Origin: Agmasoma carcini (nom. nud.) | Taxonomy: Eukaryota; Microsporidia; Thelohaniidae | DNA: 64,000 bases | Direction: 5' to 3' | Assembly (NCBI GenBank): GCA_029232285.1 | Contig: JAOXFI010000047.1 | Coordinates: 1-64,000, forward strand | Shown: positions 1-64,000 of the stretch, in pieces | Numbering within the stretch: position 1 is the stretch's first letter | Layout of the letters: the number at the start of each line of letters is the position of its first letter | Made by a program: the position numbers and the translations under genes | The notes under the pieces: generated by a model | Told to the model about the DNA's origin: nothing | Databases searched by the model: none | Seen by the model: the letters and a program-made list of their open reading frames with translations, nothing else

Positions 1-2
1 AT

Positions 3-2276
3 GAAAATAATTTTAAAATAGAACATCAAAATGTTTCTATTCTTCCTCAACATGCAATAATCACAGAGGAATCACATCCAGCTGTTATCCCTATGAGAAG
101 ATTTAAGAAGGAGGTATGTGATAAAATCGAAAATAAAATACAAGAATATATTAGGGAAGGAATTATAAGGAGTTCTGATTCACCTTGGAGGGCGCAGGTA
201 GTTCCAGTGGAAAAGGAAGGGAAGCCATTTAGGCTGTGTATTGATTATAGAAATTTGAATAAGGTCACTAAGCGTGACGCGTATCCATTACCAAACATGG
301 ATGAAATATTCAATTACGTAGGGCAAGCAAAGGTATTTTCAAGGTTAGATGCAAAATCAGGCTATCATCAGTTGCTAGTAAAGGAAGAAGATAGGGAAAA
401 GACAGCATTTGCAACAATGAGTGGCTCTTATGAATTTATAAAAATGCCATTTGGACTTGTAAATGCTCCAGCAACGTTACAAAGAGCAATGAATGAGCTA
501 CTTAAGGAAGATTTATACAAATTTGTTATAGCATATTTAGATGATATAATTATATTCTCAAATAATGAACAACAACATAAAAAACATCTGAATATAATAT
601 TAGGAATTTTTAAAAAAGCAAATTTAGTATTGAATGAATCAAAATGTTGCTATTTTATGAAAGAGATAAAATTATTAGGACATTATGTTGCTCATGGTAT
701 TCTTAAACCGGATCCAGAACGTATTGAAGCAATAAATAAAATAAGAATGCCTAGTAACAGAAATGAATTGCAAAGTACATTGGGGCTTTTAGGATATTGT
801 AAAAAATTTATAAAAAATTTTTATATAAGGGCAGTGTCTTTATTCAAGCTTTTAAGAAAAAGCTACGAGGCTGATTATGTTAAAATGGAACTAGAAAAGG
901 AGGATAATAAGATTTTATTTAAAGAAATTATTGCGGATTTAAAAGATCAAACATTAATTAACATTCCAAATAACAAAGATAGGTATATATTAACTACTGA
1001 CGCTAGCAAAAATGGTTGTGGTGCAGCTTTAATTCAAATTCAACAAGGTGAAGAGAAAATCATATCATTTTATTCATTCATGTTCAATAATGTACAAGAA
1101 AGATATAACACTACAGAACAAGAGTTATTAGGTGTAATTAAAGCGGTAAATCATTTTAAACATTACATTCTAGATGTGAAATTTACAATTAGAACGGATC
1201 ATAAGGCACTAGTATATCTTATTAAGAATATGTCAAGTAAATTGAGATTGCAAAGATGGGTTTTAGAGCTTCAAGAGTATAATTTTGATATTGAACATGT
1301 TAAAGGTAAGTATAATTTTGTTGATATTTTTAGCAGATGCTTTAATATTAAAACACTAACTAAGCAAGATAATCGCATTAAACCAGATATCAAGGATGAG
1401 TATAATATTATATTACAACATCATATCCACACTGGTCATGGTGGATTAGATGCGACAAAGTACAGTGTTTTAAAAAGGTATAACATACCAAATGGTAATA
1501 AGAAAATCAATGAATTTATTAAAAAATGTGACATCTGTATACGAGAGTCAAGTAGCCAAAAGACTAATAAAATAAAACCAATTATGGTTAGTGATATCAA
1601 TGAAATGTGGGAAGCGGATATGATTGGGCCACTTCCAATTACAAAAGGTGGTAACAAATTTATTTTGACTATAATTGATTGCTTCAGCAAAAGGGGTTTT
1701 GCAAAAGAGATGGTTGAAAAGAGCGCAGTATTAGTCAAAAATGAATTTGAACATTTAATTAATAAGTGGGGAACACCAAAGAAAATTTTGACGGATAATG
1801 GTTTAGAATTTAAGAATAAGTTTATTCAGGAATTTTGTGATAAGAACATGATCAAATTAAAGTTTTCAAGTCCATATACTCCAACAACCACAGGTTGTGT
1901 TGAAAGGTTTAATCAAACATTGATTAGGAAAGTTAAAAAACTTGGGAAATTTAGTGATTTAAATTGGGACAAATTTTTGAAAATAGGGGTGATGGCGTAT
2001 AATAATTCAGTTTCAAGATCGACACGGTTTACACCAAATGAAATATGGGATATTGAATCGTATCCAAATATTGATAAAAAATATTTTGCAAGTAATGAAA
2101 TTAGTACAAAAATTGACAATGATGTAATCAGGAAGAATTTATTTAAATATTATGCAAGCTATGCAAAACTTACAAGGACAGATGAATTTGAAGTTAATGA
2201 GATAATTTTGTATTCAGAACTGGGTGTACGAAAATCAAAACTCAGCGTAAAATATAGTAGGTTAGCAAAAAAATGA
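3..2276 (+). CDS. pol: Ty3/gypsy Pol polyprotein (RT, RNase H, integrase), 5' partial
   Basis: The frame is open from the left edge. The ATG at 93 is internal, because the conserved segment that precedes RT is already coded upstream of it. Visible domains are the RT with the catalytic YLDD box (about 531-550), RNase H with TTDAS, a TEQELL helix and RTDHKAL, and integrase with an HxxxH/CxxC zinc-binding start (about 1425-1540). The integrase catalytic acidic residues sit in WEADMIGPL, LTDNGLEF and CVERFNQ. The protein copies element RNA into DNA and inserts it into the host genome. The frame stops at 2274-2276 just after a 7-A run, and about 30 further plausible residues follow in the +1 frame, ending at 2358. 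The copy therefore carries either a single-base indel or a programmed shift. Confidence 0.93.
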   Translation, partial: ENNFKIEHQNVSILPQHAIITEESHPAVIPMRRFKKEVCDKIENKIQEYIREGIIRSSDSPWRAQVVPVEKEGKPFRLCIDYRNLNKVTKRDAYPLPNMDEIFNYVGQAKVFSRLDAKSGYHQLLVKEEDREKTAFATMSGSYEFIKMPFGLVNAPATLQRAMNELLKEDLYKFVIAYLDDIIIFSNNEQQHKKHLNIILGIFKKANLVLNESKCCYFMKEIKLLGHYVAHGILKPDPERIEAINKIRMPSNRNELQSTLGLLGYCKKFIKNFYIRAVSLFKLLRKSYEADYVKMELEKEDNKILFKEIIADLKDQTLINIPNNKDRYILTTDASKNGCGAALIQIQQGEEKIISFYSFMFNNVQERYNTTEQELLGVIKAVNHFKHYILDVKFTIRTDHKALVYLIKNMSSKLRLQRWVLELQEYNFDIEHVKGKYNFVDIFSRCFNIKTLTKQDNRIKPDIKDEYNIILQHHIHTGHGGLDATKYSVLKRYNIPNGNKKINEFIKKCDICIRESSSQKTNKIKPIMVSDINEMWEADMIGPLPITKGGNKFILTIIDCFSKRGFAKEMVEKSAVLVKNEFEHLINKWGTPKKILTDNGLEFKNKFIQEFCDKNMIKLKFSSPYTPTTTGCVERFNQTLIRKVKKLGKFSDLNWDKFLKIGVMAYNNSVSRSTRFTPNEIWDIESYPNIDKKYFASNEISTKIDNDVIRKNLFKYYASYAKLTRTDEFEVNEIILYSELGVRKSKLSVKYSRLAKK

Positions 2277-2370
2277 ATTTTATCATGATTCAGTAAAATT
2301 GAAATATTTTAATGGAACAAGCGTTGTTGCTAATAGGAGGCATATAAGGAAACTTTAAAAGGTGGAAGGG

Positions 2371-2532
2371 TGTTGTAGTCTGTGTTTGATGGATATTTGA
2401 TATTATATCATAAATATTATGACCGAAATATTTTAATTGATTAAAATATCTTAGACAGGTTTGAAACTATATAAGCAGTTTAACCCTTACAGACAATTAG
2501 GATAAATAAACACTTTGAACCTACTTACAACA
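2371..2532 (+). repeat. 3' LTR of the Ty3/gypsy element
   Basis: This 162-bp block has perfect 6-bp inverted termini (TGTTGT and ACAACA) and follows directly on a purine-rich stretch at 2357-2370 that would prime plus-strand synthesis. A TATAA-like box (CTATATAAG, near 2468) and an AATAAA-type signal near 2505 fit the promoter and polyadenylation roles of an LTR. The boundary is inferred from the TG...CA rule, since no second LTR is in the window for alignment. Confidence 0.75.
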
Positions 2533-3130
2533 CCAACCTCGTTAAAAACATGAGTTGATCATAATTATAAATTATTTATACTCACTAAACGTTTGTGCAT
2601 AAGACAAATGTTTTCTGATTGTGTTCCGAGTTGCTGGAATTATTTTTGTCTGTTAATAGTATAATAAAACACTCTTAAGCGCTTATCAACGGTGCTACGA
2701 GATGCTTGAAGGTTTAAATTAACCTCATTCCTCCACATAGTTTTTTTAGTGAAAGAAGACAATTCTGATCAACCCAATCTCTTACTTGTTCCTTTTGATC
2801 AGATTTACGGTCACTGCTCTGTCGTTCTAAAGTTATTTGCTCGTTTTTTGATAGTTATTAATCACCCTTACGACAGACCAATAATTTAATTCCAGGGCTT
2901 TTGAAATATATTTTATTGACGATTCCTGCCCGATTTTAGTCAAAATCTTTTCCCTTTGTTAATTTGACAAATGAACGTAGCTTCTCTTGACCATATGTTT
3001 AAAAATTGGAAATTGTGGTTTTTATTTTTTATTGGAATCATGGTTCCGACGATTGGAATGTTGATTGCAAATATTGAAAAATATATTGGAAGCTTGGTTG
3101 CAACAAATGAAAAATAGATCGTGAAACCCT
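2533..3130 (+). repeat. Dispersed repeat A, copy 1
   Basis: From the base after the LTR to about 3130 this sequence aligns, with substitutions and small gaps, to 29938-30470 on the same strand. Shared blocks include CCAACCTCGT, GAGTTGATCA, a stretch with AAAGTTATTTG, and the pair ATTGGAA / TGGTTGCAACAA near the end. No intact reading frame is seen. It is probably an old non-autonomous or decayed transposon, of unidentified class. Confidence 0.7.
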
Positions 3131-4327
3131 ATATTTGTAAATTTGATAACCTTGTCTTAAAAGAAAGATAAACACATCAAATGTGATTTTTATTCAGAAA
3201 AAGCCCACAGTTTAGATTTATTTTTAATATTACGGCATGGTGGTTGTTATATCATTTTTAAATTTTTATATTGCTGATATCAATTAATTTCTTCTTACCA
3301 CTACTAGCTTGAATTTTCTTTGCTATTCCTGATTTCCTAACGTAATCTTGCATGGCAGATTTCTTTAGGTCATTTTTATAGTGATTTCGCATATTTAAAA
3401 ACCCCATAGAAAACACCTGAAAATTTGACTTTGTCGAATTCATAAACAATTTTATTATAGGAGGTATTACCAAATAATAAAAAGAGTTTATATTCAATGC
3501 GTGATTTTTGAAACATTGCAGATATATTTATACAATAAGACATCGATCGTTCTTTTATTCAATATTATTCTTTCTTTAAACAAATTTTTTGGGTTGCCCG
3601 GTTTTTTGAAGTATTGTACAACGACTATCTTTTAATATATACAAAATAATGAGACAATACCTAACAATATATTCACAATCACTATATAAGGTTTAACTCA
3701 TGTCCGTTTTAAAAAAATTGGAAAATTAAAGAATTTTTTTAAATCGTCGAGTTTCCCCTGTTAAGAATAATAATATTTATATATCAAAAGATATAAGGTA
3801 AAAAACTTTGATCATAATAATCACAGCTCATTAATACCAATAAAACGTTAAACCTTTCCTTCTCAAATAAAAATTCAACCAGGAGGTGAAAAATAATTAT
3901 TTTTAGTACCTTTTTCTTCCTAAGTTAATATTTTGCTCGAACCCAAAAACACTCAATATACTGTGTTTGTATACTTGTATTATGATGGTATTGTGTCCAA
4001 TCTGCCATTTTTATATTTAATGCTTCATCGTAAGCTCTCTATGCATTTCTTATTATTATAATTGTATTGATTTCCATTATTTATAATAATTCTTTCTATT
4101 ATCCACTACTTTTACAAAGCAATTTTTGTACATCTTTCAACACCATCAACTTCTCAATATTCTCTTTTAAACTGCCCTTGTTATATTTCTATTATTCTCT
4201 GTTCACCTATCTCATTAATAGCACTTATTTTATATTTATTTATTATAATTGTATTGTTTTTCTGTTAGAATTAAATTATGATTGTATGTCTACCTGAGGT
4301 TTATCAAAGCTGATTTTCCATCCATTT
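3131..4327. other. Gene-free A+T-rich stretch
   Basis: No convincing gene. A short minus-strand frame at 3258-3497 is rich in lysine and could be a scrap of a transposase DNA-binding region, but no motif supports it. The remainder is A/T runs with many stops in all frames. Confidence 0.5.
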
Positions 4328-4567
4328 TCAGTAATAAGTGAAGATTAATCTTACTTGAAAAGTGGTTTTTATTTTTAGGACATTTCTGAACCTCCAAATA
4401 TACTTTTCATCATTGCTGCTCTCAATAATTAAGACCATAAATTTATTTTTCAACATTACACAACCTTGAATATAAAAGATCTTTATGTATTTTAAATCCA
4501 TTATTTCATCATAAGATAATGCTAATGATGTATTTATAATGTTATGATTGTGTCTTGTTCTTACCAT
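4328..4567 (-). pseudogene. Possible N-terminal scrap of a Merlin-type transposase
   Basis: The short frame ends in a segment (EKYIWRFRNVLKIKT) resembling the zinc-ribbon start of Merlin/ISXO2-like transposases, where the family normally has WRCxxC followed by a basic stretch. Here the cysteines expected in WRCxxC are Phe and Val, so a binding site could not form. There is no catalytic domain. This is offered because three clearer Merlin relics occur elsewhere in the window; alone it would be weak. Confidence 0.35.
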
Positions 4568-4869
4568 GGGTTTGAATAAATAAAACTTTTGTATTAAAGT
4601 TTGCTATTAAACATATTAGAAATTAACTATATTTAAACATAAAATAAAAATTTAAAATTAAAGTTTTAGTTATAAAATATTTACTAATTTTTTAAATATC
4701 TTTTGAAAAGGACATGGGTCTAATATTAAAGCATCTTATATCACCAATATTACGATATATATGATACTATTCTATGTAATAAATCGAATAATTACGTGCG
4801 GGTAAGCTCTTTCATGTACAGGATTGAGAAAAAGGGGAAAACAAGACAATATTAATTAAAAACCCGAAA

Positions 4870-5480
4870 ATCTTTTAATGATTGATATGTGTATATTTCG
4901 CTTTTATAAGTTTTTTACAAAATCATCTGGTATGTTATACCAAACACGCATTTTTGTGCCTCAATAAGCCCAAATATACTTTATTAAATTTAAATCTAGA
5001 GATTGAAGTAGCTATTCAAATTTTTCAATTTCTTTTGATTTAAAGAATTCTTTAGAATAATTTTAATGTATGTTTAGTATCATTGTCTTGTTGAAAATAT
5101 GATTTTTAGTCTTATTTTCTCTGAAAAGCATTTACAACTTTTAGAGATGAAAACATTTCCACCATAATTTTACTATCTTCATGTTTAATTATTGGCTTAA
5201 CATGAGTGTGATCATAATCCATGCCTTTCATTCGCTAACAATTTATTCTTTATTTATTCATAAATATATAAAATGATATTTCATCACCTTATAAAAGTCT
5301 ATTTCACATGTTATTATTGTAATAAATACATTTTTGTGCCAATTTGAACCAATAATTTTTTTCAAAAAGGCTTATTTATAGCATTACACCCTCTCAGACC
5401 TTCACAATTTGATAAATATCGAATAAAACGTAACTAATTCTTTTTTTAAATATATTAATCAATACAGGTCTTATTGTAAC
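4870..5480 (-). pseudogene. Decayed Tc1/mariner transposase relic
   Basis: On the minus strand the frame-broken sequence shows SLDLNLIKYIWAY (about 4965-5005), the counterpart of the SPDLNPIENxW signature of Tc1/mariner transposases. Upstream is KHEDSKIMVEMF (about 5147-5200), which matches the KHGGGSxMVWG region. Stops and frame changes interrupt it throughout, so no active enzyme is possible. Ends and terminal inverted repeats could not be placed. Confidence 0.65.
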
Positions 5481-5884
5481 ACCTTTTTAATTGTAATTTT
5501 GTAAATATCGTGTACTAATAAAAAAATCTGACTTTCCAGTCATTTTTAAGTTTGAAATCCAATATTTTAAATATTACAACTTTATATATAATGAAACCAA
5601 AATGTTATTTCCTTATATAGGCGTGTTTTATAAATTATCATCTTGAAAGAGGATAAAAATCATTTACCTGATTTTTTGTCACATTGATTAATATTTTGGT
5701 ATTTTTAATTAATATACGTCATTATAAAATGTAAAAAAGTCCTGTAATAAATTTTGTTATTTATTTATAAAGATATTTGGGCCTGATCTGCACTGGTAGA
5801 GTCAAAATGATTTTTCTTTTTGTCAGCCCTGTAATTAATATCTCAACCACTTATAACGCTATGTGATTAGTCCTAAATTTCACT

Positions 5885-6265
5885 TAATGTGTGAAACAAC
5901 TGGTAATTATACTATAACTGGTTTGGGTTTACCAAACGCTAAAGTAGGGCCAAAGAGATAATGATAACCCAGTTCACAGTGGGAAATTTGTTTTCTTTCT
6001 ATATAGATGCACCAAAGGCTAAGGGTATTAAGCCAGCTACACTTACTATGACATCTGTCTTTTAAAATTTGCTGTAACCATCTAAGATTCTTTGAGAGAG
6101 TATGACATTCTACCTTTGATGCCGTTTTTATCAAAACACGATAATTGCTATTCCCATTTTTCTTTTATTTATACCTTACTGTTGATATGTTACCCTTGTC
6201 CTTTTGTTATAAATACTGATTAATTTTATTTTTATTGTTAATTATATTAAGTTAATAAAGTTATT
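5885..6265 (+). repeat. Dispersed repeat B, copy 1
   Basis: Shares an ordered set of short blocks with the copies at 7135, 10870 and 11428: a block containing CTATAACTGG/CTATAACAGG, a CAC(A)GTGGGAAA-like block, a 'cagttacac/cagttacaac' block, ACCATCTAAGAT, and an AAGCACGATAA-like block. All are in the same orientation. There is no coding potential. The element class is unknown. Confidence 0.6.
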
Positions 6266-6379
6266 TATTATTAAAACCCCATATGACACATCTATATACG
6301 AATTTAATAAATAAAGATCAATTTTTTTACAAATTTAAATGGTAAAGCGGTCAAAAATATTTTATATTAAAAATTTTAT

Positions 6380-6898
6380 TTAGTTCTGAGCATCATACAA
6401 CTCAACACTAACACGTTCATTGAAGATTGAAGCAAGTACATTGCTGGCTGCAATCAAATCAACGCTATACCTTTTAGCATCTTCTTTGTTAATATAGACA
6501 ACCTCTCTATATTCATCAGATGTCTCATAAATGGTAGACCAACCAACAACTTTGGTTGGGAAGAGAACATCCTTCATAGTATCATTCTTTTCAGCACTGC
6601 CACTCTTACCATTGAAATTGGTTTTGTTGTTTCGTCTAATTAAGACCAATAGGTTAGGGAAATCATTCTCGATCTGTGATAAGAACTTTTCATAATTCTC
6701 TTTTATCTTTAGAAGCACAACAACCTCAGAAGGTAAGGAAATAAGAATTGGTCTTACATTAGTTTCTGTGATTTTGTGTAAGTCAATGAAAATGCTATCT
6801 CTGTAACTATCCAACTTAGAAACATCATCCATAGATCCAGATAGAACTGATTTAAGAACTTTAATAACTTTTTGTACTGAGTCAGTCATTTGTGCCAT
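6380..6898 (-). CDS. RPS7: 40S ribosomal protein eS7
   Basis: A 172-residue protein matching eukaryote-specific small-subunit protein eS7. Diagnostic segments are ISLPSEVVVLLKIKENYEKF (the conserved VPxxxxxxFxKIQxRL region), the following LIRRNN block, and VLFPTKVVGWSTIY, equivalent to the LVFPSEIVGKR motif. It works in 18S rRNA maturation and 40S assembly. The length is slightly below the usual 190 or so residues. The start is well supported: the ATG is preceded by an A/T run and ACCCA, the C-run motif seen at many starts in this window. No intron is needed to keep the frame. Confidence 0.9.
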   Translation of the reverse strand: MAQMTDSVQKVIKVLKSVLSGSMDDVSKLDSYRDSIFIDLHKITETNVRPILISLPSEVVVLLKIKENYEKFLSQIENDFPNLLVLIRRNNKTNFNGKSGSAEKNDTMKDVLFPTKVVGWSTIYETSDEYREVVYINKEDAKRYSVDLIAASNVLASIFNERVSVELYDAQN

Positions 6899-7134
6899 TG
6901 GGTAAATTTTTTTAAAAATTTATTTGTCAGAAAATACTAAAAAATTGGCAAATACTTTGAAATAGTTGGAAAAAATAAATAAATTAAGTATGTTGGTCTA
7001 TTTTACATATAAAAATACATTTATAAGACATATATGGAAATATATGTTGGTTTTTAATCAAAAATATAAATGATAATATGTTAGAGCATTGCTGAAATTA
7101 TTAAATTTGATAAAAAGATTGAAATGTCTATTAA

Positions 7135-7560
7135 AACGGTTAATTAATCTACAAAGAGCGAGGGATACAGATAGCCTTGTTCACTCTGGTAAATTGGTTC
7201 AGTTTCAATAGATCAACGTTTCTTTTTTATTGCAGAGAAGACCATTTCAAGAATACTAAGATATAAGAAAGGTGATGGTCTTAGAGTACTAAATTCATCT
7301 GCAACCGCTTCCTATGGTAGGTATCTTTAAAGTTTTACCGTTATCATCTAATAAGGCATGACGTTCCGATTCTGTTTTCATTTATCAAAAAACGATAAGT
7401 GTATGATTACTATCCCGCCATCAGTTTCTCCTCTATTAAATCTTATTTATCGTTGATGTGTTCAATTTTTTATAGCTTTAACAAATGCTGATCGGTTTTT
7501 CCTTTTTGTATGTAATTTGAAAAGGTGAACATGTTTTCAATCAATATTACACTGAAATTT
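7135..7560 (+). repeat. Dispersed repeat B, copy 2
   Basis: Aligns with the repeat B copies at 10870 and 11428 through GGGATACAGATAGCC, CACTCTGGTAAATTGG, TTTAAAGTTTTACCGTTATC and a terminal segment with GCTGATCGG(C)TTTT. It is heavily diverged and has no coding frame. It sits in the 840-bp interval between eS7 and the intron-containing membrane protein gene. Confidence 0.6.
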
Positions 7561-7744
7561 GTATGTTTTTTCTAAATATTTTACTGGATCAATAAAGTTA
7601 TAAATTATTATACAATCTTATGGGATTGAAAAGATATACCCTTAGATGTAAGAATCATATTTAAGACTATTTTTAATTAATACTAAGTTTAAGTATATTT
7701 AAACATATTTAAGATGGTATTTAAGTTATCAAATAAATTATACC

Positions 7745-8677
7745 ATGGCCTTATCAAATAAACTCGATAATTATTTATCAGTGTTTCTAACATTGAATAC
7801 AATTCAAATTATATTTACTGGATTAGAAGCTTTAAGTATGGAGATTGAACTTGACGAATTTAACACATTTGCACTTAGGACCTTAATTTTCAAATCAATC
7901 TTTATTTCGTTTGGTGGTATGTATATCGTTTATGATATGTTCTTAAATCAGCTTGTGTTCCAATACAAAATATACTTCATTTACGAGGCGTATACAATTT
8001 TAATCAGTATCTTAACAATCTTGGCTGCTATTGTCGCAAAAAAAGAAACAAAAACAATGTATGTCCTCTTTTTCTTTAAGCTTTTTGTAAGTATATGCAT
8101 ATTGGCATTTGCCTTATACATATTTGATGAAATTTCTGCCATTTTTAGTTACTCTAATTTTAAGAAAATTGGTGTAAATAAAAAACTACTTGACATGATA
8201 AATACCAGAAGTAAAATGGATGCTGTTAGGAAGATTACCAAAATTTTCATTATGTGTGCTTTATATACACATGTAAGTATATTTAGGAAAATACAAGGAG
8301 AAAGTAACGGTGTTAAGAGTTTAAAAACCTTTATTCTGCCTGCAGAATTAATTCTTGTATTTTTTCTGAGGATTGAACAAGACATTGAGATGAAGCAAAT
8401 TAGGATATTTAATATTTGCCTTTTTATATCTTCAAGACTGGCTAAGATTTTGACCATAATATTAAACTTTAATATTGAGAGCGGCATAGCCTTTAAAACG
8501 TAAGTGTTAAAATTTAATTTAAGTGTTGCAATTTTGCGAATATTATTTATAATAATATTCGCATTCGTATTCCTTTACTACATGATTGCTGATTATAAGA
8601 ACTTTGGTAAGGGGCTGGATAAGTTTAACTTGTCAGCTCTTCATAGCAAAAATATCAAAATTGACTTTGTTAATTGA
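7745..8677 (+). CDS. Multi-pass membrane protein with a 24-nt intron
   Basis: The continuous frame from ATG 7745 stops at 8501-8503, but that stop lies inside a canonical 5' splice site. Removing 8500-8523 (GTAAGT at the start, TTAATTTAAG at the end) joins 755 nt to 154 nt in frame. The result is a 302-residue protein ending at TGA 8675-8677. The second exon adds one more hydrophobic helix followed by a charged tail, consistent with membrane topology. Roughly seven or eight hydrophobic segments run through the chain. The start ATG follows ACC, as at other genes here. I do not recognise the family. It is probably a microsporidia-restricted membrane protein, and no substrate or role can be inferred. 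Confidence 0.7.
8500..8523 (+). other. Candidate spliceosomal mini-intron (24 nt)
   Basis: GTAAGT is the consensus eukaryotic 5' splice site. TTAATTTAAG near the end combines a TTAAT-like branch site directly with the 3' AG, the compact arrangement known for microsporidian introns. The intron contains an in-frame TAA in its second to fourth bases. Its removal restores a frame of 51 further codons including the stop. Confidence 0.72.
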
Positions 8678-9369
8678 ACTAGTTAAGTTTTACTTTTTTT
8701 TGATGAGATTGACATTTTAGAATTTTCAACCAATTAATAATGCTTTTTGATGATGGCCTTGTTGATTGTTTTACTTCCTGGTGCTTCCCTTCCACCAATA
8801 ACGCTTTTGGTGGTGATTTACTATTTCCGTTTGTTTAATCTACCTTTTGACTAAAATATCCCATTAAGTATCTCATATAAGCTCGTTTTAACTTGAATAT
8901 GTGGTATAATATGTCTCGTTCGTGGTTACTAGGACCGGTGAAAATTGTAAGAGGTTTTAGTAGTTTTTATGTCTATGACTTTTCTCTTCACCCAATACGT
9001 TTTCACCATAATTGATAATTCATTAACAGGCATATATATGGGTATAGGACAGCAATAAGAATAGATTTGCAATATTTATGGTGTGTGTAAGCATAAGGAG
9101 TCCAATGTTTTGGATTTTGATTTTTTGCAACCACTTACCTTAATAAAAACGGTTTTTTCTAGTTTTTATATTTTAATTATAATTAACATTATTATGACGG
9201 ATTCTATATAGTAAATGCTTAGAATAGGAATAACATCATCAATAACGTACTAGTTTTTTATAAAACTAGTACTTATGAGATAATGTTTCGGGTTTGTTGA
9301 TATTTAAATCCTAAGTTATATTTTGCATTTTAAATAATCATGAAATAACAAAAAAATACCAAATTAAAA
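8678..9369. other. Gene-free stretch
   Basis: No gene recognised. The segment 8740-9130 is a little richer in G+C than the surroundings and may be further transposon debris. No motif or frame supports a specific call. Confidence 0.4.
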
Positions 9370-10000
9370 GGAATAAATTTTAATGAAAAATATTAAACAA
9401 AAAGCAATTATAGATATCAGTAATATAAAATTAATTTAAAAATGATTGAAGATTAATAAAACGTCAGTTTTATGATAAAAGTGTGCATTTTCTTAAAGAA
9501 AATGAGTTTAAGTGTGTTCATCCTTCTTCTAAGCCAAATTTACAAAAGTAATAGACTAAGAATCCTAAAACAGTAATTTTTTGGGAGCCTTGGCTATTTT
9601 AGTGATGTAATTTATCTGATGAATTTTTTAACATTTATAATGACTCTAAGAAACAAAGGGTATGGGTTGAAGAAAGAAAATCAATAACTATAAATAAAAC
9701 TATTAAATATGGTAAAATAAAATGTTTGGGGATATATGAATGGAAATGTTATTAGAAATTTAGTCTTTTTGGATAAATCCTTAAATGCTGAAATATTGAG
9801 CAATGATTTAAATGAGAGACTCTGATTTCTAAATCTCAACAAGGCAATGATCTAATCATAAAAATAAGATGGCATCAGAATTTTAAATATATAAACCCCA
9901 TGGGACATTTATAGGCTTATTTAAAGCAAAAATTAGTGAAATGTGGTCTGAGATTAGTACCGTATATCATATAATATCAGTAGATTCCATGAGCTACAGA
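9370..10000 (+). pseudogene. Decayed Tc1/mariner transposase relic
   Basis: Plus-strand fragments appear in transposase order. The first is VWVEERKSITINKTIKYGK (about 9660-9717), matching the RVWVKKGE...TIKHGG region. Next is a QQGND piece near 9840, in place of QQDNDPKH. The last is AYLKQKLVKCG (9918-9950), the WxYLKxKL segment after the third catalytic acid. Several stops and frame changes separate them. It is inactive, and its termini are not identified. Confidence 0.7.
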
Positions 10001-10189
10001 ATTTAAACGTTATACTGGCAAAGGTGGGCATACATCATAACAAATAAAATTGACAGGTTTTAATTGATATACTCATACGATCTGACTATAATTATTTTTT
10101 ATTTAATAATCTTTATATCTCTAAACAAACTTTTTGGAGTAATATATATCCTGTATTTAAACCTAATTTCATTTTATTCTAAAAAATAA

Positions 10190-10650
10190 ACAGTTTTAAA
10201 ATTAGACAAAAAGTTGTTGTTTGATGGTATATATTATTAAAGGTTCTTTTGATATCTTTAATGATTTATATCCCAAAAACATAGATTGCTAAATAATTAA
10301 GCCTTGTATTATTAGATGAAACTGTTAAATTTGATATGTAGAAAACATATATTTTGGGTTGTCTGAGTGAAGAAAACACAGAAGAATTAACAGCAACACA
10401 TATTCGGATTATTATACTCAGATAGTGATCAAAAAATCAATAAATAGCGTATAAATAAATAATTTTATATCCTATATAACCCCCATCATGGTAATGATCC
10501 TAAGCATACATATATGTTAGCAACCAATCTTTTAATTTTATAAACATTAATGTACCAGATAAACCATTACAAAGTCTTTATCTAATACATATAGAGTATA
10601 TTTGAAGCAAAAATTAAGGAATATGGTATTTGACGATAAAAGGGTTTTTA
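10190..10650 (+). pseudogene. Second Tc1/mariner relic in tandem
   Basis: Contains HHGNDPKHTYMLAT starting at 10484, the clear equivalent of the QHDNDPKHTS catalytic block of Tc1-like transposases. It is followed by a degraded NINVPDKP segment and KQKLRNMVFD (about 10608-10637), matching the region after SPDLNPIENLW. The frame is repeatedly broken. It lies 190 bp after another relic in the same orientation, which suggests repeated insertion into the same region. Confidence 0.7.
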
Positions 10651-10869
10651 TATTAAAATAAGCTTGATGTGGTTGGAATTTGTCAGATAACTCTTAAAAA
10701 TTTGGTTGTTTTTCGTATGATAGAATGTAGGAAGTATTGTGGTAAAAATTGACAAGTTTAATATAAATCTTTACTTAATTATTTCTTATACATATTCCTT
10801 GGGATGTCAGGTTTTCCAATACTCTTCAAAGAGTTCAGACCCCTAAATGGTGCAGAGTGTTAACGTTGG

Positions 10870-11400
10870 AAACAACGGCTAATTGGGCTATAACAGGTTA
10901 GGGGCTAAAGCAGGATTGTGGGGGATACGGATAACCTTTTTCACACTGGGAAACTGGTTTGCAGTCGATATACAGAAACATCTTCTCCGTTGGCAGGGAA
11001 GTGGCATTTCGGGGTTTCGAAGATATAAACTGGTTGGTGTACATAATACCACTAAGCCCAGTTACAACCGCATTCTATAGTTTGGTGTCTTTAAAGTCTT
11101 ACACTGTCACAATCTAAGATGGTTTAAGATAACATGATAATCAAGTTTTTCTACTGCTTTTTAACAAAGCATGAATAATGTATGCTTATTATCTCCTGCT
11201 CTCCGTCCCTTTACATTCCATTTTATTATAGTTGTTTGATAGGAGTTTTTACTTGCTATTTCGGCTTTTCTCCTATGATAAGTTTATTGATAATTAAGAT
11301 TCTTTGTGAAAAACGTGAATATTAGCGGAGAGGTTTCCAATCGATACTATTTTGTGTGTTTATGTTTCCTTTTTTCATACTTTTGCAAGAGCAAGCATAT
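10870..11400 (+). repeat. Dispersed repeat B, copy 3 (first of a tandem pair)
   Basis: This copy and the next (11428-11970) align along almost their whole length of about 530 bp. Shared blocks include CTAATTGGGCTATAACAG, GATATACAGA(A/T)ACATCTTC, ACCATCTAAGATG-like, TTTTTACTTGCT, AAAACGTGAATAT, GAGGTTTCCAAT and GAGCAAGCATAT-like ends. An open frame at 10883-11080 exists in this copy only and is not preserved in the others, so it is unlikely to be a gene. Confidence 0.75.
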
Positions 11401-11427
11401 TTGACAGATAATCCTTTTATTATTATT

Positions 11428-11970
11428 AAAAACAAAGACTAATTGGGCTATAACAGTTTAGTATTTACCATGGACTAAAACACGGCGAGACTATATAAAT
11501 AATCTTGTTCATTCTAAGAAACTGTTTTGCGCCCGATATACAGATACATCTTCTTCATTATCAGGGAAAACCCACTTCTTGAATATATAAGCTGTTGGTT
11601 TGCGCAATAACACCAAGCCCAGATACAAACGCATCAGAATATGATTTTTAAAATCTTACTGTCACCATCTAAGATGACATGATAACCAAGTTTTTTCTAC
11701 TTCTTTTACCAAAGCACGAATAGTGTATAGTCATTATACCTGTTTCCACGTTCCTTTTACATTCTATTTTTATTATTGTTGTTTGATTAATGAGTTTTTA
11801 CTTGCTGGTTGGGCTTTTCTCATTCTGTAAGTTGATTGTTAATAAAGTTTCTTTGTAGAAAACGTGAATATGATCGAAGAGGTTTCCAATTGATACTACT
11901 TCGTCCGTTTGTGCTTTTTCATATTTTTGCCTGAACAAGCATATTAGATAAATAAACCTATTATTAAGAT
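11428..11970 (+). repeat. Dispersed repeat B, copy 4 (second of a tandem pair)
   Basis: Direct repeat of 10870-11400 with base changes and small indels. The two copies are separated by fewer than 30 bp, so this is a local tandem duplication of a dispersed repeat. It ends about 60 bp before the stop codon of the next gene. There is no coding frame. Confidence 0.75.
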
Positions 11971-12029
11971 ATTTAAACTACTTCAATTTGTAATTTTAAT
12001 ATAGGAAACATGTCATGAATAACTCATCC

Positions 12030-12398
12030 TCATTCATTGAGATATTCCTTTTCTTCTTCTTCAGCATCAACTAGGCCAAAATCTTCTAACATAAAGCCGT
12101 ATGATTTGAGGTTGTAATATTTAAATGCAAATGATATAGTTAAGTTATATTTATCCTTAAGAATACTTAAGCATTCAAAAATACATTCTTTACATTTCTC
12201 CGTTTCACCATCAAAGTCAAAATCTTTAAATTTTGCTAATATTTTCAATTTTCTATTGACTTCCATTTCACACCCTTTTCTGTTCCTAATTCTCTCCGAA
12301 TAAGATGTTCTTCGTACCTTCTCAGCATAGAAAGTTCTCCCATCTACTTTTACTTCAATGTATTCTTTTTCATTGCATGGCTTCTCTTTATGAATCAT
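12030..12398 (-). CDS. Hypothetical protein, 122 residues
   Basis: Not recognised. The protein is charged and soluble-looking, with KCKECIFECL (three cysteines) in the middle and an acidic C-terminus containing EEEEKE. It is divergently arranged with PNO1, sharing only 30 bp (12399-12428) as a promoter. The ATG at 12396-12398 follows an A/T run without a clear C-run. Reasons to believe it: balanced amino-acid composition compared with the Ile/Phe/Leu-rich chance frames here, and a tight position in a gene island. Confidence 0.55.
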   Translation of the reverse strand: MIHKEKPCNEKEYIEVKVDGRTFYAEKVRRTSYSERIRNRKGCEMEVNRKLKILAKFKDFDFDGETEKCKECIFECLSILKDKYNLTISFAFKYYNLKSYGFMLEDFGLVDAEEEEKEYLNE

Positions 12399-12428
12399 AA
12401 GAAAAATATTTTTTTAAAAAATTTTACC
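12399..12428. promoter_or_regulatory. Shared bidirectional start region, 30 bp
   Basis: An A/T tract of this length is all that separates the divergent ATGs of the 122-residue protein and PNO1. On the plus side it ends TTTTACC before the ATG, the C-run start motif. Promoter elements of both genes must sit here or inside the opposite coding region. Confidence 0.5.
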
Positions 12429-13013
12429 ATGTGCGACATTGAACAAGAACGATCTGTTCCAATACACCCCAAGAGAATCAGATTTTTTAAAGAAAACTGG
12501 CAAAATATATACACGCCAATTGTAGAATACGGTAAACTACAAGTCAGATTCAACGTGCGAGCAAAATCAGTCGATCTAAGAACATGTGAGCATACGAAAG
12601 ATGTTGTTTATATAAATCGATCTGAGCTCTTTATAAAAGCTTTAGAGTCCGGTTTTAAAGTTGAAGACTCCTTGGCCATTATGAGATTTCCTGATGTATA
12701 TTTAGATTCATTTAATATAACTGAAGTTAGAAAATTAAAAAATTCACATTTTTCTAGAGCTGTGGGTAGAATAATTGGTAGAAATGGGAAAATCAAGGAA
12801 AGTATAGAAAATTTTAGTAAATGTAGATTTTTGCTTAGTGATCAAAAGGTTACCTTACTTGGGTGTCCGGAAAATATTAAAATTGCAAGGGATGCTATAG
12901 GAAGACTTATCCAAGGATCAGAACCAACGTCCGTGTTTAATAGACTTAGAGTCATCTCAAACAAATTAAAAGATAAATACGGCTTTATAGAATCGATTCC
13001 TGATATAAAATAA
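12429..13013 (+). CDS. PNO1: Pno1/Dim2, KH-domain 40S assembly factor
   Basis: A 194-residue protein that partners Nob1 and helps Dim1-dependent 18S rRNA modification during late 40S maturation. Family-specific segments are FFKENWQNIYTPIVEY, RTCEHTKDV, GFKVEDSLAIMR and SRAVGRIIGRNGK (about residues 109-121), where the GxxGxxG loop belongs to the KH fold. The frame extends 13 codons upstream. I chose the ATG at 12429 because TTTTACC precedes it and because it clears the divergent neighbour. It is shorter than human PNO1 (252) through a reduced N-terminus. It converges on RPN11 with 14 bp between stop codons. Confidence 0.93.
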   Translation: MCDIEQERSVPIHPKRIRFFKENWQNIYTPIVEYGKLQVRFNVRAKSVDLRTCEHTKDVVYINRSELFIKALESGFKVEDSLAIMRFPDVYLDSFNITEVRKLKNSHFSRAVGRIIGRNGKIKESIENFSKCRFLLSDQKVTLLGCPENIKIARDAIGRLIQGSEPTSVFNRLRVISNKLKDKYGFIESIPDIK

Positions 13014-13027
13014 ACAAAATTCACTAT

Positions 13028-13888
13028 TTATTGAAAAATGTATTGATGTATACCAAGCAGCAAATTATTGATCACATCTTCAGCAATAATTTCGTTGCCT
13101 TTTCTGAGAAGGTGTTTTCGATGGTCAATCTCTCCAATTCTTCTTTTATCACCATCTTCTGTTAATGATTTATATTCTTCTTCAATCATTTTAAGATATT
13201 TTTCAACATTAATATTACAAGCTTCAAGTGGGGCTGGAATGAGATTATCAGTCCAATCCCTCCTATTCAAACTAGAAAGCATCTTAGTTTCACACATGTC
13301 CTTTGCGAATGTGATGTTTAGAGCATAGTATGATTTGTTGAGTCCGTGAACGAGAGAAACAAAGGTTGGTTTTTTAAGTGCTCCAATACATGAGGTTGTT
13401 ATTCTAGGATCACCCATCGTGATTTGAGAAATATTTCTGAAAGCATCGATAACGACATTACCTTTTACACTTTGAATAGGATCAACAACTACAGCAACTG
13501 CTCTTTTACATATTTGTTCGAAACTAGATTGTGTAGAAACATCAGTTGAGCTTAACCAACAACCAAAACCTGGATGTGAGTGATACCAACCAACGACGGT
13601 TTCTGATCTTCCTGTTAATTTAAGGATGTCCATCATCTTAGTCTGGAATACAGGGTCAACAGCCTCTACGGTAACACCAGTTCCTGATTGAGGCATAGCG
13701 AACACATCTATAACTTTGACATTGTAGTCATCAATGAATTCACCAAGCATAAGACCCATAACCTCTAAAGGTATTCCAGATCTACCATGCTTCATCATCT
13801 TAAGCAAAGCTAATGGTGATATATGTATTGTTTCTGAAGTGTCAGGGAGTGTAGATTGTGTATCAAATGAATAAAGGTTGTTCTCCAT
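13028..13888 (-). CDS. RPN11: Rpn11, 26S proteasome deubiquitinase
   Basis: The lid metalloprotease that removes ubiquitin chains as substrates enter the proteasome. The JAMM/MPN+ site is intact: Glu42 in LEVMGLMLG, then HSHPGFGCWLSSTDV with His103, His105 and Asp116, giving HxHx10D. The length of 286 residues is close to that of the family (about 306-310). The ATG is preceded by an A/T run and GTCC. It ends 14 bp from PNO1 in convergent orientation. Confidence 0.97.
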   Translation of the reverse strand: MENNLYSFDTQSTLPDTSETIHISPLALLKMMKHGRSGIPLEVMGLMLGEFIDDYNVKVIDVFAMPQSGTGVTVEAVDPVFQTKMMDILKLTGRSETVVGWYHSHPGFGCWLSSTDVSTQSSFEQICKRAVAVVVDPIQSVKGNVVIDAFRNISQITMGDPRITTSCIGALKKPTFVSLVHGLNKSYYALNITFAKDMCETKMLSSLNRRDWTDNLIPAPLEACNINVEKYLKMIEEEYKSLTEDGDKRRIGEIDHRKHLLRKGNEIIAEDVINNLLLGIHQYIFQ

Positions 13889-14067
13889 GGACTTAAAATT
13901 TTTTGTTTTATGATAACAAAGTTTATATTTTTAAAGAAATGAAATATTAAAAAACTGAAAATAACACATTATAAAGCTAAAAATCAAGCAAAAATGATTT
14001 AAAATATCCTAATATATAAAAAAAATGTAAAAACAAATTTTTAAAAAAAAGTGAATTTACAAAAAAA

Positions 14068-14140
14068 TACCCACCGCGGGGCTCGAACCCACGACCCCAA
14101 GATTAAGAGTCTTGTGCTCTACCGACTGAGCTAGGCGGGC
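14068..14140 (-). tRNA. tRNA-Lys (anticodon CTT)
   Basis: A 73-nt cloverleaf on the minus strand. The acceptor stem is GCCCGCC paired with GGTGGGT (two G-U pairs), the discriminator is A, the D-arm is TAGCTCAGTCGGTAGAGC, the anticodon loop is CTCTTAA with CTT, and the T-loop is GTTCGAGCC. Seven T residues follow at once, serving as a Pol III terminator. It is the downstream member of a pair with tRNA-Glu, 3 nt away. Confidence 0.96.
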
Positions 14141-14143
14141 TAA

Positions 14144-14215
14144 TTTCCCAACTGGGAATCGAACCCAGACCTTCAACGTGAGAGGCTAATATCCTAACCA
14201 TTGGACCATTGGGAA
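14144..14215 (-). tRNA. tRNA-Glu (anticodon CTC)
   Basis: A 72-nt cloverleaf on the minus strand. The acceptor is TTCCCAA/TTGGGAA (fully paired), the anticodon loop is CTCTCAC with CTC, and the T-arm contains GGGTTCGATTCCC. No oligo-T run follows before tRNA-Lys begins 3 nt later, so the two are probably made as one transcript. Confidence 0.95.
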
Positions 14216-14681
14216 CTGAAAATAATAAATTATTACTATATATATAGAATAATAAAATAATATTGTTTTGACTTATTTATAATGTTTTAATATATAAACA
14301 AATAAATAAAAACTATATTATAAAAGTGTCTTAAAAACTTTATTAAACTATATCATGAAATATTAATGAAAATCTTATTATAAATAATTAATCACTTTCG
14401 CTTATAGTAAAAAAATATTGGTAATTAACTTATATATTTATCATAAGGTAAAAATACCATTTTTGATAAGCAATGGATGTTGATCATATTTATTCAATAT
14501 ATAAATTTATGTGGGATCATTTTCTCTTTATTTTTATTTACAGTCCTTTAATTCTAAAATTCAAGTTAACTAACTATAAGAACGTTCAATATTTTCAAAT
14601 TAAAATTTCTTTTTCATAAATTTATTTGTCTAAAGAAATTTCCTTTTTTAAAATTTAAAAAAATTACTCTAAAAGTAAAAT
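14216..14681. other. Intergenic A+T-rich stretch
   Basis: About 465 bp between the tRNA pair and HSP70. Only A/T-rich sequence, with no gene or repeat recognised. Confidence 0.5.
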
Positions 14682-16445
14682 ATGTCATTTCTTAAGAAGT
14701 CCATAAAAGATCCAAATATACTTGGAATTGATCTTGGAACAACAAATTCTGTAGTTTCTATTATGAAAGACAAATATCCAATAATTTTGAAAAATGAGAA
14801 TGGCAATCCAACCACACCGTCCATCATAAATATAACCAATAAGGAAATAGTAGGTGAAGCTGCAAAGAATTTACTTGATAAGGATAGCAATAACACGCTA
14901 TTCGCAACAAAGAGGTTGATAGGAAGAAAGTTTAAGGAATTAGACCTACTGAACTACACAAAGACTTTACCATACAAAACTTACGAGCACTGCAATGGTG
15001 ATGTTTGGATTAAAACAGATTTTAGAAAGATTTCACCAGCAGCCGTTGGTGCTAAAATTCTAGATAAAATGAAAAAAATTGGAGAGAAATATCTTGGAAC
15101 TAAAGTAACCCGTGCTGTAGTGACAGTACCTGCCTATTTCAATGACTGTCAACGACAAGCAACAAAGGATGCAGGTAAAATTGCAGGCTTAGATGTTTTA
15201 CGTGTGATAAACGAGCCAACTGCAGCAGCACTCGCGTACGGTATCGATAAGAAAGAGCAAGGAAATATAGCGGTATATGATCTTGGTGGTGGCACATTTG
15301 ATGTTACTATTTTAGAGTTAGATAAAGACGTTTTTCACGTAAAATCTACGAACGGTCATACCTTTTTAGGTGGAGAAGATTTTGATAATGAATTTGTTAA
15401 TTTTTTGGTTAGAATGTATGAAAGTGAAGAGGGTTGTGACGTATCTAAACACCCAATGGCAATGAAGAAACTGAAAATAGCAGCAGAAAAGGCTAAAATA
15501 GAACTATCGAACAAGAGGCAAGTAAAAATTCAGATTGATGATATAATTGATGGGAAATCTTTTGATTTGGATGTGACAAGGGAGCAACTTGAGAATGTTG
15601 TTAAAAGGGTGGCTAATAAGACGATAGAACCCTGCGAATTAGCTTTGAAGGATGCTAAATTAAAGAAGAAGGATATTAAACATGTTATCTTGGTTGGGGG
15701 TATGACTAAGATGCCGCTTATCAGAAAATTAGTAGAAAATATTTTTGGTCAAAAGCCTTATACGAATATTGATCCTGATGAGGCTGTGGCTAAGGGTGCA
15801 GCAATACAAGGAGGTATTATTTCTGGTTCACTTAATAATTTACTGTTATTGGATGTGTGTCCATTGAGCCTAGGTATTGAAATCTTAGGAGGTTTATATA
15901 GTAAAATTGTTAATAGAAACACGACCATACCATTTAGAGAGACACAAAGGTTTTCTACTTCTGAAAATGACCAAGAAGAGGTAGATATTAATATTTATCA
16001 GGGTGAACGTGCATTGGTTAAAGATAATATGCTTCTTGGTAAGATCAAGCTTACAAATATTCCTAAAGCTAAAAAGGGCGTGCCAAAGATCGATGTAACA
16101 TTTGAAGCGGACTCTAACGGTATTATTCATGTAAATGCACAAGATGGAATAACGAAAGAGATGAGAAGTATTGAAATTGTCCCTTCAAGTGGCTTTACAG
16201 AAGACGAAATTAAAAAATTGATCAAAGAGGCAGAAAGCAGTCAAGTAGAAGATGAGAAGAAGAAGGAATGTGTAGAGTTCAGATTAGGAAACAAAGATTT
16301 GGTATCAAAACTGATCAACGATACCAAAAAAAAGAACAAATCAAATTTTAAAAAATTGATAAAGTTAGAAAATGACTTAAAAAAGGATGTTTTTGATATA
16401 AAAGAGGCGGAAAGGATAATCAACACGGTTGTTAGGGCCGAATGA
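14682..16445 (+). CDS. SSC1: Mitosomal Hsp70 (mtHsp70, DnaK-like)
   Basis: A chaperone of the relict mitochondrion, used for protein import and Fe-S cluster transfer. GIDLGTTNS (residues 15-23), a VYDLGGGTFDV phosphate loop, INEPTAAALAYG and LVGGMTKMP mark the ATPase domain. The substrate-binding domain has the mitochondrial/bacterial-type ERALVKDNMLLGK box rather than the cytosolic one. The C-terminus is short and has no EEVD, again against a cytosolic form. Only about ten residues precede the ATPase core, so any targeting presequence is minimal. At 587 residues it is shorter than typical mtHsp70 (about 650). Confidence 0.95.
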   Translation: MSFLKKSIKDPNILGIDLGTTNSVVSIMKDKYPIILKNENGNPTTPSIINITNKEIVGEAAKNLLDKDSNNTLFATKRLIGRKFKELDLLNYTKTLPYKTYEHCNGDVWIKTDFRKISPAAVGAKILDKMKKIGEKYLGTKVTRAVVTVPAYFNDCQRQATKDAGKIAGLDVLRVINEPTAAALAYGIDKKEQGNIAVYDLGGGTFDVTILELDKDVFHVKSTNGHTFLGGEDFDNEFVNFLVRMYESEEGCDVSKHPMAMKKLKIAAEKAKIELSNKRQVKIQIDDIIDGKSFDLDVTREQLENVVKRVANKTIEPCELALKDAKLKKKDIKHVILVGGMTKMPLIRKLVENIFGQKPYTNIDPDEAVAKGAAIQGGIISGSLNNLLLLDVCPLSLGIEILGGLYSKIVNRNTTIPFRETQRFSTSENDQEEVDINIYQGERALVKDNMLLGKIKLTNIPKAKKGVPKIDVTFEADSNGIIHVNAQDGITKEMRSIEIVPSSGFTEDEIKKLIKEAESSQVEDEKKKECVEFRLGNKDLVSKLINDTKKKNKSNFKKLIKLENDLKKDVFDIKEAERIINTVVRAE

Positions 16446-16821
16446 TCTAGAGACGGGTTTGATTTGTTAAGAATAAATTTTATTTTTGATTTGAGTAAAG
16501 TTTGTTGGTTTTATTAATAAATATTTTTATTTTTAAACTGTTATGGATTAAGACGATGTGATTAATTTTGTGTATAAGACGTTAAATAAAAAAAAATAGA
16601 GGAATTTTTCTTAAATTTATCAATTATTTACGTTGATTTTGGACTTATATGAAAATTTCAAGGTAAAAAATAAACATGATCAATCAATTTCACTAGATCT
16701 ATCGATAATAAACATAAACATTGTTATGTGATATCATACTCATAACACAACCATTATTTCAAAATAAAGGTTTGGTCTAATCAAATATTTTATCCTAAAA
16801 AATAAAAATATCGTAAAGTAT
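16446..16821. other. Intergenic stretch
   Basis: Between the convergent HSP70 and ARF-GAP genes. A/T-rich, with no gene, RNA or repeat recognised. Confidence 0.5.
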
Positions 16822-17538
16822 TTAATACCAATCGGATTCTCTGTATTTAACTGTGTATGTAGATGGACATTGCTGTTGTCGTTCTTGCTCTTTGTTCCCT
16901 CTTCGTAGTGCTGCAACTGCTTCATTGCTCTTATTGATCAAATTCTTTGTCTGTAAAATCACTTGACCTCCAATCTTAGTGCTATATTTAACTGTCTTTT
17001 CTTTGATTATTTTGGCATTAGCAGAAAACTTCGCTTTAAAGGAGGATAGAAGACTAGAAGCATCACTATAATTAATCTTTGGGGTGCTTTTGGACGCAGC
17101 ATGCTTCATATTTTGAACATAAGAGTATGTATATGAATCTCCGATACACTGTCTCCTTTTTTCAGCACATGACAGTTGAAACCCAGAATTTACTAGAATA
17201 GCATCCATCAGTAGCTTAGAGTACTTAATCACTTGATCTTCTCTGTATAGTGAACTGATATCACCAGATAAGCCATTTTCTTTAATATATTCTCTAAACT
17301 TTTGATTTCCTCCATAGACAAATGGCTGATAAGACTGCTCATTCCATTCATCCATACAAACACTCTTTATGAAGTCTAGATTGGTTCCTAGAGAACGATG
17401 TACTCCAGCACAGTCCAAACACATGAAGACACCATATTTGAGTGATGCCCATCGCGGATTCCTTGCTCTACAGTCAATACAAGTCTTGTTGCCAACTTCT
17501 TTTGACTTAACTTCTACTTCGTACTTGTAGTCTTTCAT
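16822..17538 (-). CDS. GCS1: ARF GTPase-activating protein
   Basis: Stimulates GTP hydrolysis on Arf and so controls COPI vesicle coats. The ArfGAP zinc finger is complete: Cys20, Cys23, Cys40 and Cys43 (CxxCx16CxxC) followed by AGVHRSLG, where Arg48 is the catalytic arginine finger. The central MKHAASKS and tail region, rich in Lys, Ser and Gln, is compatible with Gcs1/ArfGAP1-type proteins. The exact paralogue is uncertain, since only the GAP domain is diagnostic. A divergent short gene begins 77 bp upstream. Confidence 0.9.
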   Translation of the reverse strand: MKDYKYEVEVKSKEVGNKTCIDCRARNPRWASLKYGVFMCLDCAGVHRSLGTNLDFIKSVCMDEWNEQSYQPFVYGGNQKFREYIKENGLSGDISSLYREDQVIKYSKLLMDAILVNSGFQLSCAEKRRQCIGDSYTYSYVQNMKHAASKSTPKINYSDASSLLSSFKAKFSANAKIIKEKTVKYSTKIGGQVILQTKNLINKSNEAVAALRRGNKEQERQQQCPSTYTVKYRESDWY

Positions 17539-17615
17539 GGTGTTTATTTTTATAAATCTTTTTTTATTTGTAACGGAGCAAAATAAATTTAGTTGACCAT
17601 TTAAAAAAATATCAT

Positions 17616-17963
17616 ATGGACCAATTGGAAGTGCTAAGACTTATATTTAGAGAGAATGTGAGTGAAACAGGTGACTTGATGATTATTTACCACAATGGGA
17701 AGGAGTATATCATTAATAAAGAAGACTGTAGTGTTGTAGACCCTCAAATGGATGCAGAATCTGCTTATCACTATATTTACAAGATGGAAAACATAAAAGA
17801 GAGCAATGTCATGTCAGAACTTGTGTATAGTATTAATGATATGGACAGGATGACGTTTGATGATTTTATTAGTTGGAAGGAAGGACGAGCATCAAAGGAA
17901 GTGAAAAAGACGGGTGAGACTGGAAAGGAAATATGGCTTAGACTTAAAAATATTACAGAATAA
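17616..17963 (+). CDS. Hypothetical protein, 115 residues
   Basis: Not recognised. It is acidic and soluble-looking, with no membrane segment and no cysteine cluster. It lies divergent to the ARF-GAP gene (77 bp) and converges on the next gene with 12 bp between stops, a spacing typical of real genes in this window. The ATG follows an A/T run without an obvious C-run. Confidence 0.6.
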   Translation: MDQLEVLRLIFRENVSETGDLMIIYHNGKEYIINKEDCSVVDPQMDAESAYHYIYKMENIKESNVMSELVYSINDMDRMTFDDFISWKEGRASKEVKKTGETGKEIWLRLKNITE

Positions 17964-17975
17964 ATCAATTGATAT

Positions 17976-18401
17976 TTATTCACCTATTTCTTCTGTTTCA
18001 AAGATCAATTCTCTAAAAAGATTTGAAAGGCCGTTAGTTGATTTTTTATTGGAGTTTGTGTATGGAATATGAAATGGCAGTTTAAAACCTATTTTAGATC
18101 TGGCCATGAGACTCATGTTGAGTTTTAACTTTTTTGAATTTTCTTTTGATTTTTTCAAAGAGGAGGTGGGTACGCTGGATAGGACTTGAGGTCTATCGAA
18201 ATCATGGCTATATTTCACATTGTTGAGAAAGCTAAATGAAAAAGTAGAAATGATTGGGATGTTCTTGTTTTCTGACTGTTTTAGATGGTCTTCAATGCCT
18301 TTAACATTCCTACACAGACTTTCATATGATTTAAGTATTTCCTTTAATACCTCATTTTCCATATTTATGCATAATATATTTTTTATATGTTTCTTTAGCA
18401 T
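17976..18401 (-). CDS. Hypothetical protein, 141 residues (or 128)
   Basis: Not recognised. The N-terminus has a short helical segment (MENEVLKEILKSYESL), followed by a Ser/Lys-rich middle and a hydrophobic-basic stretch. A second ATG at codon 14 (18360-18362) may be the true start, since residues 1-13 look like translated leader. The C-terminus is Glu-rich. Confidence 0.55.
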   Translation of the reverse strand: MLKKHIKNILCINMENEVLKEILKSYESLCRNVKGIEDHLKQSENKNIPIISTFSFSFLNNVKYSHDFDRPQVLSSVPTSSLKKSKENSKKLKLNMSLMARSKIGFKLPFHIPYTNSNKKSTNGLSNLFRELIFETEEIGE

Positions 18402-19010
18402 AAATATTATAAACTTTTTTCTTGTATTTATGTATATTCGTGTAAAAATAATAATTATATCATAATTATATGATTAGATAGTATTTTATGTGAACTTGTA
18501 GTTATAAATTACTATTATGGCTTTTAAATTAGAAATAGAGGGTTTAAATATTAAAACATACCACGCGCTTACGTTTATCTTTCAAATCAATAAATATATT
18601 TGGTTAAGATAAATAATAGATATACTTATAAATAAATAAAAATGACCTTTTTCGATAACAAACCTATTGTTCTAATGGTTATTACAGTTCGTGTAACACA
18701 TCTCGTATCGAATTTTTACTTCATATCACCAGAAGTTTGTTATTTTTATGGTATAAAATTTATCAAATAATTTCAGTCACCAACTGTTATTAATATCAGT
18801 AAATGATCTTAGTTTTGATTTTTTTGGCTTTAAATGATTACAAACTTGGTTTTAATCAAAACGCATAGGTTAATTATTGCGTAAATCATTGTTTAACCTA
18901 TTTTCAACTCTTTTCTCCAAATTTTTATATATTTAACGTTTAAAATTTTGATTACCACCAACAAACTAAAATTATTTTTATTTTTTCATTTACAAAAAAC
19001 TTTCGTCCAT
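18402..19010. other. Intergenic stretch
   Basis: About 600 bp between divergent genes. It includes a non-ATG upstream extension of the BRN1 frame. No other feature was recognised. Confidence 0.45.
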
Positions 19011-20366
19011 ATGGCAGAAGAAGATTTAAACAATTGGCTTAAAGTCTCCTCACAGAACAAAATAAACCGTAAAAATGCTTGGAAATCAACCCTTATCAAC
19101 CATTTCTCAGATATTTCTAACTTTAAAGAAGAGCAAGGCATCAATTTTGAAAAAGCCACTTTTACATTGGACGGATGTACTAAAACTTACTCCGTCAGAG
19201 TGGATGATGTGCACGAAGACGCTTTCAAATTGCTAGGAAGCATCAATAAAGATGATAAGATAAAGAAACCCAAGAAAAAATCAAACTTTTTAGAAAAAAA
19301 TTTGACAAATATAAATATTAAGGATAAACCTTCAAGTGATTTTTATGATCCAGTCTTTATGAGTGTTTTTCTTAGCAATAAATTTGAATTATTAACATAT
19401 GAATTAGAACCAACGAGTGAAGGTCTATTTATGTACAACAATAGCACAAATAATTTATTTATGAACGATGAAAAGGTCAATATCGAATATAAAGGTGGTC
19501 TTGTATGTCCAAGTCTTAAAGAGATCAAAAATTTAGATGATCTAATCTTTGAAGAACCAGTTCCAATTTCTATTAATAACGAAGTTGAATTTGAAGCCAA
19601 TAATAATTTTGAGGCTGATATGGAGGCGGGTGATGAAGTAGATATGGACAATTTGAATGTGGAAGAGGAAAAATATGTATTTTCTTCTACCCCATTTGGT
19701 TACTTTAAGGGGTGGGCAGGCCCTTCGCATTGGAAAACAGACTTGGTTACACACAGAAGAGTAAAGCCAAGTGAACCTAAAAGGCCCAAGGAAGTTTTTA
19801 AGATTGATTTTTCACCAGAACATGATCTGTATGAATGTTTAAAGAAGCAAGCAGATACAACAATGTCTCATGAAGCAATACTATCAAGAAGACAGAATAA
19901 GAATTTGCTGCCAGAGGATCATAGAATACAATCGGACGATCTTTATAAGTTTATAATAGCTGATGGCTACTTTAAAGTGGTGTCTTCCCCTGTTAATAGT
20001 GTTATAGATGATCAAAAAATAGAAGACGTTGGATTTGATGTTGAATTTAATGATTGTGATGATTTAAGTAACAAATTAGATAATTCTTTAATTCTTGAAG
20101 ATTCAAATGTTGATCCATTTAAGCCAAAATTGATTGGAAAGGCTAAAAAAGTTGATATGAAAAAATTGAAACAAAGTATTCTAACAGCTATAAATGGTGA
20201 TAATATGAGTCTTTCAAGTATTGTTGATAATATTCCTGCATCTTATACACAAAGAGAGGCTAAAGATATAACCCCACATTTCTGCCTAATAAGTTTGCTG
20301 CACCTTGCCAATGAGACGAGTATTGAATTAGAGCTAAAAAATGATGACGTATTTGTAAAAAAATAA
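19011..20366 (+). CDS. BRN1: Condensin subunit 2 (kleisin Brn1/CAP-H)
   Basis: The kleisin that bridges the Smc2/Smc4 heads in mitotic chromosome condensation. The N-terminal helix region NNWLKVSSQNKINRKNAW matches the family's xxWxxxxxxNKIxxKNxW block. The middle has the conserved GWAGPSHWK. The C-terminal winged-helix region shows VDMKKLKQSI and FCLISLLHLANE, the FICLLHLANE motif of Barren proteins. At 451 residues it is well below the usual 700 or more. I chose the ATG at 19011 because the frame upstream has no ATG and the family homology begins here. The last 35 bp are duplicated just past the stop. Confidence 0.93.
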   Translation: MAEEDLNNWLKVSSQNKINRKNAWKSTLINHFSDISNFKEEQGINFEKATFTLDGCTKTYSVRVDDVHEDAFKLLGSINKDDKIKKPKKKSNFLEKNLTNINIKDKPSSDFYDPVFMSVFLSNKFELLTYELEPTSEGLFMYNNSTNNLFMNDEKVNIEYKGGLVCPSLKEIKNLDDLIFEEPVPISINNEVEFEANNNFEADMEAGDEVDMDNLNVEEEKYVFSSTPFGYFKGWAGPSHWKTDLVTHRRVKPSEPKRPKEVFKIDFSPEHDLYECLKKQADTTMSHEAILSRRQNKNLLPEDHRIQSDDLYKFIIADGYFKVVSSPVNSVIDDQKIEDVGFDVEFNDCDDLSNKLDNSLILEDSNVDPFKPKLIGKAKKVDMKKLKQSILTAINGDNMSLSSIVDNIPASYTQREAKDITPHFCLISLLHLANETSIELELKNDDVFVKK

Positions 20367-20414
20367 AATTATTTTTTGAATTAAAAATGATGACATATAT
20401 GTAAAAAAATAAAA

Positions 20415-20834
20415 TTATTCTTGTTTTTTATTCTCTCTTAGAGCTTCGATCATTTCGACTGTTGGGAAAGGTGGAAGGTACCAACTGGAGTGGTAAAATC
20501 CATCTGGTGCTTGCCTATTTCTAGATAGCATTCTTGCATGAGCTAGAGTAACCTCTTTATCTACCTCGATGGACTTGCTCTTATCAAATTTCTCAATTTT
20601 ATCGATCTGCCTTTGAACTTCAGAGACTTCATCATATAATTTTTTTGTATATTCAAATATTTTTTCTTTCATTTCCTTTTTTATTTTAGGCCAATCTTTG
20701 TAATTAAATAGCAACTTTTCCTTCTCATCAACACTTTTAAGCTCATCATAGCTAATTTCGTCTGAGTAATACTTCTTAATCGCATTTAGAACTTCAGAAT
20801 TGACTTTATCGTAAATTTCTTCAATTTTTGACAT
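20415..20834 (-). CDS. MED4: Mediator subunit Med4
   Basis: A middle-module subunit of Mediator, linking regulators to RNA polymerase II. The N-terminal two-thirds is a coiled coil. The C-terminal HARMLSRNRQAPDGF followed by PPFPTVEMIEAL matches the Med4 signature (ARxLSxxxxAPPGxxP...PYPTxExM). At 139 residues it is about half the usual length. The ATG at 20834 is used; the upstream in-frame TTG is not a credible start. It converges on BRN1, 48 bp apart. Confidence 0.8.
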   Translation of the reverse strand: MSKIEEIYDKVNSEVLNAIKKYYSDEISYDELKSVDEKEKLLFNYKDWPKIKKEMKEKIFEYTKKLYDEVSEVQRQIDKIEKFDKSKSIEVDKEVTLAHARMLSRNRQAPDGFYHSSWYLPPFPTVEMIEALRENKKQE

Positions 20835-21446
20835 TGTTTGAAATTTCAATGGTTTTTTTTATTTCTTAGAAACAAAATTTTAATATTTGGAATTGTATTT
20901 TTATATTAAAATTTATAAATAAATTACTTAGACAATCATAATTGATTTAAATGGTAATTAATGAGGTAAAACATGTTCATACATACCCGTTTTATTATAT
21001 ATTAAGCTAATCAAATATTACTTGAAGATGTATGTACTTTTTAGCTATTCTTCACTCATATATAGTATATTAATTTTTAATCACTCAAATATGATATATA
21101 AAGTAGCTAATATCAAATAAATAGACACTCTAAATAACATTATCATATATCTTATATAGTTATAAACTTTTATAATATGATGTAAACATATATCATAATT
21201 CAAAATATAATGATCTATGCCTGTTCTTGTATTCTGATCAATATTAAGCAAAAATATTTATATTTTATATTTTGAAACACACAAGACATTATTGATGTTT
21301 TAGCCTAATAACATTGTATTCTACACATTTCTACATAGCTACACCTAATAAAGATCTACAATTAACTTTATATTTTTTTTATTTGTTTCCTTCAAAAAAT
21401 TTGAATAAACAACCCAAGTATAAATATAAAAAATGTGTTTGTAGCC
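20835..21446. other. Intergenic stretch between divergent genes
   Basis: About 600 bp of A/T-rich sequence separating the starts of MED4 and NC2-beta. No gene or repeat recognised. Confidence 0.45.
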
Positions 21447-21887
21447 ATGCAGAGTGAGAAATGTGATGAGGAGCATTCTCTACCAAAGGCAACAATCGAA
21501 AAGGTCATACAAGAACTTGTACCACCTAAATATAACATTAGTAAAAAGGCTAGAGAAGTAATTAGACAGCTATCCCAAACTTTTCTTAATACAGTCGCAT
21601 TGGAAGCTAATAAAGCTTGTGAAGAAGACAAAAAAAAGACTATGAGCCATGATCACGTGTACAAAGCACTTAAAACTTTTAATTTTGAGGACTACGTGCT
21701 CAAATGTACAGAAGCTGTTACTGAGTACGAAGATTATTCTAAGAAAAAACCATCAAAGCAAAATAAGTTTAGAGAAAGTGGCCTTACGGAAGACGAGCTG
21801 TACGAAAAGCAAAAGGAATTATTTAGTGCAGCCAGAAAAGAGACGGAAGCTGAATATGAAATAGAAAATGAAGAGACAAAAGAATAA
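21447..21887 (+). CDS. NCB2: NC2-beta (Dr1), histone-fold transcription repressor
   Basis: With NC2-alpha it clamps TBP on promoters and blocks TFIIA/TFIIB. The N-terminal histone fold begins SLPKATIEKVIQELVP and continues with AREVIRQLSQTFLNTVALEAN and KKTMSHDHVYKALKTFNFEDY, close to Dr1's SLPKATV...KKTIAPEHVIKALEELxF. The lysine-rich tail follows. A Dpb4/POLE3-type subunit is an alternative for this fold but fits less well. The start at ATG 21447 is preferred to the upstream GTG. Confidence 0.82.
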   Translation: MQSEKCDEEHSLPKATIEKVIQELVPPKYNISKKAREVIRQLSQTFLNTVALEANKACEEDKKKTMSHDHVYKALKTFNFEDYVLKCTEAVTEYEDYSKKKPSKQNKFRESGLTEDELYEKQKELFSAARKETEAEYEIENEETKE

Positions 21888-21919
21888 ATAAAAATAAGAA
21901 AAAATTAAAAATATTTTGT

Positions 21920-22285
21920 TTATTTAGCTTGAATCTTGATCCTAGAGTCAAAGCCTTTAGTTAGTTCAAGAATTTGAGTCATACCCTCTGAGTAGGCATC
22001 GAATTCAACGGACCTTTCAAATACTCTAAGGGTGTTATTCCTGTGGGAGTAGTTACCGTTACCATTTGAAGACTTTCTTGTAGCGATTGAGGTGATGTGT
22101 TTCTTAGTAGGACCGTTGACGGTGTAAGATTCAGCGTAGCTGACCAGGTGGTTAACTAAAGCATCAAAAGAAGTTTCAATGATGTCTTTTTCAGTGTCAT
22201 ACATTACTATTTTATAACCAAAGAGTTCACCCTTGTCTGTTTGGGATACTTCGTCTTTTTTTTCATCAACACACATAATTGCCAT
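21920..22285 (-). CDS. RPS20: 40S ribosomal protein uS10
   Basis: A 121-residue protein of the universal S10 family. VNGPTKKHITSIATRKSSNG is the loop that contacts rRNA (VxGPxxxPTKxxxxTxRKxxxG), and FERSVEFDAYS with RIKIQAK forms the C-terminal beta strands. The ATG is preceded by an A/T run and TTCCCA, the C-run motif. It converges with NC2-beta, 32 bp apart. Confidence 0.92.
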   Translation of the reverse strand: MAIMCVDEKKDEVSQTDKGELFGYKIVMYDTEKDIIETSFDALVNHLVSYAESYTVNGPTKKHITSIATRKSSNGNGNYSHRNNTLRVFERSVEFDAYSEGMTQILELTKGFDSRIKIQAK

Positions 22286-23989
22286 TGGGAATTTTTTTTC
22301 ATAAAGATTTTAAAAAAATTATTAAAATATTTTATAAAGCTAAAATGGATTAAAATCATAACATATTTGACCGTTTTTTGTTCTAACGGGTGACAATTAT
22401 GAATATTTATGATGTTTTTTATTAATTATATGAAAACGGAATTTAAATAACTTATAATAGAGAAATTATGGGTATAAGTTAAATATGCCGTTAAGATGAT
22501 CTATTATTGGTTTATATTAAACGAAAATGATAATACTGAAATTTGTCTAAAAATATGATTAAATATTAAATAAGTATACAGGATGGGTTAAATATTATAA
22601 ACATGAAGCATCAATATTATATTTAAATATACATATTAATGTATCAAAAGATTGTTATTTGATCGTTCAATATCACAATTTTTAATATCAGTAACATTAG
22701 TTAAATCTAAATATATTATTATTACAATAGTAAATGCAATACTATTATGAATAATATGTATTTACAGATTCTATATATTAATTACGGCCATATCTAATGT
22801 AAATTACCAGTACTCATCAGAACACTGAAGTCAAGACATTAAGAGCTTAATTAAGTACTAAGACGAGCGATCACTTGGGAACATTAAGTGTTGTATTTTT
22901 TATTTTTTGTATTCCGCGGTTTTTATGGCTCCACGTATATAGTTGATGAAGATACTTTTGATGAGTAACTTTCTTTTGAAGGTCGCGGTGGAACAGAACC
23001 ATATCCGGACTTTATTGTAGATTTTATATTTTTGAAATAAAATTATTTGAAGATGACATTGTTTATTTTTATGTTCTTGTATTTATATTTTTAATTATTT
23101 ATCAGTAAAAAATATAAATTTTATAAAATTGGGATTTACAACATAAACAATGGTTTTCAACAACAACAGGTAGTACCTGGTTATAATAAAAGATCTACCC
23201 CAATTTATTCAATATATGTATTATATCTTAAACATGGTACAATCCCACATGCACACTACAGCGCTTTTGTTTACCCTTTCCTTATTGTAGGCACGTGTCT
23301 TATTCAAAATGTTTTTTACATTATCTAAGTGTTATCATTTTTGTTTTTAATATTTATTTTCTTTTTGAAAGTTGTGGTGTATTTAACTATGTCTAGACCA
23401 TGCAATATATTTATAAATGTTCTGATGAGAACTTTTTAAAGGCAACATTGTTATTTTGATTTTAGATTTAAATGGTTATATTTTTCACAAAAAATAAATT
23501 GTATTAAGTAAATCAAAACTGTTGCACGACATCTACTTCTTTATAAAAAAGATTGTTAGACTATATATCTTATATATGTTCTTAATTGGCTGATTTTATT
23601 GTTTTATCACTGTCCAGCAGTGAAAAATATTGAATAGGTACATTAATATAGTTCAATATTGATAAAATATTTACCTTATCAAATAGTACATCCTTGGGGT
23701 CCCATTTTTTGGAATTTTTTAAAAACGTTGAATAAATTTATGTCTATTTTGTAAAAAACTTATAAAAATATTTTAATACTATTTTCTACAAGATTTGGGT
23801 GTATTAAAGGGGAATTATTTATACCTAACCTGTTGCATTCCTATATAATTTCAAAATATACCAGAAACATATATAAGAAAGCGCTTAGATGTTTTAAATA
23901 AACCCCGCGTTATATCAAAAATATTTTCTATTCATGAAAACAGTTTTTAACAACTTAAATAGTTTGCTATTATATTGAAAATTATTGTT
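22286..23989. other. Gene-free region
   Basis: About 1.7 kb without a recognisable gene. The segment 22860-23010 has several G+C-containing islands (for example TCCGCGG and GGTCGCGGTGG) that stand out from the background. No tRNA, snRNA or transposase motif was found there. Confidence 0.45.
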
Positions 23990-24530
23990 TTTTTGTTAAA
24001 TGATATAAAAGTTTTCAAAATTATAATTTTACTGTATTATCAAATAAAACGATAATTATCAATTACTAAAAGTTTAATTAAGGGCCCAGTATTATTTTGA
24101 TACACATTAGATGGTGTTAGAAAGTGATCGGGTGTTCCTTTCAGTTCGCTGAATGTTAATTTAAAGATTAGAAAAAAATCATGGGTAGGTATCAGAATAC
24201 TGATGTATTGGTGTTAGGTTCGCTGATATCTTATCAATACCTGCAAAATATACATGGAACATGTTATAAATGGAAGTGCCCGAAGTTATCACCTATTATC
24301 AGACGTGTTTATGATAATGTAATCTTTTGATGAATAGAGATCGTTTTCTATGATATACTATCGCCTTGGGTTGAGTCATCGCACAGTTAATCATAGTTTT
24401 AGCTTTATTGATCTATCAACTTTCGTTCATACTCAAAATATAGTGTCATGTTGGTGAAAGATCAAGACACGTATAAAAGTTAGAAGGGGTTATAAATCTA
24501 ATAAAACATGAGATTTTCTAGTGGTAATTA
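23990..24530 (+). pseudogene. Decayed Merlin (ISXO2-like) transposase relic
   Basis: Plus-strand fragments carry the C-terminal catalytic region: SPIIRRVYDNVI (around 24290-24325), then TVNHSFSFIDLSTFVHTQNI (24383-24442). The latter matches the TVNHSxxFVxPxTxVHTQNIE block that precedes the last acidic residue. A stop follows the Trp of the ExxW motif, and other stops precede. Merlin is the superfamily related to bacterial IS1016/IS1595. The ends are not resolved. Confidence 0.75.
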
Positions 24531-24890
24531 TGAGAAAGGAGAGCATCGTTAGTAGTGATTTAGAAGAAAATTGGTTTAATTAAAAAATATTAAATTTCTA
24601 TCAAGGGGTGTCGAGAATTTTCATAAACCCATATAAGCTCTAAAAAAATACTCAAGACGTCTCATATAGATATTTATTCCTATTTAATTTTTAATGGGTG
24701 AAGAAGATGCAAAGTTATAAGTAGAATTGTGTATTTAAATTCGGAGTGCTTTTTTTTCGGTAACCTGATTAGGTACCACAAGGATAATTTATTCGACTAT
24801 AAAAGATTTACTATAATTTAAACCATTAGTTTTACGAAGAATAGGTATGAGCGTGATGGCAAATTTTTGGTCGGTTGTTTTGACCACCAT

Positions 24891-25078
24891 AATAACAATA
24901 AGACGAGTAAATTATCTTTGACCACCTTTTACCGACTTCATAGGCGAATCCCCTGGAGGGTTGTATCAATATGAAATATTATACAATAACAATAAGACGA
25001 GTAAATTATCTTTGACCACCTTTTACCGACTTCATAGGCGAGTCCCCTGGAGGGTTGTATCAATATGAAATATTATAC
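24891..25078 (+). repeat. 94-bp tandem duplication
   Basis: Two adjacent copies (24891-24984 and 24985-25078) differ by a single base that I can see, GGCGAATCC against GGCGAGTCC. A third copy begins with a few bases and stops. The unit contains CTTCATAGGCGA, CCCTGGAGGG and TCAATATGAA, also found diverged at 44281-44345. It lies just after the Merlin relic and may derive from its end. Confidence 0.9.
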
Positions 25079-25558
25079 AATAACAAAACATTGCAATTAT
25101 ATAGACACATATATTTATCAAAATAATTATTTTTGACTTATAAGTAAAATTATATTATTTTTATATCATAAATTTATATTTTAATAAATAGCCTTTTCTA
25201 AAGGCATTGAAAGATGCTATGTCAATACGGCTTGGTTGTATTAATGGGCACGGTGAATTAACAGGGGCACAAAATAAAAAGATCCGGATAAAATCATGAC
25301 CACAAATGTATAAAATTGCATATCTTTATATTCATAATCTTCAATATTATAAATTATAATGTTTTATTAATGACTATTAAAATTTCCACACCAATAACTT
25401 TAGATTTATTTTTTAATCATTTTATCCCAGATCAATTTATTTTATACCCGTTAATACAACAGAACCTGTCAATACTATAAAATATCTTGTACTATATAAA
25501 AATTATTGATCTAAAAAATTGGACTAAAGAATACACAGGGCTTCAAATATTATATTAT
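25079..25558. other. Gene-free A+T-rich stretch
   Basis: No gene seen. A GATCCGGATAAAATCATG block near 25280 resembles, in inverted form, GATTTTTGCCCGGATCC near 41887 beside another Merlin relic. It could be a transposon terminus. Confidence 0.4.
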
Positions 25559-26677
25559 TTATTTTCTTTTATAAATCAATTCACTGTAAAGACAACACGC
25601 GGCTACACCCAAACACATGATTGACAAAACCATATACTTATTCATCTTTACATGTTCTCCACCAAGAAAATATAAAGATGGTAAAATAAACGCAATGGTT
25701 GTTGACAGCGTACCACCTACAAAAGTAGCAATCTGAGTAAAATTGAAGGTAATCAAACAAATAAAAGCATACATGAACACGAACAGTGATAAAACTATAT
25801 ACTTTCTATTATTTGGGTTGATATTCAACATTATCTGCATAGAAATAACCACAGGGTATATTTGAAGTACAAAACTACCTAAAATGATAAAAACGTAAAA
25901 CCACAGTACAACTGTTTTAAAAGTATCAGATGGCCAGTCATTAAGCACATTTGGACTGATATTTGGTAGTCTAGAATAATTTAAATAACCAAAAAATAGA
26001 TAAATACATGTAACTAGCACATAAACAAGACCTATCTGCGTAATAAAATAACTATATGAGCTACCAGACTCATTTTGAACAGTTAAGACTGTGTGATGGC
26101 ATGTATAACCAACCACAAACTTTCCAATATTGGATATCAAATTACTGTCAGTAGGCTCGGTAATTGGTATTAATAAAGATGGAGAAAGTGAAAATGCGTA
26201 AGAAATAAGAGCAAAGGCACCCATGACGCCAAAGAATGAAAATATTTTGATGGATGTTAACCTTTCACTCACAGCCAAAGGAAAGATCAAAATTAGTATA
26301 ATTAAAGGGACAAGATGTGGAACTATAAATCCTTTTAGAGCAGGGATCAGAGAATAAGACTGTGATTCAACGAGAATTAAGTAAGAGATTGAAACAAGAG
26401 TGCACTTTGTTATGACAATCACATCAACTATTTTGTCTAGATTTGTCCAAACATGTCTTGAAAGGGATGAAAGGGTTTCATCTTTGCTGTACTTACTATT
26501 CAGCCATGCGTAAAGAACACATCCTGAGAATGATACGAAAGCCATCAATCCTGTGTATAAAATGGTGAGAGTTGTTCCATATTGCTTGAAAAGAAACGGA
26601 TAGAATAACATGCCAGATCCTATACATGATTTTAGCATGTTAATAAGTGTTGATATCTCATTTTGTTCACCATACAT
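25559..26677 (-). CDS. Amino acid transporter, AAAP family
   Basis: A 372-residue protein with about eleven membrane segments, compatible with the auxin/amino-acid permease (AVT/SLC36/SLC38-like) fold. The N-terminal helix holds LINMLKSCIGSGMLFYPF, the family's NxxxxxxGxGxLxxP substrate motif. It probably imports host amino acids or moves them across an internal membrane; the substrate is unknown. A diverged paralogue lies at 33282-34397 with the same length and order. The start ATG is preceded by an A/T run and GCC. Confidence 0.88.
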   Translation of the reverse strand: MYGEQNEISTLINMLKSCIGSGMLFYPFLFKQYGTTLTILYTGLMAFVSFSGCVLYAWLNSKYSKDETLSSLSRHVWTNLDKIVDVIVITKCTLVSISYLILVESQSYSLIPALKGFIVPHLVPLIILILIFPLAVSERLTSIKIFSFFGVMGAFALISYAFSLSPSLLIPITEPTDSNLISNIGKFVVGYTCHHTVLTVQNESGSSYSYFITQIGLVYVLVTCIYLFFGYLNYSRLPNISPNVLNDWPSDTFKTVVLWFYVFIILGSFVLQIYPVVISMQIMLNINPNNRKYIVLSLFVFMYAFICLITFNFTQIATFVGGTLSTTIAFILPSLYFLGGEHVKMNKYMVLSIMCLGVAACCLYSELIYKRK

Positions 26678-26919
26678 TTTTTTGGCTAATTTTTAAAAAA
26701 AATTTTAACCCCTTTGATATTTTATATGAATGTATTTTTTAATTGTGTTAAAAGACAAGCAATAATTTCATTTAATGATATTCTATTTCCGTAAATTAAT
26801 AAGTATAATGTATTGATCATAATGAAAGAAAATAAGTATTTTTAATAACGTATTTTATGATGAAAGGTTTATTCTTAACTAACTATAGCTATTAAATAAA
26901 TTAAAATATCAAATTTTAT
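26678..26919. other. Short intergenic stretch
   Basis: Nothing but A/T-rich sequence between the start of the transporter and the stop of AC19. Confidence 0.4.
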
Positions 26920-27225
26920 TTATTTTGCTGTTTTTAATTTATCAAGTAAAACCGAACCACATCGTTCTATAACCTTCAAAGAACCTTTCAATTTGTCAAA
27001 TACTGCTTTTGGTCGCTGCTCTTCCTTGTTTTTTAATTGAACCGTCAAAGTGCTCAAATTATCTGAAGGATGTGGAATGTTGTATCCACAAAACTCAACG
27101 TCTTTACCTTCCCAGTTATTGCTTGCCACCCACTTCACTGTGTTCATGATTGTATGATCCTCATCTACTATGCTAATACATCTATCATTGATTACTTTCA
27201 GTCTATTTACTTTTTCTTCTTCCAT
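26920..27225 (-). CDS. RPC19: RNA polymerase I/III subunit AC19
   Basis: The small alpha-like subunit that pairs with AC40 in RNA polymerases I and III. DEDHTIMNTVKW corresponds to the EDHTLGNxLRx helix, and DVEFCGYNIPHPSDN is the highly conserved VEFCGYxIPHPSE box. At 101 residues it is close to the core of the family without its N-terminal tail. I chose the ATG at 27225, codon 10 of the frame, because TTTTTTCC precedes it and homology starts soon after. Confidence 0.88.
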   Translation of the reverse strand: MEEEKVNRLKVINDRCISIVDEDHTIMNTVKWVASNNWEGKDVEFCGYNIPHPSDNLSTLTVQLKNKEEQRPKAVFDKLKGSLKVIERCGSVLLDKLKTAK

Positions 27226-27327
27226 GGAAAAAATTATTTTTGTGATACTCAAATCAGAATATAAAATTTTACCATATAAGTGATTTCAAGTATATTATAG
27301 TTGAAAATATAGATTCAAAAAATTAAT

Positions 27328-27585
27328 TTATTCAGCTCCAGGGAAATTTGTTGCAAAAACACGCTCGGATTCATCCATATTTTGTTTCTTCCTTTCATTT
27401 CTTGCATTTAAATAGTAGTCAATACTTCTGGCAAGTATATTCCCTTGTAGATATTGAAAATATGCGGTTTCTGTCTTAAAAATTTGATTTTCTAATGTAT
27501 TTAGCTCATAAATCAATGTCTTTCGCTCCTTAAAGAGCTTTTTGATCCTTTTATTCTTCTTTTTCTTCTCTTCTTCTGAGACCAT
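27328..27585 (-). CDS. EAF6: Eaf6 subunit of histone acetyltransferase complexes
   Basis: An 85-residue coiled-coil protein matching Eaf6/MEAF6. ERKTLIYELNTLENQIFKTE aligns to the xLxxRxxxxxxLxxLExQIYxxE helix. YLQGNILARSIDYYL aligns to xxYGNIIRGWDxYL. DESERVFATNF resembles the terminal EAERLFSxSS. In yeast it serves NuA4 and NuA3; NTO1, another NuA3-type subunit, is at 52593. The start lies after a TTTTTTTTCC motif. Confidence 0.83.
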   Translation of the reverse strand: MVSEEEKKKKNKRIKKLFKERKTLIYELNTLENQIFKTETAYFQYLQGNILARSIDYYLNARNERKKQNMDESERVFATNFPGAE

Positions 27586-27710
27586 AGCTCTTGGAAAAAA
27601 AATCTATAATTTATATTAACTAACTAAAAAAACCAAGCAATTTTATACTTATATAAGCTTATTTTGATATATTAATATTCTCTTATAAATAAAAAATATA
27701 TTATTTAGGC

Positions 27711-28091
27711 ATGTTACTAAATTTATTGATGTGCTTGTGTGATAATATGGAAATATGGGTACATGAGTTTGATAGCATTGCTATTGGTAAGGATATGGTA
27801 TATTCTAAAGATATTGTTGGATATAATTCAGTAAAGATATCACATCCAGGGACATACATATTATTTTTAAAAGAGGTTAGACCAAGAGTGTTTGAATTAC
27901 ATGATAAGACAGTGTATTTAAAAAAACCATTACAGGTGAGAGTAAGAGTTGATTACGAGTACAAAATATTTAATTCTACGATAGATGTATGGAAGATGGT
28001 GTTGGTTAATTTGTTGTTATTTATATTAATAATGCCTTTATCAATATTTTTGCTTGATTTTACAGTAGAAAATGATCAGAAAGATAAATGA
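27711..28091 (+). CDS. EMC7-like secreted/membrane protein (tentative)
   Basis: A 126-residue protein with a hydrophobic N-terminus (MLLNLLMCLC) that can act as a signal peptide, a beta-rich region with SHPGTYILFLKEVRPRVFEL, and one C-terminal membrane helix (about residues 94-116). This layout and the PGxYxLxVxxPxxxF spacing fit EMC7, a lumenal beta-sandwich subunit of the ER membrane protein complex. Similarity is short, so another small type I membrane protein is possible. Confidence 0.5.
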   Translation: MLLNLLMCLCDNMEIWVHEFDSIAIGKDMVYSKDIVGYNSVKISHPGTYILFLKEVRPRVFELHDKTVYLKKPLQVRVRVDYEYKIFNSTIDVWKMVLVNLLLFILIMPLSIFLLDFTVENDQKDK

Positions 28092-28147
28092 GTAATATTT
28101 GTATTTTTTGATATAAAATCAATATCATTTTATGTAAGTTCAATTGT

Positions 28148-28306
28148 TTTGTATTAATATGTATTGTATATATTGGAATGTATTGTATGTATTAATATGT
28201 ATTGTATGTATTGTATGTATTGTATGTATTGTATGTATTGTATGTATTGTATGTATTAATATGTATTGTATGTATTAATATGTATTAATATGTATTGGAA
28301 TGTAAA
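28148..28306 (+). repeat. Microsatellite, TATTGTATG-type units
   Basis: A run of TATTGTATG (9-bp) units interrupted by TATTAATATG variants, about 160 bp long. It starts about 60 bp past the end of the EMC7-like gene. It is of simple-sequence origin and has no spacer structure. Confidence 0.9.
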
Positions 28307-29280
28307 TTAATTTTATATTGATTCTTTGGCTTACAGGTGATAAATAACTTTAATTATAAACTTACAACTCAAGTAATGTATATAAGGGTATATTTATGTT
28401 AAACATGCTTTATTATAAACCTGTTTATCTGTTATTTATGGATTTAGGACATTTTTTACATGTTTGGTTTAAGAATTTGAATTATCCAAGAATGATTTGA
28501 AAGGGTAATTAAAATATTAAGAAATAAGGTTATTATTCTCAATCATTTTAAAAAGAATCAGCATAAGATTAAATGTTTTTATGATGTTAAAATACCGTTA
28601 CACAGTTTCCATGTATTCACATACTTAATTTGTCTAAGATTGTATAAAATATAATTTAATATAATTTAAGTTAATTTAATAACATTCAATTTTTAGGTTG
28701 TTATGGTATAATTTGTCAAATTGATGAATCTATGCTTAAATATTATAGATAAGAATATCAAATGAAGAGATATAAGTGTTTGATACTGCGGATGCATCAC
28801 AATCTAAATATTTTATCAAATTTGTAACAAATAGAAGTTTGAACACCCTTTTACCTATAATACGTCATGTATGCGGAATAGGTTCAATAATATTAAGTAA
28901 TTAATACATTAGCTATATTCATATTAATGATTTGAAGTACTCTCATTCAATGTTAAACCATAGCTTAAACTTCATCAATAAAATTCATACCCAAAAGATC
29001 AAATATTTGTGCAACAAACATGAATAAAGATTTAAAAATACAATGTGTGTTATTAGAATCATATTTATTTGAGTGGATGTAACAAAAAGAGTTTAAGATG
29101 AGTTTTGTGATTTAATAGTTTTATTTTGTATATTATATATAAATATAGTGTTTTTTTATAAAATATATTAAGAAGCTGAACATAAACTTGAAAATTGGGG
29201 TGTTTATGCTATTTTCTACAATACTCTTATTTTTATAATAAGTGAGTATTAAAACGATAATTCTTATAATTAATTCAATT
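28307..29280. other. Gene-free stretch
   Basis: A+T-rich, with no gene or recognisable relic. Confidence 0.4.
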
Positions 29281-29470
29281 ATAAAATGTAATATGGTTTC
29301 ACTATCTACTTTCTAGTTATTGCAACCATTATTCCAATAGATTTTTAAATATTTTTTTAATTGGTTTTTTAATTTATAAAATGTAATATGGTTTCACGAT
29401 CTACTTTCTAATTGTTGCAACCAATATTCCAATAGATTTTTAAATATTTTTTTAATTGGTTTTTTAATTA
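29281..29470 (+). repeat. 95-bp tandem duplication
   Basis: Copies 29281-29375 and 29376-29470 are nearly identical; differences include CTATC/CGATC, AGTTAT/AATTGT and CATT/CAAT. The unit includes TGCAACCA and a long A/T tail. No gene is involved. Confidence 0.88.
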
Positions 29471-29937
29471 ATAAAATAAAAAACAGTAAATTCTTAAAAT
29501 CATTAATCTTTGAAAAAATGATTTCTTGTCTTTCCATTTTGAAGATATATCTCAACATCTTCCTTAATATCTATCACAATCGTAAGCATTTATCTCTAAA
29601 ACTGGGTTCAATTAAGTTTTTTATTCTGATTCGTTTCTTTTAATAACAAAATCTTTCATTTATAGAAGCAATTCTCAATTAAATTCAAGAAGAAGGAAGA
29701 TATTCGATCATTAAACAATACACCTAATGGTCTCAGACAAACCCTTATAATGGTGTATACGCATTATCTATTGTAAAAACTAGATATAAATGCATTATTA
29801 TATGCATGAAACCTATGGTATATCATAACATTAGCAGCAAGAAAAAAAATATTAATATTCTTACCACAGACATATCTACAAAAGCTTATATTTTAATTAA
29901 AGATATGCTTTTCTTTGGTCTAGAAGATACGACAAGC

Positions 29938-30470
29938 CCAACCTCGTCTAAAAACAAGAGTTGATCAGAATTATTGTTATTTAATATTCATGAAACGTTT
30001 TGCATATGACAATCGTTTTCTGATCGTGTTTCTCTGTTCCAAAGCGCATGGACTATGAAACAGTGCTACAAGATACTTGAAGATTAAAATTAAACCAAAT
30101 TATTAAAAAAGTCTTATAGTGAAATAAAATAAATTTGATCAACCCAACTCTTCAAGTTTAGACTTACGGTTACCACCTTGTTGTTATAAAGTTATTTGGC
30201 TCGTCTTTTGATAGTTTTTGACCACCTTCACGACAGATCAATAATTTAATTATAAGATTCTGAAATATATTTAGTTAACCATATCTGCCTGATTTGTTCC
30301 TCTTTGTTTATTTGACAAACGAATATAGTTACTCTTGGCTATATGGAATTAAAATAAAAAAATATTTTTTATTGAGTGATGGTTGCAACAATTGGATTCT
30401 TGTTTGAAACGATTGAAATAAGAATTTATTAGAAAGATGGTTGCAACAACTTGAAAGTAGATTATAAAAT
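29938..30470 (+). repeat. Dispersed repeat A, copy 2
   Basis: Same orientation and block order as 2533-3130. It is continuous through the point where copy 1 is interrupted by the Ty3/gypsy LTR, so its left flank (GATACGACAAGC) may show the ancestral sequence. No frame is conserved. Confidence 0.7.
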
Positions 30471-31869
30471 CGTAAATTTTTGGATCTATGTATTTACTAA
30501 AAATCAATGAGGTAGCGATTCTCTTAACCATAAAGAAAATAGATAATTTGATAAATTTTGTTCTAAATGCTGTAATGATAGAATCTATCGAATGAAATAC
30601 TAAAATCTCGGTACACAATCATGAACAAAATGATAATAAAACAAGGCTAAACTTGCAAAACTATTGAAGCGCATCTAACAACAGTTACTAAAGGTATCTA
30701 AGACGATATATTAAAATCAATGAAAAATATTATTTGGCGTTTAATAAATAAAAAATCTTTTCATATTTCATCTAAGATGAAAAAGATATTTTTATTAATG
30801 ATAGAGAGTGCTTTTTAATTTGTATAATTGAGATTCAGAAGATAAAACAGACATAAACCCAAATATATTTATTCAATTAGTATTAATACACGGGTGTATA
30901 TTTGTCAATCATATCCTTTTATTCAAAAAAAAACTGCCTATCGGGCTGCATTTGAACGACCTGTTAAAAATATAATTGTTGATTTTAAAAATGCTTGCAA
31001 AACAATGTTTATATATTCATAGATTAATGGGTACATTTTTAACAAAATATTTAATGAAGGATTCAATGTATTAAAAATTTAAGTTTTTATAATATATATT
31101 TTGTAAAAATTGAGAATTTTATTTATCATTCCAACAATGTCATATTTTTTATTAAAGAAATGACTGACAAGGTGGATTTACTATCAGTACTGTGTCAGAT
31201 ATAATAGAAAGTATCAAGATAAGGACACAGCAAATTGAAAATGGGTTTGGGTTTAAATGTATAATCAATTCACAATTATCTTAATATAGAAAGATTAAAG
31301 AGTGTGTTGTCGTTCGTAAATCGTATTGAATATGAAAACATTTAAACGAATAGAGGTAGAAATATTATAATAATAATATATCATCATTTGAATGTTTGTA
31401 AACAATAAACGACAATTCTGCTGGCGAAGAGCATCTACATCGCTAAAACATAGCCATCTTGAACTAACAGCTAAACACATTGGTGGTTAAGTTTGGTTTT
31501 AGTATTGTTTTGGATCAAATAGTATTTAAAACTAGTAAAAGGTTAATATATCAATATCAATATGTTAATATGTGGTTATAAAAATATTTTTTAACAAGAC
31601 TAAGCACACTTCTAAATTGAGAAGCTCAAATGACTAGCACAATCACTTCATTTAACTCAATTGATGATCTTTGTTCATTTGTGGTCAAAAAACACAAGGT
31701 TTTAGAGCTAAAAAAGATATTGTTAACAATGGCAAGAAGCATGAAATCAAGGTGTATTGATTGTATCAGACAATAGATGGATATACTAAACATTATATTA
31801 ATTTTCAAACTAAGTATATATCATAAAAACCCAAATATAATTATACACATCATTCAAAATATTTAAAAA
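30471..31869. other. Gene-free region
   Basis: About 1.4 kb with only short chance frames. A slightly less A/T-rich patch at 31160-31490 may be old transposon sequence, but no motif was identified. Confidence 0.4.
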
Positions 31870-32730
31870 TAAAATTTATCTTGTTTTTCTGGTTTTCCCA
31901 ATACTGTATATGAACAAAAATATTTTATACTTTGTATACCCATCTTTTGCTTTATGATGATCAAGTATCTTGTTTTTAATATTAATATTAGTTTTTAGCT
32001 AATTTTGCTTGATTATGACCAAAAATTTCAATTGGATTTAAATCCGGTGATTATGGAAATTATTTAGATGTTTATGAGGCAAAATAAGAAATTGAATATT
32101 ATGCTGAGAAAATGGGGTTTCTAAATTATATTTTTATAGATTCAACCAAATATTCTGTTAAAACACCCAAATATTAATATGATCTTTTTCTTATTAGTTT
32201 TAATATTATTCTTCTTACACCTCTCTAACTAAAAAACCCATACCAAATTTAACTGTTGAAATAAAATTTTGTGATTTCTCTAAACTTACTCCAAATATCG
32301 TTCATTAAATAAATTAACTTGACAGAACGAGGTTTCATATTAAATATCACGTTTTTCAGTAATTTTTCTTGTAATAAATCCATCTTTCATATATCAAACT
32401 AATTTTTACGTAAAAGATTTATTATTGTGATTTTTTAAATACCACAAATGCTAATAATGATATTTTTAAAATTTAATATTATGTTATTTATGACTTTTTG
32501 TGCTCACCGATAAACTTTGAAATGTTACATTGCCTTGTTTTCTATGTATACTATTGTTTATTCCCGTTTTTGAAATATTCCTTATCGTAGACTTTGGTTT
32601 GTCTATTTTTGTTGTAATTGAACTAAAGGTGTAGCCTTGATTCAGATAAGAAATAATACAATCCTTATCAAATTCATAAATATGATTAAAATTACAATTT
32701 TAATATTTCTTTGTGCTATTTTCCTTTGAC
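31870..32730 (-). pseudogene. Decayed Tc1/mariner transposase relic
   Basis: The minus strand reads SPDLNPIEIFGHNQAKLA (32028-32050 for the SPDLNPIE core), the best-preserved Tc1/mariner catalytic signature in the window. Some 570-650 bp upstream on that strand is a helix-turn-helix-like piece, YLNQGYTFSSITTKIDK. Stops and frameshifts occur in between. It spans close to a full transposase length. Confidence 0.78.
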
Positions 32731-32814
32731 ACTTCATGTAATTTTTTAAAAATTGTTATAAACTGCTATTTGTATTAAATAATTAAATTATTTATTTACA
32801 CCCCTGTTCATCCA

Positions 32815-33135
32815 AATACTGGTTTGGGCTCGTTAGATAGACACACCTTCTTTCTTCAGGATCACTAATATATAATCTGGTAGGTATGATTCTAGAACTA
32901 GACCAACTGCAACCAAACCCTATATTATAGTCTTTTAATTCTTAACTTAATCATATGAGATAGCAATGAGTCTTGGTTTATTCATTTTTTATTTTTGAAT
33001 TTTATTGTTGATGTGATCAAAATCTTAGAATTTTTATATGCTGATTGGCTTTCCTCTATTTTGTAGGTCAATATTAATAGTTTTGAATTTCTTGTACGAA
33101 AATTTTAAAATTTCCAATTATTATTAAGCTTTAAT
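32815..33135 (+). repeat. Dispersed repeat B, copy 5 (diverged)
   Basis: Aligns with the middle and end of the copies at 10870 and 11428: ATATAATCTGGTAGGT against ATATAAACTGGTTGGT, CTGCAACCAAACC, GCTGATTGGCTTTCCTC and TTTCCAATT. This is the weakest of the five copies. Confidence 0.5.
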
Positions 33136-33281
33136 TGTTATTTTCGAAGTGTAAGTACTTATATATGTAAATTTTATATTTATTGGTTGGTATTAAATCA
33201 CAATTATATTAAAGCAGATATTAACTATTGGTTCAAATCATAAAATATCTTTTATATAATTCTATATTGTATAATATGTAT

Positions 33282-34397
33282 TTATTTGTAAAATAACTGA
33301 CTTCCAACACACGAAATAGCCATTATTAAGCAGATAATTGACATTAAATAGAATTTCTTCTTTTTCTTATCCTCTCCTAAAATATAATACAATGATGGAA
33401 ACACCAAAGAAATAAGAGGAGAAAAGAATGATCCTATCAATTCAATAACCTTAGTAAAGTCTACCAGTGTAACTAAAGAGAGCGCATACATAGAAATATG
33501 CAATAAAGCAACCAATCTATTTCTCTTCCCTTCAGCAATATGAAATATTTTTGATATCATGTTGATTATAGGAAGCATCTGGAGAGGGAACCCTGTAAAA
33601 ATAACAATACCATAAAAATATAATGCTACATTACGTGCTAATGTATTTGGCCATCTAATTATTATTGCTTCTTTATCAATATCAATAAATTTTACAAAAT
33701 TGATGTATCCAAATGATAAGTATAAGCATGTAATCACAAAGAATGAAAATAAAACCTGCTTGCAGAAGTAAGAATAACTGCTAGGGCTCTCATTATGTAT
33801 AAAAATGATCGAATGTTGGCAGGAAAACCCATAAACGAATATTCCAATATTCTTTATAGGATTAAAACTTTGAATCTTTGATTCTTTAATACCACTCGAT
33901 TCAAGCGTTACTGAAAAGATCAAAAGCACAAGAACACCCAATATCCCTAAGCAGGAAAATAATTTAAAAGAAGATATTTTCTTTATACAAGAGATTGGAT
34001 ATAGAATTGAAAGCATTAGACCGATAGAGAATTTAGGAATATTTTGAAATTTAGTAAGAAGGTCTAATTCTATAAAAAGGTCACTAAGAAGTAATAGGAA
34101 GGTCCATGCAACGAAATAACACTTCAAGATAACTACTATATCGACTATTACCTTTAGACGGGTGCATACATGATTTGTGATGCCACTTAAGCTCAGTCCT
34201 TTGCCATATTTCGAATTGAAGTGACAATATAGACAGCATCCAAAAAATGAAGATATGCTAGCAGAAGATGCGAGTAGAATTGTCAATATTGGGCCATGAA
34301 TTTGAAAAAGATAAGGATAAAGCAAAATAGTACAGCCTACACAAGATTTGAGGGTGTTGAATATTGTAGCAAATTCATTTTCTCTTGAATTTATCAT
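33282..34397 (-). CDS. Amino acid transporter, AAAP family (paralogue)
   Basis: A 371-residue multi-pass protein with the same layout as the 25559-26677 protein. Both open with a (T/N)xLKSC(I/V)G block, have a SPSSYSYF/SGSSYSYF segment mid-chain preceded by a conserved NES, and end with a helix before a short basic tail. The helix 1 motif reads LKSCVGCTILLYPYLF, with Cys-Thr replacing the Ser-Gly of the other copy, so substrate range may differ. It is an old duplication rather than a recent one. Confidence 0.85.
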   Translation of the reverse strand: MINSRENEFATIFNTLKSCVGCTILLYPYLFQIHGPILTILLASSASISSFFGCCLYCHFNSKYGKGLSLSGITNHVCTRLKVIVDIVVILKCYFVAWTFLLLLSDLFIELDLLTKFQNIPKFSIGLMLSILYPISCIKKISSFKLFSCLGILGVLVLLIFSVTLESSGIKESKIQSFNPIKNIGIFVYGFSCQHSIIFIHNESPSSYSYFCKQVLFSFFVITCLYLSFGYINFVKFIDIDKEAIIIRWPNTLARNVALYFYGIVIFTGFPLQMLPIINMISKIFHIAEGKRNRLVALLHISMYALSLVTLVDFTKVIELIGSFFSPLISLVFPSLYYILGEDKKKKKFYLMSIICLIMAISCVGSQLFYK

Positions 34398-34801
34398 GAT
34401 AAATAAACAAATTATATATTAAATGTGATGAATATTTTGACAGTTTCAGATTTTATTTGTATGAAATATGTTTAATTTTTAAAGAGTATAAGAAAATACT
34501 AAAATTTTGAAGATTTATGGGAAATGATCAGAAATAATAAAATTTAATTATAATGAGTAAATACTCTATTATAAATGAATATATTTATCAAAGACTATCT
34601 GAAGATGATTATTATGCACTTTTGATGTGTTACTGCCAGATATAGACCAAAAACAAACCAATATCAGCAATAACAGATTTCACCCAGATATGTTGAAATA
34701 ATTTATTATATTAATTAAAAAATATATTTTACAGTAAATTAGCCTTCTTTAATACTTATCACAATATTTTAATATTCAAAAATTGCTATAAATCATAAAA
34801 T
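34398..34801. other. Intergenic stretch
   Basis: No gene or repeat recognised in about 400 bp of A/T-rich sequence. Confidence 0.4.
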
Positions 34802-35461
34802 TTATTCTGTTTCTTCAATCATTTCCAACCATTTTTCTATTTCACTTGAGGTAAGAATGAAAACGAAATATTTCTGATCATCTACCACAGTTTCTAGTGT
34901 TTTCTTAAAATTGAATAAGGAAAATTCTTCCATGTCGTTTGGTATGAACCTAAGAAGATCAGAAGATATTTTAGGGAACATATCCTTAAGTTCTTTGTGT
35001 TGCCCCTTGTTTGTCTCAGTGACTCTAACCATAATAAAGTACTTATGATTAGGTTCTATAATCTTAATCACTGATCTTGATATATAACTGTAGGGAATGT
35101 TGTTATATCTTTCAATAAATAAGAATTTATATTTATTTTCCTCATCAACATGCTTTATTATGTTTTTCTTAAAGTTTTTTGATAGGCAGCTTTTAAATTT
35201 TGACCTGTCAAATACAGAGACCATGCCAAGAAGAATATTGTTTGACACAATAGAAAAACATTTCTCTAGATTTGAAAGAAAACACGATTTATCTGAAATA
35301 TATTTCGTTTCACGTAGAAGAACGTTCGTATCATCAATATTTGGCACTTTTTCTAATATTTCGAACTCAAAACCATCATCAGATGACATGCTTTCATTAT
35401 CTGATTGATTATGTTCACTAATCCCATCTTTTATGACCATATGTTCATTTTCATTTGACAT
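34802..35461 (-). CDS. Hypothetical protein, 219 residues
   Basis: Not recognised. The N-terminal 35 or so residues are Ser/Asp/Glu-rich and likely disordered. The remainder looks like a folded alpha/beta domain with regular hydrophobic spacing and ends in a Glu-rich helix. No membrane segment is present. The composition and a start after TCCAC support a real gene. Confidence 0.65.
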   Translation of the reverse strand: MSNENEHMVIKDGISEHNQSDNESMSSDDGFEFEILEKVPNIDDTNVLLRETKYISDKSCFLSNLEKCFSIVSNNILLGMVSVFDRSKFKSCLSKNFKKNIIKHVDEENKYKFLFIERYNNIPYSYISRSVIKIIEPNHKYFIMVRVTETNKGQHKELKDMFPKISSDLLRFIPNDMEEFSLFNFKKTLETVVDDQKYFVFILTSSEIEKWLEMIEETE

Positions 35462-36159
35462 GTGGATGAAAAAAAATTATTGAAAAAATATATTCATTAA
35501 AATATAAAAACTTTATATTGTTCATTTATTTATAGATTGTACTTTATTTCTAACAATATATCTCGAAATTATACTTGATTAATATATGGTTTCACCATCT
35601 AATTGTAATTTTTTAATTTATTATTTAGTATAAAAGTAAGCAAATAGATACGAAATAATGAAAAATATATTAAATTAAAATATATATTTACCAATTGATG
35701 TGAAAAGTTTGTAATTGGATGGAGAATATCCATAATATATCATTTATAATAGTAAAAAATCATCTATAATTTCTTTATACAATTACATGTAGCCTTCCTC
35801 GTCTGATTAACAATGTTCCATCTATAATTTCTTTATATAATTACATGTAGCCCTTCTTTAGTTAAAATATGTATTAATACTCTTAAGTGATATAAATTAA
35901 AATATTTTATTTTACTAAATTGATTCTTCAAAATAAAAAAAATACTTTTTTAATATAAATCCTATTGAACCATCACTGAAAGATCTAAATATGTTTTAAT
36001 AGTCACATATCACAGTTTATTTATACATAAAAGCACATATATTCATGATTAATATAATTTAGACCATTTTCACCATCCTTAGCCTTAAAATAAATAACAA
36101 TCTTTATTTAACACATATAAATATCCCATCAAATCTTTGAAAAGTATTAATAAATAAAT
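35462..36159. other. Intergenic stretch with repeats
   Basis: Contains the left arm of a 92-bp inverted repeat (35629-35720). It also has an imperfect direct repeat whose unit includes CATCTATAATTTCTTTATA and ACATGTAGCC (about 35762-35797 and 35819-35853). No gene recognised. Confidence 0.6.
35629..35720 (+). repeat. Inverted repeat, left arm (92 bp)
   Basis: Reverse complement of 36641-36732 with two mismatches. The match begins and ends abruptly. The arms lie 920 bp apart and enclose a single tiny gene at 36160-36336. Confidence 0.92.
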
Positions 36160-36336
36160 TTATTTCATCCTTTCGTTCTCTTTATTCCCATGTTCTAATT
36201 CTTTAAGGAGATTTGTTGTTTCGTCTATACAATCATTGATATTCTTCTTTAGACCACTTACATCATCGTCTTTAATAGCATTTGGCATATTTAAAATCAT
36301 CTTTTGATACGCATTTTCTAATTCTTTCATTCCCAT
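36160..36336 (-). CDS. Hypothetical small coiled-coil protein, 58 residues
   Basis: A short helical protein (MGMKELENAYQKMI...) with a heptad-like pattern, ending Gly-Asn-Lys-Glu-Asn-Glu-Arg. The family is not recognised; small coiled-coil subunits of complexes such as Mediator or DASH look like this, but no motif decides. The ATG at 36336 follows an A/T run and GTCC. The upstream TTG is not used. It lies alone within the 1.1-kb inverted-repeat segment. Confidence 0.6.
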   Translation of the reverse strand: MGMKELENAYQKMILNMPNAIKDDDVSGLKKNINDCIDETTNLLKELEHGNKENERMK

Positions 36337-36342
36337 GGACAA

Positions 36343-36938
36343 ATTTGAAATTTTATAAAAAAAAACAATAAAACTAATAAATCATGATATCAAATATAAA
36401 CAAAAAATATTATTAAAGAATAAAAATTTGTGTGTAAATTATATATAATAGTTGTATAGTATAAAAATATATTAGAAAGTTTATTTTAGGAATTCATGAT
36501 CAAAGACGATAATAAATAATATAATACAAGATATAATACATCATAAAATAAACCTTTTAAATATTATTGATCAGTTAATCAAAAAAATATAACTATTTAT
36601 ACAATATAATATATAAACTTTTCTAATATAGAAGGTTTAAATCCAATTTCAAACGTTTCACATCAATTGGTAAATATATATTTTAATTTAATATATTTTT
36701 CATTATTTCGTATCTATTTGCTTACTTTTATATTTTAAATATTTTATATTACAATGACTTGACAAGGAAAATTTTCTTATAAAGTTTATACAAAAAATCA
36801 ATAGTGAAGGTCCTTAAGCGAATATCAAAATTTTAAAGAAAAAAGCTATAATAACAATCAATACTCTCTTGGAAGAATAATTTAAGTAGTGAAACATTTG
36901 ATAAGACATATTTGAAACAAATATAACATAATTTATAA
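36343..36938. other. Intergenic stretch
   Basis: A/T-rich, containing the right arm of the inverted repeat. No gene recognised. Confidence 0.5.
36641..36732 (-). repeat. Inverted repeat, right arm (92 bp)
   Basis: Pairs with 35629-35720. No obvious direct duplication flanks the arms, so insertion as a unit is not proven. Confidence 0.92.
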
Positions 36939-38543
36939 TTACGACTTTATTTTATCAAGTTTTGCAAACAATTCTCGTCTTTCTTTGCTTTGGGGGTGAA
37001 TATTTCTTACAACAGCCCTCATCTCTTCTGGTGAAATAATATTAAGATTAGTCTTAAATAACCTCTCAAGCTCATCAAATGATGATTTAAGAGCATTAGT
37101 AAGCAATACCAACTTTTCATAATTACCTATACCCTCAGAGTCATACCCATATGATAAATCTAACAAATAATTAGATATATCATACAATTTATCAACCTTA
37201 TCACCATCAAACTTAGAAGGTACAACAATAAAATCAATATATCTAGAGAATAAGGACTCAAAAAACTTACCAAGAAATAAATCAAGGGATGTTACATCAA
37301 TAAAAAGGTCAATATTTTCAAGAAATTCATAGTGAAGCTGTTTGATATGTGCCTTTATAAACATAACATCATCATTTAAATTAATATTTAAGTTTGTAGA
37401 AGCCTTTATAAGTTTGGTAAAAAGAGCATTTCTACTATCAGATAAGCTATCATAGTCAGAACAATCTTTATTCGTCCTTATATAGGTTGATAGATCTGCA
37501 TATTTAACAAATAAATCATAAGGAATTGATAATTGATCGTAGCTAAAGAATTTGATCAAGCTGCTTCTAAATATTTTTAATGCTTCAGCCTTTTTTTCAG
37601 ATTTTATTGGGTGCAAAAGTTTTTTAGCCTTAATTAAAAGATCAAAATTCTTACTTATATGCTTTTTTTCAACTCTTATGACCTCACCAGACTCTTTTAC
37701 CTTAGAAATATCAACAACACTGTTCATTATAATATTGAGAGCCCATCGATCAACGTTATTTATATAAAAATCAGTTTTAGTGAAAAAATGATTATTTTCT
37801 CTTAAAGTTTCCATAGAATATTCATTTTTGATAAACAAAGTCCCCATATTTATTTTTAGACCATGTAAGATTGAATTTGTGGTTATAGGGGTGGCTTTTA
37901 AAATATCACTCAGGGTAGAAACATTTAACTTTTCAGTGATGATATTGCTGGTATCTGTACTTGTGGAAGGTTGAACCAAATAAAAGTGATTTTCACCAGT
38001 GAAAACTTCAGTCTCTGTAGCAATATCAAGCAGACGCTTACCAACTATGTATTTAAATTCATTGATTAAACCTGTATATGTAGATTTTTCTTTTATAAAA
38101 CTAAGAAATTTTTCAATGTCGTTGTGAATCCTTAGAATGTTAAAATATTCTCCTTTTAGTTCTAAATTAGCTACTTTTAATACTTCTGAGCTTTTCTGGA
38201 CGAAAAACAAAACGAGAGACCTTAAAAATACCTTTGATTTCTCAATCAGAACATTATCATCATCTACAGTCTCATACAATCTATATAAATCATCCAAACA
38301 TAAGCAAGAACCAGAAACAACTTCTTTATATTCAATTTCTCTACATATTTGACTATACTCTGCTTCTAATTCATCAATTCGCTTTTTTAGGGTAAGCCTA
38401 TCTAAGCTGTTTTTTTCTCTCTTTAAGTCAGATATTTCAGTAGACAAGCTATTTATTAAGCTCTTGTTGTTATAATATTTCAAAGATAGCTCAGTTAAGT
38501 CCTTTAACTTACCACATAGTTCATTTATACGCTCTGCTGACAT
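36939..38543 (-). CDS. Tethering-complex-like protein (ZW10/Dsl1-type, tentative)
   Basis: A 534-residue, mostly helical protein. The first 75 residues are a coiled coil, the body has long helices, and the last segment ISPEEMRAVVRNIHPQSKER resembles the C-terminal xSxxEVxxLIxALFQxTxRR block of ZW10. ZW10/Dsl1/RINT1 proteins tether Golgi-derived vesicles at the ER. Overall identity is low, so another helical-rod (CATCHR) tether such as an exocyst or COG subunit remains possible. The start ATG follows an A/T run and AACC. Confidence 0.4.
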   Translation of the reverse strand: MSAERINELCGKLKDLTELSLKYYNNKSLINSLSTEISDLKREKNSLDRLTLKKRIDELEAEYSQICREIEYKEVVSGSCLCLDDLYRLYETVDDDNVLIEKSKVFLRSLVLFFVQKSSEVLKVANLELKGEYFNILRIHNDIEKFLSFIKEKSTYTGLINEFKYIVGKRLLDIATETEVFTGENHFYLVQPSTSTDTSNIITEKLNVSTLSDILKATPITTNSILHGLKINMGTLFIKNEYSMETLRENNHFFTKTDFYINNVDRWALNIIMNSVVDISKVKESGEVIRVEKKHISKNFDLLIKAKKLLHPIKSEKKAEALKIFRSSLIKFFSYDQLSIPYDLFVKYADLSTYIRTNKDCSDYDSLSDSRNALFTKLIKASTNLNINLNDDVMFIKAHIKQLHYEFLENIDLFIDVTSLDLFLGKFFESLFSRYIDFIVVPSKFDGDKVDKLYDISNYLLDLSYGYDSEGIGNYEKLVLLTNALKSSFDELERLFKTNLNIISPEEMRAVVRNIHPQSKERRELFAKLDKIKS

Positions 38544-38804
38544 TTTGGTTAAAAATTTTTAGGTCAAAACATTTGAATAAAAATACACAAAGTTTATCAA
38601 AATAATATTCTATAACTGCTATATATAACTAATGGTTAAGTCTAATGATGAATTGTAAATACAACTATTGCATATATTCAGCATCTAAGACATAGATTAA
38701 GCAGTAATATAAAAGATCAATAAAATAATAACGGTAAAACCAAGAACTCCTGAAATAAATTAATTCAGCTTCTTAAACAAATATAAATTAAAAAAATTAA
38801 TATA

Positions 38805-38962
38805 AAAGTTGGGTGCAGAGAGTAAGCCTCATCATGTTGGGTAGATCGATACCTAACAGCATTGAACTATTTTTAGGAGAAACATTCCAATTATGGGTGC
38901 CTTTCAGCTATTTCCGAGGACTTTCCTTAGAGCGTGCTCCAATGCTGTTCTTCTGCCCAAGC
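38805..38962 (-). ncRNA. RNase MRP (or RNase P) RNA candidate
   Basis: Minus strand, about 155 nt. CR-I is CTAAGGAAAGTCCTC (38916-38930) and CR-V is AACATGATGAGGCTTAC (38822-38838). They pair as P4, AAG-U-CCTC with GAGGCTT, leaving the expected bulged U. P1 joins TTGGGCAGA (38952-38960) to TCTGCACCCAA (38809-38819). P2 is a perfect 10-bp AACAGCATTG/CAATGCTGTT helix (38940-38949 with 38855-38864). A small hairpin (38840-38853) sits where P19 belongs. TTTT follows P1 as a Pol III stop. The small size and a GAAAG (GARAR-like) loop favour MRP. No long P3 is seen. Confidence 0.8.
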
Positions 38963-39004
38963 AAATTTTTTTTAAAAAAATTAAAATATTTTATTATTTT
39001 TTAT

Positions 39005-39775
39005 TTACAATACTAAGTACATAGACAGCAGCGATTCCATTGCACTGGATAATACCTTTGGACTGCTATTCAGTTTAGAGTTCCTTCCTGATGTAAGACC
39101 ACTTGAACTTTGTTGAACGATCTCACCTGGTTTATATCCGTCTAGGCAATCTGATAATGTTACGAATTCATAATTTTTATCTTTAATCACATTTATAATC
39201 TCCTCTAAGTTATCATCTTCAACTAATCGTTGTTCATATAAAGAAATTATAAACGAATCTTGATGGTAATATGAAGGAGACAAGAATTCTTCAATACTCT
39301 CAACTGGGTCTACATCTGGCTGGTCGTGAGGACAGAAACTATAGGCTGTTTGTACTATTCCATTCTCTTTAAAGAAGTCATATACTACCTCCACAGGCAT
39401 GCTTTCATCAAGAGGCGAACGAGCGAATCTTATAGGCATACCTATTTTATCTTCTAAATACTTAATTTGATTATCCAAATCGTCTGCCACCATTGAACCA
39501 TCATCCTCCTCATTGTAATTTCTTTTAGGGCTTGTCCTGAATCCAATATCATGATTGTATTGACTTGAAGCAGCAAACGTTCTGCTAACTGTAGGGCCTC
39601 TTACATTGGTGTTAAAGTGAAATGTTGCTGGTATATCTTTTTCTTCTAGAAGTTGCATTAGTGATTCTGTATCTGAGGTTGGTCCTTCATCGATGGTTAA
39701 AGCTACCACCCCAGACCTTAGACATGTTTCTGGAAGATTATAAGATTGCGCTAAAACGAATTGGAATAATAACAT
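39005..39775 (-). CDS. Chitin deacetylase-like protein, degenerate catalytic site
   Basis: A polysaccharide deacetylase (NodB, CE4) fold protein of 256 residues with an N-terminal signal peptide. Motif 1 reads TIDEGP instead of TFDDGP (residues 27-32). Motif 2 keeps YNHD but has Ser71 where the first metal-binding His should be. The RPPY-type motif 3 is RFARSP. Such changes suggest little or no enzyme activity, as reported for the Encephalitozoon cuniculi homologue, which sits at the plasma membrane under the spore wall. The C-terminus is Ser-rich with a final hydrophobic stretch, possibly a GPI signal. The ATG at 39775 follows TTTGCCC directly. Confidence 0.8.
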   Translation of the reverse strand: MLLFQFVLAQSYNLPETCLRSGVVALTIDEGPTSDTESLMQLLEEKDIPATFHFNTNVRGPTVSRTFAASSQYNHDIGFRTSPKRNYNEEDDGSMVADDLDNQIKYLEDKIGMPIRFARSPLDESMPVEVVYDFFKENGIVQTAYSFCPHDQPDVDPVESIEEFLSPSYYHQDSFIISLYEQRLVEDDNLEEIINVIKDKNYEFVTLSDCLDGYKPGEIVQQSSSGLTSGRNSKLNSSPKVLSSAMESLLSMYLVL

Positions 39776-39880
39776 GGGCAAATTTGTATTTCTACTTTAA
39801 TAATACAAAATTTATATTAAAAAAACAATAAAATATTTTTTTTTGATGGTTTTTTTAATTTCTAATTTATTAAAATAGCT

Positions 39881-40507
39881 CTAATTCTTTAAATTTTCAT
39901 AAATATCAGTTTCGTATATTTTGTTAATGCTTTTGACAAGATAAAAAAGGTCTGTATCAGATTTTTCACCGTAGAATGGTTGTATTTTTATCAAATATTC
40001 AGCCCAATCATCAGTATAACAATCACAATCATCAATTATTATTACTTTTTCTCTATTACATGATAATGATTCTAAACACTTAAGATATCCATTTGCAGTT
40101 CTAAAGCAATGATCCCTATGAAATATATTTTTGATAACTTTATTTTTATCAATGACCTTTAAAATATCATAAGCATATTTCCTTGTGGCAGCTGTATAGA
40201 CTATTATGTCAAATTTTTTACTTAACTCTTGTAAAAAATATTCTAAAAATGGTCTTACCACAACACGCCTTGGATAAGTTTTATCTCCGATCTTAAAATC
40301 AAATATTTTACAGTCTCTGGCAGAATATATCAATGTATTATCTAAGTCTAATACTAGTAATGGTTTTATGGGTGATATTATCTCTATATTAGGCTTATCA
40401 GTTCTTTCTATATGGGTAGTACCCCTAATACGAAAATTTAATCCAAACATACTTAAAAACAATATGAATGACATAGTATTATGTAATTTCTTAAGTAGCC
40501 AGAACAT
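39881..40507 (-). CDS. NLI/Nem1-like (SCP/FCP-type) HAD phosphatase, copy 1
   Basis: A 208-residue protein with an N-terminal hydrophobic anchor and a NIF domain. It has the nucleophile motif DLDNTLIYS (DxDxT), VYTAATRKYA (the TA(S/T) motif 2 region), and VIIIDDCDC as the acidic motif. Layout and anchor recall Nem1/Dullard, which dephosphorylates lipin at the nuclear envelope, but the substrate is unproven. The start at 40507 follows AAATTCCCC. Bases 40023-40434 are identical to 44605-45016 in the second copy, while the gene ends differ. Confidence 0.85.
   Translation of the reverse strand: MFWLLKKLHNTMSFILFLSMFGLNFRIRGTTHIERTDKPNIEIISPIKPLLVLDLDNTLIYSARDCKIFDFKIGDKTYPRRVVVRPFLEYFLQELSKKFDIIVYTAATRKYAYDILKVIDKNKVIKNIFHRDHCFRTANGYLKCLESLSCNREKVIIIDDCDCYTDDWAEYLIKIQPFYGEKSDTDLFYLVKSINKIYETDIYENLKN
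40023..40434 (-). repeat. 412-bp block identical to 44605-45016 (copy 1)
   Basis: Reading both copies base by base I find no difference in this block, yet flanking coding sequence differs clearly. It covers the catalytic core of the phosphatase gene. This is best explained by recent gene conversion between paralogues. Confidence 0.9.
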
Positions 40508-40969
40508 GGGGAATTTCTACGATTATAAAAGATTTATTAAAAAATTTTGTGATCTATAAAAATTTGACTTATTCCAAACATAATCTTTGTAGATGGTAAA
40601 AAATAACAAAATTAACGGTATAAGAGATATATTGTGTTTTTTATAAATAAACATATTTTAATATATAAATTTATTTCGTAGTCTCCTTAATATATTATTC
40701 ATTGTTATTTTTATATGTTTATTATATTATAAAATAAAAATATATTTAAAAATTAATATTTTTTAAAAAACTATAATATATTTGTTTTATGATCTCTCTG
40801 CAGGAAATGAAAAGATTTGGCAATATATATCTTGCAATCAAGAGAATATATACATAATAAGCAATAAACTAAATATAAACTTTTTTTCAAAATTTCCCCA
40901 GAGAAAAAACAAAACAATTTTTTTTAATTTTCATATATCGAACTTTTATTCAAAGTCACCTCAAAGAAC
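40508..40969. other. Gene-free A+T-rich stretch
   Basis: Separates the phosphatase gene from the Merlin relic. No feature recognised. Confidence 0.4.
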
Positions 40970-41760
40970 ACTATTTTTTAACATCATTTCTGCCAAGAAG
41001 ACGTTTAATTTAGTAGATTGCGATAATTTCTTCTCTTTTATTCGTGCTTTGACTTTGGCCCAATAAGATTCAATATTTTGAGTATGAACTAAAGTTTCGG
41101 GATTAACGAAATTTAAACTATGATTGACTGTTCCCTGGACTAAACCAAGGTTAGGATATATCTTTGAATAATATTTCTATTTATCAGAATAGATTGTTGA
41201 ACCTCGGCGACATAATCGTGTATGATTGGTAAAAGGGTAATACACTTCTGTCATGCACATACTCCATATATACTTTTGAAGGTTTTGATAAAATACCAGC
41301 AATACCAAAAATCGGTATTGCTGGTATCTTCTTTTATTCGTCTTCTGTTTGTGGCTGAATTTTGCTTAATCAACATGATATATAATATTTTGATTTCTCA
41401 ATTCTTGAGGGTTAATTTCAAAAGAATTAAAAGTGAAATTATTCAATTTCAAACATATTTTTAAAATTGCACCTTTTGAAGAATTCATGATTTTTACGGT
41501 TTTAAATATTGTTATATCATTTAGCCATAAATTTATGATTTTCAAAACGTTAATCAAATTAAGGTGGAGACCACAGAGGAAATTACTTTTTCGAACTGAA
41601 AAATGTTTTTTTATAAGAAGTGTATGTACTATTCATACATCTAAATGCCTTCTTGTCGAAGTTTCTTGTGTATTTAACAATTGAACAAATTGAAAAACGC
41701 TTAGAACAACTGTAATGTCTTTTTAGAACACCAAGCTCACGTAATACTTGTAGTAGATGA
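40970..41760 (-). pseudogene. Decayed Merlin (ISXO2-like) transposase relic
   Basis: The minus strand contains VNHSLNFVNPE and VHTQNIESYWAKVKARIKE (41040-41128), the conserved C-terminal Merlin block. Preceding it is TLLPIIHDYV near 41240, and further upstream a helix-turn-helix-like frame (41366-41557). The N-terminal part near 41560-41690 is broken by stops and frame changes. All main parts of a transposase are traceable, but none is continuous. Confidence 0.82.
41293..41327. repeat. Perfect 14-bp hairpin inside the Merlin relic
   Basis: ATACCAGCAATACC (41293-41306), a 7-nt loop, then its exact complement GGTATTGCTGGTAT (41314-41327). It is the strongest short palindrome I noticed in the window and has no clear role in the transposase frame. 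Confidence 0.9.
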
Positions 41761-42779
41761 TCTATATAATCTAAAATACTTTAATATTATTGTTAAAATA
41801 ATTGCTCATTTTTAATTAAAACATTATTTAAATATTATATTGTTCCAAAAATTCAAAAAACCGAACATAATTTTTCTAAGAGATGATTTTTGCCCGGATC
41901 CTAATATTTTAATTATATTTTTTGTATTTTCAAATAAAAATAAATTATAAAGACAATGAATTCATAGAACTATACAAAAGTCCAAATAAATATAAAAGAG
42001 TATATCATCAATTATAAATACTTAGCTTGTTTTATCAACAGTAGAAAAATAAATTTTAAAATATTTAAAATTGTCAAACCACATCCAAAATTAAAAATTC
42101 GTTTTTTGATTTATTCCACAATGACACAATGCTTTTATTTGACAAACATTTTTAGGATTTTTAAAATTAAGTTTATGATCAAAATAATTTTATATATTTT
42201 ATAGTTGTGCCATGAATATGACCAAATTTATATGTTTTATCGACATTTTCTACGTATGATGTTTAATAGTGTTGATTTGGTTCTAATTTGAATAATTTCA
42301 ACGTAATACTGTTCAGGATAAAAGAACTATTGCAAATACCTATTTATTGGCTTGATTAACTCTACTTGTGTGGTATTTTGCTTATAATGGAACATCGACT
42401 CATTAATTTGGCGATCAATCTATTAACGTATAGACTTCTGGAACTACATTTGGCTCACATCTAAAAACATAAAAAAATTCCAGGGGTTAATTTTATTAAC
42501 CACTTTTATACACGACATTTAAAATAATATTTTGTGTTTCTGACTCGGCAATAAACACTTTTACCACCTAACCTGATATTAGATAAATAATCTATTAAAT
42601 CACAATTTTTTATTTTAATTAAAATTGGTTAAAAGCCAAAATATTTGATCAAATCGCCTTGTTTCTTCTGAGTAAAAATGAATGTTTTCTAATTTAAATT
42701 CTCTTATTTTATATAAGGCTCACTTTCTTATAACATATAAATGTTTCATTATCTTTCCTTCATAAGTTTTCTACCTTAT
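41761..42779. other. Gene-free region
   Basis: No gene. A CCCGGATCC block near 41895 may be a transposon end. The stretch 42180-42460 is somewhat less A/T-rich and could be unrecognised element sequence. Confidence 0.4.
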
Positions 42780-43600
42780 GTAAAAGTATATTGCAACCTC
42801 CACAAACTATGCTATTTTTTATAACATTTATGTTTTTTAATGTTATAATCAATTATGATCTCTGTACAGGTTGTATATACTTTGTAAGTTTGGCTAGGTT
42901 CTATTCCATGGTTAATTTTATAGGATTTTTGTTACTTTTTAATGATAACAATTTGTCAAGTGGAAGAGTTGTTGAGCAAGATGCAAGGGTTTGAACTCAT
43001 ATATCTCTTTCAAATTACAGTTTGATCGTTGAAGAACAGTTTGTGAAGGATGTGGGCACTACATGAGTATGATAAAATACAGTAGAAGCAAGGAGGGCAT
43101 AGCATCGAATTGTCAAATATATAAATAATTTTAATACTGATTAAATAATAATTAAAAAGCTTTTTAGATTTTAGTAGACGCACCATACTGAAGGTTGTTA
43201 ACTCGATTTTAGTGGTAATAATATAGGTGGATGGGGTGAGATTTACAAATTGATGAGTCAATACTTTACTATAAATCAAGTCTCGTCGTGAAAAGTTCCA
43301 AAAATAAAAATGGGTGTTTTGAATTATTGATTTAGAGGATAAAATAACAAGGGTATACGTAACTATCATTCCAGAAAAGAAAGTATCGACAATTATGCCT
43401 ATTATACAATTTAAAATAATCAGTGGTGTTACATATACAAACATGAAGCTGCAATTTATAAAAGATTGGTCAAATATGATTTTAATCAGGTACTGTATGT
43501 CATAAATATAATTTATTGATAAATCTACAAATATAAATACAAGGACTGTTAACACGTAGAAGGCCAGATTTTTAGAAATTTTGCTTTATTTCGAATCACA
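42780..43600 (+). pseudogene. Decayed Merlin (ISXO2-like) transposase relic
   Basis: Plus-strand fragments: IDESILYYKS near 43250 (the IDESxFG catalytic start), a KWVF-like piece near 43310, then RVYVTIIPEKKVSTIMPII (about 43350-43406). The last matches the xVFLVPVxxRxxxTLLPII region, and SGVTYTNM follows for the PGTTIYSD site. Many stops intervene. The C-terminal VNHS/VHTQN block is missing, so this copy is truncated or more decayed. Confidence 0.65.
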
Positions 43601-44280
43601 AATCAAATCTTTATTGGCTTTTATTGTTTTATAGCATATAATTTGATTGATTAAGTGTAAAAACCTAATTTGTGCAAAATTAAACAATACTAGCCACGTT
43701 ATTAAAAACCCAATAAATGAATCACATTCGATTATTCAGATTTTCAAACTTATTGACAACCCTTGGTAACATTTTTTTGAAATAAATCTCCTCTCAAAGA
43801 GATAAATGATTTTATAAAACTAATTTTGGCCCACCATCTTTAACTAAAACATCATTGTATTTTTTGTAATCTCATATAGAAATACTTGTACCCTCATCAT
43901 TCTGCTGGTACAATAACATGAGACATACTAATTTGTGTTGCCAGATTGTTTGAAAACCATTTATTCAAATTTATATATTAAATTTTTAAAATCTTTCAAA
44001 TATTTTAATCTAATACCGACATGTATTAATAAATCTGAGCCTTTTAAGATAAAATATATTTTGCGATCGATATACCCTTCTTCTTATTTGTAAAGAATGA
44101 TACTTCGTGATATAAGTTGAGAGGGTTATATCACTTAATCCAACTATAATCACAACCTATGATATATTGCTTTAAAGTTATCCTAATATTTTTTATAAAA
44201 ACACAATATTTTTACTATTCTTTTAAATCTTCCCGTTTTTGTTTCAATTTTGATAATAAAATTAAAAATCCTTAATAAGC
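43601..44280. other. Gene-free A+T-rich stretch
   Basis: No gene or repeat recognised. Confidence 0.4.
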
Positions 44281-44345
44281 TTCTACCTGCTTCACAGGCG
44301 AGTCCCGTCCGCGAATTACTTCAATATGAATATTTTCTCAATCAC
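44281..44345 (+). repeat. Diverged single copy of the 94-bp unit
   Basis: CTGCTTCACAGGCGAGTCCC and TTCAATATGAAT match the CGACTTCATAGGCGAGTCCC and TCAATATGAA blocks of the tandem unit at 24891-25078. It is on the same strand and about 19 kb away, so the unit is dispersed as well as tandem. Confidence 0.65.
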
Positions 44346-44435
44346 TATTAATCTATACTTTTTCAATAGTAATTATATTATATAAAATATACTTTTTGAT
44401 CATAATAAAAAAATTAAAAAATGATATTTTTTATT

Positions 44436-45056
44436 TTAAATTCGTATATCATTAAAATGGCTGTAATTTTTAAAATTTTCATAATCATCGGTTTCGTATA
44501 TTTCGTTAATGGTTTTGATAAGGTGAAAGAGGTCTGTGTCGGACTGTTTACCATAGAATGGTCGTATTTTTATCAAACATTCAGCATAGCCACCAATATA
44601 GCACTCACAATCATCAATTATTATTACTTTTTCTCTATTACATGATAATGATTCTAAACACTTAAGATATCCATTTGCAGTTCTAAAGCAATGATCCCTA
44701 TGAAATATATTTTTGATAACTTTATTTTTATCAATGACCTTTAAAATATCATAAGCATATTTCCTTGTGGCAGCTGTATAGACTATTATGTCAAATTTTT
44801 TACTTAACTCTTGTAAAAAATATTCTAAAAATGGTCTTACCACAACACGCCTTGGATAAGTTTTATCTCCGATCTTAAAATCAAATATTTTACAGTCTCT
44901 GGCAGAATATATCAATGTATTATCTAAGTCTAATACTAGTAATGGTTTTATGGGTGATATTATCTCTATATTAGGCTTATCAGTTCTTTCTATATGGGTA
45001 GTACCCCTAATACGAACATATGATCCAAACATACTTAAAAAGAAGATAAATAACAT
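44436..45056 (-). CDS. NLI/Nem1-like HAD phosphatase, copy 2
   Basis: A 206-residue paralogue of 39881-40507 with the same DLDNTLIYS nucleophile motif and core. It differs at the anchor (MLFIFFLSMFGSYV), in the motif following the acidic pair (CECYIGGYAE against CDCYTDDWAE) and in a longer C-terminus ending NYSHFNDIRI. Unlike copy 1 there is no C-run before the ATG, so expression may differ. It is still an intact frame and probably functional. Confidence 0.82.
   Translation of the reverse strand: MLFIFFLSMFGSYVRIRGTTHIERTDKPNIEIISPIKPLLVLDLDNTLIYSARDCKIFDFKIGDKTYPRRVVVRPFLEYFLQELSKKFDIIVYTAATRKYAYDILKVIDKNKVIKNIFHRDHCFRTANGYLKCLESLSCNREKVIIIDDCECYIGGYAECLIKIRPFYGKQSDTDLFHLIKTINEIYETDDYENFKNYSHFNDIRI
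44605..45016 (-). repeat. 412-bp block identical to 40023-40434 (copy 2)
   Basis: Partner of the block in copy 1. It is in direct orientation and 4,582 bp away. Confidence 0.9.
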
Positions 45057-46172
45057 AATTAATAAACATTAATAATTTAAATACAAATGTTTCAGAAATT
45101 TATAAATATGTAAAAATTTTATGAAATTTATAAATTTTTTATTTTTATTAAAAACAAAGAACCGAGCATGTGCTGTAGTTACTAATTAATTAATAAATAC
45201 CAATTAATAATAATTATGTCATCCTGTCTCTTATAATATATATTTAACGGTTATAAAATAGACTTAACCACACTCTATCTACTGTATTTAGTCAAAATCT
45301 TTTATAATATTAAATTTTATTTGAAATATTTATCTTTATTTATACATAAATGTGTTATAATACAATATTTATTTACATGCAATACACTGAGCATATATAC
45401 AATTTCACTACGAATAAAAAATTTATTATATGAACACACACAATATAAAATATAAACAATTTAAAAAACATATAGAAATATTAAACCAGTAACAACAGGA
45501 GCAGCTAATATTGGTGTTAAACATTCATTTGATACTAGAATTCTCTATGAGTGAAGCTTTGCAATAGAGATTGCTCGGCTCTTGAATATTTGTGAAATTA
45601 GGGAACAAAGTCTATTAAAATTTTAGAAATACTTCCATTCGGAACTGTCCATACCCTCTAGGGTGTTTGTTTTATAGATAGATTATTATTTCTTTCTAGT
45701 TCTTAATAATTGACCATCCTATGCTCTTCACTGTGGTGTCACAACAGCTGGGCAGTCACTACCATCAATGTTTGTATTAAGTTGCCCTAATTTGTACACC
45801 CATCCTTTTTTAAGTATATTAACTATCTTATGTGCTAGATTTGGTTACGTTGACTTCTTCTCAAAAACGATGATTTATTGATTTTACTTGAAATCAGGGG
45901 CTTAAAAAAGCGTTCATGTACAAAACCTATAATCTTAGGGGCAGTAAATTCTGGTGCTTCACACCAACCATACAATCACTGCGCTTTTATTACTGGAAGA
46001 GTCTAAGACTAAAGCTTAGCAAATAAAAACTTCTCGCTTCATTTATGGTCACAATCCTTTATAATGAAGTTGATAAATCCCATCCTTACTGACTAATACT
46101 TATATTAAAAATCTGAATATCTCCAAAAACTAAAAACAACTACCAAAAGCAAACAAAAAATTAAGCTGATTT
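45057..46172. other. Gene-free region with a G+C-richer patch
   Basis: A/T-rich to 45480. From about 45480 to 46060 the composition is less A/T-rich and resembles decayed coding sequence, but neither strand gave a recognisable transposase or gene motif. Confidence 0.45.
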
Positions 46173-47774
46173 TTATTTTTTTATCATTGCCTCAACAAAG
46201 CAACAAATAATCTTATCCACATCACCAGGCCTACTGTGTAGCTCTGGATGGTACTGTGTTCCAACATAGAATGGGTGATCTTCTAATTTGAAGATAACTA
46301 TTCTACTCTTGTCGGTTCTTCCATAAAACTTAAGACCATGTTCTTCAAGTTGATCTCTATATTTTGTATTTAGTGCATATCTGTGTCTAAACTTCTGTGT
46401 AGTCACCTCATCCCCATATATCTCCTTTCTTGGAACCCCAATATAATTAACAGGATAGCTTCCAAGATAAATATCACGGTTCGTGTTCTCACATTTTATA
46501 CCATCAATCATATTAATAACAGGATACTTAGTCTCTCCAAATTCCGTTGAAGTTGCTCCTTTCATATTCAAAACATTTCTAGCAAACTCAATAACACTAA
46601 TTTGGAAGCCTAAACATATTCCCATGAATGGAATGTTGTTCTTACGGGCATATTCAGCCACAGCGACCTTTCCATCCACACCAGCATTCCCAAATCCACC
46701 AGGTATTAAAATACCATTTAAGTTTTTAAGATTATCAAAATTGCCCTTTTCTACTTCATAGTAATTAATATATTCTATTTCAATCTCGTGATTTTGAGAT
46801 TTTGATGCCATTAGAAGTGCCTCTTCTACGGCTAAATATGGTTCATTTCTTTTATCATACCTACTAACGATACCAACCTTTATCTTTGAATTAAACTTTT
46901 TTGTAAGGCCTTCAAACTTTTGAACCAAGTGATATTGTTTAGATCTATCTTGAAGCTTTAATTGTTCTAAGATATGTTGTTCAATACCTGATTGTTCATA
47001 GTAGCAAGGAATATCATAAACATTATCACTAGTATATGATTGGACGAGATATTTTGCATCACAGAGCAGCGTCATGTCCTTTTTATCTTCTTCTGACATT
47101 GTTTCTTTATGTTTGAACACAACAATGTCAGCCTTTAAAGAGTTAACTTTAAGTTTCTTAATTGAATCATCCTTCACTTGTAACTTCCAATTAGCATCCA
47201 AATTTGTAAAGTCTTCACACATAACGACAGAGTAATCATTTCTGTCAAGTGTGTTTACGAAATATGAAAGAGAGTTAATGATATACTTACTCTCATCATC
47301 ACTAATAGAGCCACCCAGTTCGACAATCATGGTTTCTGGACTCTCTTCAACCGTCTTACCATCAATAAATCGATTAACACTGCTATTGGAAGCATCCAAA
47401 ATCTTGTCGATTAAAATTTTCTTATAAGTATCATCAAATCTGATACTCTGACCGTTATATCCAGTTTTATCTTCGGAATAGATGGTATCTAGCATAAGAT
47501 TTCCTCCTGTAATTGTGTTTTTCTTGGATAGTACAAGATCACAGAATCTTTCAAATGATCCCAAATCAAGATCAGTTTCTGTACCATCATCTAATACATA
47601 AGTTTCGCCATGCTCTTCTGGAGACATCTTGCCGGCATTTCTATTTAAGTATGAATCAATCTTTAAGAATGATACATTGATGCCGTGTGATTGTAGCAAA
47701 GCTCCTACGCTTGCTGAGAGTTTTCCTTTACCAGAGTTCGAAGCATCACCTCCAAATACAAAAACGTATTTCAT
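46173..47774 (-). CDS. URA7: CTP synthase
   Basis: Makes CTP from UTP with glutamine and ATP. The N-terminal synthetase has a P-loop GGDASNSGKG (family GGVVSSLGKG), then MSPEEHGETYVLDDGTETDLDLG. The C-terminal class I glutaminase has GICLGFQ with nucleophile Cys387 and YHPELHSRP with the catalytic His/Glu. At 533 residues the length is normal. It is unusual in that the conserved KTKPTQ substrate/feedback loop is replaced (KLQVKD, about residues 197-202), as is LGGTVGD (LGGSISD). The start follows AAATTTACCC. The gene matters to an organism thought to import rather than build most nucleotides. Confidence 0.95.
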   Translation of the reverse strand: MKYVFVFGGDASNSGKGKLSASVGALLQSHGINVSFLKIDSYLNRNAGKMSPEEHGETYVLDDGTETDLDLGSFERFCDLVLSKKNTITGGNLMLDTIYSEDKTGYNGQSIRFDDTYKKILIDKILDASNSSVNRFIDGKTVEESPETMIVELGGSISDDESKYIINSLSYFVNTLDRNDYSVVMCEDFTNLDANWKLQVKDDSIKKLKVNSLKADIVVFKHKETMSEEDKKDMTLLCDAKYLVQSYTSDNVYDIPCYYEQSGIEQHILEQLKLQDRSKQYHLVQKFEGLTKKFNSKIKVGIVSRYDKRNEPYLAVEEALLMASKSQNHEIEIEYINYYEVEKGNFDNLKNLNGILIPGGFGNAGVDGKVAVAEYARKNNIPFMGICLGFQISVIEFARNVLNMKGATSTEFGETKYPVINMIDGIKCENTNRDIYLGSYPVNYIGVPRKEIYGDEVTTQKFRHRYALNTKYRDQLEEHGLKFYGRTDKSRIVIFKLEDHPFYVGTQYHPELHSRPGDVDKIICCFVEAMIKK

Positions 47775-49256
47775 TAAGGGTAAATTTTTTTCTCCTTTTA
47801 TACTTTTAATTCACCCTTTTTTAAGTAGGAAAAAAGGTGAAAATTAATTAAAAATTGATCTAATTGTTCAAATATATTCAATGTATTTATTTATTTTGGT
47901 TTTAATAAATTATTTTGGTTTAATTAGTGATATATGAATATTTGATAAATGATTTGATTGTTTCTGTATGTTTTTAAGGATTATATTTTGAAAATAGATT
48001 TGATAAGTAATAAAAGTTGAAATTAGTTGTGAAATAATTATTATATATTTGTTTACTTAAAATTTTTAATTTATTAAAAAAAAATTGATTTGTTTAACAT
48101 CAATTGAATAAAAGATATAACAGCTGGGGTCGAACTCAATAGCCTATATAAATACAAAAACCAATAGAAAATAAAATGTTGTTCACAATTAAACTTAAAG
48201 GGGTATTTTTTAAAAATAAACAATATTAAAAACTAATAAAAGTTTATCAGTTTGATTAGAGAATGATATCAAAACAATTATAATATAAGCCTTAGAATAC
48301 TTTTATATATGACCAGGATATACAAAATCAATAGAGGAATGCTATAAGATTCTGAATTGAAGCAGTGCTTGCTTCATAATCAATTTTTAGTAATCAAATT
48401 TATAAATAATATGTTTAATACTTGTCTCTATTGATGTATTGGTTATGATACACTGATACAACTTTTGCAGCCCTTTATGATACGAATGTTAAATAAGTCA
48501 TATTTATCTTATAAGTATAAAATAATATTCATTGCACTAACCAATAAAATTATATTGATAGACTTAGTTTGTATAAAAAAAATATTATTTTATTTACAAA
48601 GAGAACTTGTCATTTATCTTAGCTTTAATTTTTTTAATTTAATAATAATTTATCGAGATAAATGCCGTGTTCAAAATGTCAGAAAAATCTTTTTTTTCTT
48701 GAAGATAACATTAATAAACGTTCAATGGGTTGATTTGGTGAAATATTTGCTTAATATGTGCATATTTTATGTTAATATAAGCCATCTCAAGTAAATCATG
48801 ATTGATTTAAATATTTTTCTATTCTTTCAAATTATAATAATTTTTTATAAGTCAAAAGTCTTTATAAATGATTAAAACCTTTCTGTAAGCCTTTAAAAGT
48901 TGAATATAAGTTATTATAATAACATTAATACACTTTTATCACTGTTCTAATTCAATTTTTCAAATATTTTAAATGTGTATTAACTAACATATATTGAATC
49001 GAAGTCAAATATTTGATAAAAGCTATTTAAGTTATGTTAAATATATAAATAAGGGGTTTGAATGTTATTTACAAGCTTATCATTACTATTATTAACACCA
49101 TATAAGTTATAAATAAAATCTATCAGCTTTTAACTGTTTTTGACCATTTATTACAAATAAACACCCATATTAAGTATAATAATCAATTATTAATGCTAAT
49201 TATTCATTAATTTGATACAAAACGTCTACATCAACACTAAATAACTACCTATTATG
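47775..49256. other. Gene-free A+T-rich region
   Basis: About 1.5 kb. The longest frame (48465-48794) is Ile/Leu/Lys-rich without a start motif and is taken as chance. A tRNA T-loop-like GGGGTCGAACTC at 48125 is not part of a cloverleaf. Confidence 0.45.
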
Positions 49257-49374
49257 ATATAAATGAATGAATTAGTCGAACATATACATAAAACAACACG
49301 TACACCTTCATTTATAATATAAATGATTATTTTAGACGAACATATACATAAAACAACACGTACACCCTCATTTT
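49257..49374 (+). repeat. 60-bp-period tandem repeat upstream of PES1
   Basis: Two copies (49257-49314, 49317-49374) share GAACATATACATAAAACAAC followed by ACGTACACC. They end 55 bp before the PES1 start, so they lie in its promoter region. Confidence 0.85.
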
Positions 49375-49429
49375 TAGCTCTTCATAAGTTAAAATTTAAA
49401 TCAAATAAATTTTTTAAAAAAATTCCCAA

Positions 49430-50593
49430 ATGACTTACAGAAATAACCAAAAATTGATAAAACATATTTCTATGGGCTTAGCAGCCGAGAAGCTAAAAAT
49501 ATCGTTAAAAGACTTTACAAAGCTTACAGTACTACTCTCTGTATATCCTATAATAGCTGAAGATAAAAAAACATGCTATGGTAGAAAATTAGCCAAAGAT
49601 TTCCACTACAAAGTTACCGACATTCAAAATATTTACGATTCTGAAGAATATGATAAGCTAAGAATAAACAAAGCCCTACAAAAGAAGAGAGAAGCCCTAA
49701 AATTCTATAAACAAGAAGTCAAAGCTTCCAATATTAAAGATAAGAAATATAAATATATTTCTCTTATAAAAAATAAGTACAAATCATTCGGTGATTGCTT
49801 AAATGATTTAGGTAACTCTATAAAGGATATATACTTGGTTAGCGCACTTAAAATTGATGAGGTGGACGAATGTATTGAAAATTTTGAAAAATTTGTTTAT
49901 GAAAACAAATTATTGGAGTATGCTTTTCTTTCAAAGAAAGGAATTTATTTTTCAATGAAATTTGAAAAGATACGCGTGTTCTGGCTAAAGCCATATCCTG
50001 GTTACAACCTAGAAGATTTTGTTGTAGAGAAGAAAGAAGTAATTAAGAAGGTTAAATATAAGTTAGACTTCTTAGAATGGTTGGATGATGATGAATCAGA
50101 TGAAGAAGTTGTGAATGAAGATAGCAAGCTTGACATATCAATATTGAAATATAGTTCTCCTATACTACAGGCTCATTTATCAACATCCCTACATAAGCTA
50201 AATCAACTTTATCCGAATGGGTTTGATATGAAAGGCACAATATTTGATGGACTTAAATGTTTTGTAGATATTAAGACTATAAAAAAGGAAATTGAATTTG
50301 TATTGAAAAACGAGAATGCGAATATTGTTACATGCGAAGAAGCTAGTGTTGTCTTTACTGAGACAGTTATTGATAAGAGGGAGGGTGTAGAGTATGTACA
50401 TCCTCAATATGTATTTGATTCTCTTAATAAAGGTGAGTTATTAGATAAGGCGCTTTATTATGTTGGTAAAACGATTCCTGAACATCTATCACCTTTCCCA
50501 GATGTAATGGATGTAGCTAAATGTCCTGAATTTGGTATGTTATCAAGTACGAAGAAATATAGAATTTTGGATAAAGTTCAGAAGTTAAATTAA
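49430..50593 (+). CDS. NOP7: Pescadillo/Nop7, 60S ribosome assembly factor
   Basis: Part of the PeBoW complex (with Erb1 and Ytm1) needed for 27S pre-rRNA processing. The N-terminal half carries the pescadillo domain: ISLKDFTKLTVLLSVYP, YISLIKNKYKSFGDCLNDLG and LSKKGIYFSMKF. A single BRCT domain follows (about residues 260-345) with FDGLKCFVD, VVFTETVIDKR and VHPQYVFDSLNKG. At 387 residues it lacks the long acidic tail of the human protein (588). The start at 49430 follows AAATTCCCAA. Confidence 0.95.
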   Translation: MTYRNNQKLIKHISMGLAAEKLKISLKDFTKLTVLLSVYPIIAEDKKTCYGRKLAKDFHYKVTDIQNIYDSEEYDKLRINKALQKKREALKFYKQEVKASNIKDKKYKYISLIKNKYKSFGDCLNDLGNSIKDIYLVSALKIDEVDECIENFEKFVYENKLLEYAFLSKKGIYFSMKFEKIRVFWLKPYPGYNLEDFVVEKKEVIKKVKYKLDFLEWLDDDESDEEVVNEDSKLDISILKYSSPILQAHLSTSLHKLNQLYPNGFDMKGTIFDGLKCFVDIKTIKKEIEFVLKNENANIVTCEEASVVFTETVIDKREGVEYVHPQYVFDSLNKGELLDKALYYVGKTIPEHLSPFPDVMDVAKCPEFGMLSSTKKYRILDKVQKLN

Positions 50594-50767
50594 AATTTTA
50601 AATATAGAAATGTACAATTTATAAAATAAAGATTATTTTTTAAATAAATATAGCTTATTCAGACTGTAGATAAATATATGTTTTGTATTATGACAAATTA
50701 AAAATAAATGAAATATTAAAGATAGTTGTAATTTATGTTAACTTAAATATATTATGATGTTATAATC
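50594..50767. other. Short intergenic stretch
   Basis: A/T-rich spacer between PES1 and tRNA-Ile. No feature. Confidence 0.4.
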
Positions 50768-50840
50768 GCTCTGATAGCTCAGTCGGTAGAGCGTTGTGCT
50801 AATAACGCAAAGGTCTCGGGTTCGAACCCCGGTCAGAGCA
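50768..50840 (+). tRNA. tRNA-Ile (anticodon AAT)
   Basis: A 73-nt cloverleaf. The acceptor is GCTCTGA/TCAGAGC, discriminator A, D-arm TAGCTCAGTCGGTAGAGC, anticodon loop CTAATAA with AAT, and T-arm CGGGTTCGAACCCCG. A seven-T run starts 6 nt after it as terminator. No intron. Confidence 0.97.
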
Positions 50841-51479
50841 TTTACTTTTTTTAAAAAAAATTAGAAAAATTTCTAAATTTTATTTTTCAATTTATATTTT
50901 TATTTATTCAATAAAAGTGTTCCACAATATTAAATTTTGATAAAAATGTTTATTTTGTATATATTTTATTGGTAATAGTATAGCAATGTCAATATTATGA
51001 AAATTTATATATTTTATTGATTATTTACAGACACTAACCTTTTACAATACAAATTATAGTTTATCAAAACATATAGTTGCATTTATATATTTAATATTTG
51101 AAATGATACTCATAAATTTGGCACACGTATTTATTTATTTTAAATAGATCAAATTTTGTATCTTTAAGTGATAAAAGACAATTTTTCATAAATAATCTAC
51201 AATTGTATTAGAATTTTCTTAGTTAGTTTATAAAGTCAAATTTATAGAAATAATAGAGTTACTATTGTTTGATTATATGACAGCAGATGAACAACAAAAT
51301 AAAAACAATTTTTATCAAATTTACTTTTGATAAAATATTTCAAAACCCAGAAATATAGAATTTTGATTAGAATTCAAAAAAAAATAATTATAATTACATG
51401 ATTATATTATTTTGTATTAAGCCAGGTCGAATTATTATTATTTTACTTAAAAAAGAATATAAATTTATTTATAAAATTT
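50841..51479. other. Gene-free A+T-rich stretch
   Basis: No gene or repeat recognised. Confidence 0.4.
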
Positions 51480-52060
51480 CATATTGTTCAATAGAGAACC
51501 AGCAACTTCATAAGCAGAAGAACATACCACGTGGTACATAAATACTAATAAATCAATTGATATCAAATATATTTACCTTCAAACCCTTCTAAGACAACCC
51601 ATAAGAGCGATTCACAACAATTTAATACAAAAGATGGTGCCTTTTCCAGTATAAATTCTTTAATTCCATCACATATAGAATCTACCAGTGTTCTACAGCA
51701 TCAAACTTAAATCATATTTCACCAATTTTTATTATTAAATATGCTTCATTTTCAGAAGCAACATATATTGTTTTGTTTCATAATAAAGTTAAAATATTTA
51801 TTATGAAGCCTATTATAATATATTTAAAGATGGATGACATCATATTACTTTGTATCATTATTTTTAGTGTGGGTTCAATATTTGAGTATAAAATAAATAA
51901 TTTAAAGTTACAACAAAATTCCAGTACAATTTATGCTGATACAAACAAATATTTTACTCTACCAAATTTAACAGTTTCATTTATTGTTGTTTTTCCTTCT
52001 TCAACCCACCTTTGACTCTCAGGGTCATCATAGATGTGTATTAAAAACGATAATTATTAT
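51480..52060 (-). pseudogene. Decayed Tc1/mariner transposase relic
   Basis: The minus strand shows RWVEEGKTTINETVKFGR (about 51958-52012), matching the RVWVKKGE...TVKFGG region of Tc1-like transposases and close to the relic at 9660 (VWVEERKSITINKTIKYG). Downstream coding is broken by stops. The catalytic DPKHT and SPDLNP blocks are not recognisable. Confidence 0.6.
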
Positions 52061-52592
52061 CTATTTGATAAATTTAAAGTAAAATAAAACATACAAAATT
52101 GGTATTTCTTTAAAAATGTACACATTTTTATCACAGGTTTTACCGTTTGATTCATCTTGTTCTTAACACGTGAATTTAGGCTTTATTTCACTGTTTCTTA
52201 TTTATCATTATTGCATTTTTGATATAATTTTAAGTTTTTATAATTGAAAACCCCATATAACTAGCTTAAATTTATCTTTGTCAATTTAAAACATATTTAC
52301 AATTGGATGATCGTGTTATGGTCTTATTCTAGTATGAAATTATATAACAATAATCAAGTTTCTGGTTATATTTGATTAAAGAGGTCACAACAAATTATAT
52401 ATTTAAAAATTAAAAATTCTTAGGAATTACTGGGTCTTTAGAGTATTGAATTGTCGTGATTCATGCGTAAATAGACTTTATATAATAATCTATTTCTTCA
52501 TAAACAGTCAAATCACATCCATTATATCAAAAAGTGAAAAATTCTTATCCTTGAATTAAAATTCATTTTTTTTCAAAAATTAAAAATTTTAC
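52061..52592. other. Gene-free stretch before NTO1
   Basis: A/T-rich with no recognised feature. The last 30 bp form the A/T run that precedes the NTO1 start. Confidence 0.4.
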
Positions 52593-53651
52593 ATGTCTCA
52601 AATTCCTAGAGAAGAAACAAGCTATAAAGAAATATATAAAAACATTGATATAGATTTAAATAAACAAATTAACACATCAAATTCTACTCCATTTGTAAGA
52701 GAAACAATAGTTATAGAGGATTACTCAGATGATGGTCTAATCCAAGATACTAACATTATTGATCAATGTGATGATACATTCTGTAAAAATAACAATATAA
52801 ACCATGAAACTTTCATAAATTGGTTTTATATATTTGATAATAGCTTTAATAAATATATTAAATCTCAAATAAAAAACTTAAAACCCCACATTTCAATTGA
52901 TCCTTGTGATATATGTGGGAGGGCCAACAATTCTGATGATAACAAACTTATCACATGTCAAGGTTGCTTAATCAATGTTCATGAAACTTGTTATGGCATT
53001 CCTTACCACAGAAATGGTTTTTGGATGTGTGCAAGGTGTATGTTCTACTTCGAGGATGCAACATGCATGTTTTGCTCTTCAGAGAATGGTATTATGAAAC
53101 AAACACACAATGGTCTTTACTCTCACGTATTTTGTGCTTCTATAATCCCTAATCTTTCTTTTGGCAATAGAACCTTTAAAGAACCGGTGTATGTTGACGA
53201 GTATAAAGGATTAGAAGGTCTTTGTACAGTTTGTAGTACTGAAGATAAAGCTTTAGTCAGATGTTCTTATATGGGATGTCCTAAGATGTATCATACTGAC
53301 TGTTGTGCTGATAAAATTTACTGTGATATTGGGAATAGAGTCATTTACTGTGATGATCATCGTCCTGATAGAAGAAAAAGAGTTAAAAGCACAAGAAATA
53401 AAATTCTAAACAGAACATCATATCCCGAAATACATAAACCAATCCTACTAAGAGATCAAATCCCTTTAAAAAAACCAAAGATAGGTGAAGTATTAAAAAT
53501 ACTAAAAACGACACCATTTATAGTAAATTATATTGATAATGCTGATATAAAATATAAATTAATAGCAGAATATTGGATAGAAAAGAAAAAGACTTATGGC
53601 TTTTATTATACAGACATTTTGATTGCCCTATCAGAATTTAGAAATGAATAA
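52593..53651 (+). CDS. NTO1: Nto1/BRPF/Jade-type double PHD finger protein
   Basis: A chromatin reader of MYST acetyltransferase complexes (NuA3, HBO1/MOZ). PHD1 spans about residues 106-153: CDICG, ITCQGCLINVHETCYG, WMCARC. An extended zinc-knuckle PHD follows: CMFCSS, HVFCA, then CTVC, CSYMGCPKMYHTDCC and a final CDDH. This C4HC3 plus C2HC5HC2H pair (the PZP module) is diagnostic. At 352 residues there is no bromodomain or PWWP, so this is a minimal form. EAF6, a partner subunit, is at 27328-27585. Confidence 0.9.
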   Translation: MSQIPREETSYKEIYKNIDIDLNKQINTSNSTPFVRETIVIEDYSDDGLIQDTNIIDQCDDTFCKNNNINHETFINWFYIFDNSFNKYIKSQIKNLKPHISIDPCDICGRANNSDDNKLITCQGCLINVHETCYGIPYHRNGFWMCARCMFYFEDATCMFCSSENGIMKQTHNGLYSHVFCASIIPNLSFGNRTFKEPVYVDEYKGLEGLCTVCSTEDKALVRCSYMGCPKMYHTDCCADKIYCDIGNRVIYCDDHRPDRRKRVKSTRNKILNRTSYPEIHKPILLRDQIPLKKPKIGEVLKILKTTPFIVNYIDNADIKYKLIAEYWIEKKKTYGFYYTDILIALSEFRNE

Positions 53652-53953
53652 ATATTGATGAAACTGCTTTTTTTAGTATTTTTCCCACTATTTTTAATTT
53701 TTCAAATTTTCCCTTTTTTCTCACTATTTTTCAATTTTTTCCATTTTTTATCAAATTTTTTTGGAACTCATAAATATTGATGAAACTAATATAAATAAAT
53801 TTGTGACATGTTTCATTTTATTATTTATAAACTACATTCAAATTTAATATTAAAAATTATAAACAAAAATCAATTTCAATTATACAAAATTTGTTTATCT
53901 CTTGAAACGTATGTTTCTAAGTAACTATATAATCTGCTAAAGCAAAATAAACA
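53652..53953. other. Intergenic T-rich stretch
   Basis: Two copies of ATAAATATTGATGAAACT (about 53650 and 53770) flank a T-rich tract. No gene. Confidence 0.5.
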
Positions 53954-55309
53954 ATGAAATCTAAATACGCAGGAATAGGAGTCATCGTATTAGGTACTAT
54001 CTTGCTAGGTCTAGCTGATCTAAAATTATATGAATTCACTGGTAAAAGTGGTCTTGTAGCCACTAAACAAAAAATCATAGGTTTATTCTTCAGACCTGCC
54101 CCAACATCTAATGACACAGAAATGAAGACAATATCAAAAAGAATTGATGGCTTGGAATCAAAACTTGATCAAATGTCGGATAATCTAGAAAAATTAGCCG
54201 TTCAAAAAACAAACACTGTTTCATACCCTTCAGAAAGCAATAACAACAAACTTCAGGAAAAATTAGAAATGCTCTACAAACAAAATCCACTGATGAGTCA
54301 AGCTGCAACCATCTCTAAGAATGTCCAAAAAAATCTTTCCGAGGGTGGTGGTAACCTTCCAGAAGAGATAAAGAATGGAATTGTTAGGTTTGAAAGGTAT
54401 GATGATTCAGAGAAGTTTAAGGAAATGAACTACAGAAGATCACACCACCTACCACTTACAAATTCTAGCAAACCAGATTTCGCAACCAATATCAATTTGA
54501 ATAACCCGGAAAAACTTTTGGCTGGGATAGATGGTGAAGAAATGGAGAAGGAATTAAAAGAGCAGGTTGGAGACAAAGTAAGTGTTAAAGAAGAAGAAAC
54601 TGGTGATAAAAAGATGAATAATGCGTATGATGTTATGAAATCCACCCCAGTAAGCAAGAATTCAGTTCAAAAAATTGTCTTAAAATTGAATGATGATGAG
54701 TCTAAGCCAGAAAAGGAAAATTCTTCACAAAATGAAAATCCTGAGAAATCGGAAGAAGACGAAAAGAAGAAAAAAGAGGAAGAAAAGATGAAAGAAGACG
54801 AAAAGAAGAAGAAAGAAGATGAAAAGAAGAAGAAAGAGGACGAAAAGAAGAAGAAAGAAGATGAAAAGAAGAAGAAAGAAGATGAAAAGAAGGTTAACGA
54901 AGGTTTTACATTTCCTTTTTTTCCATTTGATCAAACATCCATGGAGGGTGAAACACCTACTCCGAATGTTCCCCAAAAAGATGTTCTTAAGGTAAATGAA
55001 GAACCAAAAATTGATGATATGGGTAAGAATATAGCACAAATTCAAGCAGAAGAACTTGATGAAATCATTGAAAAACTTGATCAATCAACTAAGATAAAAG
55101 ATAAAGAGTCAAAAATGCAATCTTTCAAATCAGAAGGGAAAAGAACACCATTTGAGGCTGATGATGAAAGCAAAGAGGAGAAGATGCAAGCTGAAGATCT
55201 TGATTTGAGCATTGCTAAAGATAACTTAAGCATGAATTCAATTGATAAAGACCAATCTGGTTCGTTAGCATCACAACATGAAAATGAATTCAGAGAGATA
55301 ATGCAATAA
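53954..55309 (+). CDS. Membrane-anchored KE-repeat protein, function unknown
   Basis: A 451-residue protein with a hydrophobic N-terminus (about residues 5-24) that is either a signal peptide or an anchor, followed by a coiled coil around residue 65. The middle holds a run of DEKKKKE heptads (coded by 54751-54894, 21-bp units). The C-terminus is acidic and probably disordered. Repetitive charged proteins of this kind occur among microsporidian spore wall, polar tube and secreted proteins, but nothing identifies it as any of these. The repeat number may vary between strains. Confidence 0.7.
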   Translation: MKSKYAGIGVIVLGTILLGLADLKLYEFTGKSGLVATKQKIIGLFFRPAPTSNDTEMKTISKRIDGLESKLDQMSDNLEKLAVQKTNTVSYPSESNNNKLQEKLEMLYKQNPLMSQAATISKNVQKNLSEGGGNLPEEIKNGIVRFERYDDSEKFKEMNYRRSHHLPLTNSSKPDFATNINLNNPEKLLAGIDGEEMEKELKEQVGDKVSVKEEETGDKKMNNAYDVMKSTPVSKNSVQKIVLKLNDDESKPEKENSSQNENPEKSEEDEKKKKEEEKMKEDEKKKKEDEKKKKEDEKKKKEDEKKKKEDEKKVNEGFTFPFFPFDQTSMEGETPTPNVPQKDVLKVNEEPKIDDMGKNIAQIQAEELDEIIEKLDQSTKIKDKESKMQSFKSEGKRTPFEADDESKEEKMQAEDLDLSIAKDNLSMNSIDKDQSGSLASQHENEFREIMQ

Positions 55310-55481
55310 ACATTTAAGTTATAAAATTATATTATAAAAAAATATTTTTAATTGATGAAATATTATATTATAAAGAAATATTATTATAAAATAATTTTCT
55401 ATTTTATATTTTCTATTCTTTATCATCAATCCTTTACAAATAAAATTTAATTTATTTTTTTATATAAAAAAATTCCATCCA

Positions 55482-56357
55482 ATGCAGCCAATAGAATATG
55501 AACCAATAATGAAAAAACTCATTAAAACAGTCGTAAGAGCATTCTATGAACCACATCACATCGTAATAATGGACATACTCTTAGAAAACACACTCCTTTC
55601 CGATGACGAATTCTGTGACAAAATGAAAATGTTAAGCAGAGAGTTCAATAAACTGATAATGAGGCTAAAGGACGATAGACTATTAAAACACGACGTCAAA
55701 ATAGAGGTAAAGGACGACAATAAGCAAATGCTCAAGACCGTTTATTTTATAAACTATGCTGAGGTGAGAGATATAATAAAATATAAAATATACAAAATGA
55801 GAACAATGGTTGATCAGAAGGTTCAAATATCAGATAAAAATTTTTATTGTCCATTGTGTGGTGAAACATTGTCAACTTTGGATGCTCAAGTTATTATAAG
55901 AAACTTTGCTTTTATGTGTTTAAAGTGTGATTGCAAGCTTGAAGAGAACAAGGCTGAAAAGGTTGAGGGTGGAATTGATACAAAGGGGCTGATCAATAGT
56001 TTAGAACCTATAATTATCCTTCTTAGACAGGCAGAAACACACAAAATACCAAATATGGATTATTTTCAGGTGCTTGAACTCAAAAGGGAAAAAGAATCTA
56101 TTGTTACTGAAGCTAAATCAGAAGAACAGGTCTATCAAAAGCAAGAGGAAGAAAAACAGATTGATGACAATGATGAAGAGTTTGATGATGTTGATTTTAC
56201 TAAGGAAAGCATGACTGAGCCTTCCAAGGCAGTCACTGATTTTGTTTTTGTTAACGGTAAGCAAAAGGCATATAATGAGATTACAGAAGATGATAAAGAT
56301 AATATGACAGAGGATGAATACATCAAATATTTTGAAATATATTCAAAATACAACTAA
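55482..56357 (+). CDS. TFA1: TFIIE alpha subunit
   Basis: A general RNA polymerase II initiation factor that recruits and stimulates TFIIH. The N-terminal winged helix occupies roughly residues 1-110 (LLSDDEFCDKMKMLSREFNK, DDRLLKHD). The zinc ribbon follows with CPLCGETLSTLDAQ and MCLKCDC (about residues 125-150), the CxxC...CxxC arrangement of TFIIE-alpha. The tail is acidic, as in the family. At 291 residues it is shorter than yeast Tfa1 (482). The start follows TTCCATCCA. A 25-bp duplication lies after the stop. Confidence 0.9.
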   Translation: MQPIEYEPIMKKLIKTVVRAFYEPHHIVIMDILLENTLLSDDEFCDKMKMLSREFNKLIMRLKDDRLLKHDVKIEVKDDNKQMLKTVYFINYAEVRDIIKYKIYKMRTMVDQKVQISDKNFYCPLCGETLSTLDAQVIIRNFAFMCLKCDCKLEENKAEKVEGGIDTKGLINSLEPIIILLRQAETHKIPNMDYFQVLELKREKESIVTEAKSEEQVYQKQEEEKQIDDNDEEFDDVDFTKESMTEPSKAVTDFVFVNGKQKAYNEITEDDKDNMTEDEYIKYFEIYSKYN

Positions 56358-56455
56358 AAATTATTTTTTGAAAAATAAATTTGTTGATTATTTTATAATT
56401 TTTTAAAAAACAAGTTTGTTGATTATTTTATAATTTTGTAAAAAAATTTTAAGTC

Positions 56456-56812
56456 ATGATAAAAAAATTTTTAGAAACAAAAATAAAAGAAATAAAGCCA
56501 TGTGTGGTAAAAATAGGTGGTGATGCTGCTAGGGGGTACCTTTTTGGATGTGCATTTGGTATTTTTATACCTACAAAGAAACCCCTTTTGAAGTCAATCC
56601 ATGAAAGTGGGAAAAACTTTGCTAAAATTAGTGCAGTATATTCAACAGCAGAGCTTGTGATGAAGAAAATCAATAAAACTGACGATTATGTCAATGCAAC
56701 TGTAGCTGGTGCTATTTCTGGTGGTGTTGGCTCATATAAAAGTAAATTAGCAGGTTCTTTCATATTAGGTGGATACAGTGGATTGTCTGAGTACTTCAAT
56801 GAAAATAAATAA
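56456..56812 (+). CDS. TIM22: Tim17/22/23-family mitosomal translocase (Tim22-like)
   Basis: A 118-residue inner-membrane protein with the family's Gly-rich helices: RGYLFGCAFGIF, GKNFAKISAVYSTAELVM, then NATVAGAISGGVGSY and a final LAGSFILGGYSG. The GKNFAxxxAxxSxxE block and NAxxAGxxxGG fit Tim22 best. It would insert or import proteins into the mitosome, alongside the mitosomal Hsp70 at 14682. Short N-terminus; Tim17 or Tim23 is less likely but not excluded. Confidence 0.83.
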   Translation: MIKKFLETKIKEIKPCVVKIGGDAARGYLFGCAFGIFIPTKKPLLKSIHESGKNFAKISAVYSTAELVMKKINKTDDYVNATVAGAISGGVGSYKSKLAGSFILGGYSGLSEYFNENK

Positions 56813-57004
56813 TTTTGTTAATCAATTATATATAAATATGGTTAAATAAAATTTGATCATTTAATAATTACAAATATATAATAAACATAATTATATTTTT
56901 AATATTTAAATTATATACTTTACAGTAGTTTAATTTATCTTTTTTAAATAATTTTACTTAATATATTTTCAAATATTAAAAATTTTTATAAAAAATTATT
57001 CTCA

Positions 57005-57943
57005 ATGATTCAACAAATAAGTCATTTTCATGAATATAGAACTTTTGTAAAGGAACGTTGGACTCATAAACCACTCATTGACGTGTTGGTATCAGAATTT
57101 AGAACAAGATCAAAAGATTACTATCTAGAAGCTATAGAAGCCGGTGTAATCACCGTTAATGATAAAAATACAAAACCAAACTACATCCTTAAACAATTAG
57201 ACTACATAAAACACCTCGTTCATCTACACGAACCTATCACACAAGATATTAAAATAATTAAATGGGAAGAACAATACGTAGCCGTTTCTAAACCACCAGG
57301 AGTACCTTGTCATCCTACAGGCGCTCATTTCTACCATTCTCTAACAAAAAAACTATTCCCAGGCACCAAATGCGGTTGTGTCAATAGAATTGATGTACCA
57401 GTCTCGGGCGTCGTAATAATAGCCTTTGAAAACCTACCAAAGTGGTTACAACTCATAAAAAACACCCAAAAATATTATATCGCAAAGGTAAAAGGTAGCT
57501 TTCCATCAGAAATAGACGTAGATCAACCAATCAAATGCTATGCTGGCATTAGAAGATGGGTCGATGACGAGGGAAAACCTTGCTTAACTAAATTTAAAAA
57601 AGTAAAAGAAAACAAAGAATATTCTATCGTACAATGCCAACCAATAACAGGCAGAACACATCAAATAAGAATACATTTGGCATATCTAGGCTTTCCTATC
57701 ATTAATGATGTAATATATGGAGATTATAGTCCACCAGATATGAACTATTACGAAGAATGTAACGTTGATCTATCCGAATATGATGATCAAGCTAAGTATG
57801 AATGTATAAAGAAACACTGTCATGGTACCAACAACAAAGCCTTTAGATTCGGATCAGCGCACATATGTCTACACGCTTGGAAATACAAATTTAACGATAT
57901 AGAATATGAGGATAGCATACCAGAATGGGCTAACATTGATTAA
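57005..57943 (+). CDS. PUS9: Pus9/Rib2-type RluA-family pseudouridine synthase
   Basis: Converts uridine 32 of tRNAs to pseudouridine. The catalytic segment CVNRIDVPVSG holds the Asp of the family's HRLDxxTSG motif, preceded by VAVSKPPGVPCHPTG and followed by YIAKVKG and GRTHQIRIHLAYLGFPI. The N-terminal S4-like region (GVITVNDKNTKPNYILK) is present. At 312 residues it is shorter than yeast Pus9 (462) and has no deaminase domain, unlike Rib2. It converges with the next gene, only 5 bp apart. Confidence 0.9.
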   Translation: MIQQISHFHEYRTFVKERWTHKPLIDVLVSEFRTRSKDYYLEAIEAGVITVNDKNTKPNYILKQLDYIKHLVHLHEPITQDIKIIKWEEQYVAVSKPPGVPCHPTGAHFYHSLTKKLFPGTKCGCVNRIDVPVSGVVIIAFENLPKWLQLIKNTQKYYIAKVKGSFPSEIDVDQPIKCYAGIRRWVDDEGKPCLTKFKKVKENKEYSIVQCQPITGRTHQIRIHLAYLGFPIINDVIYGDYSPPDMNYYEECNVDLSEYDDQAKYECIKKHCHGTNNKAFRFGSAHICLHAWKYKFNDIEYEDSIPEWANID

Positions 57944-57948
57944 ACTAT

Positions 57949-58584
57949 TTATTCAATTATTAATTTACCTTTTTTAGATTTTATAAAATTTTTTATCACT
58001 AAAAAATTAACCAAAATGTCAAATTTTTCAGGAGTCAAATTTGTAAACATTTCATACACAACCGATTTTTCTATACATCTTTTTTCTTTTATGATTTCGA
58101 AAATTGACTTCAAATCTTTTTCTTTTTTGAAAATATCAGGAACTTCCGAAATATCAAATTCTCTAAGCTCATCTTCATAGGATTCCATAGTTGTTGATTC
58201 ATAAACTTGAAATCTGCTTCTGTTAAGGCTTATTGAATTGGAAGATTCAGCATGAAAGCTTTTCTTGATTGATTCAGCCTTACTAGCTGATTCAGGGGTG
58301 TTAAATTCGTTAAATGGGTTATTAGGGGATGTGACGTTCATAGAAACGTTTGATTCTGAGTTCGAAACAAAAACCTCTTCGTTTTGTATATTTAAAAGAG
58401 CATCACATTCAAAAAATTTTATCCAACTCTCAGAATCACTTATAAGCTTAGCATTGGTCAAAGCTAGTCTGCCAAATTTTTCTTTTATTTCTCTTAACGT
58501 ATTTCTTATGGAGGTGAACGTAGAGTCTAATTCTTCCATCTCATTGATAATCTCTTCATCCTCTTCCAATCTACATTCAATCAT
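57949..58584 (-). CDS. Possible Ask1 (DASH kinetochore complex) homologue
   Basis: A 211-residue protein. The N-terminal helix pair (EEIINEMEELDSTFTSIRNT... then SWIKFFE at about residues 54-60) resembles the Ask1 segment EQEITLxLQxIDxNF...FWKxFFE, followed by a Ser/Asn-rich middle and an FDISEVPDIF motif. A C-terminal winged-helix-like domain is not usual for Ask1. DASH couples kinetochores to microtubules in fungi. The similarity is short, so this remains a proposal. Confidence 0.4.
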   Translation of the reverse strand: MIECRLEEDEEIINEMEELDSTFTSIRNTLREIKEKFGRLALTNAKLISDSESWIKFFECDALLNIQNEEVFVSNSESNVSMNVTSPNNPFNEFNTPESASKAESIKKSFHAESSNSISLNRSRFQVYESTTMESYEDELREFDISEVPDIFKKEKDLKSIFEIIKEKRCIEKSVVYEMFTNLTPEKFDILVNFLVIKNFIKSKKGKLIIE

Positions 58585-58647
58585 GTTGATGGTGAGTTTT
58601 TTTACTATAAAAAATATGGAAATATTTACTTACCACCATATCACCAC

Positions 58648-59199
58648 ATGAGGCCCCATCTAAAGTTTACAGCAAAGCACTCACATAAAAGTATCTACAT
58701 ATCAGATAATGGCTTAAAACTGACAGGAACAAAAAATTACAGAACTGCCGTAGCTGTAAGCAATGAAATACCACAGAAATTATACTTTGAAGTAACTATA
58801 CTAAACAATATTGGTTCTGCAAGAATTGGTGTTACGTATGATAGCTCTGATTCAAATTTAGAAGGACCAGTCGGTTTTAATGAGACGGGTTACTCTTTTA
58901 ACACAAAAAATGGATATGGAATTCATAATTCAATAAGAAGACGCTTTGGTGAGCGACTAAGGAAAAATGATGTTTTGAGTGTATCAGTAACAAAGGATAG
59001 TGATGGCAGGCTTCTATGCTTTTATATAAACGGAGAGCAAATACGTTATGATTTCAACATTCTAGACACTAATAAAAGGTTGTACCCAGCCGTATCATTA
59101 TATAAAGAATGTAGTGTAATGTTCAACTTTGGTCCTAAGTTTGCAAAATATGATAAAATACTAAACGATAACAAAGAAAGAGACTTAGCAGCAAAATAA
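58648..59199 (+). CDS. BRE2: Bre2/Ash2-type SPRY protein (COMPASS)
   Basis: A 183-residue protein that is essentially one SPRY domain of the Ash2/Bre2 class. It contains YFEVTILNNIGSARIGVTYD, NLEGPVGFNETGYSF, the KNGYGIHNSI loop, FYINGEQI, and LYPAVSLYKECSVMFNFGPKF, the last being the AISLYKxCxxxxNFGP motif typical of Ash2. It supports Set1-dependent histone H3 lysine 4 methylation. The N-terminal PHD and winged helix of larger homologues are missing. It is divergent with the upstream gene, 63 bp between starts. Confidence 0.87.
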   Translation: MRPHLKFTAKHSHKSIYISDNGLKLTGTKNYRTAVAVSNEIPQKLYFEVTILNNIGSARIGVTYDSSDSNLEGPVGFNETGYSFNTKNGYGIHNSIRRRFGERLRKNDVLSVSVTKDSDGRLLCFYINGEQIRYDFNILDTNKRLYPAVSLYKECSVMFNFGPKFAKYDKILNDNKERDLAAK

Positions 59200-59329
59200 A
59201 TTTATTTAAGCAATACCACATTTAGAAACTGTGTTAATTTGTATGATAAAGATACTTTCAAAAGTTTTTTCCATTCTATTAATCAATATTCGTCCGCCTA
59301 ATATGTGTTAATGATTAAAATACCAGATT

Positions 59330-60184
59330 TCATATTTTTTTCAACACTATCTCGGAAAGTTCATCAAATTTATCAATACCACCAACAAATTCACCACAAT
59401 CAGATAATTTGGCTAGATCCTTAATCATTGGTATATGTCCAAGATATTTGATATCGTTCTCAGTGCAATATTCTTGTATTCCTGAAGTATTAAACACATC
59501 ATTCAATGTACCACAACTTGTACACATCAGCCCTTTCATGTTTTCTACAATCCCTAATATTTCCATATTCGCTTTTTTACAAAATGTTATTTGTCTAATA
59601 ACATCATTAAAACTTAATTTTTGTGGAGTTGAAACTACCATCGAAAACTTTGGCTTAATATAATTAACCAAGGATAAATGCTCTTCTGTAACATTAGGTG
59701 GTGTGTCAATAACTATAATATCAATACCTTCAAGATCTATTCCCTTTAATATATTTTTTATTATAGAATGCTTTAAGCTAGACGTAAAATTTTGCTGATG
59801 ATAATAGACGAAATGACCGACAGATACTACATATAAACTATCAGACACAGCTATTGGCTTAATTTCAGAGTCAAGGTCAATAAAGTGATCAAGAGTACCC
59901 GTTAAACGAGGTATACTAGGGCCAGATATGTCAAGATCTAATAAAAGTACATTTTTGTGTTTTGATAAAGCTTTAGACAAATTGGTGCTGATTGTACTCT
60001 TACCGACACCACCCTTTCCACTTATAACTGCCATAATTAGATCAACTTTGGCCAATTTTTGTTGTATTGTTTTGATATCAGGATCTACAACAGCTGCCGC
60101 ACATTCTTTTGCATTTGGACACCCTTTACAAGCATCAGCACGTCCCGCTTCACCACTTGATATGCTTGGACATTCGTTCCCCAT
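59330..60184 (-). CDS. NBP35: Nbp35, cytosolic Fe-S scaffold ATPase
   Basis: A P-loop scaffold that assembles [4Fe-4S] clusters for cytosolic and nuclear proteins. The N-terminal ferredoxin-like motif Cx13Cx2Cx5C (starting at Cys5) separates it from Cfd1. The deviant Walker A is SGKGGVGKS, switch regions follow with DLDISGPS and VIDTPPN, and the C-terminal CTSC supplies the bridging cluster ligands. At 284 residues it is slightly shorter than yeast (328). Its clusters depend on the mitosome, tying it to Hsp70 and Tim22 here. Confidence 0.95.
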   Translation of the reverse strand: MGNECPSISSGEAGRADACKGCPNAKECAAAVVDPDIKTIQQKLAKVDLIMAVISGKGGVGKSTISTNLSKALSKHKNVLLLDLDISGPSIPRLTGTLDHFIDLDSEIKPIAVSDSLYVVSVGHFVYYHQQNFTSSLKHSIIKNILKGIDLEGIDIIVIDTPPNVTEEHLSLVNYIKPKFSMVVSTPQKLSFNDVIRQITFCKKANMEILGIVENMKGLMCTSCGTLNDVFNTSGIQEYCTENDIKYLGHIPMIKDLAKLSDCGEFVGGIDKFDELSEIVLKKI

Positions 60185-60564
60185 TATAAAATTTTTATTC
60201 TACTTTTTTTATATAAATTTTAGTTTCAACATTTGAAAAACTGTTTTAATAAAAAATAAAATATTAAAAGGTTACATAAACATCACAACCCATATTTCTG
60301 TTTTAAATATATAAAATAGACTAAAAGACGTATAATTGTGTTAAACTAAGGTAATGACCGCAACAAAAGCATTTTGATGCTAAAACATGGCTTTAATAAG
60401 TACAAAGTATTAATAACACATCTTAACTAGATAAAATAACCCTGCTTAATTGTCTTATATTATATTTTCACATTTAAATTCATGAAAAACGTAAAATTCC
60501 TAATCACATCATTTAATAAATAAATAAAAAAAAATACAAAATACAATTTAAATATCTACCCTTC
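60185..60564. other. Intergenic stretch
   Basis: No feature recognised between the NBP35 start and the CDC27 stop. Confidence 0.4.
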
Positions 60565-61968
60565 TCATATAGATTTTTCAAAACTATGAGACTTCTCAAG
60601 CATATTAACCTTTTTATAATATGAAGATGTTCGAATCGTAATAAAATCAAGAATGGTCTGCGCCTCATCAAACGACTGGCTCTGCTTAACAAATATTTCA
60701 ACCAATTCACATAGCATTAACTCTTCCATATCAGAAAATGTACCAGCTTTGCTCTTTATATCATCAACAATCTCAACAACACTACCATTAGGAAGATCAA
60801 GACACTTAATTATCATACTTAAGGCCTTATTGTACTCTCTATTTACTGTATAGTGCCTCACTAGATATGTATTCATTTTAAGATCACTTTCGTTCATTGA
60901 TATGGCCTTAAGGAACTTAGACTCAGCTTGTGCAGTCTTATGAACACCTGCATATGCAACACCAAGTCCAAAAATAGAATAACTATTATTTTCTAACATG
61001 TTTAGGGATGATTTAAAGTATTTTTGAGCATCATTAAACTGATGTTTGGCATTGCACTCAAGGCCTAACAAGGAATAGGCGTGATAATTTTCTTTAATAG
61101 AAAGTGATTTAAGGAAAGAAGTTGTACTTTTTTCAAACTTACCCAAAAGGCTATAATAATTACCAATCACGACCCATGTGATGTAATGATTAGGATACGA
61201 TTCCATAAGACTCTTTGCCAAGAAGCCTAACGTCTCCTCATCCTTTTTATTCCAAAGAATGGTTGAGTATATCGACATCTCTGATATAATGTTCGGATGT
61301 GATAATCTTAGTAATTTGAATAGGTATGCAGCCTTGTCAACATCACCCTTTCGAAAGTAGTACGCGCATGCTTTTGATGTAAAATAGGCATTGTAATACT
61401 CGTCTAACTTTGAATAGTTAGATGGAAGTTTTTCATCTAGCCCTATTAAATCAACATAGAAAGTTGAAATAGGATCATTTGAGGGTGGTATGAACTTATG
61501 TCCTTCATTAAACAAAGCTTCTACGGTCTTTAAGAGTGGTGATTTAGTGAATGATTTTCTAAAATAATCAACGGCAACATGACATTTACCTCTGAGGGTG
61601 TACATCTCTCCAAGCAGTTGATCAATAAATTCTGTTTCATTATGATCAATTAAGAAGGATTTAATTACTTTAAAAGTGGTATTGTCAGTAATAAGTTTTT
61701 TTTCCAATATTTTTTTCAGTGATTGAGCAGCGTTTTTGTATTTTTTCATTTCCTTGTAACACAAAGCCAAATAAAATTCAGAAGTGTAGGTTGACAAATT
61801 TTCAAGGGCCCAAATTGCCAAAGAATATTCTCTGTTCTCATAATGCAAAATACCCGTCAACAACTTGAATTCTGGGTTGTCTTTTTCCATATAACTAGAA
61901 ATGAGAAGTGCAGAAGAATAATCCTTAAATTTTATACACGATTGTAGTTTTATGAGCGAATTTGTCAT
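60565..61968 (-). CDS. CDC27: Anaphase-promoting complex subunit Cdc27/Apc3
   Basis: A TPR scaffold of the APC/C ubiquitin ligase. It contains about ten TPR-like helix pairs. The diagnostic stretch EMSIYSTILWNKKDEETLGF (about residues 232-251), followed by SYPNHYITWVVIGNYYSLLG and YHAYSLLGLE, matches Cdc27's MEIYSTxLWHLxxxxxLxxL...WxxxGNxxSLxxE...YAYTLLGHE. At 467 residues it lacks the long disordered insert of yeast and human forms. Cdc23 is a less likely alternative. The start follows AAATTTATCC. Confidence 0.83.
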   Translation of the reverse strand: MTNSLIKLQSCIKFKDYSSALLISSYMEKDNPEFKLLTGILHYENREYSLAIWALENLSTYTSEFYLALCYKEMKKYKNAAQSLKKILEKKLITDNTTFKVIKSFLIDHNETEFIDQLLGEMYTLRGKCHVAVDYFRKSFTKSPLLKTVEALFNEGHKFIPPSNDPISTFYVDLIGLDEKLPSNYSKLDEYYNAYFTSKACAYYFRKGDVDKAAYLFKLLRLSHPNIISEMSIYSTILWNKKDEETLGFLAKSLMESYPNHYITWVVIGNYYSLLGKFEKSTTSFLKSLSIKENYHAYSLLGLECNAKHQFNDAQKYFKSSLNMLENNSYSIFGLGVAYAGVHKTAQAESKFLKAISMNESDLKMNTYLVRHYTVNREYNKALSMIIKCLDLPNGSVVEIVDDIKSKAGTFSDMEELMLCELVEIFVKQSQSFDEAQTILDFITIRTSSYYKKVNMLEKSHSFEKSI

Positions 61969-62458
61969 TTGGATAAATTTTTATTTATTTATTTAAATAT
62001 AAACTAAATAGATATAAAAGTATGATATCGATCTAATAAGCGATTTTATCTGTATTTATTAGATTTACCAAATAAAGACCATTGGGTTGTGATTCTATAA
62101 CAAATTATTGTTATTTTTATATATATATAAAGTTTTATTATCAATTTTTAAGATCATAATGAAAAAGATTAAAATTCACCATTATTACTCGATTTTAGTT
62201 ATAAAACGTGTAGATTTGTATTAAATCAGTGCCTTAAGTACAATATCTCTAATTTCATCTTAAATTAAAATATAAATATTATATTTACTATAACAAGGTA
62301 TATTCCCCTTATTTGGTATTTATAAGTTCTATATTGGGCTATAAATCTACTGATACATGTATTTGAAAATATATTTGTAATTTATTGAATTTTTAAAGAA
62401 ATTTATCTTAAGAAATATTAAATTTGGAACAAAAAAAAATTTGAAAAATTTTTTCAAG
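61969..62458. other. Intergenic stretch between divergent genes
   Basis: About 490 bp shared by the starts of CDC27 and UTP15. A/T-rich, with no other feature. Confidence 0.4.
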
Positions 62459-63787
62459 ATGAACATTCAAAGTAATTGTTATAAACTTGATACTTTGAAT
62501 GAAATCCCTTATACACAAATACACGACTGTGAAATACCAATTTCAAATGTAAATTCACAGGAGAAGATTGTATTCACGTCTTCAACCAATGCCTACGTCA
62601 TTAGAAACAATGGAGAGTCAAAGAAAATAGGCTTTCTTAGACATAACATAACATCGTTGGACTATTTTGATAATTTGGTGGCTATAGGATCACAGAATGG
62701 TGAAATAAAGATATTTACTGATGAAGGAATCCCTCTTTGTACATATTTTGAACACACTGCGACTGTTACCAATATAAAGTTTATAGATTCTCTAAATGTG
62801 GTATCTTGTAGTGATGATATGACATTGAAATTCTTTAAATTATCTGAAGATGAGTCATATCATACTTTAGAGGTTGATAGCTTGGTTAAGTGCCTTGCAT
62901 CTCGGGAAAATCGGCTATTGCTGGGAGGTGAAAAGCTACTTGTATATTCAATTGAAACATTTGAAAAGGAGTTTGAATATTTACCTGAGAAGTGTATTAA
63001 GCATAGCGTCTGGCTCGATGACAACAGGGTAGTCTATACATATGACAATGTCATTAATTTATTGGATATAACCAACCCAATTTCACATCTATCACGTTTG
63101 GTTCATTTTAAAGTTATCAACGGTATTTTTATTGATCCTAAGTTTATCTATACCTACTCGAATGATTGCCATTTAAAAGCACATTCACATTCTCTGTTGT
63201 CCGTTTTGGACTATAAATTGGAAGCTCCAATCGTTGGATTCATAAATAATAATGATAAACCTGTTGTTGGCCTATTAAATGGAAAGATTTTGGGGTATAA
63301 ACGCGTTAGCACTAGAAAAGCGTCAAAGAAGGTAAAATTACCGAATAGAAATGAATATGAAGAGATCATAGACTATCAGAATATTTCACAGAGTATCTAT
63401 AAACTATCGACGATAGAGAAGATGCTTCAAAGCTATAAATATAGGAAATGTTTCTTATATGTGCTTGAAAGGGAGAATGTTCATGAAATTTATGGTGTTT
63501 TAAAGTATATTGAAGATAATCAAAGTATTAAAAATATTTTAAAATCACATGATTTGGATGTGGTTAACAATATATTGGACATATGCATTGAATATTTTGG
63601 TATATTTGAGTTTAATCCCATAATTGTTAGTATTCTTGATCAAATGATATTCCTTTATATGGACATGTTTGACGAGAATGAGCCTCTGATTGATAAGTTA
63701 GTGTGTCTAAGTCATAAAATAGATGAAGAAATTGAATATCAGAGCATTCTTATACGAACGATTTCATTTCTTGAGTGTTTTTATTAA
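62459..63787 (+). CDS. UTP15: Utp15, WD-repeat protein of the SSU processome
   Basis: A t-UTP/UTP-A subunit linking rDNA transcription to 18S processing. The N-terminal two-thirds is a WD40 propeller (for example LVAIGSQNGEIKIF, VVSCSDDMTLKFF). The C-terminal helical domain, beginning near residue 325 (EKMLQSYKYRKCFLYVLER, VHEIYGVLKYIED), matches the UTP15 C-terminal domain's LKxFxYxxALDxxL pattern. I chose the ATG at 62459; the frame's upstream TTG is not credible. At 442 residues it is shorter than yeast (513). Confidence 0.82.
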   Translation: MNIQSNCYKLDTLNEIPYTQIHDCEIPISNVNSQEKIVFTSSTNAYVIRNNGESKKIGFLRHNITSLDYFDNLVAIGSQNGEIKIFTDEGIPLCTYFEHTATVTNIKFIDSLNVVSCSDDMTLKFFKLSEDESYHTLEVDSLVKCLASRENRLLLGGEKLLVYSIETFEKEFEYLPEKCIKHSVWLDDNRVVYTYDNVINLLDITNPISHLSRLVHFKVINGIFIDPKFIYTYSNDCHLKAHSHSLLSVLDYKLEAPIVGFINNNDKPVVGLLNGKILGYKRVSTRKASKKVKLPNRNEYEEIIDYQNISQSIYKLSTIEKMLQSYKYRKCFLYVLERENVHEIYGVLKYIEDNQSIKNILKSHDLDVVNNILDICIEYFGIFEFNPIIVSILDQMIFLYMDMFDENEPLIDKLVCLSHKIDEEIEYQSILIRTISFLECFY

Positions 63788-63932
63788 AATTTAGATAGAT
63801 TTTTGTTTTTTATATGCTAATTTTACATCAAATTTTAAATAGTGAAATCAATCCAATACATAAAATATTTTTTTTCGTACTTAACTTTTCAAAAAAAATA
63901 ATTAAAAGGCTTTCATTGTGACTATTTATTCT
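63788..63932. other. Short intergenic stretch
   Basis: A/T-rich spacer between convergent genes. Nothing recognised. Confidence 0.4.
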
Positions 63933-64000
63933 TCAATCCAAAATCTCACCGTGTTTAATCTTTGAGACAAGCTTGGCAACATCTATCATACCATCACAAT
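63933..64000 (-). CDS. C-terminal end of an unidentified gene (partial)
   Basis: A minus-strand frame enters from the right edge and ends at a TGA (63933-63935). The last residues read DVAKLVSKIKHGEILD. Composition and the short convergent spacing to UTP15 suggest a real gene. Too little is present to name it. Confidence 0.5.
   Translation of the reverse strand, partial: CDGMIDVAKLVSKIKHGEILD

Follow-up and report, generated by a model that had tools for sequence, protein, structure and literature searches.

A probable RNase MRP RNA gene of about 155 nt in the genome of the microsporidian Agmasoma carcini

RNase MRP helps make ribosomes, and is essential in well-studied eukaryotes. The question raised by the locus described here is whether some 155 nucleotides within a 64,000-nucleotide stretch of DNA from Agmasoma carcini (the whole of which is called the window in what follows) are the gene for the RNA of this enzyme, a gene for the related RNA of RNase P, or nothing of the kind. 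The initial annotation, made from the letters alone, proposed an RNase MRP-like RNA of about this length, with its strand left unstated. The finding is confirmed; the RNA lies on the minus strand, and is recognized by the Rfam model for RNase MRP RNA from end to end.

38808-38962, minus strand: gene for RNase MRP RNA, some 155 nt long, matching RF00030 over model positions 1-266 of 266

Here, an Rfam scan of 601 bases run with an E-value threshold gives 44.6 bits (E 1.8e-11) for positions 38962-38808, and a rescan of 211 bases returns the same RNA with an E of 6.4e-12. When the whole assembly (4,263,419 bases in 69 contigs) is searched with RF00030 at E <= 0.001, the locus is the sole match, with an E of 3.1e-11 and 10 of 10 candidates scored. 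Among 14 control genomes, RF00030 matches one, Thermotoga maritima, below the cut-off. The covariance-model check proposed in the initial annotation is highly significant, but the score lies 5.4 bits under the curated Rfam cut-off of 50 bits. Because of this, a default Rfam scan of the window misses the RNA, reporting one 5S rRNA and three tRNAs. An E-value scan across the entire window also fails to return it, presumably a result of stricter speed filters.

The gene sits between two minus-strand ORFs: 39005-39781 encodes a polysaccharide deacetylase, and 36939-38543, of 534 aa, has no Pfam match. The RNA has a G+C content of 45%, whereas the intergenic DNA flanking it has 21% on one side and 0% on the other. 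A reading frame was said to cover the RNA, and a 67-aa plus-strand ORF (38813-39016) does overlap it. Matches near the locus to SAM-SAH, mir-7360, HTH-XRE, and SNORD34 were rejected as weak and far below cut-off. The SNORD34 match (38637-38694, plus strand; 19.3 bits, E 0.66) includes AUGAUGA, similar to a C box, as well as a closing stem; no CUGA D box was seen, and it is possibly nothing.

The structure of the RNA was drawn onto the Rfam alignment, with helices picked for their pairing. Its elements are these.

38952-38960, minus strand: 5' strand of P1, nine pairs with 38809-38819
38809-38819, minus strand: 3' strand of P1, carrying a CA bulge
38944-38949, minus strand: 5' strand of P2, 6 bp with 38860-38855, extendable to 10 bp (38949-38940)
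38855-38860, minus strand: 3' strand of P2, which in Rfam is 6 bp
38927-38942, minus strand: P3 reduced to a single hairpin of 6 bp (loop of 4 nt), no P3b
38916-38923, minus strand: CR-I, the 5' strand of P4, with a bulged U and seven Watson-Crick pairs with 38830-38824
38913-38915, minus strand: possible P5, GGA directly 3' of P4, with UCC at 38878-38876; weak
38899-38908, minus strand: P8 hairpin with GAAAG (GARAR motif, 38905-38901) and a stem of 2-3 bp
38861-38868, minus strand: CR-IV, AGUUCAAU, 8 nt given a 6-bp P2
38840-38853, minus strand: eP19-like hairpin of 4 bp (loop of 6 nt), between P2' and CR-V
38824-38830, minus strand: CR-V, the 3' strand of P4, pairing with CR-I
38804-38807, minus strand: TTTT, possibly a Pol III terminator, one base past P1

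Nearly all of what had been claimed for the fold is found: a P4 helix formed from CR-I and CR-V with its bulged U, a closing P1 (UUGGG/CCCAA plus CAGA/UCUG, with the CA bulge on the 3' side), a P19-like hairpin between P2' and CR-V, and an oligo-T run after the RNA. The assigned pairs are all standard, 31 nested and seven in P4 for a total of 38; because the helices were selected for their pairing, these counts describe the structure and do not test it. The "perfect 10-bp P2" fares less well. The pairing exists, but the Rfam P2 has 6 bp, and the four extra pairs would take up parts of CR-IV and the foot of P3. A 3-bp P5 immediately after CR-I is described for MRP RNA in the text of PMC13184271; the GGA/UCC candidate here, likewise of 3 bp, was assigned by eye and is within chance.

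The initial annotation had advised looking for the partner RNA elsewhere in the genome, and a clear RNase P RNA sits in another part of the assembly.

C67:5377-5581 (L002:1501-1705), minus strand: nuclear RNase P RNA, matching RF00009 with 76.5 bits

The cut-off for RF00009 is 28 bits, and a search of the assembly with this model at E <= 0.001 (15 of 50 candidates scored) lists only this place. Its P1 extends into a long perfect helix (CCAAUUAUCAG/CUGAUAAUUGG), and its free-fold z-score is -3.45. It shares with the RNA in the window the order of the C-domain, a P3 hairpin that can be drawn equally small, and a nearly identical CR-IV/P2' block. It differs in having a P-type S-domain, in being longer (a match of 205 nt), and in the letters of its CR-I and CR-V. 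When the two C-domains are aligned in halves, identical columns number 27 of 44 in the first half and 43 of 66 in the second. None of 1000 letter shuffles reaches the similarity score of either half, but the margin is narrow for the first, where the real sequence scores 6.0 and the best shuffle 5.5.

Since a separate RNase P RNA is present in the assembly, MRP is strongly favored over P for the locus in the window. The letters point the same way. CR-I (GGAAAGUCC) and CR-V (GGCUUA) match the MRP consensus, and GARAR, whose letters are intact like those of CR-I and CR-V, is given as a mark of MRP in the texts of PMC1796607 and PMC13184271. MRP had originally been preferred for a short insert and a GAAAG loop; the GAAAG is found in P8. 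The GARAR loop, the MRP-type letters in CR-I and CR-V, and the tiny S-domain therefore identify an MRP RNA.

It might be argued that the locus encodes instead another RNase P RNA, shortened and acting on pre-tRNAs. Its CR-IV, AGUUCAAU, is nearer to the P consensus (AGUgCAAU) and to the CR-IV of the organism's own RNase P RNA (AGUCGAAU) than to the MRP consensus (AGUUAu). Further, a clan relative also matches the locus in the 601- and 211-base scans. That match has the lower score, however, and RF00030 wins the clan competition as the better family, while the RF00009 search of the assembly, with its 15 of 50 candidates scored, does not list the locus at E <= 0.001. The S-domain is too short to hold the part with CR-II and CR-III, P8 carries GAAAG, CR-I and CR-V follow the MRP consensus, and the assembly already has one clear RNase P RNA. 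A second RNase P RNA is, given these facts, very unlikely.

A different objection is that the locus is a decayed pseudogene, or a sequence that the model matches by chance. The score is, of course, below the curated cut-off. Further, structure taken alone says little. The free-fold z-score of the RNA is an unremarkable -0.80, and 39 of 200 shuffles fold just as well. P4, P3, and P8 are absent from its free minimum-energy fold. A loose descriptor for P1, P2, and P4 is found at two places in the window (one of them the MRP RNA); among 20 Markov sequences as long as the window it gives 18 hits. Thus, the element order claimed for the RNase P/MRP family is there in its named elements, but helix order alone is not rare and is not significant against chance, and evidence from structure only was set aside. 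The case rests on the joint sequence-structure score of the model, on the letters of the motifs, and on similarity to the organism's own RNase P RNA. Against decay or chance stand an E of 3.1e-11 for a single match in an assembly otherwise devoid of RF00030 matches, assigned pairs that are standard without exception, and the intact letters of CR-I, CR-V, and GARAR. We regard this objection as scarcely credible.

The preferred reading, to which we give a probability of about 0.93, is that positions 38962-38808 are a single-copy microsporidian RNase MRP RNA gene, transcribed leftward and lacking P3b, whose product acts with proteins of the Pop1, Pop4, Pop5, Rpp1, and Rpr2 families on precursor rRNA.

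One feature of this MRP RNA is odd. The text of PMC13184271 describes CR-IV as 6 nt in MRP and 8 nt in P, stringently preserved, and proposes that these lengths match a flexible pre-rRNA and a rigid pre-tRNA, respectively; no word beginning "microsporid" occurs in its main text. Here, the length, assigned by eye, depends on the choice of P2: 8 nt with a P2 of 6 bp, 6 nt with 8 bp, and 4 nt with 10 bp. The 8-bp P2 that delivers a 6-nt CR-IV puts a C at the position of a conserved A. The 10-bp P2 is better by 2.9 kcal/mol in a nested model (-24.3 vs -21.4), but would use up half of CR-IV and cut P3 to 3 bp. The Rfam alignment places two inserted bases at CR-IV, with low posterior probability, and the text of PMC1796607 allows 0-3 nt between the CR-IV motif and P2'. 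The MRP RNA and the organism's own RNase P RNA have the block AAAAAUAGU-NN-AAUGC in common. These observations raise the possibility, which we consider doubtful, that the CR-IV of the MRP RNA is of the 8-nt RNase P type, that the 6-versus-8-nt rule fails here, and that the two enzymes form a minimal pair without P3b and the Pop6/Pop7 clamp. Were a P-like CR-IV truly present in an MRP RNA, it would test the hypothesis of anchor-substrate matching put forward in PMC13184271.

The initial annotation saw no large P3 domain, and there is none, but P3 is not absent, as a 6-bp hairpin can be drawn. In both RNAs P3 can be drawn, by eye, as a single hairpin without a second helix: UUGGAG-CACG-CUCUAA in the MRP RNA and AGGAG-UGAAU-CUCUU in the RNase P RNA. 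Neither hairpin appears in the free minimum-energy fold of its RNA. In the MRP RNA, the P3 insert of Rfam, 33 positions, is replaced by 2 nt. The text of PMC1796607 reports P3b and P6 as absent from microsporidian MRP RNAs. As this loss is already published, a one-hairpin P3 is a known reduction.

The proteins offer a second view of P3. Of the eight protein families sought in the assembly, five are above cut-off: Pop1, p29 (Pop4/Rpp29), Pop5, p30 (Rpp1/Rpp30), and Rpr2. The p29 match is marginal (27.6 bits, with a cut-off of 27). A rescan of the subunit ORFs puts the same five families above cut-off. A sequence search against the PDB, covering the Pop5, Rpr2, and Pop1 ORFs, finds P/MRP subunits weakly, with best E values of 0.00027, 0.032, and 0.093, respectively. 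The Pop1 ORF has 367 aa, and 19 homologs, of which the one assigned to an organism is from the microsporidian Ordospora colligata, have 377-527 aa. In contrast, the counterpart chains in P/MRP structures from yeast and human have 875 and 1024 aa. The remaining three families, Alba and Rpp20, whose proteins would bind P3, and the MRP-specific Rmp1 (PF20945), were not found in the assembly. Microsporidian proteins diverge fast, and no eukaryote is among the matching controls (none was seen for Rmp1 either); for these reasons, the three negatives are weak. In yeast, according to the text of PMC7351766, Pop6 and Pop7 bind the P3 regions and help engage Pop1. With P3b lost from both the MRP and the P RNA and no Alba pair found, the shortened Pop1 probably therefore binds without a Pop6/Pop7 clamp.

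How, then, might this gene work? RNA polymerase III would transcribe it leftward, ending at the TTTT. The RNA would keep a catalytic C-domain (P1, P2, a mini-P3, the P4 pseudoknot, CR-IV, and CR-V) together with a very small S-domain bearing the P8/GARAR loop typical of MRP. Going by homology, its protein partners would be Pop1, Pop4, Pop5, Rpp1, and the Rpr2-family protein, whose genes are present in the assembly, and the resulting enzyme would cleave precursor rRNA. P3b being gone from the MRP and P RNAs alike, the shortened Pop1 would, on this scheme, be held with no help from Pop6/Pop7. A possible upstream element may be part of the first step.

38964-38979, minus strand: TTTTTTAAAAAAAATT, fitting a 16-nt pattern just upstream of the MRP RNA; A+T-rich, very near the start, and weak

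The pattern, TTTTTWWAAAAAAATT, is common to the MRP RNA and U6 genes, just upstream of each, and was not seen in the 52 bases examined at the RNase P gene. In the window it occurs at two places: at the MRP gene, where the hits on the two strands overlap, and a short way downstream of the tRNA-Ile. By comparison, 20 Markov sequences searched on one strand contain it once. Because its distance from the start is too small for a classical TATA box, it is a hint only.

Relatives that might provide covariation were sought by pattern. Scans of viral contigs gave no matches, and the scan of genome contigs gave two, both in Clostridia-type records and neither microsporidian. These have no Rfam hit at the gathering threshold (a threshold that the MRP RNA itself fails), and E-value scans around them returned no hits up to an E of 1. 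They were taken as chance.

The rest of the window and assembly adds some context. The assembly contains a U6 snRNA, indicating a eukaryote, and the Pop1 homolog from Ordospora makes a microsporidian very likely. 5S rRNA, U6, and tRNAs occur in the assembly, yet a search of its 4.26 Mb with the microsporidian SSU rRNA model gave no match (5 of 64 candidates scored; the model matches 9 of 14 controls), and the SSU rRNA may be unassembled. Within the window are two genes of ribosome biogenesis, Pescadillo and Utp15 (49430-50593 and 62441-63787, plus strand), and an Hsp70 (14682-16445, plus strand) that, among the best 60 of 115 PDB matches, is closest to a mitochondrial Stress-70 and is probably the mitosomal chaperone. 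At 93-2276 (plus strand), a 727-aa ORF holds the reverse transcriptase, RNase H, and integrase domains of an LTR-type retroelement. Two Aa_trans amino acid transporters (25559-26677 and 33282-34397, minus strand) lie about 7 kb apart.

What follows from this? A previously missed gene for RNase MRP RNA is supplied, and the default Rfam cut-off is seen to be able to hide an MRP RNA this small. Further, a genome whose P and MRP RNAs both lack P3b, and where no Alba pair is detectable, offers a natural test of what Pop6 and Pop7 are for.

The RNA belongs to a known type. For microsporidia, MRP RNAs that lack P3b and P6 are already published in the text of PMC1796607, and the text of PMC3228867 describes those of Encephalitozoon cuniculi and Nosema locustae as the shortest known. 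With the microsporidian MRP RNAs of PMC1796607, the RNA in the window shares the absence of P3b and P6. Compared with RF00030, it covers the model from first to last position and has CR-I, CR-V, the P8 loop, P1, P2, and eP19; it differs in having 155 nt against 266 model positions, in its two extra nucleotides before P2', and in the near disappearance of the inserts for the P3 domain and the S-domain. The MRP RNA of Giardia is likewise short, and in the account of PMC3228867 both the P and MRP RNAs of that organism have a short P3 with no internal loop; yet it comes from an unrelated lineage, and its coordinates in Assemblage A, as given there, correspond to 189 nt.
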